64,000 nt of DNA from Lampris incognitus (Eukaryota > Chordata > Actinopteri > Lampriformes > Lampridae), in NCBI RefSeq assembly GCF_029633865.1, contig NC_079216.1, positions 64,215,107-64,279,106 on the forward strand, written 5' to 3'. Below, piece after piece: positions 1 to 64,000 of the stretch. Both the position numbers and the translations under genes were made by a program. Numbering within the stretch: the first letter of the stretch is position 1; every line of letters begins with the position of its first letter. The notes beneath the pieces were generated by a model. It had not been told where the DNA came from. It saw only the letters and a list, made by a program, of their open reading frames with translations, and searched no databases.

Positions 1-517
1 GTATTCAGTAACTTTCAGATATATGTAACAAAACAGAATATGTATTCAGTAACTTTCAGATATATGTAACTAAACAGAATATGTATTCAGTAACTTTCAG
101 ATATATGTAACAAAACAGAATATGTATTCAGTAACTTTCAGATATATGTAACAAAACAGAATATGTATTCAGTAACTTTCAGATATATGTAACAAAACAG
201 AATATGTATTCAGTAACTTTCAGATATATGTAACAACAGAATTCTTATGCAGTAACTTTTAACAATGCAAACGGGAGCGAGATCTCTTATTAAAATACAA
301 TAAATTACACTTGTGAAACAGATGTAATTAGAGAAAAAAGTCCTGTTACCCTTTATAGTTTAGGTAGATAAAGGTCTCAGTCACATTTGAGTAAAATAAT
401 CCTATTTATATAAATGTCATAGGATCTTTTTTTTTAAAGATATTTTATTTTCACGGACCCCTTGCAATTACACCACGGACCACTAGGGGTCCGCGGACCC
501 CCGGTTGAGAAACACTG
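1..517 (+). mobile_element. hAT-type nonautonomous element with internal 41-bp satellite, copy 1 (cut by window edge)
   Basis: About six 41-bp units (GTATTCAGTAACTTTCAGAT core) are followed by a unique tail that ends GGTTGAGAAACACTG, the inverted form of a CAGTG(G/T)TTCTCAACC hAT-Charlie-like terminus. The same tail closes copy 2. The left end lies outside the window. Confidence 0.8.
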
Positions 518-606
518 ACTTAGAATATGTTCCCCATACTAAAGTGTTACCCAGACTTCTTTTCCACACATTCTCCCCCTCCTGGATGTCTCTTCCCCCT
601 CTGCAG

Positions 607-4536
<3,930 letters not shown>

Positions 4537-4978
4537 CAACGTGGGAGCAGTGGGCAGCACGAAGTACCTGTCCTACGATAATCAATGTCTTTCTCATCAT
4601 TTACCTCAACTATGGATTTCTCACCTCTCCCTCGTCTCCCACACACACTTATGAGGAATTACGACAAGTGAACAGATCTATGTAATCAATTATAGCTTGA
4701 CTTCAGCCTCATCTCTATTGTGACCCTTCATCTTACTTTTGACACGTCCCTCTTCCTGCTTCTAACAAACCTGTTATTGAGTGTTTTAAACAAAAAATGT
4801 GTCAGCATGTACAGTGCCATTAAACGTAATGACTTTTTAACCATGAGTAGGCTGAGTTTTTACTGACGAGCTGTGCTGCTCACCAGCCCTCTAGCCAGAT
4901 GTGAGAGACATGATTTACCTACAGAGGGATACACACACACACACACACGTGTGTGTGTCTATATATTTATATAAAATT
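4537..4978 (+). other. Probable synaptotagmin 3' UTR and downstream sequence
   Basis: No coding potential is seen. An ATTAAA hexamer at about 4819-4824, 280 bp past the stop, is the best candidate polyadenylation signal. A short (CA)n/(GT)n tract lies at 4930-4960. Confidence 0.5.
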
Positions 4979-5034
4979 TAGTAAGTCAAGTAAATTCTTT
5001 ATGAGACAGTACAAGCCTGTTTCATGCCATAAGC
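4979..5034 (+). repeat. Half copy of a palindromic repeat
   Basis: AGTAAGTCAAGTAAATTCTT through TTTCATGCCATAAG is the same as 6872-6927, the left part of the palindromic element. It stops exactly where hAT copy 2 begins. Confidence 0.7.
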
Positions 5035-5844
5035 CAGTGGTTCTCCACCTTTTTGGGGTCCTGGACCCCCTGCGTATTTTTGATCTACCCTGAGGACCCC
5101 TCCACCTGATCTTGGGGGAGGGGGGTTGCAATTTGATAGAAACAGTAGAAACTGCATTTTAAATTGCGTTATAGCATTTATTCACTCTTTGGGGCAAAAA
5201 TAAGAGCTTTCAGTTGTAACTTAGATATAGTTAACAAAACAGAATTCTTATGCAGTAACTTTCAGATATATGTAACAAAACAGAATATGTATTCAGTAAC
5301 TTTCAGATATATGTAACAAAACAGAATATGTATTCAGTAACTTTCAGATATATGTAACAAAACAGAATATGTATTCAGTAACTTTCAGATATATGTAACA
5401 AAACAGAATATGTATTCAGTAACTTTCAGATATATGTAACAACACAGAATATGTATTCAGTAACTTTCAGATATATGTAACAAAACAGAATATGTATTCA
5501 GTAACTTTCAGATATATGTAACAAAACAGAATATGTATTCAGTAACTTTCAGATATATGTAACAACAGAATTTGTATGGAGTAACTTTTAACAATGCAAA
5601 CGGGAGCGAGATCTCTTATTAAAATACAATAAATTACACTTATGAAACAGATGTAATTAGAGAAAAAGTCCTGTTACCCTTTATAGTTTAGGTAGATAAA
5701 GGTCTCAGTCACATTTGAGTAAAATAATCCTATTTCTATAAATGTCACAGGATCTCTTTTTTAAAGATATTTTATTTTCACGGACCCCTTGCAATTACAC
5801 CATGGACCACTAGGGGTCCGCGGACCCCCGGTTGAGAAACACTG
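5035..5844 (+). mobile_element. hAT-type nonautonomous element with internal 41-bp satellite, copy 2
   Basis: The 810-bp element begins CAGTGGTTCTCCACC and ends GGTTGAGAAACACTG. Inside, about eight 41-bp units span 5230-5575. It has landed against a copy of the palindromic repeat at 4979-5034. No clear 8-bp target duplication is visible. Confidence 0.8.
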
Positions 5845-6526
5845 CTGTAGATCCGCCACTGCTGGAAAGTACTGGCATTTTTGGTAACCGTTACCACTTT
5901 CCTGTTACCACCTGTGTCGAGGTTCCAAAAAAAACGGAGGCAATAAAATCAATGCAGACCTGTGATTGGTCAGAGAAACGCATCGTGCGTCATTTTGCGT
6001 CGTGCGTCATCAATGCGCGCGTGGGATATCGCCTTGCGTTTTTAAACACCAAAGCGGTCGAAGCGGAGTTGTCTTAAAAGTACATTTTGGAAATTGGAAA
6101 AAAAACAAAAACAAAACGGAGAGCCGAAAATCCACGACGGTAATGGAAAACGACACAGAAGCGAGTCGAGCCGGTACCACGTATTGGAAAAGGCACAAGG
6201 GAACGAACGCCAGCCAGGATGACTGTCGGAACCGCCGGTTAGCCTGGGCTAGCAGTTAGCTTGGGCTAGCAGTTAGCTTAGCCCGCCCCGCTTCCGCGTC
6301 CTGTCAGACCGCCCTCGACGCTTCCTCCTCGGGCGCAGCTGCAGGCAAGCGCCGTGGTCCCCGGGCCCACCGGACCAAGCTCTCCCAAGTTAGTGACTAG
6401 CCAGCCACAACACAACTTTTAGCCTTTTTAGCGATGCCCAGATACCACACGATTAGCCAAGAGCAAACATAGCTTTTCAACGTTATGTAAACTACTAATA
6501 AGACACGTTAGCCCCCTAGCTAACGG
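5845..6526. other. Intergenic sequence without recognised gene
   Basis: A CpG-containing region with repeated GCTAGCAGTTAGCTT words at 6238-6285 and a GC-rich block at 6285-6390. Short open frames exist but show no family resemblance. It may be an old CpG island or unclassified repeat. Confidence 0.35.
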
Positions 6527-6620
6527 GTCTGACCCTTTAGCCGAACGGTTAGCGATGTCGCCTTGTGGTGCGGTACACCCCGTATCAAATCCCGCACCGG
6601 GCAACAAAATAACCGGTTAC
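6527..6620 (+). mobile_element. tRNA-like SINE head (third family), fragment
   Basis: CTGACCCTTTAGCCGAACGG with GTCGCCTTGTGGTGCGG and a weakened B box (GTATCAAATCC) resembles a tRNA-derived SINE head. The reverse strand at 61640-61750 carries a related sequence with a better B box. Confidence 0.55.
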
Positions 6621-6826
6621 ATTTACAAAAATGGTTCCGTCCCGCACATAATCACACTTGGAACAGGTGGGCTGCTCAAGGTTATAACGCACACAGTGAT
6701 CTTAATGGTTTAAACTGAGTGTTTTCAGCCGTCCAGCGCTCAGGGAACCTCCTCAAGACTACGGCAGAGCGTAACAGAAACAGAAAAACACACCAACGCC
6801 ATTTGCTGGCAAAACATAATTCACTC

Positions 6827-6830
<4 letters not shown>

Positions 6831-6869
<39 letters not shown>

Positions 6870-6973
6870 TCCAGTAAGTCAAGTAAATTCTTTATGAGAC
6901 AGTACAAGCCTGTTTCATGCCATAAGCAATCATCAGCTGTCTGATGATTGCTTATGGCATGAAACAGGCTTGT
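6831..6973. repeat. (TA)n run and perfect 33-bp palindrome
   Basis: A (TA)n run (6831-6866) leads into a foldback: arms 6904-6936 and 6941-6973 are perfect complements with a 4-base loop CTGT. Each arm contains GCCTGTTTCATGCCATAAGC or its complement. Confidence 0.85.
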
Positions 6974-7009
6974 GTACATATACATATACATATAATCTAT
7001 GCACACTTG

Positions 7010-7466
7010 TGCACGCTTCTCCTGGATCGCCACCTTGACGTGGTGGAGATGCTTGCATGTACCAATGATCCCAAGAGGTATGCCGTCCGGAGCTTGGCTC
7101 CTGGTAGGGTCACCCAAGGCGGACAGATCAAGGGGGAGGTTCCAGACGAAATGCGATTCAGTAAAGAACTCAACGGCGGAACTGGTGGAAGATGTCCCCA
7201 GACCACAACGGCAGTGAAGGCGGATGAGGGCTGCAACAGAGGGTGTTCCCCAATCGTCTTGGTTCTCCACGCCATTGGACTCTGGCCACCCCCTGCCAAG
7301 GACCGTGCGGTGGCTGCAGACGCATCAGCCACTCCACGTGAAAGGCTGTCACGCGCAGGCGTCCTCCCATTATGCGGCCTCTACACCCACCTGAGGACCC
7401 AGAAGGACGCAGAGGGAGGACGGTCATACTCGACCCCGATTGACCGCCGATGATGATGATGATTGT
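7010..7466 (+). mobile_element. LINE 5'-end-like sequence with GAT tail
   Basis: GATCGCCACCTTGACGTGGT, CCAATGATCCCAAGAGGTAT and CTGGTAGGGTCACCC resemble the 5' end of fish Nimb/I-type LINEs. It then passes to a (GAT)n end at 7450-7465, so it looks like an internally deleted, mobilised copy. A 169-codon open frame inside shows no known domain. Confidence 0.55.
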
Positions 7467-8324
7467 GCACATGCGTAGCTCGATCGCTAACGATCCTCCC
7501 CGAAGTCCTCCGTTAAAACCAATGGGAATGAGTTCAGAGCTCAGTGTGCCATTTGCTCAAAGACGGTTTTGAATCCAGTCTCCACTACAGGGGACATCAT
7601 AAAATGGGCGTGTGTTTCATGCTTTAAAAAAGTTCAAATTCACTAAAGTCTCACTGAAAACGTTGCACTTGTGGAGTTAGAAAACAACGAGACAGGAGAC
7701 GTGAGAGTAGACGTAGTCGAGGTAGTTTACTAGCTCCAACTTAGCATGTCATACATTCGACAACGACACTGAACGGTGAACCGGAAGCGGAAGTGCATTA
7801 TCTGACCCCTCGCCTCTTCCCTTAAAGGTACACCGTCCTCTTAGGTGAATGTCTCTCGTTATATAGATGTGGGTCACCACACACTCAGTATTTTACAAAA
7901 AATAATAATTCAATAACTTGAGAATCTTTCTGCTTTAAAAAAGTCAAAATTCAGTTGTCAGGGATCTTTTGCGTCCTCTGTCCCAAGTTCACAAGGTCCG
8001 GTTGTAAAGCTTAGCTTTTCCTCTTGAGGGCACATCAGGGATGTTCATGATAGCGTTTAATCTGGAAGACATTTCTACATCTATAATGAATGCCCACTAA
8101 AGTGCTCACAAATGGATTGGCTGGGTCTCAACAGGCTATCGCTTCGACTTTATGATCCGAAAAACGAATATTAACAAAAGCAGTTTCACGTCACATAGCG
8201 GTTATAACGTCCACGCTAGCTGACTTGCTAACTTGTGGCTAACGTTAAGTTAGCTCTTATGACGTCATTCATAGGTAAACATACTCCCAATAGCGATCTT
8301 AGTAACACAAATACGCACTGACCC
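7467..8324. other. Intergenic sequence, nothing coding seen
   Basis: About 860 bp upstream of otog with GCTAACGTTAAGTTAGCT-like words (8234-8256), common near fish promoters, and no convincing coding or repeat assignment. Confidence 0.35.
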
Positions 8325-8490
8325 CATATTCCATTTTTCTCAAACGGTTTTAAAAACCCACAATGCACAGAGGCGAAAAGTGTCTGTGGCGTACCTCCTG
8401 TCGGCGGTAGGGGGCGCTAATTTAGGAAACGCTCCCGTGGGTCGTATTAGAGGACAAACGACCTATGGTGGTCGCATGGGGTTGGAGGAC
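8325..8490 (+). mobile_element. TIR element family D, right-end fragment
   Basis: Shares CACAATGCACAGAGGCGAAA and GGCGCTAATTTAGGAAACGC with the copies at 10614 and 15427. Its right end, read in reverse (GTCCTCCAACCCC ... CCATAGGTCGTTTGT), matches the left end of the full copies. Confidence 0.7.
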
Positions 8491-8639
8491 TTGTTGTTTT
8501 CCCGTGTAATGTGTGGGCTAGGTATTCATGGACATATAGGAAACTTTCTTTTCTTTACTATTCATAGATTATCTTTCTTTCTTTTTTTACAAGCTATATT
8601 TAGATGATTAACACAGTTTTACAAACAAGTAAGGACGCT

Positions 8640-9036
8640 TAAACATGCGGGAAACGGAAACGCGACAGGCTCGATCGGGGTCCGCTTTACGTATCCCGTG
8701 GGTGTCACGGGATACGTATTCTTTCGGGGATGCACAATTTTCCCATGCGCGACCGCCGTAAACGCAGCAGGTGGATTTTCTTCCCCCCCCTCCCCCCCCC
8801 CCCCTCGTCGGTGTCGCGCGAGCTAGTCGACGTCACTCGGCGACGGCGTCGATGCGACTGACAGCAGCGAGCATCCGCGCCCACGCGGCACAGGTGTGCG
8901 CGTCGTCGAGCCGTCGCGAGAGCAGGTGGCGCCGCGCGGACGTCACGTCACGTCACGCCCCCCCCCCGTCCTCGCTCCAGGGAGCGCTGAGAGATGCACC
9001 GTTGACGTCTCGGCGGGACTCGGTTCGGACTCTGAG
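8640..9036 (+). promoter_or_regulatory. Probable otog promoter and 5' UTR
   Basis: The 400 bases before the otog ATG are GC- and CpG-rich in an otherwise AT-leaning area, as expected of a vertebrate promoter. No convincing TATA box is seen. A perfect 13-base inverted repeat with a 5-base spacer (arms 8688-8700 and 8706-8718, TACGTATCCCGTG) stands about 320 bp before the ATG. CGTCACGTCACGTCACG at 8939-8956 contains repeated TCACG cores. Confidence 0.5.
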
Positions 9037-9592
9037 ATGAACGTGACGTGGGCCGTGAAACGGTTTCTTCTCATGTCGTTTTCCGTCTCCCAGCTGCTGA
9101 TCTTGAAGGGTGAGTTTGACGCGTCCCCGGGGCCAGGGCCCTTCTGACATGTAGGGGGGGAGGGGGGGAGGGGAGGGGGGGGAGAGACATGCAGGATTTT
9201 AAGTTTTAAAATTGTTCGAACCAAAGAGGCTGTGCAGAAAGTAGACGGGACACGCTCGTCCCCGGCCGACAGCTGGACACCTGGAAGCCTGAGGCTCGGG
9301 GATTTCCAAAGAGGGTGAATATTATACTGATTCTATGATAATGATTTCAACTGATTTTTATTTTTATTTTTATTTTTTTACACGCAGGAGCTTACAGCCA
9401 GCTTTCAGAGGCAGAGGGGAGATTGCAGAGGTAAATGAGAATGAACGAGGGCTGCAGGGTGACGCCGTAAAGTCACCGGTGTGGCCGAAATGTGTCTCGT
9501 CGAAATTCCTGCCTGTGATGAGTCAAAGGTTACGTTAACGTGCTCAGCATCCCTTAGTGCGCACTTATTGTATCTTTACACTTTCTTTCGTG

Positions 9593-9623
<31 letters not shown>

Positions 9624-11166
9624 TCGTTCACATGCATTTGCATGCGTGCACGTGAGGGCGAAAAGAAGGAGGGTGGGGGTGGGTTGGGGGGGGTTGGAGT
9701 TTGAATTCAAGTGGTGTAAAGTGCACTTAAGTCTCCCCTCTGACTGTTTCTCCCCCGCTAATGGGCGTGTTTGTGTGCACGCAGGAGGGCTAATGCACTT
9801 CGGAGGAAACGGGATCTCCTTGGGGAGGAGGTTGGTACACTACACCTAAGAGAACCACAGGAGGTCAGGGCACCCACATGCGCACAACACCAGAACCAGG
9901 AACACAAAGATGCCTTTGTGGAGAGACTGACGCGCACTCGCTAACAAAGTGGGGGGTTTTTTTTTTTGCTCGAATCCCAGATAGCAAAACTTGCTGCGGC
10001 CCGGACCCGTCCCACACCGGACACTTTCATCCGGCCCGCATACCGCGTGGAATGATGGCGCTTGGGCGGTCCGCTCCTGTTTGCCAGATCTGGGCCAGAA
10101 CCAAGCCATAGCAATGCTGCATGTGCCACATATTTGCCAGAGGTGGCCCATATTTGTTTTGTGATATTTGGGCCACATTCACCGTTTACCACACGGGCCA
10201 CTTCAGGGTCACATCCAGATTACATGTTGCCAAAAAAGGCCCACATTTGATTTGGCATATTTGGGCCCTATTGGCTGTTATACATGTGGGCCACTTCAGG
10301 CTCACATCCATTTTGTCAGGGCCAGAAGAAGGCCACCAGTGCCGCATCACTGCCTGAAGTGGCCCACATCCAGATGCTGTCTGGGATACGCTAACACAGC
10401 TTTTAACTTATAGAGAGGCAGTATGGCGGAGTGTCACCGATGCTGTCGAATCTCAAGCCCTCATCACGAGGTCTGCTGCTGTAAGGGGTTTTGTCTTGTT
10501 TTCCAGACGTACAGGACACTCCTGTCAGAGGCCGCTCTCCCCAGCCGCGTCCTGCACAACTACACAGCCAGAGACGCCTCTTCAGGTAGACACACATAAA
10601 CATATAAGAGACTGTTCCTCCACCCAAAAAAGACCCCACAGGTCGTCCGTACAAGCAGTTCATTACGACCTTTAGTTACGTTTTAAAGTTAAGCGACCTC
10701 TAGCGGTCGTGCTGCCAATAGCAATGGTAGTTACTATACGAGATGGCGAAACAACACAAAAACCCACTGACTACATATTCTATTCTCAAACTGTTTTTAT
10801 CACTGTTTACTGACTACTTACCTGTATTCGCCTGTCTGTGAGGCGTTGTAAAAAGGGCGTCAACAAGTAGATAAAACCCCACAATGCACAGAGGCGAAAA
10901 GTATCTGTGGCATATCTCCTGCCGCCTGTAGGGGCGCTAATTTAGGGAACGCCCCTGTGGGTCGTATTAGAGGTTATATGACCTATGTGGTTGTATGGGT
11001 TGGAGGCCTTGTAGGTGTTGCTAACAAGATGGACCAAAAAACAAACGTAAGCGTGTGCCCGTCTCACTCCCAGAATATTGCGGTTGTCTCAATGGCGGTT
11101 GGTGTCAAGAGGGAGGTGCGTGTGACTGCGCTCAATTCCAGGCGCTGGGAGACCGCTGCCAGATCA
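9037..11166 (+). CDS. otog: otog exons 1-5: signal peptide, furin-like site, EGF-like domain
   Basis: Exons: 9037-9109, 9388-9430, 9785-9863, 10507-10585, 11074-11166. Exon 1 encodes a leader [20 protein letters not shown]. Exon 3 carries RRKR at about residues 45-48, a furin-type site. Exon 4 is an unremarkable linker with one NYT sequon. Exon 5 is a compact six-cysteine EGF-like module ([10 protein letters not shown] ... CDCAQF ... GDRCQI), as precedes VWD1 in otogelins. Phases chain as 1, 2, 0, 1, 1. Exons 2 and 3 are the least certain because they are short and poorly conserved. Confidence 0.75.
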
Positions 11167-14100
11167 GTGAGTAACAAACACGCACACGCACACGCACAAA
11201 CAGAAAAACATACCGTGCATGAAGCGAAGGCTTCATCAAGCAAGTGGAGAAAAGCCAAATAGTTTTCTCCCAACTTTTTTTTTTTTCTTACAAGAATACA
11301 AATGATACAGGACCACTGTACATATATATCATCAGACCAGTCAACTATAAACAACCTTACACCTTTACATTCCATGGTCGTAACAAAAGTCGATAAAGAA
11401 AATGAATGAACTGCAGTACTAACGATAATAACGATGATAATGCTGAACAAAAACAAAGCACTTGTGCCAGGGGGGTCAATTTACAGTGCACGTTAAGTGA
11501 AAATGTTATAATGTAAACAAGCATTATATGTTTTGACTGCTTTGCTGTTTGTGCTTCTGGAAATGGTAGAGATATATTTCTCAATTTCTATAATTAAAGC
11601 AGGAAAGAATTGTTTGTTATTTAAAAATGTACTTTTTTGGATGTGAAATTTTGCAAAAAAACAAGATTTATTTGTTTTTATAAAGTATATGTTTGTTGTT
11701 ACAAATGAAAAATGTGTGGGGTGGAAAATTGTGTTTTATCAACCTTATAATTACAAAGAAGAATAAAATTAAGGCCACCAGCTTTTGAAAATATATAATA
11801 TGGAAGGATATTCCAAATAGAGGTAGGATTCTTTAAATAGGACTTGATCCAATTTATTTTGAATGTGTGACTTAGGGTTGTAAAATCTTAAGAAATTGAA
11901 GGCTCCCTTTTCATAAGAATTCATCACTACTGATTTCCTTAGGTAGCGTGTTCGATTCCTCCAAACAAAGTTAAATAACAGTTGGTCAGTGGATTTGAGT
12001 GTCCGGCTGTCTAAATACAAAGGTAGGGCAGTGTATGTTAGTCGAGATATTCCTTCTGCCTTTGACAGCAAAACTCTACCCTTCGAGCTCAGGTCCCTTG
12101 GGAGCCACTGATTGAGACGTTTTTTTTGGTCAGTTACGGGGTCGAAGTTCAGTGGACGTCTTGCTATTTGATCTTTTGCGGTAATTGTGCCTACATATAT
12201 GTCACACTGTTTTTGGCTGGAATGTCACAGATAGATACAACTGAACAGTCTGACGGGTAGGAGTTCACTTTTATTAATGTTAATACGGTAAAGTCCTGAA
12301 GCTTTGGAGAAGGGTTGAATTAGGTGAAGGGCACAAGATGTTTGACTGCTGTCTTTCAGGAAAATAGCAGTGTCGTCCGCTAGCTGGCTAATTACAGCCC
12401 GGCTTCCTGCAGCGGATTCCCTTCATCAGCGAGTTGAACATGTTCCACTTGAGCGAGAAATCCGCGTGACACTGTTGTCGCCAAAGCCTGTCAGCTCTGA
12501 GAGGAGAACCTCAGCGGATCTCCACCTCCTCGGGTGTCCGCAGTGTAGCGGAGCGGCCTATTCCGCAGCCTACCGACACGGGGATCGTCGGTTCGAATCC
12601 CCGCGTTACCTCCGACTTGGTCAGGCGTACCTATAGACACAATTGACCGTGTCTGCGGGTGGCAATTCGGATGTGACGAGTAGGGTAATTGGCCAAATAC
12701 AATTGGGAGAAAAGGGGGGAAGATTCTCAAGCGCGGTCAAACTCGCGCATGTAGAGCGAGGCGAAAATTCGCTTGGCGTTTGGTGTGAACACACCATAAC
12801 AACTCTGCTGGTTAGCAAGCGTACAACTACTTCAAGATGCACTGTACAATAAGGCCCGCAGCTTTACTGGAATGTAGTGTGTGTGTGTGTGTGTCATGCA
12901 CATTGCAAGCAGACTCTCATGTCATTCAGCAAGCATTAATTAGCTGACTTACTGTGGAATTAATCATCACATTTCCCGTAATCTTTTCTCTCTGTCTTCT
13001 TTTCTTTGCCCCCCCCCCCTCCCTCTCACCGTCTTTCTCTGTCACAAACACACGAAGGGTCTCACTCACAAACACACACACACACGAACAAAAATGTCCC
13101 ACTGGAACAAATATAAATTTAATTGAACTAAATTACTGAGATTAGGAACGAGTGAGAGAGATTTTTGTCTCCATAGTCTGGAACGTGCTTCCTATAGTTT
13201 AGGGGCCTCTCAGCTTTCAGCCGCTATTAGGGATACGTTCTCCTTTTTTTTTTCTTTTTTTTTTTAATCAACTACTTCAGCGTTGACATATGCAGGTATG
13301 AGACTAAAGAGCTCTAGAGGACACTTCATCTGGACATACAGGGAGACATGTCCTAGTGACTGGTTCAGAGAACGATGAAAGAAGTTTAGGATACACTTCA
13401 TGAAAGGGAGATGAAAACAAAAAGATTAACATTGTCAGAGAATTAGTTCTTGGGAGTACTCATGTTCTGCCATGCACCATCAGGAACAATGAGAGGAAAT
13501 TTATTCTGGAGTCCAGTAAAACTGGCTGCAGTTATTGAGTCTGAACTCTGTTGTTGTAACCTAATTGTGTAACCGGTGCCTTTGACAATGTTGAAGTTGA
13601 TATACTTGATAGCGTAACAGCTGCTACTCTGTCTAAAGACCAGTCTGTCTGCCTCCTCAGTTCCTAATCAGGGCCAGGACAGGGACGGGATCTGTCGGTC
13701 CTGGGGTCAGCACCACTACGAAACATTTGATGGGATCTACTTCTACTTCCCTGGAACTTGCTCCTACATTCTGGCCCAAGACTGCCACTCAGCCATGCCA
13801 CAGTACACAGTCTGGGTAAGAGCACAGAGGAACCGCATCACGAGGACAACAAAACCCTGAGAATGACTGAGTTTCCTTGAGTGAGATGTTCACCAGATGT
13901 AGCTTCAGCATCGCAGCAGATTTTACGGCAAAGCGGCTTCAGCCTCCTTATGCAACTGTGTGGGGGAACTCATGAGGAGGACAGCTGGGTTTGTAGCCGC
14001 TGCGATGTTAGTTCAAGTTACAATCCGAGACAAATCCTTGTTGAGGAATTTCTGTTTGTTCTTTTCTTTGCCTCTCCTCTGCGCTCTCTCCCTTTCTCTC

Positions 14101-15942
14101 TCCTCCTCTCAGGTGCACAACAGCAGAGTATGTGAGGGGAGTGTGTATTCGTGTCCACGCGCTCTCAGCCTCTTCTTCCCTAGTGAGGAGGAGATCCACA
14201 TCTCGGGGTATCAGGTCCACCAAGGAGGTCGCAGGTACATGTTTTCCAGAGAAAGGGAGAGAGAGAGAGAGCCTTGATGTTTGTCAATGGAACACTTCAC
14301 TGCAAAACAGACAAAAGTGGCATGGCGGTCTATTCCGTTGCCTATCAACACGGGGATCACCGGTTCGAATCCCCGTGTTACCTCCGGCTTGGTCGGGCGT
14401 CCCTACAGACACAGTTGGCCATGTCTGTGGGTGGGAAGCCGGATGTGGGCATGTGTCCTGGTCGCTGGTCGCTGCACTAGTGCCTCCTCTGGGGATAGCA
14501 TGTGGGATAGCGTGATCTTCCCACATGCTACGTCCCCCTGGCGAAACTCCTCACTGTCAGGTGAAAAGCGGATGGCGACTCCACTCGGAGGAGGCATGTG
14601 GTAGTCTGCAGCCCTCCCCGGATCGGCAGAGGGGGTGGAGCAGCGACTGGGACGGCTCAGAAGAGTGGAGTAATTGGCCAAATACAATTGGGGAGAAAAG
14701 GGGGGGGGTACAAAAAAAGAGAGAGAGAGTGAGCAATAGAGCACTTTTTTATTATTAGCATACAGTATTAATGTGTGTGCGTTTGCACATGTCTGTCTAT
14801 CTGTCGGGCTGTGTGTGTGTCTGTCTATAATGCCAGGTTAAGCTTGCCTCAGACTGTCGGCAGTGTGTTTATCGAGAGACTGGCTGACTACCTGCTGGTT
14901 AAGAGTGTGTTTGGCTTTTCCCTGGCCTGGGACGGAGGCTCGGGCGTCTACCTGAAGATGAGCGAGGAGCACCAGGGCACCTCCTGTGGCTTGTGTGGGA
15001 ACTTCAACCACCTGGCTAGCGATGACCTCACCACTGCCCGTGGTGAGACTGGCCCAGCTGGCCCCTCAACCCTTTATCCCCTCTCTCAGCACCCACTCAG
15101 TACAATTATAATTATTATACACTCAACACTTCACAGGGCCAATTATAGCAGCAGAGGGGCCGGGTCGGACCCGGGAAGAAGAGAGGTCAGGACTGATATT
15201 GTCTTTGTACAGCTGGAATGAGGAGGAAATCTTCCCTGACCAGTAACCTGAACCACAGTCCCCCACTGGCCTGAGGCACAAAAAATAGAAAGGAGATGAG
15301 CGCAAAAATGAAAGGGAGTAAACAGGAAATGACTCTGATTTTGGAGCTACAGTGAACTAGTTTGAACTGTGCTTTACAACGATACAGTTACTATTTGGCC
15401 TCCTATTATTGTTTAAGTTTGAGACTGTCCTCCACCAAAAAACGACCCCATAGGTCGTTTGTACAAGCAGCTTATTACGACCTACGTTTTAAAGTTAAGC
15501 GACCTCTAGCGGTCGTGCTGTAAATAGCAATCTTAGTTACTATAGTAGAGGGCGAAACAACACAGAAACGCACTGACTACAAATTCTATTGTTCTCACAT
15601 TGTTTTGATCACTATTTACTGACGACTTACCTTCATTAGCCTGTCTATGATGCGTTGTAAGAAGGATGTCAGCAAGTACATAAAAACCCACAATGCACAG
15701 AGGCGAAAAGTATCTGTGGCATATCTCCTGCCGCCGGTAGGAGCGCTAATTTAGGGAACGCCCCTGTGGGTCGTATTAGAGGTTATATGACCTATGTGGT
15801 CGATAAGACTGTGGTGGTAGGCTAGGTGTAAAGGTGCATATCAAGATACAGAGATGAAAGACTGAATACACCTGCATGTTTGTGGACTTCCATGTGGATT
15901 TGGATTTTATGACAAATTATATGTTGTGTACGTTCAGCATAT

Positions 15943-15997
<55 letters not shown>

Positions 15998-18900
15998 GGC
16001 ATTCGTACGGAGGAGCCTGCAGTGTTTGGTAACAGCTGGGCCGTGGACCTGCCTCACGAGCGAGCCTGTCCCTCGGTAGACACAGACTTCAACGGGCCCT
16101 GCCAGTCTGAGTCGGACATGGATGTAAAACCCACACACCTCTTTTTCCCGCTGCACACTTGCATAGATACGCACGAGTCAATGGGTCTAAACAGCAGTTA
16201 AAATGAGAAAAAGCCCATGTATGTACTTGCTCCCCGCTCGCAAATTCCCATGTTGTTTTAAAACTTTAAGGCCATTTAGGCCGTCCGGGTAGCATAGCAG
16301 TCTATATTCTGTTGCCTACCAACACGGGCATCGCCGGTTCGAATCCCCCTGTTACCTCTGGCTTGGTTGGGCGTCCCTACAAACAGAATTGGCCGTGTCT
16401 GTTGGTGGGAAGCCAGATGTGGGTATGTGTCCTGGTCGCTGCACCTCCTCTGGTCGGTCGGGGCACCTGTTTAGGGGGGAGGCGGAACTGGGGGGGAATA
16501 ACGTGATCCTCCCACGCGCTGTGCCCTCCTGGCGAAACTCTTCACTGTCGGGTGAAAAGAAGCGGCCGGCAACTCCACATGTACCGGAGGAGGCGTGTGG
16601 TAGTCTGCAGCCCTCCCCGGATCAGCAGAGGGGGGTGGAGCAGAGACCGGGATGGCTCAGAAGAGTGGGGGGTAATTTGGCCGGATACAATTGGGGAGAA
16701 ATTTAAAAAAAAAACTAGTTGCCTTATGTTACATAGTTATTTTGTCGGTCGTTTGCAGCGTCTGTTGATCGTTTTTCGTGTGCGTGTCTGCAGGACGCCA
16801 TAGAGAAGTGCAGCGCGCTCCTCTTCTTCCCTTTCCTGTCCTGTCATGAAAACATCGACCCAAACCCCTTTGTGGCCAGCTGCGTCTCTGACCTGTGTGT
16901 GTAAGTCAGGACATCTTTACTGAAATTCAAATATAGGCGTCATTGTCTGCACTGCAGCCCCCACCCACCCCACCCCACCCCACCCCACCCCTGAGTTCAT
17001 ACACACAAATACTCCCTGCATGGCTCCGGTCGAAGTGATTATATTGGTTTCTAGAAAAAAAAACCCAGTGACTGTAATGCTCGTATGCTGTGTGTCTCAG
17101 ATCTGATGATGAGGAAACATTTTGTCGGGCCTTGGTTGAGTACACACGGGCCTGCTCTCATGTGGGATACCCAGTGAGGGAGTGGAGGGACAGCTTCCTC
17201 TCCTGTAGTAAGTAATCCAGACGGCGCTTCAAAACTTACATTTCGGTCTCAGTGAACAGATAAAACAAATTTGTAAATGAATTTGCTGGGCCATGATAGG
17301 GGACATGCACTGTTAAAGGCAAGTGGCGGCCTATTCCTTTGCCTAACAACATGGGGGTCACCGGTTCAAATCCCCGGGTTACCTCCGGCTTGAGCGGGTG
17401 TCCCTAAAGACACTATTGGCCGTGTCTGCGGATGGGAAGCCGGATGTGAGTATGTGTCCTTGCTGGTTGCTACACTAGCACCTCCTCTGGTTGGTCGGGG
17501 CGCCTGTTCAGGGGGGACTGGGGGGAATGGCGTGATCCTCCCACGCGCCATGTCCCCCTGGTGAAACGCCTCACTGTCATGTATCGGAGGAGGCATGTGG
17601 TAGTCTGCAGCCCTCCCCCGGATCAGCAGAGGGGGTGGAGCAGAGATCAGGACGGCTCGGAAGAGCGGCGTAATTGGCCGGTTTCAACCGAGGAGAAAAA
17701 AGGGGGAAGAAAGCCAAAAAAAAAGACTACAATGACAAATAAAGTGGCTTAAACGTCTCAAGGCACAGCAAAGCTTCCCTACCTATCCTGTCTTGAGCAG
17801 ATCGTGTATCTCCTCTGCTGAAGAAGGTTTATCTTTGTCTCCCATGCCAACGTGCATGCACATCACGGTCTCCTCATATGACTCCCTTTCTCTGACACGT
17901 CAATTAACCTACGAGAACAACCTAATGAGGCAGAACTTGAATTGAGTACTCATTTAGTGCTGGAGGGGTTGCCAGGCATTCCCTATGAAACCAGATAAGT
18001 TCAGTCCGGCGGATATTAGTCCAGTTATTCCAGTTCATAAAGTGGCTTTTAATCTTTGACTGGGTTTTATCCATCCCCATTTTACCTGCCGGGAGTATTT
18101 AACTCAGGTATCCATCCCTGTGTGTGTGTGTCTGTGCAGATGACGGCTGTGAGGAGAGCTTTGTCCACAGGGACTGTATCAGTTGCTGTCCTCCTACCTG
18201 CACATTCGAGAAGGAGTGTCTCGGAACCAACTTGCATTGTCTGGACGGCTGCTATTGTCCAGATGGTATTTGAGTTGCACAACCACATGTTGTCAATTGG
18301 CTCTGTGCACCCTTGAAAGTTTAGTTATGTTGTCGAAAGAAGTTGAGATTCATTAACGTCACCGGTCACCCCCCCCCCCCACAGGCCTGATCCTTCAGAA
18401 TGGAACGTGTATCGCCGTTTCTCAATGTCCGTGTGTGTACCACGGGACGTCATACACACAGGGACACGTGCTGGAGCAGGGCTGCAGCGTTTGGTAAGTG
18501 TGTACCTTCGGTGGTGTTGTGGCCCTGTTGCTCAGTCAGTACCCAGATAGCATCCGGATGTGGGCCACTTCAGGCAATGATGTGGCACTGACGGCCTTCT
18601 TCTAGCCCCGACAAAATGGCCCATATGTATAGTGGCCCACATGTATAATAGCAAATATGGCCCAAATATGCCAAATCAAATGCAATCTGGATGTGGCCCC
18701 TGTGGTAAATGTTGACTACGGCCCAAATATCACAAAACAAATATGGACCACCTTTGGCAAATATGTGGCACATGAGGCATTGCTATGGCTTGGTTCTGGC
18801 CCAGATCTGGCAAACAGGAGCGGACCACCCAAGTGCCATCATTCCACGCAGTATGTGGGCCAGATGAAGTGTCAGGTGTGGGACGGGTTCGGGCCACAGC

Positions 18901-20368
18901 AATTTTGCTATCTGGGTAGGCTCCACGTATGTGTTGCTGACACACGGCGTGCTGTGTTTGCAGCGTGTGCATGGGAGGAGTGTGGAACTGCACCGAGAAC
19001 AACTGCACGGGTGAGTTTAACCTTTTCTTCTGTTCCGATCAATAAGTTCCAGCAGGGGAATCTGCAGAGAATACAGAGTCATCAGTCCTATCACCTATCA
19101 CCCTTCCAGCTTTTATCTCTCCTTCCCTTTCTCCTTCCCTCTCTTTCTCTCTCTCTACCTAGCGGAGTGCTCAGTGGTAGGGGACGTGTTCGTGACGACC
19201 TTTGATGGCAGGATGTTCCTCCAGCCAGGAGCGTGTCAGTACGTCCTGGCAAAAAGCCGCAGCAGCAGCAGGTTCACCGTCACACTGCAGTACACGACAT
19301 GCGCCGAGGTGGTGTACCCAGGCACACAAACACACGCGCAAACAAACTCGCACGCGCGCGCACACTGCGGCGTTGTTCTTAGAGGTAACCTTCCCCGCCG
19401 TTTGGTCCGTTTTATTTCCAGCAGCAGGTGTGCATCCAGTCAGTGACGGTGGTTTTGGACGAGGATGTGAGTCGTCAGGTGACTTTGACCAGAGAGGGGG
19501 AGGTGCTCATCGGCGTCAACCCGGCCCCAGTCCTGCCCTACTCTGATGGTAGGGATCCACGAGGGCTTATGGGTTTCACGAAGACTGAAATGTTAAAAAA
19601 TGGTTTAGCAAAAAAGACAAAAAAAAGGTTACAAATCGCTTCTCATATCTTCAGTTACTGTTTTTTGTCTCTTGGTAACCAGATGCTGTGGAGGTGCGGA
19701 GACTGACCTCTGTGTTCACGCAGCTGAAGGCGCGAATAGGCCTGCGGCTGCACTATGACGGCCGTGGGGGGCGGATTTACCTGCAACTCCACAATCAATG
19801 GCATGGTTCCACCCTCGGCCTCTGCGGAACCTTCAACGGAAATCTACGAGATGACTTCCTGTAAGCGAGCAGGCTCTTCTTACTGCGAGTTCACCACTGA
19901 AAAATACTGTTTTGGGGCGTCCGGGTAGCGTAGCGGTCTATTCCGTTGCCTACCAAAACAGGGATCGCTGGTTTGAATCCCCGTGTTACCTCCGGCTTGG
20001 TCGGGCATCCCTACAGACACAAAAGGCTGTGTCTGTGGGTGGGAAGCTGGAGTTGGGTATGTGTCCTGGTCACTACATTAGCGCCTCCTCTGGTCGGTCG
20101 CAGCTCCCGTTCAGGGGGGAGGGGGAACTGGGGGGAATAGCATGATCCTCCCATGAACTACGTCCCCCTGGCGAAACTCCTCACTGTCAGGTGAAAAGAA
20201 GTGGCTGGCGACTCCACATGTATCGGAGGAGGCATGTGGTAGTCTGCAGCCCACCCCGGATCGACAGAGGGGGTGGAGCAGCGACTGGGACGGCTCGGAA
20301 AATAGGGTAACTGGCCAAGTACAACTGGGGAGAAAAAGGGGGGGGGGGGTACTGTTTGCATAATTGTG

Positions 20369-20428
<60 letters not shown>

Positions 20429-21957
20429 ACAGCTCTCCAGCAGGTATGATAGAGGGAACTCCTCAGCTACACGCTAATGCCTGGAAGGTGTCATCTGCTT
20501 GCTCAGCTCCAGTCAACCTACCCATCATAGACCCATGTGAGATGAACCAGCACAATCGTAAGCGCCACTATTTTGGGTTTAACACATATTCTTCTTCCAC
20601 TTATTTCGATAATTGGAAGGCAAAGAGCGTTAAGGAGATTAATGAGGAAGTTTGCTGTGGCGGAGGGGGGGGGGTTAATTAATTTCATGGCTTTATGAGC
20701 CAGAAGTCCTACCAGTTGCATCCCACATACTTATTGTCCTTGATTGCTGGAGGGGATGTTAATTTGTACGTGCTTTCGTTCTGCTTTCTGAAGCAGTGTT
20801 TCCCAACCCAGTCCCATGTGCTGCAAATTTTCATGGTAACCCTTCATAGGTAGGCCTGTGTGGACCGTGCTTTAGCAACCAATCCTATCATAGCACTTAA
20901 TTCTGTCAGGAGTACCAAGTCGGACACAATTAAGTGTTGGTTGGTCAAATAAGGGGCAGCACGGTGGCGCAGTGGTTAGCGCGGTCGCCTCACAACAAGA
21001 AGGTCCTAGGTTCGAGCCCCAGGGTAGTCCAACCTTGGGGGTCGTCCTGGGTCGTCCTCTGTGTGGAGTTTGCAGGTTCTTCCCATGTCTGCGTGGGTTT
21101 CCTCTGGGGGCTCCGGTTTCCTCCCACAGCCCAAAGACATGTAGTCAGGTGAATCGGCCATACTAAATTGTCCCTAGGTGCGAATGTGTGGGTGGGTGGG
21201 CCATGTGATGGCCCGGTGGCCTGTCCAGGGTGTCTCCCCGCCTGCCGCCCAATGACTGCTGGGATAGGCTCAGCATCCTCGCGACCCTGAGAGCAGGAGA
21301 AGCGGTTTGGATAATGTACAGATGGTCGAATAAGTACAAGCAGGCCAAACAGTGCAGGGTTACAGTGAAAATCTGTAGGGCAGGACTTGTTTTAGGACTG
21401 GGTGAGGAAACACTGATCTAAAGGAACTGCACGAAACCGAATTCTTCCGGAGTTGCCAAGAACAGTATAGAGTCCAACGCAACCAACCCTGTTGTATTTG
21501 TGTTCCAGTCTTCTACGCGTCTCTGTGCGAGGTGCTTTTGGGCAGTGTGTTTGTTCCATGCCACGGCTACGTCAGTCCCACCATCTACCAGCAGCAGTGT
21601 CGCTACCAGGCCTGTCGCTGTGGGAACAGCTGCTTGTGCACGGCTCTGGCTCACTACTCGTACCTCTGCGCCAAACACGGGGTGGACATCAACTTTAGAT
21701 CACACGTCTCCGAGTGTGGTGAGTTGCAGAGTCCTCTAACTGGTCATCTGGGTTGGTTCTGGTGGTGACATATTCTGCCCTTAATGCATTCTGAGATATG
21801 AAACGGCGGTCCAAAAAAAAAACTAGATGCAGGTTGGAGCACAAGTGAGAGCAAAGGACACCAGCATACATGTCCATGTGTGGGGGTGGGGTTGGGGATT
21901 GGGTGGGTATGTTTATGTCTGTGTCTGTGGTTCTGCCACTGTGATTGTGCATCTTAA

Positions 21958-22000
<43 letters not shown>

Positions 22001-23900
22001 CATATATATAGGTGTGGTGTGTCTCGGAAGCATGCTGTACCACTCCTGTGTGTCGTCCTGTGGTCGGTCCTGCCGTGCTCTATCCAGCACGGAAACCTGC
22101 AGTCATGATGACTGTGCGGAGGGGTGTGGCTGCTCAGAGGGCAGTTACTACGACGATGTGCGGCAGCGTTGTGTGCAGCTGTAAGACTTAAAATTATCTC
22201 ATGCATCAACATAACGGCGGTCACGAGTTGTCATTTGATACAACCGAACAGCCCATCATGAACTACATCATTCCGTCAGTGTCGACTTTGCTTACAAATC
22301 TCATTCAACAATGTCATGGGTTTATCCTCAGGTCTCAGTGTCACTGTTACGCCATGGGTGGCGTGTTTCAGCCGGAGGAAGTGACCTTCAGTGCCTCCGG
22401 TCCATGGTGAGTCACATTGGCTCTGTTGTAGCCAGACAGACTGACTCTCTCAGCTAGCTGCCTGCACACAGTATCATTCAGACACCTTTGAGATCATAAT
22501 TAAACCTTCGATGGAGCACCTGAGGTTAATTAATGCTGGACCGTGTGCCACTTTACAACAGCTGTTACTCAGCACATTGATTCTTATTTCTAATAGAAAA
22601 TGATAGCATGGGCGTTCGGGTGGCGTAGTGGTCTATTCCGTTGCCTACTAACACGGGGATCGCCAGTTCTAATCCCTGTCCCAGATAGCATCCAGATGTG
22701 GGACACTTCAGGCAGTGATGCAGCACTGATGGCCTTCTTCTGGCCCTGACAAAACAGATGTGAACCTGAAGTGGCCCACATGTATAATAGCAAATATGGC
22801 CCAAATCAAATGTGGGCCTTTTTGGCAAAAATGCGGCGCTCTCAGCAACATGTAATCTGGATGTGACCCTGAAGTGGCCTGTGTGGTAAATGGTGAATAT
22901 AGCCCAAATATCACAAAACAAATATGAGCCCCCTTTGGCAAATATGTGGCACATGCGGCATTGCTATGGCTTGGTTCTGGCCTGGATCTCGAAAACAGGA
23001 GCAGACCATCCAAGTGCCATCATTCCACGTGGTATGTGGGCCGGATGAAGTGTTGGGCGTGGGACGGGTCCAGGCCACAGCAATTTTGCTATCTGGGGTG
23101 TTACCTCCGACTAGGTCAGGTGTACCTACAGACACAATTGGCCGTGTCCGTGGGTGGGAAGCTGGATGTGGGTATGTATTCTGGTCGCTGCACTGGTGCC
23201 TCCTCTGGTCGGTCGGGGCAACTGAGGGGAATAGCGTGATGATCCTCCCACGCACTACGTCCCCCTGACGAAACTCCTCACTGTCAGGTGAAAAGAAGCG
23301 GCTGGCGACTCCACATGTATCGGGGGAGGCTTGTGGTAGTCTGCAGCAGTGACCGCGATGGCTTGGAGAGTGGGGTAATTGGACGGGTACAACTGGGGAG
23401 AAAAAAGGGGGGAAAAAACAAAAAAAAGGAAACAATGGTCGCTGGACACTTTCAGTATCACGCATCTCCAGGAATTTCCAGTGTTGCGGACAACTTCGTG
23501 GATTAACATGCTGTTTGAATGAACAACATGTTATTTTTCTGTTGGGTGGCGGTCAAAAGTGGCATGCGAGCACAAGAAAATGAACCTTTATGCTGTTTTT
23601 GCGTTTAAGATCGTTGGCCTTTCTCCCTGACTCAGTAACAACAACAATTGTCCCCCTCTTCCCACAGCTTGTGCAGAAATGGGAAATTGGAGTGTGTGCC
23701 AGAGGAAAGAGGTAAGCCAGGCTTTTCCTCCATCTTTCCTGTCCCTGCTCGCCTTCCTTACAGGCATCCCACAACAAAGTGCCATTTCAGGCTGTATCCC
23801 TACCCGCTGAAATCAAAAGCTTTACATCTGAAGTTGGAACACCCTTCCCAAGACTGGCGGTTGCGGTTGATGTTCATGGATGAGAGGGTTGATTTCTTTT

Positions 23901-23977
<77 letters not shown>

Positions 23978-26900
23978 GTAGAGCCAGAGAGTGCAGAACT
24001 GGGGGAGTGTCCTGAGGGGAAGGTGTACCACAGCTGCACCGAGCAGAGAGGAGGCGTGGCCTGTGAGCCAACCTGTCGTAATCTGATGCTGAACCTCACC
24101 TGTCCTCTCAATACCCCCTGCATCCCAGGCTGTGTCTGCCCAGCAGGGTAATACACAAGGACCGGATGCCTTTTTAAAATAATAATTGATTTTTGTTTTT
24201 GTTAATTTTCAGTGTCAACTGTCCAAAGTAACGGGGAGTGCAGGAGAGAGGTGAAGAAGAGAGTGCAGGCAGGGTGGAGTGGGTGGAGAAGAGTGTCAGG
24301 AGTGATTTGCGACAGAAGGGTACCAGCAAGAGTTAAAGGGAAGGTTTCTTACCGTCCCCCACATTTAAACCAGAGAGCTGCAGAGTAAAACCACAGCCAC
24401 TTATTTCTGACTACTAAGCAGCTCTGCTGAAGCAGTTTTGGTCTTGTACAAGGTTACTTTGAAAGGGGTTATTGAAGGAAGAGAGACTGTTGATGTTTTA
24501 CTGTCCTCACCCAAATATCTCTGGGTGATATGGGATATAAACCTTCATGAGCATGCTTGTCTAAACTCAAAAGCCACAGCTTCCTAGAGATTGTAGCATC
24601 CCATATTGCAACTTCACGATCTAGTAGTGTACAAACTAGGAAACTATAAGATGTTGTACGTGACATTTGTCCCAATGCATTGTATACTGTGCTCCTGCTT
24701 CATGAGATGTGTATTTTTCTCTTCAGGTTGGTGCTGCACCGTGGGGAGTGTTACTATCCAGAGAACTGCCCGTGTGCCTGGCTCGGGCTCGAGTATCTAC
24801 CCGGAGAAACTGTGGCTACTCCATGTTCCAAATGGTACAGTCTTTATAATGTGCCCTCCCTAGTGAGACTTCCCACTGGTAAAAAAAACAACAAAAAAAA
24901 ACCTTCCCTAGTGGTAATATTATTCTTAGAGGGAAAGATTGAATAACACGGCTAAGGGAAAAGTAGAATGTCCAGACAGAGGCTTAGATGTAAAATAATG
25001 CATGAAGATTTAATCTCCTTTGCTGATAATTTTCTAGTTGTTTTGTAATCGTAATAGATATAGCTGACGGTTATGTGAAACTGAATAAACATGCAGCCTT
25101 ACCCGTTTTTCTGTAATATACAATGCACTGTTACCATGTCTAGCATGCTGCATGCAGCATTTTCAATGCAAGTCTGGTTAAGGTTGCAGTATATGAACGT
25201 CATTCATGGTATGTTGTTTTAGCATGCGCACAGTAGTATGATTACTCACTCTCCTCCCATCTGCACCTTGCTCTCCCTTCTTTCACATTGGCGTCCACCT
25301 ATCTCCTTCCTCAGTGTCTGTCACCGTGGCTACTTTAACTGCAGCTACTCACCGTGTCCAGCTGTGTGTACTGTCTACAGTGATAGACACTACCACACCT
25401 TTGACGGCTTAGAGTACGACTACCACTCTGACTGCCAAGTATACCTGCTCAAAGTGAGTGATGTGTGTGTCTCTGTGATGTGTGCGTTGATGTGTGCATG
25501 TATATGTGTGCCTCTACTTGTGTATCAGTGACCATGTATGTTCTAGAGAGGTTTTTTTGTGTTCATGCTTATCTAAGTTTTGTATGTAAAATTTAAAAAA
25601 AAATGTTGCGATCGATTTCCAAAATTTATTTCCCCGTAATATTGTATGGATTTCAAAAGGAACACACAATTGCGAGGCAGATGGCATCGGAGTTGGTTTG
25701 TTAGTTTGTCCGAGAAATGTGTTAGTTTCATTTAGCAGATGTTTTTACCCAAAGCGATGACGTACATCTAAGAGTTAATACAACACAAGCAAGGATCTAG
25801 TCAGGAGACAACAATGCAAGTAAGTGCCAAAAAACTAGGTTCAAGTCTGATAGGACATAGGTGTCAACACGCAGTGCACAAAGGCCATGCATAGGGTGCA
25901 TAGAAGCGTTTCTTTTTTTTGGGGGGGGTCTGTATTTTTATTAATATGTGGAGGTGTTTGTGAAAGAGCTGGGTCTTTAAGTTCTTCTTAAAGATGGAAA
26001 GGGACTCAGTGGATCGAATGGAGTTTGGTAACTCGTTCCACCACCGGGGAACTACAGAAGAGAAGAGTCTGGCTAGTGACTTAGGGCCCCGTTGTGGTGA
26101 AAATGCCAGGCGCCTTTCATTGGCAGCAGGACTGAGTGTAGACCTGAATGAGGGAGTTCAGGTAGCTGGGAGGAGTTTTAGTTGCTGTTTTGTAAGCAAG
26201 CATCAAGGTTTTGAATTTGATGCAGGCAGGAACTAGGAGCCAGTGGAGGGATGTGAATAGCAGAGTGACAGGTGCCACCCCGTGGACCCACCACCCATGG
26301 GGATGAGCAGTAGGGTAGGGTGCAATGTAGGCTGAATGGCAGGCAAAGGCGGGGGCATGCCAACGTCCGGCATCGTAGACTGGTCCAAGAGGACCAACTG
26401 GGAGGAGACCCTGGGGTAAACCCAGAACTTGCTGGAGGGACTACATGTCCATTCTGGCCTGGGAATTCCTTGGGATCCCCCAGGAGGAGCTGGAGGGCAT
26501 TGCTAGGGAGAGGGACATTTGGAGTGCCCTACTTAGCTTACTGCCACCGTGACCCAACTCCAGAGAAGCGGCTGATGATGAGAGATGAGAGTGACATGTG
26601 CTGTTTTGAGTTGGTTGCAGACCAGACGCACCACCACGTTCTGGATCATTTGCAGAGGTTTGAAAGTGCATGCAGAGAGACCTGCCAGTAAGGAGTTGCA
26701 GTAGTCAATGCGTGATATTACAAGAACATGTACCAGGAGTTGTGCTGCATGCTCAGACAGGTAGGGTCTAATTTTCCTGATGTTGTACAGGGCAAATCTG
26801 ACTGAGCAATCGAGACAACATGAACCTTAAAGGTTAGTTGGTCATCAATCATGACACCCGAGTTTTGGGCAGACTTTGTGGGCATGAGTTGGTTTGATCC

Positions 26901-27886
26901 AAGCTGGATATTGAGCTGTTGTTGTATGGATGGACTTGCTGGGATGACAAGGAGCTCAGTCTTAGATAGGTTAAGCTGGAGGTGGCGTTCTTTCATCCAT
27001 GCAGAGATATCAGCAAGGCATGATGATATCCGTGCTGTTACTGTGAGGCCATCTGGCGGGAATGATAGGAAGACTTGGGTATCATCAGCATAGCAATGGT
27101 ATGAGAAACCATGGGAGCGGATGATTGCACCAAGTGAGGTCGTGTATATTGAGAAGAGAGGGGGACTGAACACTGGCCCTTGAGGCACCCCTGTGGATAA
27201 GCCATGCAGTTTGGACACTTCTCCCCTCTAAGATACTTTAAAAGATCTCCCTGAGAGGTAGGACATGAACCAGAGGAGCGCAGATCCAGAGATACCAAGC
27301 TCAACGAGTGTGGAGAGGAGGATTTGGTGGTTAACCTGTCAAAGGCAGCTGACAGAAGCTCTAGCCAAACGCAGTGATTCCATTACTGACAGGAGTGCTG
27401 TCTCGGTAATGTGACCCCGCTCAAAGCCAGACTGATTCAGATCATACAGATTATTCTCAGAAAGGAATTCAGAGACTTGATTAAAGCCTGTGCACTCAAG
27501 TGTTTTTGATAGAATGGGTAGGAGTGAAACCAGTCTGTAGTTTTCAACCTAGGCTGGGTTGAGTGTAGGTTTTTTGAGCAGCCGGGTGACCCAAGCTTGC
27601 TTAAATGCAGTGGGGAACACACCCGTTGTAAGCGAGGAGTTGATGATGTGTGTGACTGTGGGGTTAAATGCGGGGGAAATGGTCTGTAGGAGGTTGGATG
27701 GTATCGGGTCCAGCGGACAGGTAGTGGGACGAGTGTATGTGTAGGTACAAGAGGCGGTATGTATTTAAGGGCTGAGAAGGAGCATCCTTGATGTTTCCTG
27801 GTGAAGGCTGATTGGGATCTAGGAAAGCAGAGTCAAGAAGCTCACTTTCTAATCTTGGAAGAGTGTTTTTTAATTAGAGCAGATTG

Positions 27887-27929
<43 letters not shown>

Positions 27930-28645
27930 TGTACGCGCGCACACCAAGGTAATGCTATCAGACATTGTGTAAAGCTGTAGCAACACAAAGGTGCCACTGT
28001 TCACCACAATCCCCAAGGCTGCAGCGCTCCCAGGGATATAGAATTGGAATGACCAGAACAGATATTCTTATTCAAAAAATGGACTGCCGACCACCTTGGA
28101 AACCTCAAAAGAATAAGAAAGAAGGTCAGAGCTGTGTCTGAATATTGAATTGCAATTGAGTTGCTTCTTCTTCTCACCTCTCATTCATCAGCATTGACTG
28201 TGTTCAACTCAATGGGTCTTAATTGTTTCCTGTATTTTATTTTTTGACTGTACCTTTTCCCTGTTGTTGCACTTTGCACACCTTACACACTTTGCAATGC
28301 CTTTGGAACCCAGGATGACCATATGACTGCTACAACACAAGTTAAAAGGGGACTCTTCAGATAAACAAATAAAAACTACTATTATAGAGTGATTCGGCAT
28401 AGACTTGAGAAAAACACATAGTGAGGAGTCCACTTTGGCATGTTAAAAGGTACTCCACTTATAATCGTTTTGAATATTACTCTGTTTCTTCCTTAATATC
28501 CAGAGTGCGGGAGAGACTGAGGTGTCCATTGTTGCCCAAAACAAAGACTGCTATGAGAGCGGCATTGTCTGCATGAAAATACTGGTCATTCACGTGGGAC
28601 TTACCAAGATCTACTTCACAGACAACTCTGGCAACCCTGTGTGTG

Positions 28646-28682
<37 letters not shown>

Positions 28683-31600
28683 CTCTCTCTCTCTCTCTTT
28701 CGTCCTCGTTTTTGCTCTTTTTCTCCCCATTCAACACCACCTACCCAGGTCAGTGTTCCCCAGACCTATGCATATCCTGTTAAAGAGGTCATATCATGCT
28801 TTTTGGGGTTTTGCCTTTCCTTTAGTCTGTTATACAGCTGGGAGGTGCATGTAAAACGTCTGCGGAGTAACAAAGCCCAAGTCCATTTCAAAGGGAGTTA
28901 CTCTCTCTGACAGAAAACACTAAATGCCTCGTTTGTAGTCCAGCATTTTTTGCCCCCCCCCCCCGTTACTTATCTACGTCACTATGTAACACATTTTCAT
29001 AATGTCATGCCCGCATGGTGGCTAGTTTGGCCCGTCCCCAAACAAGGTTAAGTAGTTTGGCCGGCCCTCAAACAATGGTAGGTAGAGCGGATGGGTCACA
29101 GATTTTGGTGCAACACCGGAAAAAGTTTGGCTGGCACGTATGGCGATGCCGAGAAGACGCCATTTTCTTCGTTGTGAAGGCAAATTCCCTTTGTGTGGAC
29201 TTCCAAAGGAAGACAAAAATTAAGAATCGGTGGTTAAAATTCTTTTTTGCCATTATCCCTCAGCAGTACAACCCCAACCTTTAATGTCCCCTTCATTTTA
29301 CCGAGGACTGCTTCCTGACCCAGGCACAGTTCAACGCTGGATTTTCGATTTGTTTGCCTTCCTTTAAGAAGAAAGCACCAGACAACATTGGATAGTTTCT
29401 TTTTTCAGGCCACCAGCCACAACCCAGCCTGTGTTTGTTCATACTGGGTGTTCGGCTAGATTAGTGCTAAAAGACGGGGCTGTTCCATCTGTAAAGGGCC
29501 GTGTTGAGGAGTCAGAAGCACAAGCTGTAAATAACTTAATGTAGCATATCAGCTTTCTGATATGGGAACTAGGCGACCACTAGGGGTGGGCTACCACTAG
29601 GGGCAGGCTTTTTAAGGGTTTTTAGGCGGGTGTTTGGCGGAAATGGGGAGGGGGTCTTATGATTGGGACTGGGTTGCAAGCAGCTAGTGTGGGTCACAAC
29701 TGTAAACAAAAAGGGCAATAAACCTGAATGTTTCAACTGAGATTACACGGTCCTGACCTTTCAATGGATCGAAACACTTCAATATTACTGAAATGTTTGT
29801 CTTGTATTGATAACCCGACCCAAAGTCTTGTGAATACAGTTTCAGTGCAGACAATGGGCGTATACAAGGTAGCTGAATTCATTTGGGGCGCTAACGGCGA
29901 TTTGCTCAAAACAATACAGCCGTGCACCAAGCAGTCAGATTACATAACCTTCATTTCAACCATATCCGCTCAAAGTCGTGGCGTACATGGATTAACAGGG
30001 GCATATATACAAACATTTTTATATATGGCTAAATCCACCGTTATGTCACACAGTAAGCAGGTAATGAGCGTAATATTCACTAGAGACGTCCTGCTGTAAT
30101 CTTTTGTTGCCGATATTCTGGATCGTATTCAGGCTCAAACATGTACAGATGGATGTGAGAAGTTACCATTTCCAATCAAGAATGAGAAATTATGTTACTT
30201 AGCAGGTTCATAGTTTGCTTACGGAACCTCGTACCTACTCTTTTTTTTCCCCGTCGAGCCGTTTCCTCCTGAGGACGAGGCGGTGCTAAAAGCACTTATC
30301 GCTTCCCTTGGCAGGCTTCCGGAAATTGGCCAATCAGAGGAAAGTATTGGGCTTTTATGGAGGGGCTTCCAAAACTGCTTGTTTTGGGCAGGATGAACTG
30401 AGGGGCTGCGTTAAGGGCCATTATTAGATAATAAATAAGGATTTATTTTTTTTAACTGAATCATACAAAGCTACTCTACTGGAGCTCCAGAATAAAGATA
30501 TAAAGCTGGAATGAGCATGATATGGCCACTTTAATGTTTCATACCAGTGCTGAATTCTATTTAGGATAGACTCACAATCTGCAAATTTTTCATATTTTGT
30601 GAAAGTGGTTTACTTTTGCACGATATACAAGAGATCTGTTAATTTGATTTAATTAATTTGTATTATTTTCTCCATAATGTCTTCTTCTCCCTTGCCTATT
30701 CATCATCGACTTCCTGCTTTTCAATTTCGTGTTCTCTCCTATTTGTTTTATGTGAGCATCCCATTGAGTCAGTTTCTTTGTATCTGTTGACTTTCTTGCC
30801 AGATAAAATGATCAACCCTGGGATACCCTCACTTTTGTTTATAATCCATCAGTTGTGTTTGTCCCACCTCAGAGTCCGTCCACTGTCGTGGGTCGAGGGT
30901 CAGAGTTTGAGCTGTGGAAAGCAGGGTACTACACTGCGGTCCACTTCTCCAACCAGGACCTGACAATCCTCTGGGACCGCAAGACCACTGTACACATCAG
31001 AGCTGGACCTCAGTGGAAGGTCTGGAATCATGGCACGCTTGCAGTATGACTGAAAATGAACACCATGTCATTTTGTTATTTTGAAAGTAATCTGAGGATG
31101 TTTGTCAGTCGAGTGTGCACCTTTCCCTCCAGGGTCTACTCAGCGGGCTGTGTGGAAACTTTGACAGTGTGACGGTAAATGATATGACCACCTCCAGTCA
31201 CATGGAAGTCAACAACGCACAAAGCTTTGGCAATAGCTGGGCCCTGGGACAGGTGTGACATATTTGTTATGATGCCAATTGTTAAACAATAGCTTCAATT
31301 CAACAGATATTCCTCTATTAATCCTCAATTAATCTCTCTCTAATTTACTCATACAGCTTATAGTCTCTCTCTCAAATTCTGCATTCTGGCTCCTTTGGGT
31401 TCAGTGTGATATTTAAGTGTAATCAGATACTCAGTTGCCTTCTGTGTGTGTGTGTGTGTGTGTGCGTGTGCGTGTGTGTGTGTCAGTGTGAGAGTGACTA
31501 TGTTGTTAAGCGACCGTGTGAAGGGGATTTAGGGAGACAGCCGTATGCCAAGAGGGAGTGTGCTCTCCTCTACAGTGATATCTTTGCTCCTTGTCACAAT

Positions 31601-33478
31601 GTGGTAAGTAAGGATAGCCGCACACAAACACACTTATTGACATACATGAATATGCAGGCATTCACATGGACATGCCCAAACTCGCTCATGAATATCATTC
31701 CATATATTTCCATGCTCTGCACGAGGTATTTCGCCGCTTTACAGGTTTTTTTTTCTGATTGCTTAGCCACTGTCTTTGAAACTGTAGGTTATTTTTGCAA
31801 AACTCTACACACTAACCACAAAACCTTACACCAAACCAGTAAAACATTATACATATCTTGCAAAAGCAAACAGCTCTTGCAAAACTTCAAACTCTAAAAA
31901 AAAAAAGAGAAAAAAAAAGTTTATTTGCATCAATGCAGTACACACAAACTATCATTTGAATAAGCACATGAAACACCAACTACACACTGATAGTATAAAT
32001 GAAAAACACTTGTGGCTTTTGCTTTTTCTGTATGCAGGGCATAGCAGTTCGCAGTACATCTAGTAAACGCACAAACACACAGGTTAGATGTGTAAAATAT
32101 GGAGGTGTATTCCAAACATAACACACTACTCATACAAATAAGCAGAAAAAGTTCTATATTTATTTTCTCAAAATGTTCCAACAATCGTAATTATATGAAC
32201 TAATAATTATATTAATAACCATAATTATATTAATTAATACATTTTTCTCGATGTGGTCAGCAGATGGCGCTGTGTGTGTACTTAATGTGATTTCAATTGT
32301 CGCCAGCTGGTCAAACCGAAAATACAGCACAGTACCTCCTCATCCTTTTTGTTGCTCCCTCTGGGATGTAAAGAGGAGACGGAGAAAGGTCCGGAAGAGG
32401 TTTAGAGCATCACTTTGTTTTGGGACTCTTACAGTAGATGTGGAGAGGTGACGAAAAAGACGGACATAACTTCACAGGTGTAGAACAAAGTACAGGTGAA
32501 GTTATGTGGTGCTGAATAAAATGGAGCATAATCTGATTTTAGGTGGGACGGTCCTTCGCGATTCTCTCTCTCTCTCTCTCTCGCTCACTCATACACACAT
32601 GCACTACATCTCACGCCATTACTATTAACAAGACGTGGGGTTGAATACCCGTGTACCCATGTCATATTGATTACATATAAAATATTTTCCCTTAATGCTG
32701 CAAAATCCCCCCCCCCTTTCCTCCCCAATCGAAATCTTTGGCCAATTACCCCACTCTTCCGAGCCATCCCAGTCGCTGCTCCACCCCCCTGCTGATCCGG
32801 GGAGGGCTGCAGACTACCACATGCCTCCTCTGATACATGTGGAGTCACCAGCCGCTTCTTTTCACCTGACAGTGAGGAGTTTCACCAGGGGGACTTAGCC
32901 CGTGGGAGGATCACCCCCCGCCCTTCCGAACAGGCGCCCCGACCAGCCAGAGGAGGCACTAGTGCAGCGACCAGGACACATACCCACATCTGGCCTCCCA
33001 CCCGCAGACATGGCCAATTGTGTCTGCAGGGACGCCCGACCAAGCTGGACGTAAGATGGGGATTCGAACCGGCGATACTCGTGTTGGTAGGCAGTGGAAT
33101 AGACCGCCATGCCACCCAGATGCCCCTGTGAAATTTCATCTCAATGTGGCCAGCGGTATAGTACCCTGCCAAGGACAAAAAGGCTCAGATGATCTTTCAT
33201 TTTGGTAATGATCAACTCTTTGTGGATGTCATGTGTCTGTCATAGCTGTCAGCCAGTCCCCTCAGCACCAGAGCTTGACCCGCATCCCATTATGCCGATG
33301 TCACGTCGCTAATCCCAGCCTTAATTATTTATTACTACTGACCCCCTAACCCAGACCTCCCTCGGTGTCCCCCAGTTAGATTTGGCCTGGTTCAGTTTGT
33401 GCCGTGTGTATGTGTGTGTGCGCACGTGTGTCCCAAGGTGGATGTGGCCTGGTTCTATAGGAACTGCCTGACAGACAC

Positions 33479-33572
<94 letters not shown>

Positions 33573-33754
33573 CGCACGTGTGTGTCCCAAGGTGGATGTG
33601 GCCTGGTTCTATAGGAACTGCCTAACAGACACCTGTAACTGTAACCGTGGAGGTGACTGCGAATGCCTCTGTACCTCCATCGCTGCCTATGCACACAAAT
33701 GCTGCCAACAGGGGGTCACAATACACTGGAGATCCCCCTCCGTCTGCCGTAAGT

Positions 33755-33808
<54 letters not shown>

Positions 33809-36800
33809 GGTATTGTGGTTGCCAATGAAGTATTGTTGAAAATTGTGATTTTTCTTTCAACTAAGAATCCTTAGTTCATATTGTCTTCATACTCGTGGAA
33901 TAAATGACCTCTTTGACAGTGAAACACTTTGTGACAAGTGGTTATTTTGCTCTCTTACAGCCTATGACTGTGAATACTACAACCAAGGTATGTAAGACTG
34001 AGCGATACACAGTTTCTTGTGTGATGAATACTTTCTAGACCACTTGCTGTGGATCTCTCCGAAGTTCATTCACTGTTCATTAACCCACCTTTCCCGGATG
34101 ACCTCGCCATAGAGCTTGGAGATGGTCCGTTCTCCCTGGTCAGCGCTGTCTACAATGACACCATCTTTGGGGTGAACCGCACCAGCAGCTCTGTGTTCCC
34201 CCTGCTGAGAGAGAGGTCGGGGCGACTGCTCCCGTCAGGCCTGCTCTTCAACTTCATGATCACCGCAGGACTGCAGAAGGACCGCACATCACGTGAGCCT
34301 TCCCACGTTCACACTCACACCATCACGCAGTCACTCATTCCCACACCATTGGGAATAAATGTCACTCTCAAGGGCGTCCGGGTGGTGTGGCGATCTATTC
34401 TGTTCCCTACCAACACAGGGATCGCCGCTTCGAATCCCCGTGTTACCTCCGCCTTGGTCGGACATCCCTACAGACAGAATTGGCCATGTCTGCGGGTGGG
34501 AGGCCGGGTGTGGGTATGTGTCCTGGTCGCTGCACTAGCGCCTTGTCTGGTCGGTCGGGGCGCCTGTTCGGGGGGGAGGGGAAACTGGGGGGAATAGCGT
34601 GATCCTCCCATGTGCTACGTCCCCCTGGCGAAACTCCTCACTGTCAGGTGAAAAGAAGCGGCTGGTGACTCCACATATATCGGAGGAGGCATGTGGTAGT
34701 CTGCAGCCTTCCCCGGATAGGCAGAGGAGGTGGAGTAGCGACCGGATGGCTCGGAAGAGTGGGGTAATTGGCCGGATACAATTGGGGAGAAAAAGGAGGG
34801 GAAAAAAATGTCTCTCTCAAACCAATGACATGAGACGGCAAATGTCCCATGAGTCTCCATTACCCCAAAAACAACGAACCAACTCTCCGTTTTGCCCGTT
34901 TTTCTCCAGGGGTTCCTGTGGTTTCGCTGGAGTCTGCAGAAAGACCAAACTATTTCCTGGCTGTGTCGGGGCGCAGTCGACTTCAGTTGGAGCTCTGGAA
35001 GCGAGGGGGGGAGTTTAGTCGGAGGGCAACTTTTATCCAGCACCAGGGCCTGTTTGTGCCGGGCCACTCCTCATTTGAACTTGTTAGCCAGCCAGGAGTC
35101 TTCCTGACGCTGACGCGCACAGCAGCGCGAGCCCAGAGATACGACAACACGGAGGGCTTCAAATCCAGTAGTAGCTTCACACTGGAGGGTCAGAAACACA
35201 CACTTACACACACACACGCATTCACACACTTATACAGACTCACACATTAACTTCACGTGTGCTTCTGTCCTCTGCCAGAGAGCAGTTTTTTCATCCCGTA
35301 CCGTATGATGTGCGAGTGGCGCTACCAGGCCTGTGCAAGCCCTTGTGTTCAAACCTGCAGTGACCCCGACGCCACACGCTGTCACTTCCTGCCCCCGTAA
35401 GATGCTGAGACAATTACGAGCACTCTTAATACACACCCGAGAAAGTCTGTATATCTATGTATGTGTTGTGTGCTGCATGTGTTACAGTGTGGAGGGTTGC
35501 TTTCCACGTTGTCCCAAGAACATGGTCCTGGATGAAGTCACCAGTAGATGTGTCTACATAGAGGACTGTGAGTATATGAGTTGCGGTGTCTCAAAGATCC
35601 TATATAGAATCTCTCACCTCACCTCACCTATCCTGTAACCTCTGGAGAGGTTGTTGAGGCACCGCTGTTGAATCGGCAATCAGTCCTCACCATCTCTGTC
35701 TGTCCTCAACTGTAAGCTGGCAAAGTCAAGCCCAGTCCACTCTCTGATGTTACATAGCCATCGCTTCTTCTGTCTCCCTCATCTTCACCCACCCCTCAAT
35801 GTGCCTTGCAGGATGGTCTTAGCAAGGCCGGAACTTCTCAAGATGTGACCATATATAGAATAGGGATACATTTTGAATGACTAATTTTACTTGACAAGTC
35901 CACAGCAGTTTGCGGGGCATTTTTCTGCCAGTTATTGCACAAATAAATTGATTCCCTGAGTAACCCAGTCGATGTTTGCCTTTTCCAGGTGTGTCCCTTC
36001 CTCCAACCCCAACCCCTTTTGCATTTGTGACTCGGTCCAACAGAACCACCACAGCACCACCAACAACAACCATGACTCCAGTCCCGACAACTACCACCAC
36101 CACAAGGCATACGACAACTATAACCACTACTACTACCACCACGAGAGTGACCACCACTACGAGGCCTACCACAACAACAATCTCTACCAGTGCTCCCACC
36201 ACTCCCAGTACAATTCCTCCCTCAGAGAGGATCACCTATTCTACCATTCCCTCGACGTCCACATCTTCTCCTCCCTCCTCTCCTTCCACCCCGTCTGTAT
36301 CCACCCCACTTGCTTTCACCACCACCCCAGAGACAACCACCCTCAGCACACCTGAAATGACTCCCACCCAAACCACAAAAATAACCACAGTGGTTACTAG
36401 TGCGGTAACCACGGCAACCTCCTCCACCACGACAGAGGCAGCTACTGTCCCCTCCTCAACCCCTCCTCTGTCCTCTCCCAGTCCCACCACAACATCTACA
36501 CCCACTATGCCCACCTCCACCACCGATACCACACCTGCATCGACAGCCACCCCGACCCCAGCGCCCACATCCCCCACAACCTCCACCCTACCATCCCAGA
36601 CCGTCCCCACCACACAGCCAGCTGCCACCACAACGGTTACCACCACACCCACTCACACTCCTGCCGCTGCCATCACGACCGCTCCTCAGCCAGAGCCGAC
36701 TGACATGACTGTTACCACGGCGACCACCCCGACGGACACTTCAACGACTATGGTGTCGGCTACAGCACCACCTCCTGAGACTACCACTGAGCTTGTGACC

Positions 36801-39800
36801 ACAGAGGGAGCCACAAGCCCCGAGACCTCTCCTACCACAGAAGAAGTATCAACTACACCTCCTCTCCTTTTCCCCACAACCCCCTGTACAGTAAGTTGGG
36901 CAGATGTGAGAAAACAAGCCCACAGGCACACACATACAGAGACATATTTGTTCTTTCATTCATTCATTCATTGCCCCTGCCTGTTTAATCTAGTCCATGG
37001 TTGTGGAGTAGCTGGGGCCTATCGCAACAAGCACCAAGGTCAGACGGCAGGGTGTTGGTACATTGCAGGACACTTTCTCAGACACTTTCTCGCTCACACT
37101 TCATATAGACACATGCTGCTCATCCGAAAACACCTGGATGATAAATCAGTGCGTCCTGGCTGAGACTCCGACCAAGACTACCCCCAGAATTCCTGAGGCG
37201 ATAACATAGGAATGTGTTGAAAGATTGGTTCAGCGAATCTGCTGTCTTACTGACTGCAGCGCTGTGCATCATGTTCCTGTCTGTTTTGACTGATAGTTAG
37301 CTTTTGTGCGTGTCATTGATCAGTGTTGTGTGCATTTTTTTCCACAGCCCCCGTACTCTTACCGTGTAGACGAATGTGCGGAACTGATCTGTTTCAACGG
37401 AGAGCTGCTGCTCCACAACGCCTCCCTGCACTGTCGCTACAACACAACCAAGCCTCAGTGTAGCCTGCTGGGCCTGCCCATCCTGACCAACACGGACCCC
37501 TGCTGCCCACAGTGGCAGTGCCCCTGTGGGTATTAACAGACCGTTTCACTGCTCAGATGCCATTATATGTTAATGTTCAGGTGTTCCCAACCTTGAAAGC
37601 AGTTGTTTTATGGACCAAAAGTCTCGAGATAGCTAAATACATTCAAGAATATCCTATATTAGGGTGTCCAGGTGGCGTGGTGGTCTATTCCGTTGCCTAC
37701 CAACATGGGGATCACTGGTTCGAATCCCCGTGTTACCTCCGGCTTGGTCGGGCGTCCCTACAGACACAATTGGCCGTGTCCACGGGTGGGAAGCCGGATG
37801 TGGGTATGTGCCCTGGTCGCTGCCTGGTCAGTCGGGGGCGCCTGTTCAGGGTGAAAAGAAGCGGCTGGCGACTCCACATGTATCGGAGGAGGCATGTGGT
37901 GGTCTGCAGCCCTCCCCGGATCGGCAGAGGGGTTGGAGCAGCGACCGAGATGGCTCGGAAGAGTGGGGTAATTGGTCGGATACAACTGGGGAGAAAAGGG
38001 GAGAAAAAATCCAGTATTACTCTCAGCTGTCAACGATCATTTTGTGAAAAGCTCAAACCGTAACACTTTTTGCACCCGGGCAGACACAATAACAGCAGAC
38101 ATGATGAGACAGACTGTCTTAGTGACGTTTGAGGCAGATTGAGAGACGATGCGTAATAGATGAACACTTTTCTGATGGCTTCATGTAATTGCTGGTCCAG
38201 CAGACTCGACTGAGATGTTTTATTTCCTGTCTGTATTTGTTGATGCCAGGTCGCTGCTCTGTGATGTCGGACCTGCGCGTGATCACGTTTGATGGTAACA
38301 ACGTGGCTCTGTATGACAACGGCTCCTACATTTTAGTCCACCTGCCCAGAGAAAAAATTATCGGTACAGTGGAGAAATGTCCCACCAGCCAGGTAAAATA
38401 AAAAAGGACTGGAATATGAACTCGGGTCCATATTGATTTGCGTGTACATGTTGCTGTCTGATGCGTTCAGTGAATCTTCTTTTTCCTCTCTCGCAGAGCG
38501 TAAACTCGATCAGACGGCCTGTGAGTACCATCCTCTCATTCATCAGACAGTTATTTGGTGTGCTTCTTATTTTCAACGAAGTTGTTGCATTTCTTCTCCC
38601 GCTTCCTCTCTCAGAGTCCTACGGGTGGTACCTCTGGACTGTGTTTTAAGAAACTGAACATTACAACCTCCTCCTATAGAATCATCATCAACCGTCTGGA
38701 CCGCAAGGTGACCTTCCTCGCTCCTCTCTACCTGTTCTGCAGGCCAAGATGCCATCTCGTGTATTCTGTCTGTGTCTAGCTGCCTGGCTATCTCTCTGTC
38801 TGTCTGCCTACCTTTCTGTCTGTCTGTCTTCAGGTGTCAGTGAACTACAGAGATGCCAGGCTCCCGTTCTCCCGTCAGTCTTTATATGTGGATGACACAG
38901 GCAGCATGTACTTGATCCATACACCTGGAGGGGTCAGTATTCAGTGGTACCATAGCACTGGCATCATGGTGCTCCTGTACACCAGTCCCAGTAACATATC
39001 TACACGAGGCCTGTGTGGTGAGTGCACACACACACACACACACACACATAAGTATTTGTCATTTCATTAAAAAACGAAGGGAAAAAAAGCGGCATGGTGG
39101 TCCAGTGGTTGGCGCTGTTGCCTCACAGCAAGAAGGTCCTGGGTTCGAACCCCAGGTCATCCCAGGTCCTTTCTGTGTGGAGTTTGCATGTTCTCCCCAT
39201 GTCTACGTGGGTTTCCTCTGGGTGCTCTGGTTTCCCCCCACCGTCAAAAAGACATGTATGTTAAGGTTAATACTCCTACCTGTGCCCCTGAGCAAGGCAA
39301 TGGAAAGAAGAACTGGAGTTGGTCCGCAGGTGCTGCAGCTGCCCACTGCTTCTATGCAATAGGATGGGTTAAATGCAGAAGACACATTTCACTGTAACCT
39401 GGGCAATGACGAGATAAAGTGGCTTTCGTTTCAAAAATCAAAATACAATAATGTATACAAAACTATACTGGCCTCCTCCTCCTCCTTCTTCTTCTTCTGG
39501 CTTGTTCCCTGTTTCTCAGGGGTCGCCACAGCAGATTTTTGCCCTCCATACCTTTCTATCTGATGCATCCCTCTCCCACAGTCCAACTCCTCTATCTGGT
39601 CTCTCCATCTTTTCCTTGGTCTTCCTCTTTTTTCTTTTGCCAGGTATGTATTTACAGGTCCAATACCCTCTTTCCTATATAGTCTATGCCTCCTCTCTGT
39701 ACATGTCCAAACCATCTTGTCTCTCTCAGTTTCTCAGCCGTTCCTCTGATCTTGAACGTAGTGCTCACTCCTTCATTTCTCTTCCAGTCAAGGCCTACCA

Positions 39801-40943
39801 CCTTTTTATTGATGAGTAAATAGATTTTATACGCCAATGATTTCACCACATCTAACTGCACTCTCAAGAAGTGGAGGCATGTCAGTTTTTACAGCTTTTT
39901 ACTTTCGGACTGCTCCCGTCAGGGGTTGCCACAGCGGATCATCCATTTCCATCTCTTCCTGTCCTCTGCATCTTCCTCTGTCACGCCAGCCACCTGCATG
40001 TCCTCCCTCACCACATCCGTAAATAGTTGATAGCACCGGGTAGCGTAGCTGTCTATTTGGTTGCCAAATAACACAGGGATCGCTGGTTTGAATCCCTGTG
40101 TTACCTCCGGCTTGGTTGGGCATCCCTTACAGACACAACTGTGTCCCTGCAGACACAGCAGACACAACTGTATCTGCGAGTGGGAAGCCAGATGTGGGTG
40201 TGTGTCCTGGTTGCTGCACTAGCGCCTTGTCCGGTTGGTCAGGTCACCTGTTCCGGGAGGGAGGGGGAACTGGAGGGAATAGCGTGATCCTCCCACGCGC
40301 TACGTCCCCCCTGGCGAAACTCCTCACTGTCAGGTGAAAAAGAGGCAGCTGGCGACTCCACGTGTATCGGAGGAGGCTTGTGGTAGTCTGCAGCCCTCCC
40401 CGGATCGGCAGAGGGTGCGGAGCAGCAGCGACCGGGACGGCTCGGAAGAGTGGGGTAATTGGCCGGATAAAATTGGAAGAAGGGGGGGGGGATATAGTGT
40501 GAGTATTTTATCAATTAAAGCTCACTATCAATGAAGTTACCTGAAGGAAATGCATCGTGTTCCAACTTCACATGCATACATACATACATATATTACATAC
40601 ATTACATACATACATATGAATTCAATATAGAATGTAAGAAAAATATATCCTGGAATCCCTCCATGTCAGGCTGTTGTGATGGGAACCCGGCTGATGACTT
40701 GAAGCTGCCCAACGGCACAGTGGTCAGGGAGGTGGGGGACATGGTGCTTTTCCTGCAAGCCTGGAGGGTTCACACGTCTGACGAGGCCGAGCACATGCGC
40801 AGGGTCGGAGACAACTGCACCACCGGAGACTGCTCCACCTGCCTCTCCATGCTGCATCAGAGAGCATTCACCCCCTGCCACAGCAAGGTATATTGGTACA
40901 CACACACACACACACATTGTTCATTTTTCAAAGCCGTGGTCAT

Positions 40944-40988
<45 letters not shown>

Positions 40989-43162
40989 GGTATCGCCAGA
41001 GCAATTCTGTGACATCATGTGGGCGGGGGACCTCCATTACAAGGACCACCAGTGTGATTTCCTGGCGGCGTACGTGGCGGTCTGCTACACACACCAAGTC
41101 TGCATCAGCTGGAGGCGACACAACTTCTGCCGTAAGGAGTACACAGGCATACACAGAGAAAACACACGTTCGTGCGCACACGCATAAAGGTGGCGAGAAT
41201 ACGTGCCTGCTCAGACACACCCCAAGGGCGCTCTCACTCGTCTTGTTTGCTCACATGTTGCTAAGCGCCTGTCACTTTGCAGCGCTGCGTTGTCCCCCCG
41301 GCAAGGAGTACCAGCCGTGTGTGAGCACCTGCACCAGCCGCACCTGCCAGAACAGAGAGTACTACGAGGAGACCACCTGCTCCTACATCCGGGAGGAGTG
41401 TGTGTGCCGCAGCGGAACCATCCTGCACCGCGCCGACTCGCCCTACTGTGTGACCGAGGATCGCTGCGGTGTGTCACTTTTGATTGTGCTCTATCATAAT
41501 ATCCTTGATAGGGTTAGAAGGGCATAATGGGTTGTCCGGGGGGTGTGGCGGTCTATTCCGCTGCCTACCAACACGGGGATCGCCGGTTTGAATCCCCGTG
41601 TTACCTCCGGCTTGGTCAGTTGTCCGTACAGACACAACTTGCCGTGTCTGATGTGGGTATGTGTCCTGGTTGCTGCACTAGCACCTCCTCTGGTTGGTCC
41701 GGGCGCCTGTCCAGGGAGGAGGGGGAACTGGGGGGAACAGCGTGATCCTCCCACACGCTACGTCCCCCTGGCGTCTGGTAGGCATGTGGTAGTCTGAAGC
41801 CCTCCCCGGATCGGCAGAGGGGGTGGAGCAGCGACCGGGACAGCTTGGAAGAGTGGGGGTAATTGTAGTACGATTGGGGAGAAAATCCCCCCCCCAAGAA
41901 AAAGAACATCATAATGACTGTTTTGAATGCCAGCGTGTTTACTTGTGTGTGTTGTGTTTTTTTTTGTTTTTTTTTTGTGGTATGTGTAGTGTGCACAGAT
42001 AATGAGGGTAACCCCCGGGCCCCTGGCGAGGTGTGGAATGGCTCCACTCGTAGCTGCTGCCTGTACAAGTGCATGGAGAATGGCTCGGTAGTGGCTGTGG
42101 AACCAGACTGCAGCTCCAGCCCTGTCCCGCTGTGTGAGAGGGAGGGAGAGTACGTCCTGGATGTTTTGGAAGAAGGAGCTTGCTGCCCTAAGAAGATCTG
42201 TGGTAACCTCCTTAAACACTCAAATCCACAAATCGTCTCAACCCTAAACAACCAGAACGACGGCAATAAACCAGAGGTAGACATGAAATTGATCCGGGGG
42301 CATGCGGGTAACGTGGCGGTCTATTCCGTTGCCGACCAACACGGAGATCGCTGGTTGGTCGAGCGTCCCTACAGACACAGTTGTCCGTGTCTGCGGGTGG
42401 GAAGCCGGATGTGGGTATGTGTCCTGGTCACTGCACTAGCACCTCCTCTGGTCGGTTGGGGCGCCTGTTTGGGGGGGGCGGGGGAACTGGGGGGAATAGC
42501 GTGATCCTCCCATGTGCTACGTCCCCCTGGTGAAACGCCTCACTGTCAGGTGAAAAGAAGCGGCTGGCGACTCCACGTGTATCGGAGGAGGCATGTGGTA
42601 GTCTGCAGCCATCCCCCGGATCGGCAGAGGGGATGGAGCCGCAACCAGAACAGCTCGGAAGAGTGGGGTAATTGGCCGGATACAATTGGGGAGAAAAAGG
42701 GGGAAAAATCCCCCCCAAAAAAAGGTTTATCTGCCATTTTACTCTCATCATTATGATTTCACCTTTTGTAATGAGACACTCTTATTATTATCTCAAGTAA
42801 GGAGCTCATGTTAGTGTAGACAAGGGTAACTTCCAACCATTGGTCTTGTTCAAGTGTCCTCGAGCAAAACATTGCCCTGACCACCTGACTTGCTTTAAGT
42901 CACAATGGATAATAGAGACTTGATGACGACCTAGACTGACTGTAAACCAGTTTTACCCTTCTTATCAGCACTGGAATATTATCATTGAATCCCAATGGGC
43001 TGTAACATGGAAGTGGGCCACTTCACCATCTGATTTCACTCAATAGTCCTCTCCGCTCTGGTTGAAGGTGCGATAATTACTGAAACCAGCTGGAGTTGTG
43101 CTGGGATGAAAACCTGCAAACACATGGCGCTCTATGGCACATGATGGAGTACGGCTGCTTTA

Positions 43163-43225
<63 letters not shown>

Positions 43226-44793
43226 CCTCTCCCGCTCTCCCCCCTCCATGTCAGAGTGCAACATGACCATCTGTGACAGTGAGGCTCCACCGTGTGATAA
43301 CGGTAACCGGCTGGTGGTTGGGTACAGTGCTCTGTCCTGCTGCCCCGAGTACAGATGTGGTGAATAATTCTGTATTTTCTCCTCCTTGCAGTACACTTAA
43401 GTCATTTCGGTTTTTGGTCATCTGGTGATCCGTCCATTTGTGCTCACTAAGTTCTGTATTTCGGTCAAACCCTTCTCAGAGTGCGACCCCATGGCGTGTC
43501 CCCCTGTATCTGTCCCAGACTGCAGAGAAGATCAGTTCCTAGTAGAGGTCAGGGAGGATAAATCCTGCTGCTACTCCTACCTGTGTGGTATGTTTGTTAT
43601 CTCGTCGTCTTACAAAAAGGGGGGATTTTGGGTTGACGTCAGCACATCTGTCATGGCCCTTTCTGACTTGTCCCTCAATTACAGAGGCAAAACCACTAAG
43701 TCTGATTTTTGTGGGTCCTGTCTGTGCAGTGTGCGAGTCCTGTATTGAGCCTGTCCCAACCTGCTCACGTGGAGAAATCCTGGCTGTGGACATAAACACC
43801 ACCAACAGCTGCTGTCCACAGTACCATTGTGGTAGATAAAACAGGTTTTTTTTGTGTGGGTGTGTATATGTGTGTGAGAGCGAGAAAGAGTAAAACTGTG
43901 TGTAACTGCGTGACTATATGACCCTGTTTACACTTGGTTTTAAAATGTGTTTTGGGCGATCGGCTCACAAGTGGACAGTTTGACACGTCGCCGTTTACAC
44001 CTGTGTCTATCATGCGGCCCCAAATGCGTCCTGCTGACCACTTGTGATCAGATTTCGTTACTCCGAAGAAGAAGAATTCCTGTTATGTCCTTGTCAGGGA
44101 CGCATCAGGATGCATTAGCGTTTACACTACAAAAGATATGTGGTCAAGTGCGTCCCAGACCACCTCGGCAAGTGGTTTGAGTAACTGGTTCACAAAACGT
44201 TTTGGTAGTCGTTCACACTTGTATTTAGTGCCGTCCCCTTGTGATCTGATCGCAAAAAAACGCATTTTAAAGACAAGTGTAAACGGGGTCTGTGTGTCTT
44301 TCTGTTCCCTCATTCCTTGATACAGTCTATGATCAAGTCCATTACATGGTCTTTTCATTTGCAGTGTGCGATGTCAGCCTTTGTCCTGATTCGTCCATGA
44401 GCTGTGCACCTGGTCTCTCGCTGGTTCAGGCCACTGTTCCTGGACATTGCTGCCCACAGCACCGTTGTGGTACACACATGCAGCCACACACACACAAAAC
44501 ACACAATTTCAACTCTCAGTTGGTAATGTGCACATAAACTTTTTATTGCGTCTCTTCCCGCCTTCCTCTTTATCTGTCTCAGAATGCCAGTGTGAGGGCA
44601 GCACTCTGCCTGTCTGTCACGTGGTAAGTCAGGAAATGAAAGCTGCTTCTGGCGTCACTCTGTAAGCCTTTTTGTGGGTGAGAGAGAAGTAAGCTCAGTT
44701 AACAACTCTTTATTATCAGGGGGAGGCGCTAGTGGATGTCCCAGACAGCAGCACCAGTTGTGGTTGCCCTCGGCATACCTGCCGTAAGTGCAT

Positions 44794-44859
<66 letters not shown>

Positions 44860-45427
44860 TGGCTGGCCTATGAGGATTGCTGTCTTAAGGAGCTGCAGAT
44901 ATGTGTGGTCTTTTACCTGGTTTCTAGGGATCTATTTGTGTTGTGTATCTGTATGTGTGTGTAGAGAAGACAGAGGTGTGTGTCTTCCAAGGGGTCACAG
45001 TGCTGAGCCCAGGCCAGTCCCTAGTTCAGTACTTGGAGGGTGAGCTGTGTTACAATGTCCACTGCCTGCAGCACAGAGACCCTCTCACCGGTTTCTATGC
45101 CATGGACATCTCTGCCATCAACTGCTCCCAGAAGTGCGGGCCGGTACGTACGTACCATAAGGTGGCGCAACAGAGACTTGGCATTGCCTGTGTCACACTT
45201 CAACTGCCCAAAATATTTTACTTACACCCTTTCTCCTTCTCCCCACTGCATCGCTGTAGCACCAGATGTATGTGGCGTCCTCTGACCCTCAGGTGTGCTG
45301 TGGTTCCTGCAAAAACGTCTCCTGTACTTTCACCAGTGACAACGGGACCACAGAGCTCTTCACCGTAAAATGGAAAACATCTAAATTCACATGAATTCCA
45401 CATTTTTTTTTTCAGATGGGTGTCAAA

Positions 45428-45493
<66 letters not shown>

Positions 45494-47576
45494 GCGGGGA
45501 GTTCCTGGGTGGATAACTGTACACGTTATGACTGTGTGGAGACCGCTGTGGGAGCAGTGGTCTTGGCCTCTGGCGTGATCTGTCCACCATTCAATGACAC
45601 AGAATGTATTCAGGTCCGCAGCTCCACTTATGTATCCAACAGTACGGTTGAAGTCTCCTTGTTTGCATTAACAAACTCGCTAAGTCGACCGTTGCGCTGG
45701 GCCGTCCGGGGTGGCGTGGCGGTCCATTCCGTTGCCTACCAATACGGGGATCTCCGGTTCGAATCCCCGTGTTGCCTCCGGCTTGGTCGGGCGTCCCTTC
45801 AGACACAATTGGCCGTGTCTGCGGGTGGGAAGCCGGATCGCTGCACTAGCGCCTCCTCTGGTCGGTCGGGGCACCTGTTTGGAGAGGAGGGGGAACTGGG
45901 GGGGAATAGCGTGATCCTCCCATGCGCTACGTCCCCCTGGTGAAACTCCTCACTGTCAGGTGAAAAGAAGCGGCTGGCGACTCCACATGTATTGGAGGAG
46001 GCATGTGGTAGTCTGCAGCCCTCCCCGGATCGGCAGACGGGGTGGAGCAGCGACCGGGACGGCTCGGAAGGGTGGGGTAATTGGTGAGAATTGGGGAGAA
46101 AAAGGGGGGAAACTCCAAAACAAAACAAAAAAAAAAAAGTTGACCGTTGTGCTAAGAGTATGCTTTTCTGTGTGTGAAGGAGCCAATGGGGCAGCGTCCG
46201 AGTGACGTCACAGCATCGCTGTCGCTATGGACGCGTCACAGGAAGTCAGACATGCATATATCCCATAATATTAAATTACGCAAAAAATGAAGAAAATTAC
46301 AACAAACTGCTTACTTCTAATGTAGTCTAGTGCATCCGATGGCTGACCTCCGTTTGCTGCGAAGCTTCCACTTCCGCTCCCGCTCGGGAAGGGCTAAAAA
46401 TAGCTCATGGATGCTGCCCCATTGAATTCGCTTGGCTATTGAACTGGCAGTTGGGAGATGTTGCCCGTTAAACTGCGTCCTTTAATCCTGTGTGCTGTTT
46501 GTCCCAGAACGGAGGCGTGGTTCAGAGCTACGTGGACGGCTGCTGCAGGACATGTGAGTCCCCATAAGGTTTAGCCGCTTCCCATTAACGCTTCCAGCTG
46601 TCAATCAGAGGGGTGAGCGCCTTGTTGCCTGGCAGTGGATGGGCTTGTTGGCTGAGTGGTTGGGGGTGTGGCCTGATGTAGAGGGTGGAGTCAAAGCCTT
46701 TTGTTGGCCTAATCTCTGCGTTTCCCAAAATGCCTTGCTTCACAGTTTATCCCTGGATCTTCCGCTGACATGCTGGAGAACTCGGACGCGAGTTGCACTT
46801 GGTGGGATATTGTAATGAAATCATTTTTAAAAATGGATGTAAAATGGTTGTATTCAGCGTTTAACCGTTTGATATCAAACCTGTAAGGACTCTATCCAGG
46901 TGATGGTCTGCAGACTGTTCTTCAGATGTCTACCATAGGAAAAGATATTTTTGGGTAAAGACATTCCCAGATAAGGTCTAATATACACTTTCACTGCATT
47001 AATGAACATGGAAAACGGATATGTTCTTTCTCTCTGGATTTAGCATTGCAGCCTCGCCCGCTTGCGTGCTTTTGCGGTGACCTTGCAAGTTTGGCCAATC
47101 GGGGCGCTCCATGGTGAGCATTTAACCCAACGAGGAGGTGAACTGGTTCAGGGTATAGGGGGTTTTGCCCTGCTGAGCTGCTTTTCAGTAGTACATGAGA
47201 TGACTGTAAAGTGTTCTCTGACTGCCTGGAGTGACCTCTTGGGGGAAAGAAGCGTGATCCCTGTGCATGCCGGCTGCGCTGATTCTGTCCTTTTGTGTGC
47301 CTGTAAAGAGAAAAACCAGTGTGTTATAAGTCAACCGTAACCTTGTGTGTGTTTTCCCGACGTTCCTTTTAACCGGACGGCTGCGTTGCTGACGATGCTC
47401 CCAGGTTCTGGAGTGGGTGTTTTACCGTTTACCATAAATCCCGTAACCCCCACTGGTAGTACTAACTGTGACACAGGTACCACCACCTCCCACCTCTCCC
47501 ATTCACCATGACTTACACTCTTTCATCACATCCATCCAGCATTCATTGACTTAGTCACTGTTTTCACTGTTTACAC

Positions 47577-47614
<38 letters not shown>

Positions 47615-48146
47615 TGTGTTTGTGTGTGTATTTGTGTGTATATGTGTCTTTCCATCTGTCTTCATTCCTGCTTATCCATTGTTTTCACCCGTGAACCCAA
47701 TAAAACCATTCTGGGCAACATTTAACTTCACATAATTCTCCACTACATAGTGTGTTTGCATCTGCCAATATTGGATGTTAAATCAAGACGAGAGGCTCAA
47801 CCAGACGATGTCGTTTAATCAAATTGTGAGGCAGACGCACTACAGCGGCACAGTGGTCCCTTTAGAAGATTCCGGCCAACTGGGTCGAGACACCCTCTTA
47901 CTGCCCTCAAACATTCCCGTCCCGCAAGGCATCTCTTTGTCCCGCTTTGATTGGTTAAAAAAAGCAAGGTCAACTTTAGGTCAGCAGCCAATAGGAGAGC
48001 CAGGTCTCTGCCATGAGAACTGCGCCCCCCGTCACCCAGCTGTCAATCAAAGAGAGCCCCTACTGCTGCGCAACAAAGAGCCTTGCTCAATAGGCCTTTC
48101 AGTGTGTGTGAATGACAGGTCTCTGTGGCAAACGATCAAAGTAAGT

Positions 48147-48190
<44 letters not shown>

Positions 48191-49263
48191 GTGCACGTGT
48201 GCGTCATGTTTTTGGGCGTCTCGAGGTATGCTGGGTGAATGTGTTTGTGGTTTTTTTTTTGTGAGCGCTCTTGTGGAGGGTACTGTATGAATGGAGTTAT
48301 TTCTGAGATGTACTCTGTGAGTAAGCTGCTCTCTGTGAACACGTGTAGGCAAAGAGGACGGTAAGACGTGCAAGCGCGTGGCCATTCGCACCACCATTCG
48401 GAAAGACGACTGCAGGAGCAATGCACCGGTGAGGGGGGAAAGAGACATAAAGGGGAAATAAGGGTGATGAGTGGGAGGAGTTAAGAGCTAATTTACAGGA
48501 GGGGGCGGGGGGGGAGTCAGTCGAGGTTGGTGCTGCTGTGACACAGCTGATGTCGTCTGTGATAAATGAAGTGTCTGTTAATCGGCTCTCTTTTCTGTCA
48601 GCCTTTACCGTGTGCACTGGAAAGAAAATAAGGTCAATGGCAAACATAATGAGGATGGGCGGCACGGTGGCGCAGTGGTTAGCGCGGTCGCCTCACAGCA
48701 AGAAGGTCCTGGGTTCGAGCCCCGGGGTAGTCCAACCTCGGGGGTCGTCCCGGGTCGTCCTCTGTGTGGAGTTTGCATGTTCTCCCACAGTCCAAAGACA
48801 TGTAGGTCAGGTGAATCGGCCGTACTAAATTGCCCCTAGGTATGAATGTGTGTGTGTGTATGTATGTCACGGCCTGTCCAGGGTGTCTCCCCGCCTGTCA
48901 CCCAGTGACTGCTGGGATAGGCTCCAGCATCCCCGTGACCCTGAGAGCAGGATAAGCAGCTCGGGATGGAAAATTAAAAAAAGTAAAAGCTCTCCAGATG
49001 TAAACTATGCTGTGCTGTTGTAAACGGTCCCCTTTTTCTGTCCTCCCTACTGTCATGTGCAGGTAACGGTGTACTCCTGTGATGGCAAATGCCCGTCTGC
49101 CACAATATTCAACTTCAACATCAACAGCCACGCCAGGTTCTGTAAGTGCTGCCGGGAGCGCGGACTACAGACTCGCTCAGTCACACTGTACTGCTCGCGC
49201 AACGCCACGCTGGTGGACTACAACTTCCAAGAGCCGCTGGACTGCTCGTGCCAGTGGAACTGA
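9037..49263 (+). CDS. otog: Otogelin, complete gene of 57 predicted coding exons (~2,618 aa)
   Basis: Otogelin is a secreted gel-forming-mucin relative found in acellular membranes of the inner ear; zebrafish need it for otolith tethering and humans for hearing. Exons were joined by splice consensus and phase into one frame of 7,857 bases without an internal stop. The order is signal peptide, EGF-like, VWD1-C8-TIL, VWD2-C8-TIL, D'-like, VWD3-C8, AbfB-like, Thr/Pro/Ser-rich region, VWD4-C8-TIL, VWC-like modules and C-terminal cystine knot. The AbfB-like domain separates otogelins from secreted mucins, and the long Thr-rich exon favours OTOG over OTOGL, which lacks one. Length compares with about 2,900 residues in human OTOG. 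The ATG at 9037 was chosen because it opens a hydrophobic leader ending at a splice donor after 24 codons. Introns hold many SINEs and transposon remnants. The domain entries below give the exons. Confidence 0.88.
9976..10385 (+). mobile_element. TIR element family C, copy 1
   Basis: Begins CCCAGATAGCAAAACTTGCT and ends GATGCTGTCTGGG. The interior is built from repeated GTGGGCCACTTCAGG, TATTTGGGCC and CACATCCAGAT words. About 410 bp, nonautonomous, in otog intron 3. Confidence 0.75.
10614..11008 (+). mobile_element. TIR element family D, copy 2
   Basis: About 395 bp between otog exons 4 and 5, nonautonomous. Ends are imperfect inverted repeats of about 35 bp with a small internal palindrome (GACC.CATAGGTCG). 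Confidence 0.72.
11270..12410 (-). mobile_element. LINE-1-like ORF2 3' fragment
   Basis: The reverse strand encodes [20 protein letters not shown]-like residues, [20 protein letters not shown] and [14 protein letters not shown] (12071-11769), the C-terminal part of a fish L1 ORF2. The rest up to about 12410 looks like upstream ORF2 with frame damage. The left border is uncertain. Confidence 0.65.
12533..12725 (+). mobile_element. tRNA-derived SINE, family A, internally deleted copy
   Basis: The tRNA-like head and the TTGGCCAAATACAATTGGGA tail are joined with most of the body missing. It lies in the large intron before otog exon 6. Confidence 0.8.
12730..13661. other. Intron sequence before otog exon 6
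   Basis: Contains short GT and CA runs and poly-T tracts (13245-13265). No gene or recognisable mobile element is seen. Confidence 0.4.
13662..15042 (+). CDS. otog: otog exons 6-8: first VWD domain
   Basis: Exons: about 13662-13815, 14113-14234 and 14837-15042, residues about 123-283. The domain opens with [20 protein letters not shown] and ends with the Ca2+-binding/CGLC region [20 protein letters not shown]. The complete CGLC motif, which in von Willebrand factor and mucins takes part in disulfide assembly, is kept here. The exon 6 length needed to hold frame is 155 bases, so one of its edges is uncertain by one base. A tRNA-derived SINE sits in the intron before exon 8. Confidence 0.9.
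14315..14712 (+). mobile_element. tRNA-derived SINE, family A
   Basis: Nearly full-length copy between otog exons 7 and 8, head CGGTTCGAATCCCC, tail GGGGAGAAAAGGGG. Confidence 0.85.
15427..15806 (+). mobile_element. TIR element family D, copy 3
   Basis: About 380 bp between otog exons 8 and 9, closely similar to copy 2 but with a diverged right end. Confidence 0.72.
15943..15994 (+). repeat. (GT)n directly before otog exon 9
   Basis: About 50 bases of GT repeats run up to the TTAG acceptor. Confidence 0.9.
15999..17207 (+). CDS. otog: otog exons 9-11: first C8 domain
   Basis: Exons: 15999-16123, 16794-16900, 17101-17207, residues about 284-396. FGNSWAVD marks the start of the C8 unit, followed by [25 protein letters not shown] and [19 protein letters not shown], a standard eight-cysteine pattern. 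The acceptor of exon 9 follows directly on a (GT)n run of about 50 bases (15943-15994) with only TTAG between. Confidence 0.9.
16279..16712 (+). mobile_element. tRNA-derived SINE, family A
   Basis: Full-length copy between otog exons 9 and 10, beginning GGCCGTCCGGGTAGC, with a poly-A-like end. Confidence 0.85.
17321..17720 (+). mobile_element. tRNA-derived SINE, family A
   Basis: Slightly shortened copy between otog exons 11 and 12. Part of the middle (the segment before the GTGAAAAGAAG motif) is deleted. Confidence 0.85.
18140..19010 (+). CDS. otog: otog exons 12-14: first TIL-type cysteine-rich region
   Basis: Exons: 18140-18265, 18385-18493, 18964-19010. The region reads [19 protein letters not shown], then [10 protein letters not shown], a trypsin-inhibitor-like pattern, then [13 protein letters not shown] and [11 protein letters not shown], the usual TIL extension leading to the next VWD. 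A 375-bp TIR element interrupts the intron before exon 14. Confidence 0.88.
18542..18916 (-). mobile_element. TIR element family C, copy 2
   Basis: Opposite orientation to copy 1: begins CCCAGATAGCATCCGGATGT and ends AATTTTGCTATCTGGG. Lies in the intron between otog exons 13 and 14. Confidence 0.78.
19163..19860 (+). CDS. otog: otog exons 15-17: second VWD domain
   Basis: Exons: 19163-19308, 19422-19548, 19683-19860, residues about 491-640. It begins [20 protein letters not shown] and ends with [19 protein letters not shown]. The first cysteine of the CGLC motif is replaced (LGLC), unlike VWD1, while the GLCG.FNG core is kept. Introns here are short (113 and 134 bp). Confidence 0.9.
19914..20350 (+). 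mobile_element. tRNA-derived SINE, family A
   Basis: Full-length copy between otog exons 17 and 18, ending just before the (GT)n run that precedes exon 18. Confidence 0.85.
20433..21718 (+). CDS. otog: otog exons 18-19: second C8 domain
   Basis: Exons: 20433-20557 and 21509-21718, residues about 641-752. [10 protein letters not shown] opens the unit; [19 protein letters not shown] and [20 protein letters not shown] complete the C8 pattern. The intron between them holds a hAT-type MITE with a DANA-like SINE nested inside. Exon 18 follows a (GT)n run at 20374-20424. Confidence 0.9.
20794..21415 (+). mobile_element. hAT-type MITE interrupted by a SINE
   Basis: The ends CAGTGTTTCCCAACCCAGTC and GACTGGGTGAGGAAACACTG are inverted repeats. 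Flanks TTCTGAAG (20786-20793) and ATCTAAAG (21416-21423) match at six of eight positions, a hAT-style 8-bp duplication. A family B SINE occupies 20955-21322. Confidence 0.82.
20955..21322 (+). mobile_element. DANA/V-SINE-like SINE, family B, nested in a hAT MITE
   Basis: The head reads GGGGCAGCACGGTGGCGCAG, with a B box (GGTTCGAGCCCC), then the conserved core GTGTGGAGTTTGCAGGTTCT and the tail GGGATAGGCTC. GGTCAAATAAG and GGTCGAATAAG flank it as an 11-bp target duplication inside the MITE. Confidence 0.88.
22012..24834 (+). CDS. otog: otog exons 20-24: second TIL and D'-like cysteine-rich region
   Basis: Exons: 22012-22180, 22332-22406, 23668-23711, 23982-24147, 24727-24834. Exon 20 has a TIL pattern ([15 protein letters not shown] ... 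[12 protein letters not shown]). Exons 21-22 give [14 protein letters not shown] and [11 protein letters not shown]. Exon 23 has a second TIL-like unit ([10 protein letters not shown] ... CEPTC ... [10 protein letters not shown]), corresponding to the D' position of mucins. Exon 24 has [16 protein letters not shown]. Exons 20 and 23 follow (GT)n tracts almost directly. Confidence 0.85.
22609..23415 (+). mobile_element. tRNA-derived SINE, family A, split by a TIR element
   Basis: The head (22609-22679) and body (from 23097) are separated by a 417-bp TIR element placed at the B box/body joint. The body lacks a segment relative to other copies. This orders the insertions: SINE first, TIR element later. 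Confidence 0.85.
22680..23096 (-). mobile_element. TIR element family C, copy 3, inserted in a SINE
   Basis: Begins CCCAGATAGCATCCAGATGT and ends AATTTTGCTATCTGGG. The flanks are the two parts of a family A SINE, so the insertion point is exact. Confidence 0.82.
23904..23976 (+). repeat. (GT)n directly before otog exon 23
   Basis: About 72 bases of GT repeats followed by TTGTAG and the exon. Confidence 0.9.
24215..24352 (+). mobile_element. LINE reverse-transcriptase fragment (RTE-like)
   Basis: GGAGTGATTTGCGACAGAAG and ACCAGCAAGAGTTAAAGGGA match the reverse complement of 63600-63650, upstream of the conserved C-terminal ORF there. It ends abruptly inside otog intron 23. Confidence 0.65.
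25315..31252 (+). CDS. otog: otog exons 25-28: third VWD domain
   Basis: Exons: 25315-25453, 28504-28638, 30873-31019, 31133-31252, residues about 940-1120. It begins [19 protein letters not shown] and ends [20 protein letters not shown] then FGNSWALGQ. All four exons join in phase 0 after exon 25. The two large introns carry a nested LINE block (25720-27880) and a TTAA-flanked DNA transposon (28780-30534). The donor of exon 26 lies in a GTGTGTGT run and is the weakest call in this group. Confidence 0.88.
25720..27880 (-). mobile_element. LINE (L2/CR1/Rex-like) with reverse-transcriptase remnant
   Basis: The reverse strand at 27218-26718 encodes [33 protein letters not shown] and [20 protein letters not shown], the fingers/palm of a non-LTR reverse transcriptase including the YADD catalytic box. 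More RT lies upstream to about 27620, with stops. The 3' end near 25730 carries the fish LINE tail word CATTTAGCAGATG. It is broken by another LINE at 26265-26585. Confidence 0.8.
26265..26585 (+). mobile_element. Second LINE 3' end nested in the first
   Basis: AACTGGGAGGAGACCCTGGG, CTACATGTCCATTCTGGCCT and GCTTACTGCCACCGTGACCC resemble the 3' end of a different fish LINE (Nimb/I-like), in the opposite orientation to its host. Confidence 0.65.
28780..30534 (+). mobile_element. TTAA-flanked DNA transposon remnant (Kolobok-like) with THAP-like relic
   Basis: The left end TTAAAGAGGTCATATCATGC and the right end, in reverse TTAAAGTGGCCATATCATGC, are inverted repeats with TTAA at both outer ends. 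At 29150-29390 broken frames read [20 protein letters not shown], a stop, then [10 protein letters not shown] and KKKAPDNIG, resembling a THAP zinc-finger domain. THAP domains occur in P and Kolobok transposases, and Kolobok elements use TTAA targets. No intact transposase is present. Confidence 0.6.
31487..33987 (+). CDS. otog: otog exons 29-31: third C8 domain
   Basis: Exons: 31487-31603, 33592-33748, 33961-33987, residues about 1121-1220. The unit runs [75 protein letters not shown]. Exon 30 uses an unusual AAG acceptor after a GT-rich tract, and a partial copy of its first 42 bases lies 154 bp upstream at 33438-33479. Exon 31 is only 27 bases. Confidence 0.85.
31604..32699. other. Intron sequence after otog exon 29, unclassified
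   Basis: AT-rich sequence with TTTGCAAAACTCTACACACT and related words (31795-31890), which look like part of an unclassified repeat, and a CT run at 32561-32582. No gene is seen. Confidence 0.4.
32700..33127 (-). mobile_element. tRNA-derived SINE, family A
   Basis: Reverse-oriented full-length copy in the intron between otog exons 29 and 30, one of only three minus-strand copies. Confidence 0.85.
33413..33591 (+). repeat. Partial duplication of otog exon 30 flanking a (GT)n array
   Basis: Bases 33413-33479 (GT-rich lead, TCCCAAG acceptor and the first 42 bases of exon 30) recur at about 33567-33633 with one coding difference (CTGACA versus CTAACA). About 88 bases of (GT)n separate them. The first copy stops at GACACC and then enters the GT run. 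Confidence 0.85.
33481..33568 (+). repeat. (GT)n between duplicated exon 30 ends
   Basis: About 88 bases of GT repeats; a (CA)n tract of about 50 bases lies at 33757-33807 just after the exon 30 donor. Confidence 0.9.
34113..35188 (+). CDS. otog: otog exons 32-33: AbfB-like (arabinofuranosidase-B-like) domain
   Basis: Exons: 34113-34292 and 34910-35188, residues about 1221-1373. Exon 32 begins [20 protein letters not shown]. Exon 33 contains [39 protein letters not shown] and [13 protein letters not shown], a beta-trefoil-like AbfB pattern. Vertebrate otogelins carry this domain and secreted mucins do not, which is the strongest single argument for the gene name. No glycosidase activity is expected, as AbfB is a sugar-binding module. 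A SINE is inserted in the intron. Confidence 0.8.
34371..34808 (+). mobile_element. tRNA-derived SINE, family A
   Basis: Full-length copy between the two AbfB exons of otog. Confidence 0.85.
35279..35567 (+). CDS. otog: otog exons 34-35: TIL-like cysteine-rich segment
   Basis: Exons: 35279-35396 and 35488-35567. They encode [18 protein letters not shown], then [16 protein letters not shown] and CVYIEDC, the TIL-like unit that closes the third D assembly before the Thr-rich region. Donor of exon 35 is ACT|gtgagt. Confidence 0.85.
35989..36890 (+). CDS. otog: otog exon 36: Thr/Pro/Ser-rich mucin-like region in one exon
   Basis: This 902-base exon (phase 1 in, phase 0 out) encodes 301 residues made almost entirely of Thr, Pro, Ser and Ala, with runs such as [19 protein letters not shown] and [20 protein letters not shown]. 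Such regions are heavily O-glycosylated in mucins and give a stiff, hydrated rod. It starts irregular and Thr-homopolymeric, then becomes a mixed PTS sequence without a long exact tandem repeat. Human OTOG has a comparable region; OTOGL does not. The reverse strand is open by composition only. Confidence 0.9.
37348..39017 (+). CDS. otog: otog exons 37-41: cysteine-rich linker and fourth VWD domain
   Basis: Exons: 37348-37525, 38250-38392, 38497-38520, 38615-38707, 38834-39017, residues about 1741-1947. Exon 37 has [18 protein letters not shown] and [13 protein letters not shown]4 starts [20 protein letters not shown] and ends STRGLCG. Exon 39 is a 24-base microexon (SVNSIRRP), phase 0 at both ends and so skippable without a frameshift. 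Confidence 0.87.
37660..38010 (+). mobile_element. tRNA-derived SINE, family A
   Basis: Copy with a deletion of the middle body, between otog exons 37 and 38. Confidence 0.85.
39085..39440 (+). mobile_element. DANA/V-SINE-like SINE, family B, alternative 3' tail
   Basis: Same head and core as the other family B copies, but after the AAAGACATGTATG segment the 3' part switches to a different tail (CCCCTGAGCAAGGCAATGGA ... AATAAAGTGGCTTT-like). The copy at 53787 has the same tail. Confidence 0.85.
39440..40030 (-). mobile_element. LINE reverse-transcriptase C-terminal fragments
   Basis: The reverse strand encodes [20 protein letters not shown] (39652-39867) followed by [15 protein letters not shown] (39431-39715), and a second piece, [20 protein letters not shown] (39900-40020). 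Both are RTE-like RT C-termini; the second matches the element at 63182. Frames are broken. Confidence 0.65.
40035..40492 (+). mobile_element. tRNA-derived SINE, family A
   Basis: Full-length copy between otog exons 41 and 42, with a small duplication around ACAGACACAACTGTGTCC (40131-40165). It follows directly on a LINE fragment. Confidence 0.85.
40670..41468 (+). CDS. otog: otog exons 42-44: fourth C8 domain and TIL
   Basis: Exons: 40670-40887, 40990-41131, 41283-41468, residues about 1948-2129. Exon 42 continues the GLCG motif as [18 protein letters not shown] and opens the C8 ([18 protein letters not shown]). Exon 43 has [20 protein letters not shown]. Exon 44 is a clear TIL ([16 protein letters not shown] ... 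[16 protein letters not shown]). The intron between exons 42 and 43 is 102 bp, with (CA)n near its donor and (GT)n at its acceptor; the acceptor is GAAG. Confidence 0.9.
40898..40986 (+). repeat. (CA)n and (GT)n at opposite ends of otog intron 42
   Basis: CA repeats at 40898-40917 and GT repeats at 40947-40986 fill most of the 102-bp intron. Confidence 0.92.
41528..41895 (+). mobile_element. tRNA-derived SINE, family A
   Basis: Shortened copy between otog exons 44 and 45. Confidence 0.85.
41990..44783 (+). CDS. otog: otog exons 45-51: VWC and VWC-like modules
   Basis: Exons: 41990-42202, 43255-43359, 43480-43587, 43730-43831, 44365-44469, 44583-44623, 44720-44783. Exon 45 is a full VWC ([16 protein letters not shown] ... 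CPLCE-type core ... GACCPKKIC). Exons 46-49 each encode a short repeat ending in CCPEYRC, CCYSYLC, CCPQYHC or CCPQHRC, all phase 1 to phase 1, which points to expansion by duplication of a symmetric exon. Exons 50-51 are shorter cysteine-rich pieces ([23 protein letters not shown]). Confidence 0.87.
42292..42715 (+). mobile_element. tRNA-derived SINE, family A
   Basis: Copy between otog exons 45 and 46. A small deletion removes the B box region. Confidence 0.85.
43166..43214 (+). repeat. (CT)n before otog exon 46
   Basis: A CT run of about 48 bases forms the polypyrimidine tract region before the exon at 43255. Confidence 0.9.
43920..44290. mobile_element. MITE with ~40-bp terminal inverted repeats
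   Basis: The left end GACCCTGTTTACACTTGGTT and the right end, in reverse GACCCCGTTTACACTTGTCT, continue matching through TTTAAAATG(T/C)GTTTT. It is 371 bp, noncoding, in the intron between otog exons 48 and 49. Confidence 0.78.
44794..44857 (+). repeat. (CA)n after otog exon 51 donor
   Basis: About 64 bases of CA repeats begin 10 bases after the donor. The acceptor side of this 181-bp intron is TG-rich. Confidence 0.9.
44965..45613 (+). CDS. otog: otog exons 52-54: C-terminal cysteine-rich VWC-like region
   Basis: Exons: 44965-45143, 45260-45364, 45494-45613. They encode [42 protein letters not shown] and [20 protein letters not shown], the pattern that links the VWC modules to the cystine knot in mucin-type proteins. 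Exon 54 begins directly after a 60-base (GT)n tract. All three end in phase 0. Confidence 0.87.
45431..45491 (+). repeat. (GT)n directly before otog exon 54
   Basis: About 60 bases of GT repeats end in the TAG acceptor itself. Confidence 0.9.
45699..46110 (+). mobile_element. tRNA-derived SINE, family A
   Basis: Near full-length copy between otog exons 54 and 55. A short flanking word (AAGTCGACCGTTGCGCT before, AAGTTGACCGTTGTGCT after) repeats on both sides, a good target-site duplication. Confidence 0.88.
46508..49263 (+). CDS. otog: otog exons 55-57: C-terminal cystine knot and stop
   Basis: Exons: 46508-46553, 48349-48428, 49063-49263 (TGA). The domain reads [58 protein letters not shown] and ends [10 protein letters not shown]. 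This CT module mediates disulfide dimerisation in mucins, VWF and otogelins. The CKCC core and terminal CSCQW are typical of otogelin and otogelin-like. The intron between exons 55 and 56 is 1.8 kb and holds two unexplained exon-like segments. Confidence 0.93.
46554..48348 (+). other. Last large otog intron with exon-like segments
   Basis: Contains a (GT)n tract at 47578-47611 and another at 48149-48188. Two segments have splice-like borders and open frames (47405-47476 and 47751-48140; see findings). No recognised mobile element is seen. Confidence 0.45.
48657..48975 (+). mobile_element. DANA/V-SINE-like SINE, family B
   Basis: Standard head, core and GGGATAGGCTCCAGCATCC tail, with a small core deletion after GCATGTTCTCC. 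Lies between otog exons 56 and 57. Confidence 0.87.
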
Positions 49264-49820
49264 AGGGAGAGTCCAGACAGACAGAATGAGGGCATTAGAA
49301 AGCAGCGTTTTGTACGTCTGGAGGAGGAGAGGAGTAAGGAAGGGGCCATGGGTTATCAGGGTTGTACAATACTCACTGATCATCGTGGAGGACTGCCATG
49401 TTCCATTTTGTGTGTTACTCCGGCACATTTTGCAGCACTGACCCCGGCTCATAGTCGTAACTAACAAGCAAACTTTGAGATTCACTTTAAATTAGTTTTC
49501 CGCATTTTAGGCTTTCACAGCTGCCGTGCCCAACAAGTCGGCTTTCTACTGCTTTTGACCGAGTCTAGGACGCCATTAGCCCGCTACTCTAATATGTATG
49601 AACAGTTTATATCCTTGTGTTACAGCACTTTTTATATCCTCCGTTGCTTTAAACAATGGATAATGTGTTTTGGTTATTCCTAGAAGAGCGACATAGCTTT
49701 TCTTCTCTTAGTGATGTTAAATCAGTAAAAAAAAAAACAGTGCTAATCATTCTCTTCTTTGCAGTATTTGTATTTTTTTTTAAATAGGATTGGCTAATAA
49801 AATATTCAACACCGTATTTC
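49264..49820 (+). other. Probable otog 3' UTR with polyadenylation signal
   Basis: No coding potential is seen. An AATAAA hexamer at 49796-49801, 533 bases past the stop, is a good polyadenylation signal and would place the otog 3' end near 49820, about 1.4 kb before the next gene's ATG. Confidence 0.6.
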
Positions 49821-50739
49821 CTTGTCTGAGAATTGTAACATTCTTTGTTCTGCATTGATTTCCAAAATGACTGTGGCAGCTTCTACTGTGGAAGAATGTC
49901 ACCGGCTGTGGCGAATGACCCGCGGCCTGTTTTACACACCCTCCTCTTATTTCTGTTTTCTAACACACACACAAACTCCTGATGTAGCATCTTTTATGCT
50001 GACGTGTTTGTGTTTCACCTTGCAGAGGTTATTAACTGTGTGGGAGTCATCTCTCAAAAACAGAGACCCCCCCCCCCCCCCCCAGTGGATCTCTGTCTGC
50101 CGGTCATTTCTCCCTTCATTCTTTACATTCCACGTGTGCCAAAGCCCCACTTCCAATCCACGGTCCCTTTCTCTGCACATGCATGCATGAAGCTTTACCT
50201 TGGACAAAAAAATGAATATATATATTTTTTAATCTGGACACTTGACACTACCCTGACCCTTCACACGCCTTTTATACAATTATGCTTTAACTCACATTGC
50301 ACTTACTCATTTGGCAGACACCCAAATTGAGTTACAAGGGGGTCAGCAGTTAGCAGAAAAAACCAGTTATTGTGCAGTTTGTGTTCTGTTAAAGCAGCCT
50401 GGTATTTCATCTCCTCATTTTGTGCTTTTGGTATTCTCTTCTTCCCACATCACATCCCATCTCTCCTCTCCTGCCCTGCTGTGGAGTGGCTGTGGCCAGG
50501 TTGCCATGGTGACCTGCTCTTATCCCAACAAAGAGAGGGCGACCCAGCCAGAACAAATTGGGTTGAACTGTTTTCGTGCACTCTCTCTCTCTCAATTCAA
50601 TTCAATAACGCTTCATTGGCATGACTGCGTTAATTACAAAGTTGCCAAAGCGGGTGAAGAAGACAACAACAACAACATAAAAAGCAAAACATTTTTTTAA
50701 AACAAATGGAAAAAGGACCAGACAGAAGTGGCTGGAACA

Positions 50740-51198
50740 GAACAGCGCTTCAACAGCAACTGACTCGGGCTGACGCTCGCTCTCTCTCTCGAGTTCGCGC
50801 GCACGCGCACAGCCGGGACATTTAAGGCGTACGCTCGAGCCGCCGGCTCGGAGTCGCGCTCGGGGGGAGCGCGCTAAATTCAAAAGTAGAGCGTCCTCTC
50901 CGGGTCGCCGTCCGGCAGCCGGCAGACGGGGGAAAACGGCTTAGTTTATATTTACGGCCACGCAACAAAACAACAACAACAACAACAAAAGAGGCAGGTG
51001 GTCGGAATTCAATCGCACGTCGTGAGCCGGTTTTACCGGGTTCTTGGTCCAGCTGGTCCGGGTGATTTGATCGTCCCCCTTAATTGCGCCCAAGTCAGCC
51101 GGCGCTCGTGCCCTCTTCTTCTTCTTCTTCCTTTTCTTCCAGCGTCTCCCCCGTTTTCTGCATCCGGGTCAAGTCCGTGGCGCTGACCCTTGCTCCCC
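50740..51198 (+). promoter_or_regulatory. Probable promoter and 5' UTR of the downstream FN3/lectin gene
   Basis: A CpG-rich stretch (50760-50935) is followed by an (ACA)n tract, a pyrimidine-rich stretch and then the ATG at 51199, which lies in a reasonable context (CCCCATGG). No other start is visible near the signal-peptide exon. The exact transcription start cannot be told. Confidence 0.45.
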
Positions 51199-54100
51199 AT
51201 GGACGGAGCGGCGAGGCTGTGGTGGCTGGCGTGTTTATGTCAGGTAAGGAGGTCCATCCGTTATCCAGACCGCTTGTCCCGCTCTCCGGGTCGCGGGGTT
51301 AAGGGTGCCGGAGGAAAAACGGTGCCGTCGTCTGTAGTTCGTGTTGTCAGCACCGACACAGATACATACGTCCATCTGCCTTATCTTTTACCCCCCCCGG
51401 CGTCCCTCTATGGCAGTGGTTCTCAACCGGGGGTCCGCGGACCCCTAGTGGTCCGTGGTGTAATTGCAAGGGGTACGTGAAAATAAAATATCTTTAAAAA
51501 AAAAGATCCTATGACATTTATAGAAACAGGATTATTTTACTCAAATGTGACTGAGACCTTTATCTACCTAAACTATAAAGGGTAACAGGACTTTTTTCTC
51601 TAATTACATCTGTTTCACAAGTGAAATTATTGTGTTTTAATAAGAGATCTCGCTCCCGTTTGCATTGTTAAAAGTTACTCCATAAAAATTCTGTTTTGTT
51701 ACATATATCTGAAAGTTACTGAATACATATTCTGTTTTGTTACATATATCTGAAAGTTACTGAATACATATTCTGTTTTGTTACATATATCTGAAAGTTA
51801 CTGAATACATATTCTGTTTTGTTACATATATCTGAAAGTTACTGAATACATATTCTGTTTTGTTACATACATCTGAAAGCTACTGAATACATATTCTGTT
51901 TTGTTACATATATCTGAAAGCTACTGAATACATATTCTGTTTTGTTACATATATCTGAAAGTTACTGAATACATATTCTGTTTTGTTACATATATCTGAC
52001 AGTTACTGAATACATATTCTGTTTTGTTACATATATCTGAAAGTTACTGAATACCTATTCTGTTTGTTACATATATCTGAAAGTTACTGCATAAGAATTC
52101 TGTTTTGTTACATATATCTGAAAGTTACTGCATAAGAATTCTGTTTTGTTACATATATCTGAAAGTTACTGCATAAGAATTCTGTTTTGTTACATATATC
52201 TGAAAGTTACTGCATAAGAATTCTGTTTTGTTAACTATATCGAAGTTACAACTGAAAGCTCTTATTTTTGCCCCAAAGAGTGAATAAATGCTATAATGCA
52301 ATTTAAAATGCAGTTTCTACTGTTTCTATCAAATTGCAACCCCCCTCCCCCAAGATCAGGTGGAGGGGTCCTCAGGGTAGATCAAAAATACGCAGGGGGT
52401 CCAGGACCCCAAAAAGGTTGAGAACCACTGGTCTATTGTATCCGAGCACTTCAGGCTGCTGTCGGCGTGGTCGCAGACACGTGAAGTCATCACAATACTG
52501 GCCTGGTGTGACAGCTAGCTTAAAATCTCGTTCTTTCTGTCCTTAGCAAGTGTAGAACCTGATAATGTAATAAAAAATGCACTTGAGGCCATTGAAAATG
52601 CAATAAAACCTGATAATGTAATAACTTCCCGATAATGTACTAAACTTTTTACCGATAATGTAATAAAGTATTGCATTAACAGGAGGTTATTACATGATCA
52701 GGTTAGCCTTCATTTTGCAGGTCCTGATAATGTAATAATTCCCCAATATTGTAATAATTTAACAGCAGACCACCTATTAATGGGTTCAAGTGGTGATACT
52801 GTGTTGGCAACTCTAGCTCCAGAGCTCTAGCGCCACCAACAGGTCAAAGTTGGACATGCAAATGCACTTTATTACATTATCAGGAAGTTATTACATTATC
52901 AGGTTTTATTGCATTTTCAATGGACTCAAGAGCAGATTTTTATTACATTATCGGGGATTTATTACATTATCAGGTTCTACAGCAAGTCTATACAGTTTAG
53001 CCTCACCCGTGTTATCCCGTGACCCCTCAGGTGGCCAGGTTGACCTGTGTGCAGAGGTCGGACCCCGTCGACGCTGAATTTGTGTTTCGACGCTTCCCCG
53101 TCGGTCAAGTTGCAGAGGATTACGCAGTCACCTGCAGGACTGCCAGCAGCCACATGGTCAGAACGCTGCACACCCGTTGAGGGAATCAAACAGAGAAGCA
53201 GGATGTTTAGTTTAGTTGTTTTTTTTTCCTGAGGTAAAAGAGTTTGATTCATTTCTTTTCAGAGGTCTGCCTTCTGCTGCATGTGATGATGGATCCAGTT
53301 CGGTGTGAAAATCACCTCAGAGATCAGTGCACTAGTTCCGCAGAAAAAGAAAAATCTGCACAAAACCATGTTAGATGTGCTTTTGAGGAGTCATAAGTTA
53401 GCTGCTTTAGAATGAAGCGCAGACATGATCTTTTGGAAAACGATATCCTCTAATGTCATAAATAACGACAACCGTGTGATCAGAACAGAGCCTTTTCAGT
53501 CACTGCAGTGGAATGGTACGGTCTCTAGTTTGTTCGTGAAAAGGCTGTATAGTGTGTTTTATTTAGTCTGCCAGGCCATTTCTCACAAACTGTTTAACAT
53601 CCTTCAGGTGTCGGTGGATCATATTAGTCACTCGGCATGCTCTCCTGACTGCAAGGTGTCACCGCGGTTGTTTGAGGATCCCGCAGGGTATAACATCACA
53701 CTGAAAGCCAAAAGAAATGACACCACTCTGGAGGCAAAGAGTTTTCACCTTGGTGAGCTGGGTAATAAATAGATGAAATATGTAAATGGCGGCACGGTGG
53801 CCCAGTGGTTAGCACTGTTGCCTCACAGCAAGAGGGTCCTGGGTTCGAACCCCAGGCCATCCCAGGTCCTTTCTGTGTGGAGTTTGCATGTTCTCCCCGT
53901 GTCGGCGTGGGTTTCCTCCAGGTGTTCCGGTTTCCTCCCGCCATCAAAAAGACATGCATGTTAGGGTTAATACTCCTGCCTGTGCCCCTGAGCAAGGCAA
54001 TGGAAAGAAGAACCGGAGTTGGTCCCCAGGTGCTGCAGCTGCCCACTGCTCCTATACAATAGGGTTAAATGCAGAGAACACATTCATTGTATGAATACAA

Positions 54101-54913
54101 TGACAAAATAAAGTGGCTTTCTTCTTGTTTCTAATATCAACATTGTGATATGAAACTTGACATTGTCTAGGATTTTGGTTATCATACTAGGTGGTATAAC
54201 AAATGTTGTCATTCCCTGGTCTTAAAAGATGGATTACAGTTAAGTGATCTTTTTCTGAATTGTTTTATCTGAGTGAAAGTAATAATCAATTCCTCTACCG
54301 ATGTACTTGGTCATCATATCCACATTACAAATGATCATTTCTTAAAATTCTCTTGTGTTTAGATATCTTATGAAAGCCATCCGCAAAATATTGTTACATA
54401 ATTGATATCTAGGAATTCAGTTAAGAAAAAAAAAAGAGTCATATATGAGTTTGTTGATATTATCCAACCCTAGGGAAGCCTTTGAATTCTGACCACTTTG
54501 GTGAAAGATGCCAAGGAAAAATGACATAATCGATGAGGAGGTTTAAGATTTAAAGTTTGATATGTTGATTATTGCTGTTCTCTTCTTCTAACCTCGGTTC
54601 TCCTCTCCTCTCATGTGTTTGTGTCCAGCCCTGGTCTCCCTGTCCTCCTTCCGTGTAGATAGTACAACCACCACTGCTCTCCTCACGTGGAATCTGCAAA
54701 GAGGACAGAGCCTCTCTGTACTGAGTCTGTACAACACTGATACACAATCTCTCACACACACCTTCCATATAAACTCCCCAGAGAGGCAGTCCCAATACAC
54801 GGTGAAAGGTCTTCAGTCCGGCACACGCTTCAAGGCCGAAGTTGTGGTGACTACGTACCTAACGCAACATGATGTGACCATAAGACAGAGGCTCAGCATT
54901 GGCATGGAAACGG
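51199..54913 (+). CDS. FN3/lectin gene exons 1-4: signal peptide and N-terminal FN3-like units
   Basis: Exon 1 is a 15-codon leader ending in CAG|gtaagg. Exons 2-3 encode RFPVGQVAEDYAVTCRT and HISHSACSPDCKVSPRL to NDTTLEAKSFHLG, a divergent FN3-like fold with two extra cysteines. Exon 4 (285 bases) is a clearer FN3 unit: VSLSSFRVDSTTTTALLTW and GLQSGTRFKAEVVV. Intron 1 is 1.8 kb, mostly two transposable elements. Exons 2 and 3 are supported by phase and splice sites more than by homology. Confidence 0.7.
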
Positions 54914-56411
54914 GTATATCAGATTTTACTCCAGAAGATACACATACACACAGACCTCCACACCTCCTACAGACTGAACCTGTAGAGTCAGCATCCATCA
55001 CAAGGTGACCATCAATGAGTTTGACTTACTGTGAGGTGATAACACTTTTGTCTCTTAATAGCCCAGTGCCCCTTTGGCTGGTTGGCTGATGGGAGAAGCT
55101 GCTACGCTGTGAGTAGGACTGGCTTAGCCTGGGATGACGCCCAGCACAACTGCGAGGACCAGGCGTCAGGTGGTCACCTGGCTGACCTGAAAACCCAAGA
55201 AGATCTCCTCTTCATCTCCTCACACCTGGTTATCCAAAACACCCTGTTGCTGTTGTGGACTGGGCTTAATGATCAGCAGGTAGAGCGACAACAGTTGTTG
55301 TTCCTTAAACCAACAATGAAAAACTGAAATGGTGTACAGCAAATATGATGTACAGAAATGAGGAGATTCTGAGGCATCTAGATTTTGAGAGAACACCAAA
55401 GGGGGAAGTTGTGTGATGGTGATAGCAGCATGATTCTGGCCAGGGCAGTGGGGTGACACAATAAGTAGAGAGGGCATCATTCAGCCAGAGGGACCGGGTT
55501 CAAGTCTGGTAGTAGCAAGCATCAAAATTGCTGAAATGTCATTGAACATGATGCAGAATTTATACCAGCGGTGCAAGCAAAAGGGTTTACCCTTTAGGCA
55601 TCAGTCATGTAGTCCAGAAACGATCTGGTTCAGTCCCACATTACAGACATTAGGCAATTCAAAATCAAAGTTGGATTTTGCGTTGTTGGTCGGATTAATA
55701 AGTCAGTACTTGTTCAATAATCAGCGGACATGATTTTTCTAGTAAATTATTTTCTTGAGGCAGCACAATGGCGCAGTAGTTAGCTAGGTCGCCTCACAGC
55801 AAGAAGGTCCTGGGTTCAAGCCCCGGGGTAGTCCAACCTTGGGGGTCGTCCCGGGTCGTCCTCTGTGTGGAGTTTGCATGTTCTCCTCGTGTCTGTGTGG
55901 GTTTCCTCCGGGGGCTCCGATTTCCTCCCATAGTCCAAAGACATGTAGGTCAGATGAATCGGCCGTACTAAATTGTCCCTAGGTGTGAATTTGTTGGCCC
56001 TGTGATGGACTGGTGGCCTGTCCAGGGTGTCTCCCCGCCTGCCGCCCAGTGACTACTGGGATAGGCTCCAGCATCAAGTGACCCTAATTAGGATAAGCGG
56101 TTTGGGTAATGGCTGGATGGATGGAGGATTTTCTTGATTTCTGTAAATGTTGGCAAAGTATGTTAGTACATAGGTACAGAGGAGTGAGGTGTTTTGAACC
56201 CTTGTCTAACTCTAGAGTAACCTGAATTTGTCTCCTGATGCCCGTGGAACTGTGTTAACTCTGCGGGGGGGGGGGCTTAGCGCCAGTGGGCTTTGTTTTG
56301 GATGTTAGGCGCTTGAACTGAAGTTTACATTCAAAACAAGAAAAGCACCAAGTCAGCGATCACTCCTGAGGCAAGTGTGTTGACTTAATTAATATCTGCA
56401 GACTGTTTACT

Positions 56412-56446
<35 letters not shown>

Positions 56447-56588
56447 TGAGAATTAGAGGTCTGCAAACCCATCGGGTCCCAACACGCTGAATCGATTCGG
56501 GCCGGGCTCGGGCAATTTTATTTATTTTTTTATAGATTGGGCTCAGGTCGAACTCAGGCTCGTTTAACTTCCTATATATATATACTAT

Positions 56589-56641
<53 letters not shown>

Positions 56642-57775
56642 ACGACACGGTGGCGCAGTGGTTAGCGCGGTTGCCTGCCTCACAGCAAGAAGGTCCTGGG
56701 TTCCGACCCTGGGGTAGTCCAACCTTGGGGGTCGTCCCGGGTTGTCCTCTGTGTGGAGTTTGCATGTTCTCCCCGTGTCTGCGTGGGTTTCCTCCGGGTG
56801 CTCCGGTTTCCTCCCATAATCCAAAGACTTGTAGGTCAGGTGATTCAGCCATACTAAAGACTTGTAGGTCAGGTGATTCAGCCATACTAAAGACATGTAG
56901 GTCAGGTGAATCAGCCATACTAAATTGTCCCTAGGTATGAATGTGTGTGTGTCGGCCCTGTGATGGACTGGCAACCTGTCCAGGGTGTTTCCCCATCTGC
57001 CGCCCAATGACTGCTGGGATAGGCTCCAGCATCCCATGACCTCAATTGGGATAAGTGGCTTGAAAAATGGATGGATGGATAATAGATATTATACATACGC
57101 ATGTACACATGCACTACAAGTGACAGTTGACCATGTATGTGTGTTTGCGTGCATCACAGAGAGCACGTGTCAGAGAGAACTTAAAGTGATTTTGGTGTCG
57201 GTATAAGGTCAGGCCCATGCTGGAAAATTGCAGACTTTGTCGGGCTGGGGCTGGGCTAGAGCTGGAGTTTTTGGCCCATGCAGGGCTCTAGTGTTAATAC
57301 AAATGCCTGCATCCTCTCTCACTCCACAGGTGGAAGGCCAGCCTCACTGGTCTGATGGCTCGGCCTACAACTTGACCAACTCTGTGACATCATATTTGCC
57401 AGCCAATGAAACAGACTGTTTTGCTCTTCAGAAGAATGTCACTGGACCTGGACACTTTCTCACGCCTTTCTTCTGCAACATCCCCTTACCCTCCATCTGC
57501 CAGTACCAGAGTAAATAACCCGTGCAACAAACGTTTATAAAGCCACACCAGAGCAGCTATTATGCTCCACATTTTATACACCTTCAAAGAACGATGCAGA
57601 ACTGTGCAGTTTGTAAAGACTAACCTGTTGTTTCTTCACTACCATTTTGTTCTCTCATTGCAACCCCTGGCCCTTAATTTGGCAATTTCAGATTAAACAT
57701 CTTATTCAGTACATCTTTAGTAGCCAAACAAAACCCATATATTTTGTGAGCATCTCTTCTGAAACTCTTCTAATG

Positions 57776-57840
<65 letters not shown>

Positions 57841-60800
57841 GCTACAGTTCCTTTAGTCCCTGCCTTGTTCTCCTTTGTCCTGGTGCAGGTGACAGAACAG
57901 GAGGTGGAGCTTTCCTGGAGTGACCTGTCGCTGTTGAACTCATTTGACCGTTCCCGCCTCGAGATCTTCCTCCAGTACCGAGAGGAGGTTGAGGAGAAGT
58001 CCAGTCCACGAGATGAGGGTGGCCGCAGGAAGAGCGGTCAAGTTGATGAGGCCGGAGAGGTGACACATTTGCCCAGCAGGGTTGCTAGAATGATGCGCAT
58101 CCCGGTCTCCCTCTCCTCCAGGGGGGTGACTGTGGCAGGTCTGTCCCCAGGAAGGGTCTACTCTTTCTCCCTTCGAGCCTCCCACTCAACTGGCTCCTCC
58201 TGGAGCCTGGGACAAACATGTACTGCATACACAAGTGAGTCTATTGACACTCGGCCACAGACATACACAAAGACATACACAATGACCTTCGTATTGCTCT
58301 AATGAATATCATTTATTTATTATTTTACTTCCTCTATCTCACAGGGCCTCTTCCTCCACAGAACATCACTATTGAGTCCGTTACGGCCGGTGAGATCATT
58401 ATTCACTTGCTACTCTCAGGCCCCCCGGGTTTCACTGCGTGGAGCGTTGTGCTACGCTGTATGGACATTTCTTCAGGCCAGGAGAGGCTCGCCGGGGTGG
58501 CAAACATCTCCAGGTCACCCGAGACTGATGGACTGCAGGCGTACACCGCTGTGGTTGTAGGGCTGGAGTCATACAGACAGTACAGGATTCAAGTTCACAC
58601 AGTCACCGAGCAAGGAATCGAGAGCTGTGGACAAGCATCTCTGACTGTACAAACAGGTAATACAGAAATGGTTGCACAAACACATACAGTATGTCTATAA
58701 GTAAGCACCATGTGTTTATTATTTCTATTTGTAAAAACATTTTTGGACTAAAAGTCCCAAGGTGTACCTCCAGCAGTTAGAACAGTGACCCACAAAGCAC
58801 CTCTGCATACTTTCCACATGCCACTGTTTCCTATTCAGAGCATTCTTGCAACTTCTTAATACACCTTGAGGACTGGGATGGTGGGCTTTAGGGTTATTTA
58901 GGGTTAAGAAAATGTAATGCAAGGCGGAAAATTAAGACAAGCACCGCTGCCATTTTTCTGGCGTGACAATTTATCTGATATTATCTGCCTGTAAAAACCC
59001 CACCTGTCTGGAAAACAAAACAACACTACATACTTGCAAATGCCATATCATTGCAACGCATTCTCATCCCATGGCATTGTGTATTGACTCGTTTGCTAAA
59101 GTGTCGATATAGTACGTGCAAGGTACACTTCCGTGTCTGTAATGAGACATACTGGGTGTGGTGTTTCCAACGGTGAACCTCCTACAGTACTTTTGGGCAC
59201 CTAGAGCTTTTTTACCTGGCACCAGCCATTTCTCTCCTATGATGGTTTGGCCTGATATGATGTACAGGTGGTTAAATTTTGGGCATAGGGGGCATCTGGG
59301 TAGCATGGCAGTCTATTCCATTGTCTACCAACAGGGGGATTGCCGATTCAAATCCCGATGTTACCTCCAGTTTGGCCAGGCGTCCCTACAGACACAACTG
59401 GCTGTGTCTGCGGGTGGGAAGCCGGATGTGGGTATGTGTCCTGGTTGCTGCACTAGCGCCTCCTCTGGTCGGTCAGGGTGCCTGTTCAGGGGGGCGGGGG
59501 AACTGGGGGGAATAGCGTGATCCTCCCACGCGCTGCGTCCCCCTGGTGAAACTCTTCACTGTCAGCTGAAAAGACGCAGCTGGTGACTCCACGTGTATCA
59601 GAGGAGGCATGTGGTACTCTGCAGACCTCCCCGGGTCGGCAGAGGGGGTGGAGCAGCGACTGGGACAGCTCAGAAGAGTGGGGTAATTGGCCAGGTACAA
59701 TTGGGGAGAGGTTAAGTACATTGGTAAATCTTAGTACCCGCCGTCAAATTTCCTGTGCGTCCTGTATTGATGCTTTGGTGACATGTGACACTGGGATATG
59801 CATGGACTTGTGTTTTGTGTGTCTTGTAGCAGTGAGTGCCCCGAGTGGTCTGGTGGTGCGGAGCAAGGCGAGAAACCTAACAGCCTGCTGGAACAACCCA
59901 TCTGATGATCGTCCAGATGGTTATTATGTCACACCCCGCCCTCTCAACCACCCCTACCCAACTACATTATGGATTAATGAATCCAGCCCAAGTGCACTCT
60001 GGGGCAATAAATCTGTGTGCATTGTTCTGAGTATGCTCACTCCAGGTCAGACCTACAAGGTAGGAGTGGTCTCGGTGAGGGGTGAAGACAAGAGTCAAGA
60101 GTCCAGTGTTGTTTTTACCACAGGTAGGAGAAACTGGAAAATGGCCTCACTGAAGCCAATGTTTGTCATTTAAAAAAACAAAACAAAAAAACTTGCCCCT
60201 TATGCCCTCTCCATCTTTATGCATGTCTGTCTGCAGATCCATGGGCAGTAAAGTTAGCAGTCCCTCTCTCCGTTGGCACAAACTCTGCTTTGCTCTTCAT
60301 CCAGCGGCCACATCTAGGCATTGTCGACGGAGTGAAGGTGTGTGCGTGTCGGGGAGTGTGTGAGGAAGCGTGTGAGGAAGCGTGTGAGGAAGTGTGCGAG
60401 GATGTGTGCGAGTGGCACTCTCTCCCCGCGGGCACTCATACACTCACTCTCAGCAACCTGAGTCCGGGATCTGAGTACCAACTCAAGGTGTACAGCACCA
60501 GCCGAGGGCAGACAGGACCCCCATACTACACCCACCCCATTAGAACCAGTGAGTTGCACTTTCTTAGTAGGCTCGTGCACGTACCCCCACACCCACGTGC
60601 ATGTGCATGTAAGCCACATGAATAACTGGAGGATTATGATGGTCCACAGTTCTATATCATTAGAATAGATAGGCATCTTGGCATGAGGCTTTAATTTTCC
60701 ATAAACCAAGACTAATTAGAACCTTCTTTATGTTTATTTTGAGAATAACCATAAGATATGATGTATGCCATGGTTTTTAATTGTAGGTCTGGCCCCTCCA

Positions 60801-63123
60801 ACCAGTGTGAGGGAGGGTGTGGTGACAGATTCATCTGTGGAGTTGCTTTGGGCTCCAGCACCAGGACAGGCACACAACTATGAGGCCATCTGCTTCGACT
60901 GCAGCCAATCACTCATGGTAAGTAAAAAATTAGGTTAAAAACATGAATAATAATAGTAATAACATTTTTAGTGGGCGTCACAGTGGCCCAGTGGTTAGCG
61001 CTGTTGCCTCACAGCAAGAAGGTCCTGGGTTCGAACCCCGGGGTTGTCCAACTTTGGGGGTCATCCCAGGTCGTCCTCTGTGTGGAGTTTGCATGTTCTC
61101 CCCATGTCTGCGTGGGTTTCCTCCGGGTGCTCTGGTTTCCTCCCACAATCCAAAGACAAGTAGGTCAGGTGAATTGGACTTACTAAATTGTCCCTAGGTG
61201 TGAATGTGCCCTGAGATGGACTGGCAACCTGTCCAGGGTGTTTCCCCGCCTTGCACCCTATGACTGCTGGGATAGGCTCCAATATCCCGTGACCCTAATT
61301 AGGATAATTGGCTTGGAAAATGGATGGATGAATGGATAACATTTTTAGTATGACAGCTCAAGTTAGAGAAGCAGACCAGTTGAGGTCAAATTGCCAGACT
61401 AACGATAAAAAAATGGAAGAAATAAATGGGAATTTTGCCATGGCCATCCAAGTGCTATAGAGTAAGGCATGCAAGTTCCATCTTGACTGCTCTAAAGGGT
61501 CTACTCACTGCTCAGCCACCAACCATTTACATTTCTATAGCATGGTTATCTCCCGTGTTATAGGAGTACATTCATTACCCTCTACCCTACATAAGTTCAG
61601 ATGGGTCCCTTCCTCTGTCAGAGGACACGAATGTGGCGAAATCAGGGGGCAGATGGGAAGCAACGCAGCCAGGACGCGAACCCAGGTCTCCCGCACCACA
61701 GGCGACTACGTTAACCAGTTGACTAAAGGGTCCAACCTGTTAACCAAGGGCTAGCGAGTAGTCATTCGTGGTTGTTACACTACCCCCCTCCTTCGGCTAA
61801 GCGTGTCCCCACGCTTCAGCATATCAGCTCCCTCACGCCTCTGGGCGCATGTGGCCATCCCATTTCTGACACCAGTATGTCACCATTCCCCGTGGAGTTA
61901 ATAACTTATTTCTCTTTCGTGTGCTTGCTGTGCTACAGGTGCAGAAGGTGTTCGGTCCCAGGGCAGTGTTTTCCCCTCTGACACCAGGCAAACTCTATCA
62001 CTTTGCAGTACGAACAGAGAAAGAGTCCTTCACAGACAGTTCGCCTGTCACTCTCAATGTCACTGCAGGTAGACACACACATAATGCACAAAACTGCACA
62101 TACACACACCTCCTCTTTTCTCCTTTAGGTGCGATCTGTGATCTTTTCTGTGTGTCAGCACCTAGTCCAGGGGAGTTGTCAGTTCTCAATAAAACAACAT
62201 CGTCAGTAGCCATCAGCTGGACAGTGGGGAGGGGGTTCTTCAGTGGACTCACCCTGTCCATTAGAAACAAGACCTCTACTCAGCAGGTGAACCGCTCTCC
62301 CGCAGAGCCCAGGTTGGTCTTATTTACATCATCCAGCCATAATCTCCCCCCCTTTTTTTTCTCCCCAATTGCATTTGGCCAATTACCCCACTCTCCGAGC
62401 CGTCCCAGTCGCTGCTCCACCCCCTCTGCTGATCCGGGGAGGGCTGCAGACTATTGCATGCCTCCTCCGATACATGTGGAGTCGCCAGCCGCTTCTTTTC
62501 ACCTAACAGAGTTTCTCCAGGGGGATGTAGCGTGTGGGAGGATCATGCTATTTCCCCCAGTTTCCCCCTCCCCCCCGAACAGGCGCCCCGACCGACCACA
62601 GGAGGCGCTAGTGCAGCGACCAGGACACATTCCCACATCCGGCTTCCCACTCCCAGACACGGCCAATTGTGTTTGTAGGGACGCCCGACCAAGCCAGAGG
62701 TAACATGGGGATTTGAACTGCCGATCCCCGTGCTGGTAGGCAATGGAATAGACCGCTACGCTGCCCGGATGCCCCGGCAGCCATAACCATTCTTGTTGAT
62801 CAGCTATGATAAAGCTATATTTAGCATTTTTATTGAAACCGTAGCCATTGTGTCTCGTTACCGAGACTGTTACAGTCCTACGACACTGTAGCCACAGGAT
62901 CAAAGATCAGTGCTGTGTTTTTACACGGCACTGATCATGAAGTGATACTGTCTCACGATACACATTACTTATATGTGTTTACAAAAGCTGGTGGAATGAG
63001 ATGGATGTGTTCACAGATCCCACACATTTAAAGGCCTCGTTCCTGGAAGTCAGTACACAATTGAAATGATCAGTGCCAGTGAAGATAAGAAGAGTAAGCC
63101 TGCGACCTTGACCCTCAATACCA
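51199..63123 (+). CDS. FN3-repeat receptor-like protein with a C-type lectin domain, 5' part (14 exons)
   Basis: Exons: 51199-51243, 53031-53156, 53608-53752, 54629-54913, 55062-55279, 57330-57510, 57848-58234, 58345-58656, 59830-60123, 60237-60548, 60787-60917, 61939-62068, 62159-62312, 63017-63123. They join into 2,827 bases without a stop (about 942 residues) and continue beyond the window. After a leader (MDGAARLWWLACLC) come two FN3-like units, a C-type lectin domain, then five or more FN3 units. FN3 boundaries mostly fall at phase 1 introns. Loops such as LSPGSEYQLKVYS, LVPGSQYTIEMIS and LTPGKLYHFAVRTEKESF look like PTPRB/J/Q-type receptor phosphatases (class R3). No membrane segment or phosphatase domain is visible, so another FN3 surface protein remains possible. 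I do not recognise the exact gene. Confidence 0.8.
51414..52430 (-). mobile_element. hAT-type nonautonomous element with internal 41-bp satellite, copy 3
   Basis: This 1,017-bp reverse-oriented copy lies in intron 1 of the FN3/lectin gene. Both ends carry the 15-bp terminus CAGTGGTTCTCAACC. Flanks CTCTATGG and GTCTATTG match at six of eight positions, consistent with an aged 8-bp target duplication. Its array is the longest, with about 13-14 units in two sequence variants. Confidence 0.85.
52552..52980. mobile_element. 429-bp MITE with perfect TIRs and 7-bp target duplication
   Basis: Ends GTAGAACCTGATAATGTAAT and its reverse complement match perfectly over at least 23 bases. AGCAAGT occurs on each side (52545-52551 and 52981-52987). 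The interior carries GATAATGTAATAA and its complement about nine times. It lies in intron 1 of the FN3/lectin gene, ending 50 bp before exon 2. Confidence 0.88.
53787..54132 (+). mobile_element. DANA/V-SINE-like SINE, family B, alternative 3' tail
   Basis: Copy in the intron after FN3/lectin exon 3, with the same alternative tail as the copy at 39085. Confidence 0.87.
55062..57510 (+). CDS. FN3/lectin gene exons 5-6: C-type lectin-like domain
   Basis: Exon 55062-55279 encodes CPFGWLADGRSCYAV, AWDDAQHNCEDQASGGHLAD and LLLWTGLNDQQ. Exon 57330-57510 encodes EGQPHWSDGSAYNLT, NETDCFALQKN and TPFFCNIPLPSICQYQ. The cysteine framework and the WIGL-like core (WTGL) mark a C-type lectin-like fold. The Ca2+-site motifs EPN/QPD and WND are not evident, so classic sugar binding is doubtful. 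The 2.05-kb intron between the halves holds two DANA-like SINEs and GT microsatellites. Confidence 0.88.
55757..56130 (+). mobile_element. DANA/V-SINE-like SINE, family B
   Basis: Full-length copy between the two lectin-domain exons, ending in a GGATGGATGG tail. Confidence 0.87.
56638..57082 (+). mobile_element. DANA/V-SINE-like SINE, family B, with internal triplication
   Basis: Full-length copy in the same intron. A unit of about 34 bp (CTTGTAGGTCAGGTGATTCA ...) occurs three times at about 56826-56930. Confidence 0.87.
57778..57834 (+). repeat. (CT)n before FN3/lectin exon 7
   Basis: About 56 bases of CT repeats end 13 bases before the exon at 57848. Confidence 0.9.
57848..63123 (+). CDS. 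FN3/lectin gene exons 7-14: fibronectin type III array
   Basis: Exons 57848-58234, 58345-58656, 59830-60123 and 60237-60548 each encode about one FN3 unit with phase 1 borders (EVELSWSDLSLLNSF ... GLSPGRVYSFSLRAS; GLESYRQYRIQVHTV; MLTPGQTYKVGVVSV; LSPGSEYQLKVYS). The next units are split over pairs of exons (60787-60917 with 61939-62068; 62159-62312 with 63017-63123). Exon 57848 has a charged insert (EEVEEKSSPRDEGGRRKS). Exon 60237 contains a Cys/Glu tandem repeat, described among the findings. Confidence 0.85.
58657..59285. other. Intron sequence, nothing recognised
   Basis: About 630 bp between FN3/lectin exon 8 and a SINE. No coding frame, microsatellite or known repeat is apparent. Confidence 0.4.
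59286..59712 (+). mobile_element. tRNA-derived SINE, family A
   Basis: Full-length, more diverged copy in the intron between FN3/lectin exons 8 and 9. Confidence 0.85.
60973..61336 (+). mobile_element. DANA/V-SINE-like SINE, family B
   Basis: Full-length copy after FN3/lectin exon 11. The word AACATTTTTAGT(A/G) occurs before and after the element, a likely target duplication. Confidence 0.88.
61560..61770 (-). mobile_element. tRNA-like SINE (third family), reverse copy
   Basis: On the reverse strand it reads GGACCCTTTAGTCAACTGGT, TAGTCGCCTGTGGTGCGG and a B-box-like GGGTTCGCGTCC, related to the head at 6527. The body extends left towards 61560. Confidence 0.6.
62345..62776 (-). mobile_element. 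tRNA-derived SINE, family A
   Basis: Reverse-oriented full-length copy between FN3/lectin exons 13 and 14. Confidence 0.85.
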
Positions 63124-63159
63124 GTGAGTAAGAGAGATCAGCACACATCATGTCTACTA

Positions 63160-63655
63160 CTACTACTTTCGGCTGCTCCCGTTAGGGGTCGCCACAGCGG
63201 ATCATCCGTTTCCATTTCTTCCTGTCTTCTGCGTCTTCCTCTGTCACACCAGCCACCTGCATGTCTTCCCTCACCACATCCATAAACCTCCTCTTTGGCC
63301 TTCCTCTTCTCCTCTTCCCTGGCAGCTCCATATTCAGCATCCTTCTCCCAATATACTCAGCATCTCTCCTCCACACATGTCCACGCCATCTCAATCTTGC
63401 CTCTCTTGCTTTGTCTCCAAACCGTCCAACCTGAGCGGTCCCTCTAATATAATCGTTCCTAATCCTGTCCTTCGTTACTCCCAGTGAAAATCTTATCATC
63501 TTCAACTCTGCCACCTCCAGCTCCGCCTCCTGTCTTTTCGTCAGTGCCACTGTCTCCAAACCATATAACATAGCTGGTCTCACAACCATCTTGTAAACTT
63601 TCCCTTTAACTCTTGCTGGTACCCTTCTGTCGCAAATCACTCCTGACAGCACACA
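63160..63655 (-). mobile_element. LINE (RTE-like) reverse-transcriptase C-terminal ORF fragment
   Basis: The reverse strand at 63652-63182 is open for 156 codons: [60 protein letters not shown] and the C-terminal KKWKRMIRCGDP. This is the typical end of a fish RTE-like RT protein. It is 5' truncated and lies in the intron after FN3/lectin exon 14. Confidence 0.75.
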
Positions 63656-63726
63656 TCATGTACACAACCAAAATACAGGCCTATGCAAGTTTGCCTACAG
63701 GGATTTGTGTATTTGTATGGTTGAAG

Positions 63727-64000
63727 GGCGGCACGGTGGCGCAGGGGTTAGCACGGTCGCCTCACAGCAAAAAGGTCCTGGGTTCGAGCCCCGGGGTAGT
63801 CCAACCTTGGGGGTTGTCCTCTGTGTGGCGTTTGTATGTTCTCCCCATGTCTGCGTGGGTTTCCTCCGGGTGCTCCGGTTTTCCTCACGTAATCCAAAGA
63901 CATGTAGGTCAGGTGAATCGGCCGTACTAAATTGTCCACAGGTGTGAATGTGTGTGTGTGTCGGCCCTGTGATGGACTGGCGGCCTGTCCAGGGTGTCTC
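63727..64000 (+). mobile_element. DANA/V-SINE-like SINE, family B, cut by window edge
   Basis: Begins GGCGGCACGGTGGCGCAGGG and runs off the right end within the GTCCAGGGTGTCTC segment. Confidence 0.87.

Follow-up and report, generated by a model that had tools for sequence, protein, structure and literature searches.

The locus and its gene

The window, that is the whole stretch of 64,000 nucleotides analysed here (C9:64215107-64279106 of a 1.48-Gb genome), contains a C2-domain (synaptotagmin-like) gene and, downstream of it, a gene whose joined exons gave Pfam matches to VWD, C8, AbfB and DAN. The TIL domain stayed just under its cut-off of 24.5 bits, with 24.4 and 23.4 bits in two runs. The peptide YDCEYYNQ, encoded at 33963, matches the peptide YDCEYYNKA given for exon 28 of zebrafish otog in the available part of the einstein report (PMC4360185). 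By its domains and this peptide the gene is fish otogelin (otog), the paralogue otogl being a possible alternative. A preliminary description of this DNA had named the gene otog, and the domain matches and the exon-28 peptide support that name. The same description spoke of intron 42 in referring to the repeat-bearing intron at 40888-40989. Counting from zebrafish exon 28 gives about intron 37-38, and the number 42 is unsupported because the mucin-like exons at ~35.9-36.9 kb are unsettled in the gene model. C-type lectin and fibronectin type III exons are predicted downstream of otog, at 55062-58656.

A comparison of positions 40700-41135 with the genome gave a single match over the full length and four short ones to the repeats of this segment. 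For the analysis of splice sites a curated set of 52 acceptors and 47 donors was compiled from otog and the upstream C2-domain gene, using a gene finder and frame checks; for some of the curated ends (such as 28504, 46508 and 48349) the gene finder is the sole basis. The splice matrix and the codon usage applied were general background values. The features discussed below are collected in Table 1.

Table 1. Positions of the exons, introns and repeat tracts discussed in the text (window coordinates unless a contig is given; a slash marks the splice junction)
Feature	Position	Strand	Description
Second AC-GT intron, upstream C2-domain (synaptotagmin-like) gene	4206..4329	+	124 nt; (AC)9, 21-nt linker, (TG)14.5, CAG acceptor
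D3 exon following the equivalent intron	33592..33748	+	acceptor CCCAAG/GTGG
(AC)12 tract of the preceding intron (starts 39018)	39025..39048	+	24 nt; 7 nt past donor
Upstream exon, end of D4 VWD and start of C8	40670..40887	+	ends ...FTPCHSK, phase 0; frame-continuous join, Pfam VWD and C8
Intron	40888..40989	+	102 nt, GT...AG; sequence and protein continuity
Donor AAG/GTATAT and spacer TGGT	40888..40897	+	sequence
(AC)9.5 tract, ACACACACACACACACACA	40898..40916	+	19 nt; 10 nt 3' of donor
Linker	40917..40945	+	29 nt; sequence
(GT)20.5 tract, (GT)20G	40946..40986	+	41 nt; ends 3 nt 5' of exon
Acceptor AAG	40987..40989	+	sequence
Downstream exon, remainder of C8	40990..41131	+	frame-continuous join, Pfam C8
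otog intron	44784..44964	+	(CA)31 12 nt past donor; 3' end degenerate, GT-rich
L027, AC-GT intron of a MIZ/SP-RING gene	C1:92329528		CPVCN/gtaagt...tag/KTALLEG; aligns to PIAS2 across junction

Junctions and composition of the intron

The exons on the two sides of 40888-40989 join in phase 0 within the C8 domain (Pfam PF08742, 1.1e-9 to 1.3e-9), and the intron-retained version gave no Pfam match to C8 at E<=0.001. The alignment with VWF is free of gaps at the 40887/40990 junction. An intron in phase 0 interrupts the D3 module of this gene at the corresponding position (CHNV/VDVAWFY), and its acceptor, too, is AAG. Protein continuity and the D3 intron together fix both boundaries, and judged by these comparisons the segment is a real spliceosomal GT-AG intron. 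Frame 0 is open throughout the segment (34 codons, stop-free) and the unmasked gene finder took it as exon, both of which would fit an unspliced, coding segment adding 34 residues (THTH...VCVC) to C8; this reading, scarcely credible given that the gene finder called the junction once repeated words were masked and that the corresponding place in D3 is likewise occupied by an intron, was dropped because of the VWF alignment without insertion and the loss of the C8 match.

An acceptor at the AG located just within the next exon (CAG/AGCAATTC) was also rejected, because its use would shift the frame and break the C8 alignment. A 7-nt direct repeat, AAGGTAT, lies over both splice junctions (40885-40891 and 40987-40993). 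Such a repeat hints at recent insertion of the intron, a possibility rejected on account of the D3 intron at the same place; since the intron position is shared with D3, the repeat is probably due to chance.

From 5' to 3' the intron consists of GTATATTGGT (10 nt), (AC)9.5, the 29-nt linker, (GT)20.5 and AAG. In splice-matrix score (general background values) the donor at 40888 ranks as the 20th weakest of the 47 curated donors and the AAG acceptor as the 4th weakest of the 52 acceptors. AAG was found at two of these 52, namely here and at the D3-equivalent intron. The GT tract occupies the place usually taken by the polypyrimidine tract, and pyrimidines account for 8 of the 17 positions between -20 and -4, the median of the 52 acceptors being 12/17. 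The single match to yUnAy in the intron, TTCAT (A40923), is within the linker and may be the branch point. The linker also contains two AG dinucleotides, starting at 40932 and 40945.

The dimensions given in the preliminary description (a 102-bp intron, a 29-base linker, about 20 bases of CA and about 40 of GT) were right, and the acceptor that it called rare is indeed so by the above count. Repeats make up 60 of the 102 nt, so that "almost entirely" repeat was an overstatement. Its label of AC-GT intron is supported by the location of the AC tract 10 nt past the donor and by the end of the GT tract 3 nt short of the exon. In folding energy per nucleotide the intron is, as described, the clearest AC-GT case of the window, but that at 4206-4329 is nearly equal.

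Tract polarity and co-occurrence

Within 50 nt upstream of the curated acceptors there were 13 GT tracts and no AC tract, and within 50 nt downstream of the donors 6 AC tracts and no GT tract. None of 20,000 label shuffles matched this polarity (19/19). After removal of 8 sites that had been located with the tract in view it was 12/12, with 9-12 of 20,000 shuffles as good, and after the further removal of the intron at 40888-40989 it was 10/10 (44/20,000 shuffles as good). Seven of the 12 acceptors bearing the 13 GT tracts were already present in the first, unmasked gene-finder path. Two predicted donors, 48144 (GT, discordant) and 28638 (AC, concordant), were left out as unsupported; with both included the polarity is 20/21, the miss being 48144. 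The curated assignment covers neither the GT tract at 27888 nor the mucin-like exons. Polarity was weaker in wider windows (21/25 within 80 nt, 21/28 within 120 nt), in part because the tract at the far end of short introns is then counted too. When all sites were shifted jointly by 300-3000 nt (2000 trials), a mean of 3.0 and a maximum of 9 tracts were found near them, compared with the 19 observed.

No polarity was seen around splice-like motifs in a further 17 stretches, each of 10 kb, 12 of which are on the same contig within ~65 kb of the window (donor-like motifs 0 AC and 2 GT, acceptor-like motifs 17 AC and 12 GT). Inside the window polarity was absent from donor-like motifs (2 AC, 2 GT) and present at acceptor-like motifs (3 AC, 13 GT).

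The AC-GT arrangement by itself is unremarkable, since random placement of the 38 tracts of the window produced one or more AC-GT pairs with a spacing of 5-60 nt in 23% of 3000 placements, and two or more in 3%. Chance does not account for the position of the tracts at splice sites and their polarity there. A locus with strand-polar microsatellites of this sort is convenient for telling a structural requirement apart from simple tolerance of repeats.

An AC tract at the 5' end and a GT tract at the 3' end of one intron were found together in 2 of 46 introns of the window (a count without the intron 35396-37348), compared with 1.43 expected (p 0.45), a result that counts against pairing as the cause of the polarity. 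Genome-wide, AC-N15-45-GT had 9687 starts per strand and the backward control 9160, overlapping starts being counted in both. When the search was anchored to GTAAGT, the plus strand gave 11 AC..GT and 7 GT..AC matches; as distinct sites on both strands, with overlaps collapsed by eye, these numbers were 27 and 17. One repeat family supplies 7 of the 27 AC..GT sites, and in 6 of the 17 GT..AC sites GTAAGT is merged into the tract. The family, in which GTAAGTAGGTATATACACAC is followed by AC/AT/GT repeats, was seen on contigs C37, C75, C86, C289, C481, C524 and C527, and it inflates the donor-anchored counts. The raw reverse-strand and backward-control counts (77; 37, 21; 66; 173, 47) include overlaps and were not used. 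In the 17 comparison stretches there was no tract pair with a gap of up to 60 nt in either order, and with gaps of up to 150 nt there were one AC-GT and three GT-AC pairs.

The flanks of the 20 AC..GT sites outside the repeat family were viewed. One of them, L027, contains a clear short AC-GT intron; at several others a plausible exon was seen, by eye, on the upstream side only. L027 indicates that the AC-GT layout is present elsewhere in the genome, and the whole-genome counts revealed no clear excess of it. On this evidence, pairing as the cause of the polarity is supported neither by co-occurrence nor by the genome counts.

Predicted structure and possible role of the repeats

Folded alone, the intron has a predicted minimum free energy of -41.7 kcal/mol (z -2.67), which was equalled or bettered by 4 of 200 shuffled sequences. 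Per nucleotide this is -0.409 kcal/mol/nt, the lowest value among 24 short introns (90-297 nt, our own gene models); the median of the other 23 is -0.188 kcal/mol/nt, and the intron at 4206-4329 comes second with -0.390 kcal/mol/nt. With 60-nt flanks included, the AC tract is predicted to pair with the GT tract at a mean probability of 0.999, in several registers, the best of which reaches 0.50. Positions +2 to +6 of the donor are within the predicted stem, paired at 0.73-0.84, and a stem reaching this far could be a help or, by hindering U1, a drawback. The mean graph distance between the two splice sites in the fold is 9.7 steps, and 4 of 21 other short introns have their sites as close or closer.

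Introns with the (AC)m-(GU)n layout were described in zebrafish by Lin et al. 2016 (Genome Research, doi 10.1101/gr.181008.114), whose work is cited here by way of the papers that refer to it. According to the available parts of these and related papers, (GT)n 5' of the acceptor pairs with (AC)n 3' of the donor in ~10% of all zebrafish introns (PMC6093180), dinucleotide-repeat hairpins formed from opposite intron boundaries allow U2AF2-free splicing (PMC9198270), structured introns of zebrafish are independent of U2AF2 (PMC9508853), folding energies of the class are 50-100% lower than those of introns of similar length (PMC9024468), and the class is found in fish and lamprey (PMC7404189). The otog intron shares with this class the AC tract after the donor, the GU tract before the acceptor, a predicted intron-spanning hairpin in a fish genome, and a low folding energy relative to the median of the other short introns, which agrees with the range given for the class. 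It differs in its AC arm (19 nt), which is much shorter than the GU arm (41 nt), and in its AAG acceptor. To judge from its sequence and predicted fold, it looks to be a further member of the kind described in zebrafish, and no new system. Among the literature matches listed, from a search with most of the subscription literature outside its scope, no title dealt with this otog intron.

Another likeness is to exon 9 of CFTR, where splicing at a (TG)m(T)n acceptor is length-dependent. There, as in the otog intron, a TG repeat is located immediately 5' of the acceptor. We know of no AC partner at the CFTR donor, whereas the otog intron has its AC partner tract within the same short intron.

The reading that we favour, with a probability of about 0.58, is that the otog intron belongs to the (AC)m-(GU)n type of spliceosomal introns and that its hairpin has a structural role in splicing. 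In the pre-mRNA the AC tract would pair with part of the longer GU tract, and this pairing would draw donor and acceptor together. Decoy AGs would be hidden in or beside the stem, and splicing would be less reliant on a polypyrimidine tract and U2AF2. The AC arm being half the length of the GU arm, AC length would set the stability of the stem, and GU length would act mostly on the pairing register and on the distance to the 3' splice site. In the computed series, with AC fixed at 9 units, the ensemble energy was -42.6 kcal/mol for 15 GT units and -45.6 kcal/mol for 40; with GT fixed at 20 units it was -35.4 kcal/mol for 7 AC units and -56.0 kcal/mol for 12. By this model the AC arm is limiting, and a change in GT length is expected to have hardly any effect on the stem. 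The suggestion of the preliminary description that polymorphism in repeat length could influence splicing is therefore weak as regards the GT tract. The unequal arms thus lead to a sharp prediction, that stem stability is governed by AC and not by GT length, and in view of the two energy series a test of length polymorphism is best aimed at the AC tract.

The intron is a compact example, and loss of the gene in which it lies causes a visible phenotype, known as einstein in zebrafish and DFNB18B in humans (PMC4360185). In einstein, as stated in the available part of the same report, a donor-site SNP leads to skipping of exon 28 (PMC4360185). The gene is common ground with the repeat-bearing intron at 40888-40989; the einstein lesion is a point change at another intron, for which that part of the report describes no role of repeats (PMC4360185).

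A structural role is the leading explanation, and passive tolerance is a serious rival, although a less probable one. It supposes that microsatellites beside splice sites survive only when oriented so as to leave splicing intact, the hairpins being a by-product. AC/GT microsatellites are common in the window. A GT tract before an acceptor would supply U without AG, and an AC tract past a donor would offer no rival GT. Tolerance would also accommodate the strong polarity of single tracts (19/19, and 10/10 in the strictest set) side by side with co-occurrence at the chance level (2/46 against 1.43), as well as the near equality of bare AC..GT and GT..AC genome-wide. The high tract load near splice sites (19 against a mean of 3.0 and a maximum of 9) is not predicted by simple tolerance; this argument is weakened by the fact that some of the sites were found with the tract in view.

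Regulation of the junction by proteins reading the repeats, with pairing being secondary, appears quite unlikely. UG repeats are bound by CELF-type proteins, and the readers would be TDP-43 or CELF-type proteins on the UG repeats and hnRNP L on the CA repeats. Such a role would agree with the available part of a preprint on human cortex, where associations are described between TARDBP and GT repeats, between HNRNPL and AC repeats, and between binding and repeat length (PMC13174678), but these proteins would find the AC tract and much of the GT tract masked by the predicted pairing.

Pairing beyond the borders of the intron is also predicted. In a fold of 38990-41050 the GT tract at 40946-40986 pairs both with its own AC tract and with the (AC)12 tract of the preceding intron, at 0.94 and 0.91 of the shorter tract. 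Taken together the two AC tracts amount to 43 nt (19 + 24), compared with 41 nt of GT. There is a slight chance that the GT tract is common to both and that competing or joint pairing decides whether the 218-nt exon 40670-40887 is skipped or spliced in the normal way; if true, the relative repeat lengths would set the splicing ratio for this exon.

The D3 exon at 33592-33748 is flanked by a GT tract of 88 nt upstream (33481-33568) and an AC tract of 51 nt downstream (33757-33807). In a 641-nt fold that included 33481-33807 the two tracts are predicted to pair across the exon at 0.98 of the shorter tract, and such pairing would favour exon skipping or circularisation over intron removal. At 33438-33480, immediately 5' of this GT tract, is a partial copy of the beginning of exon 33592 (GTGGATGTGGCCTGG...), preceded by a CCCAAG of its own; to judge from the letters, the copy is a tandem duplication including an acceptor-like site. 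The 3' end of the intron at 44784-44964 contains no GT tract of at least 10 nt. Tandem arrays are located at 1-259, 5216-5588 and 51671-52249 and, by eye, apparently consist of one 41-bp unit, inverted in the third.
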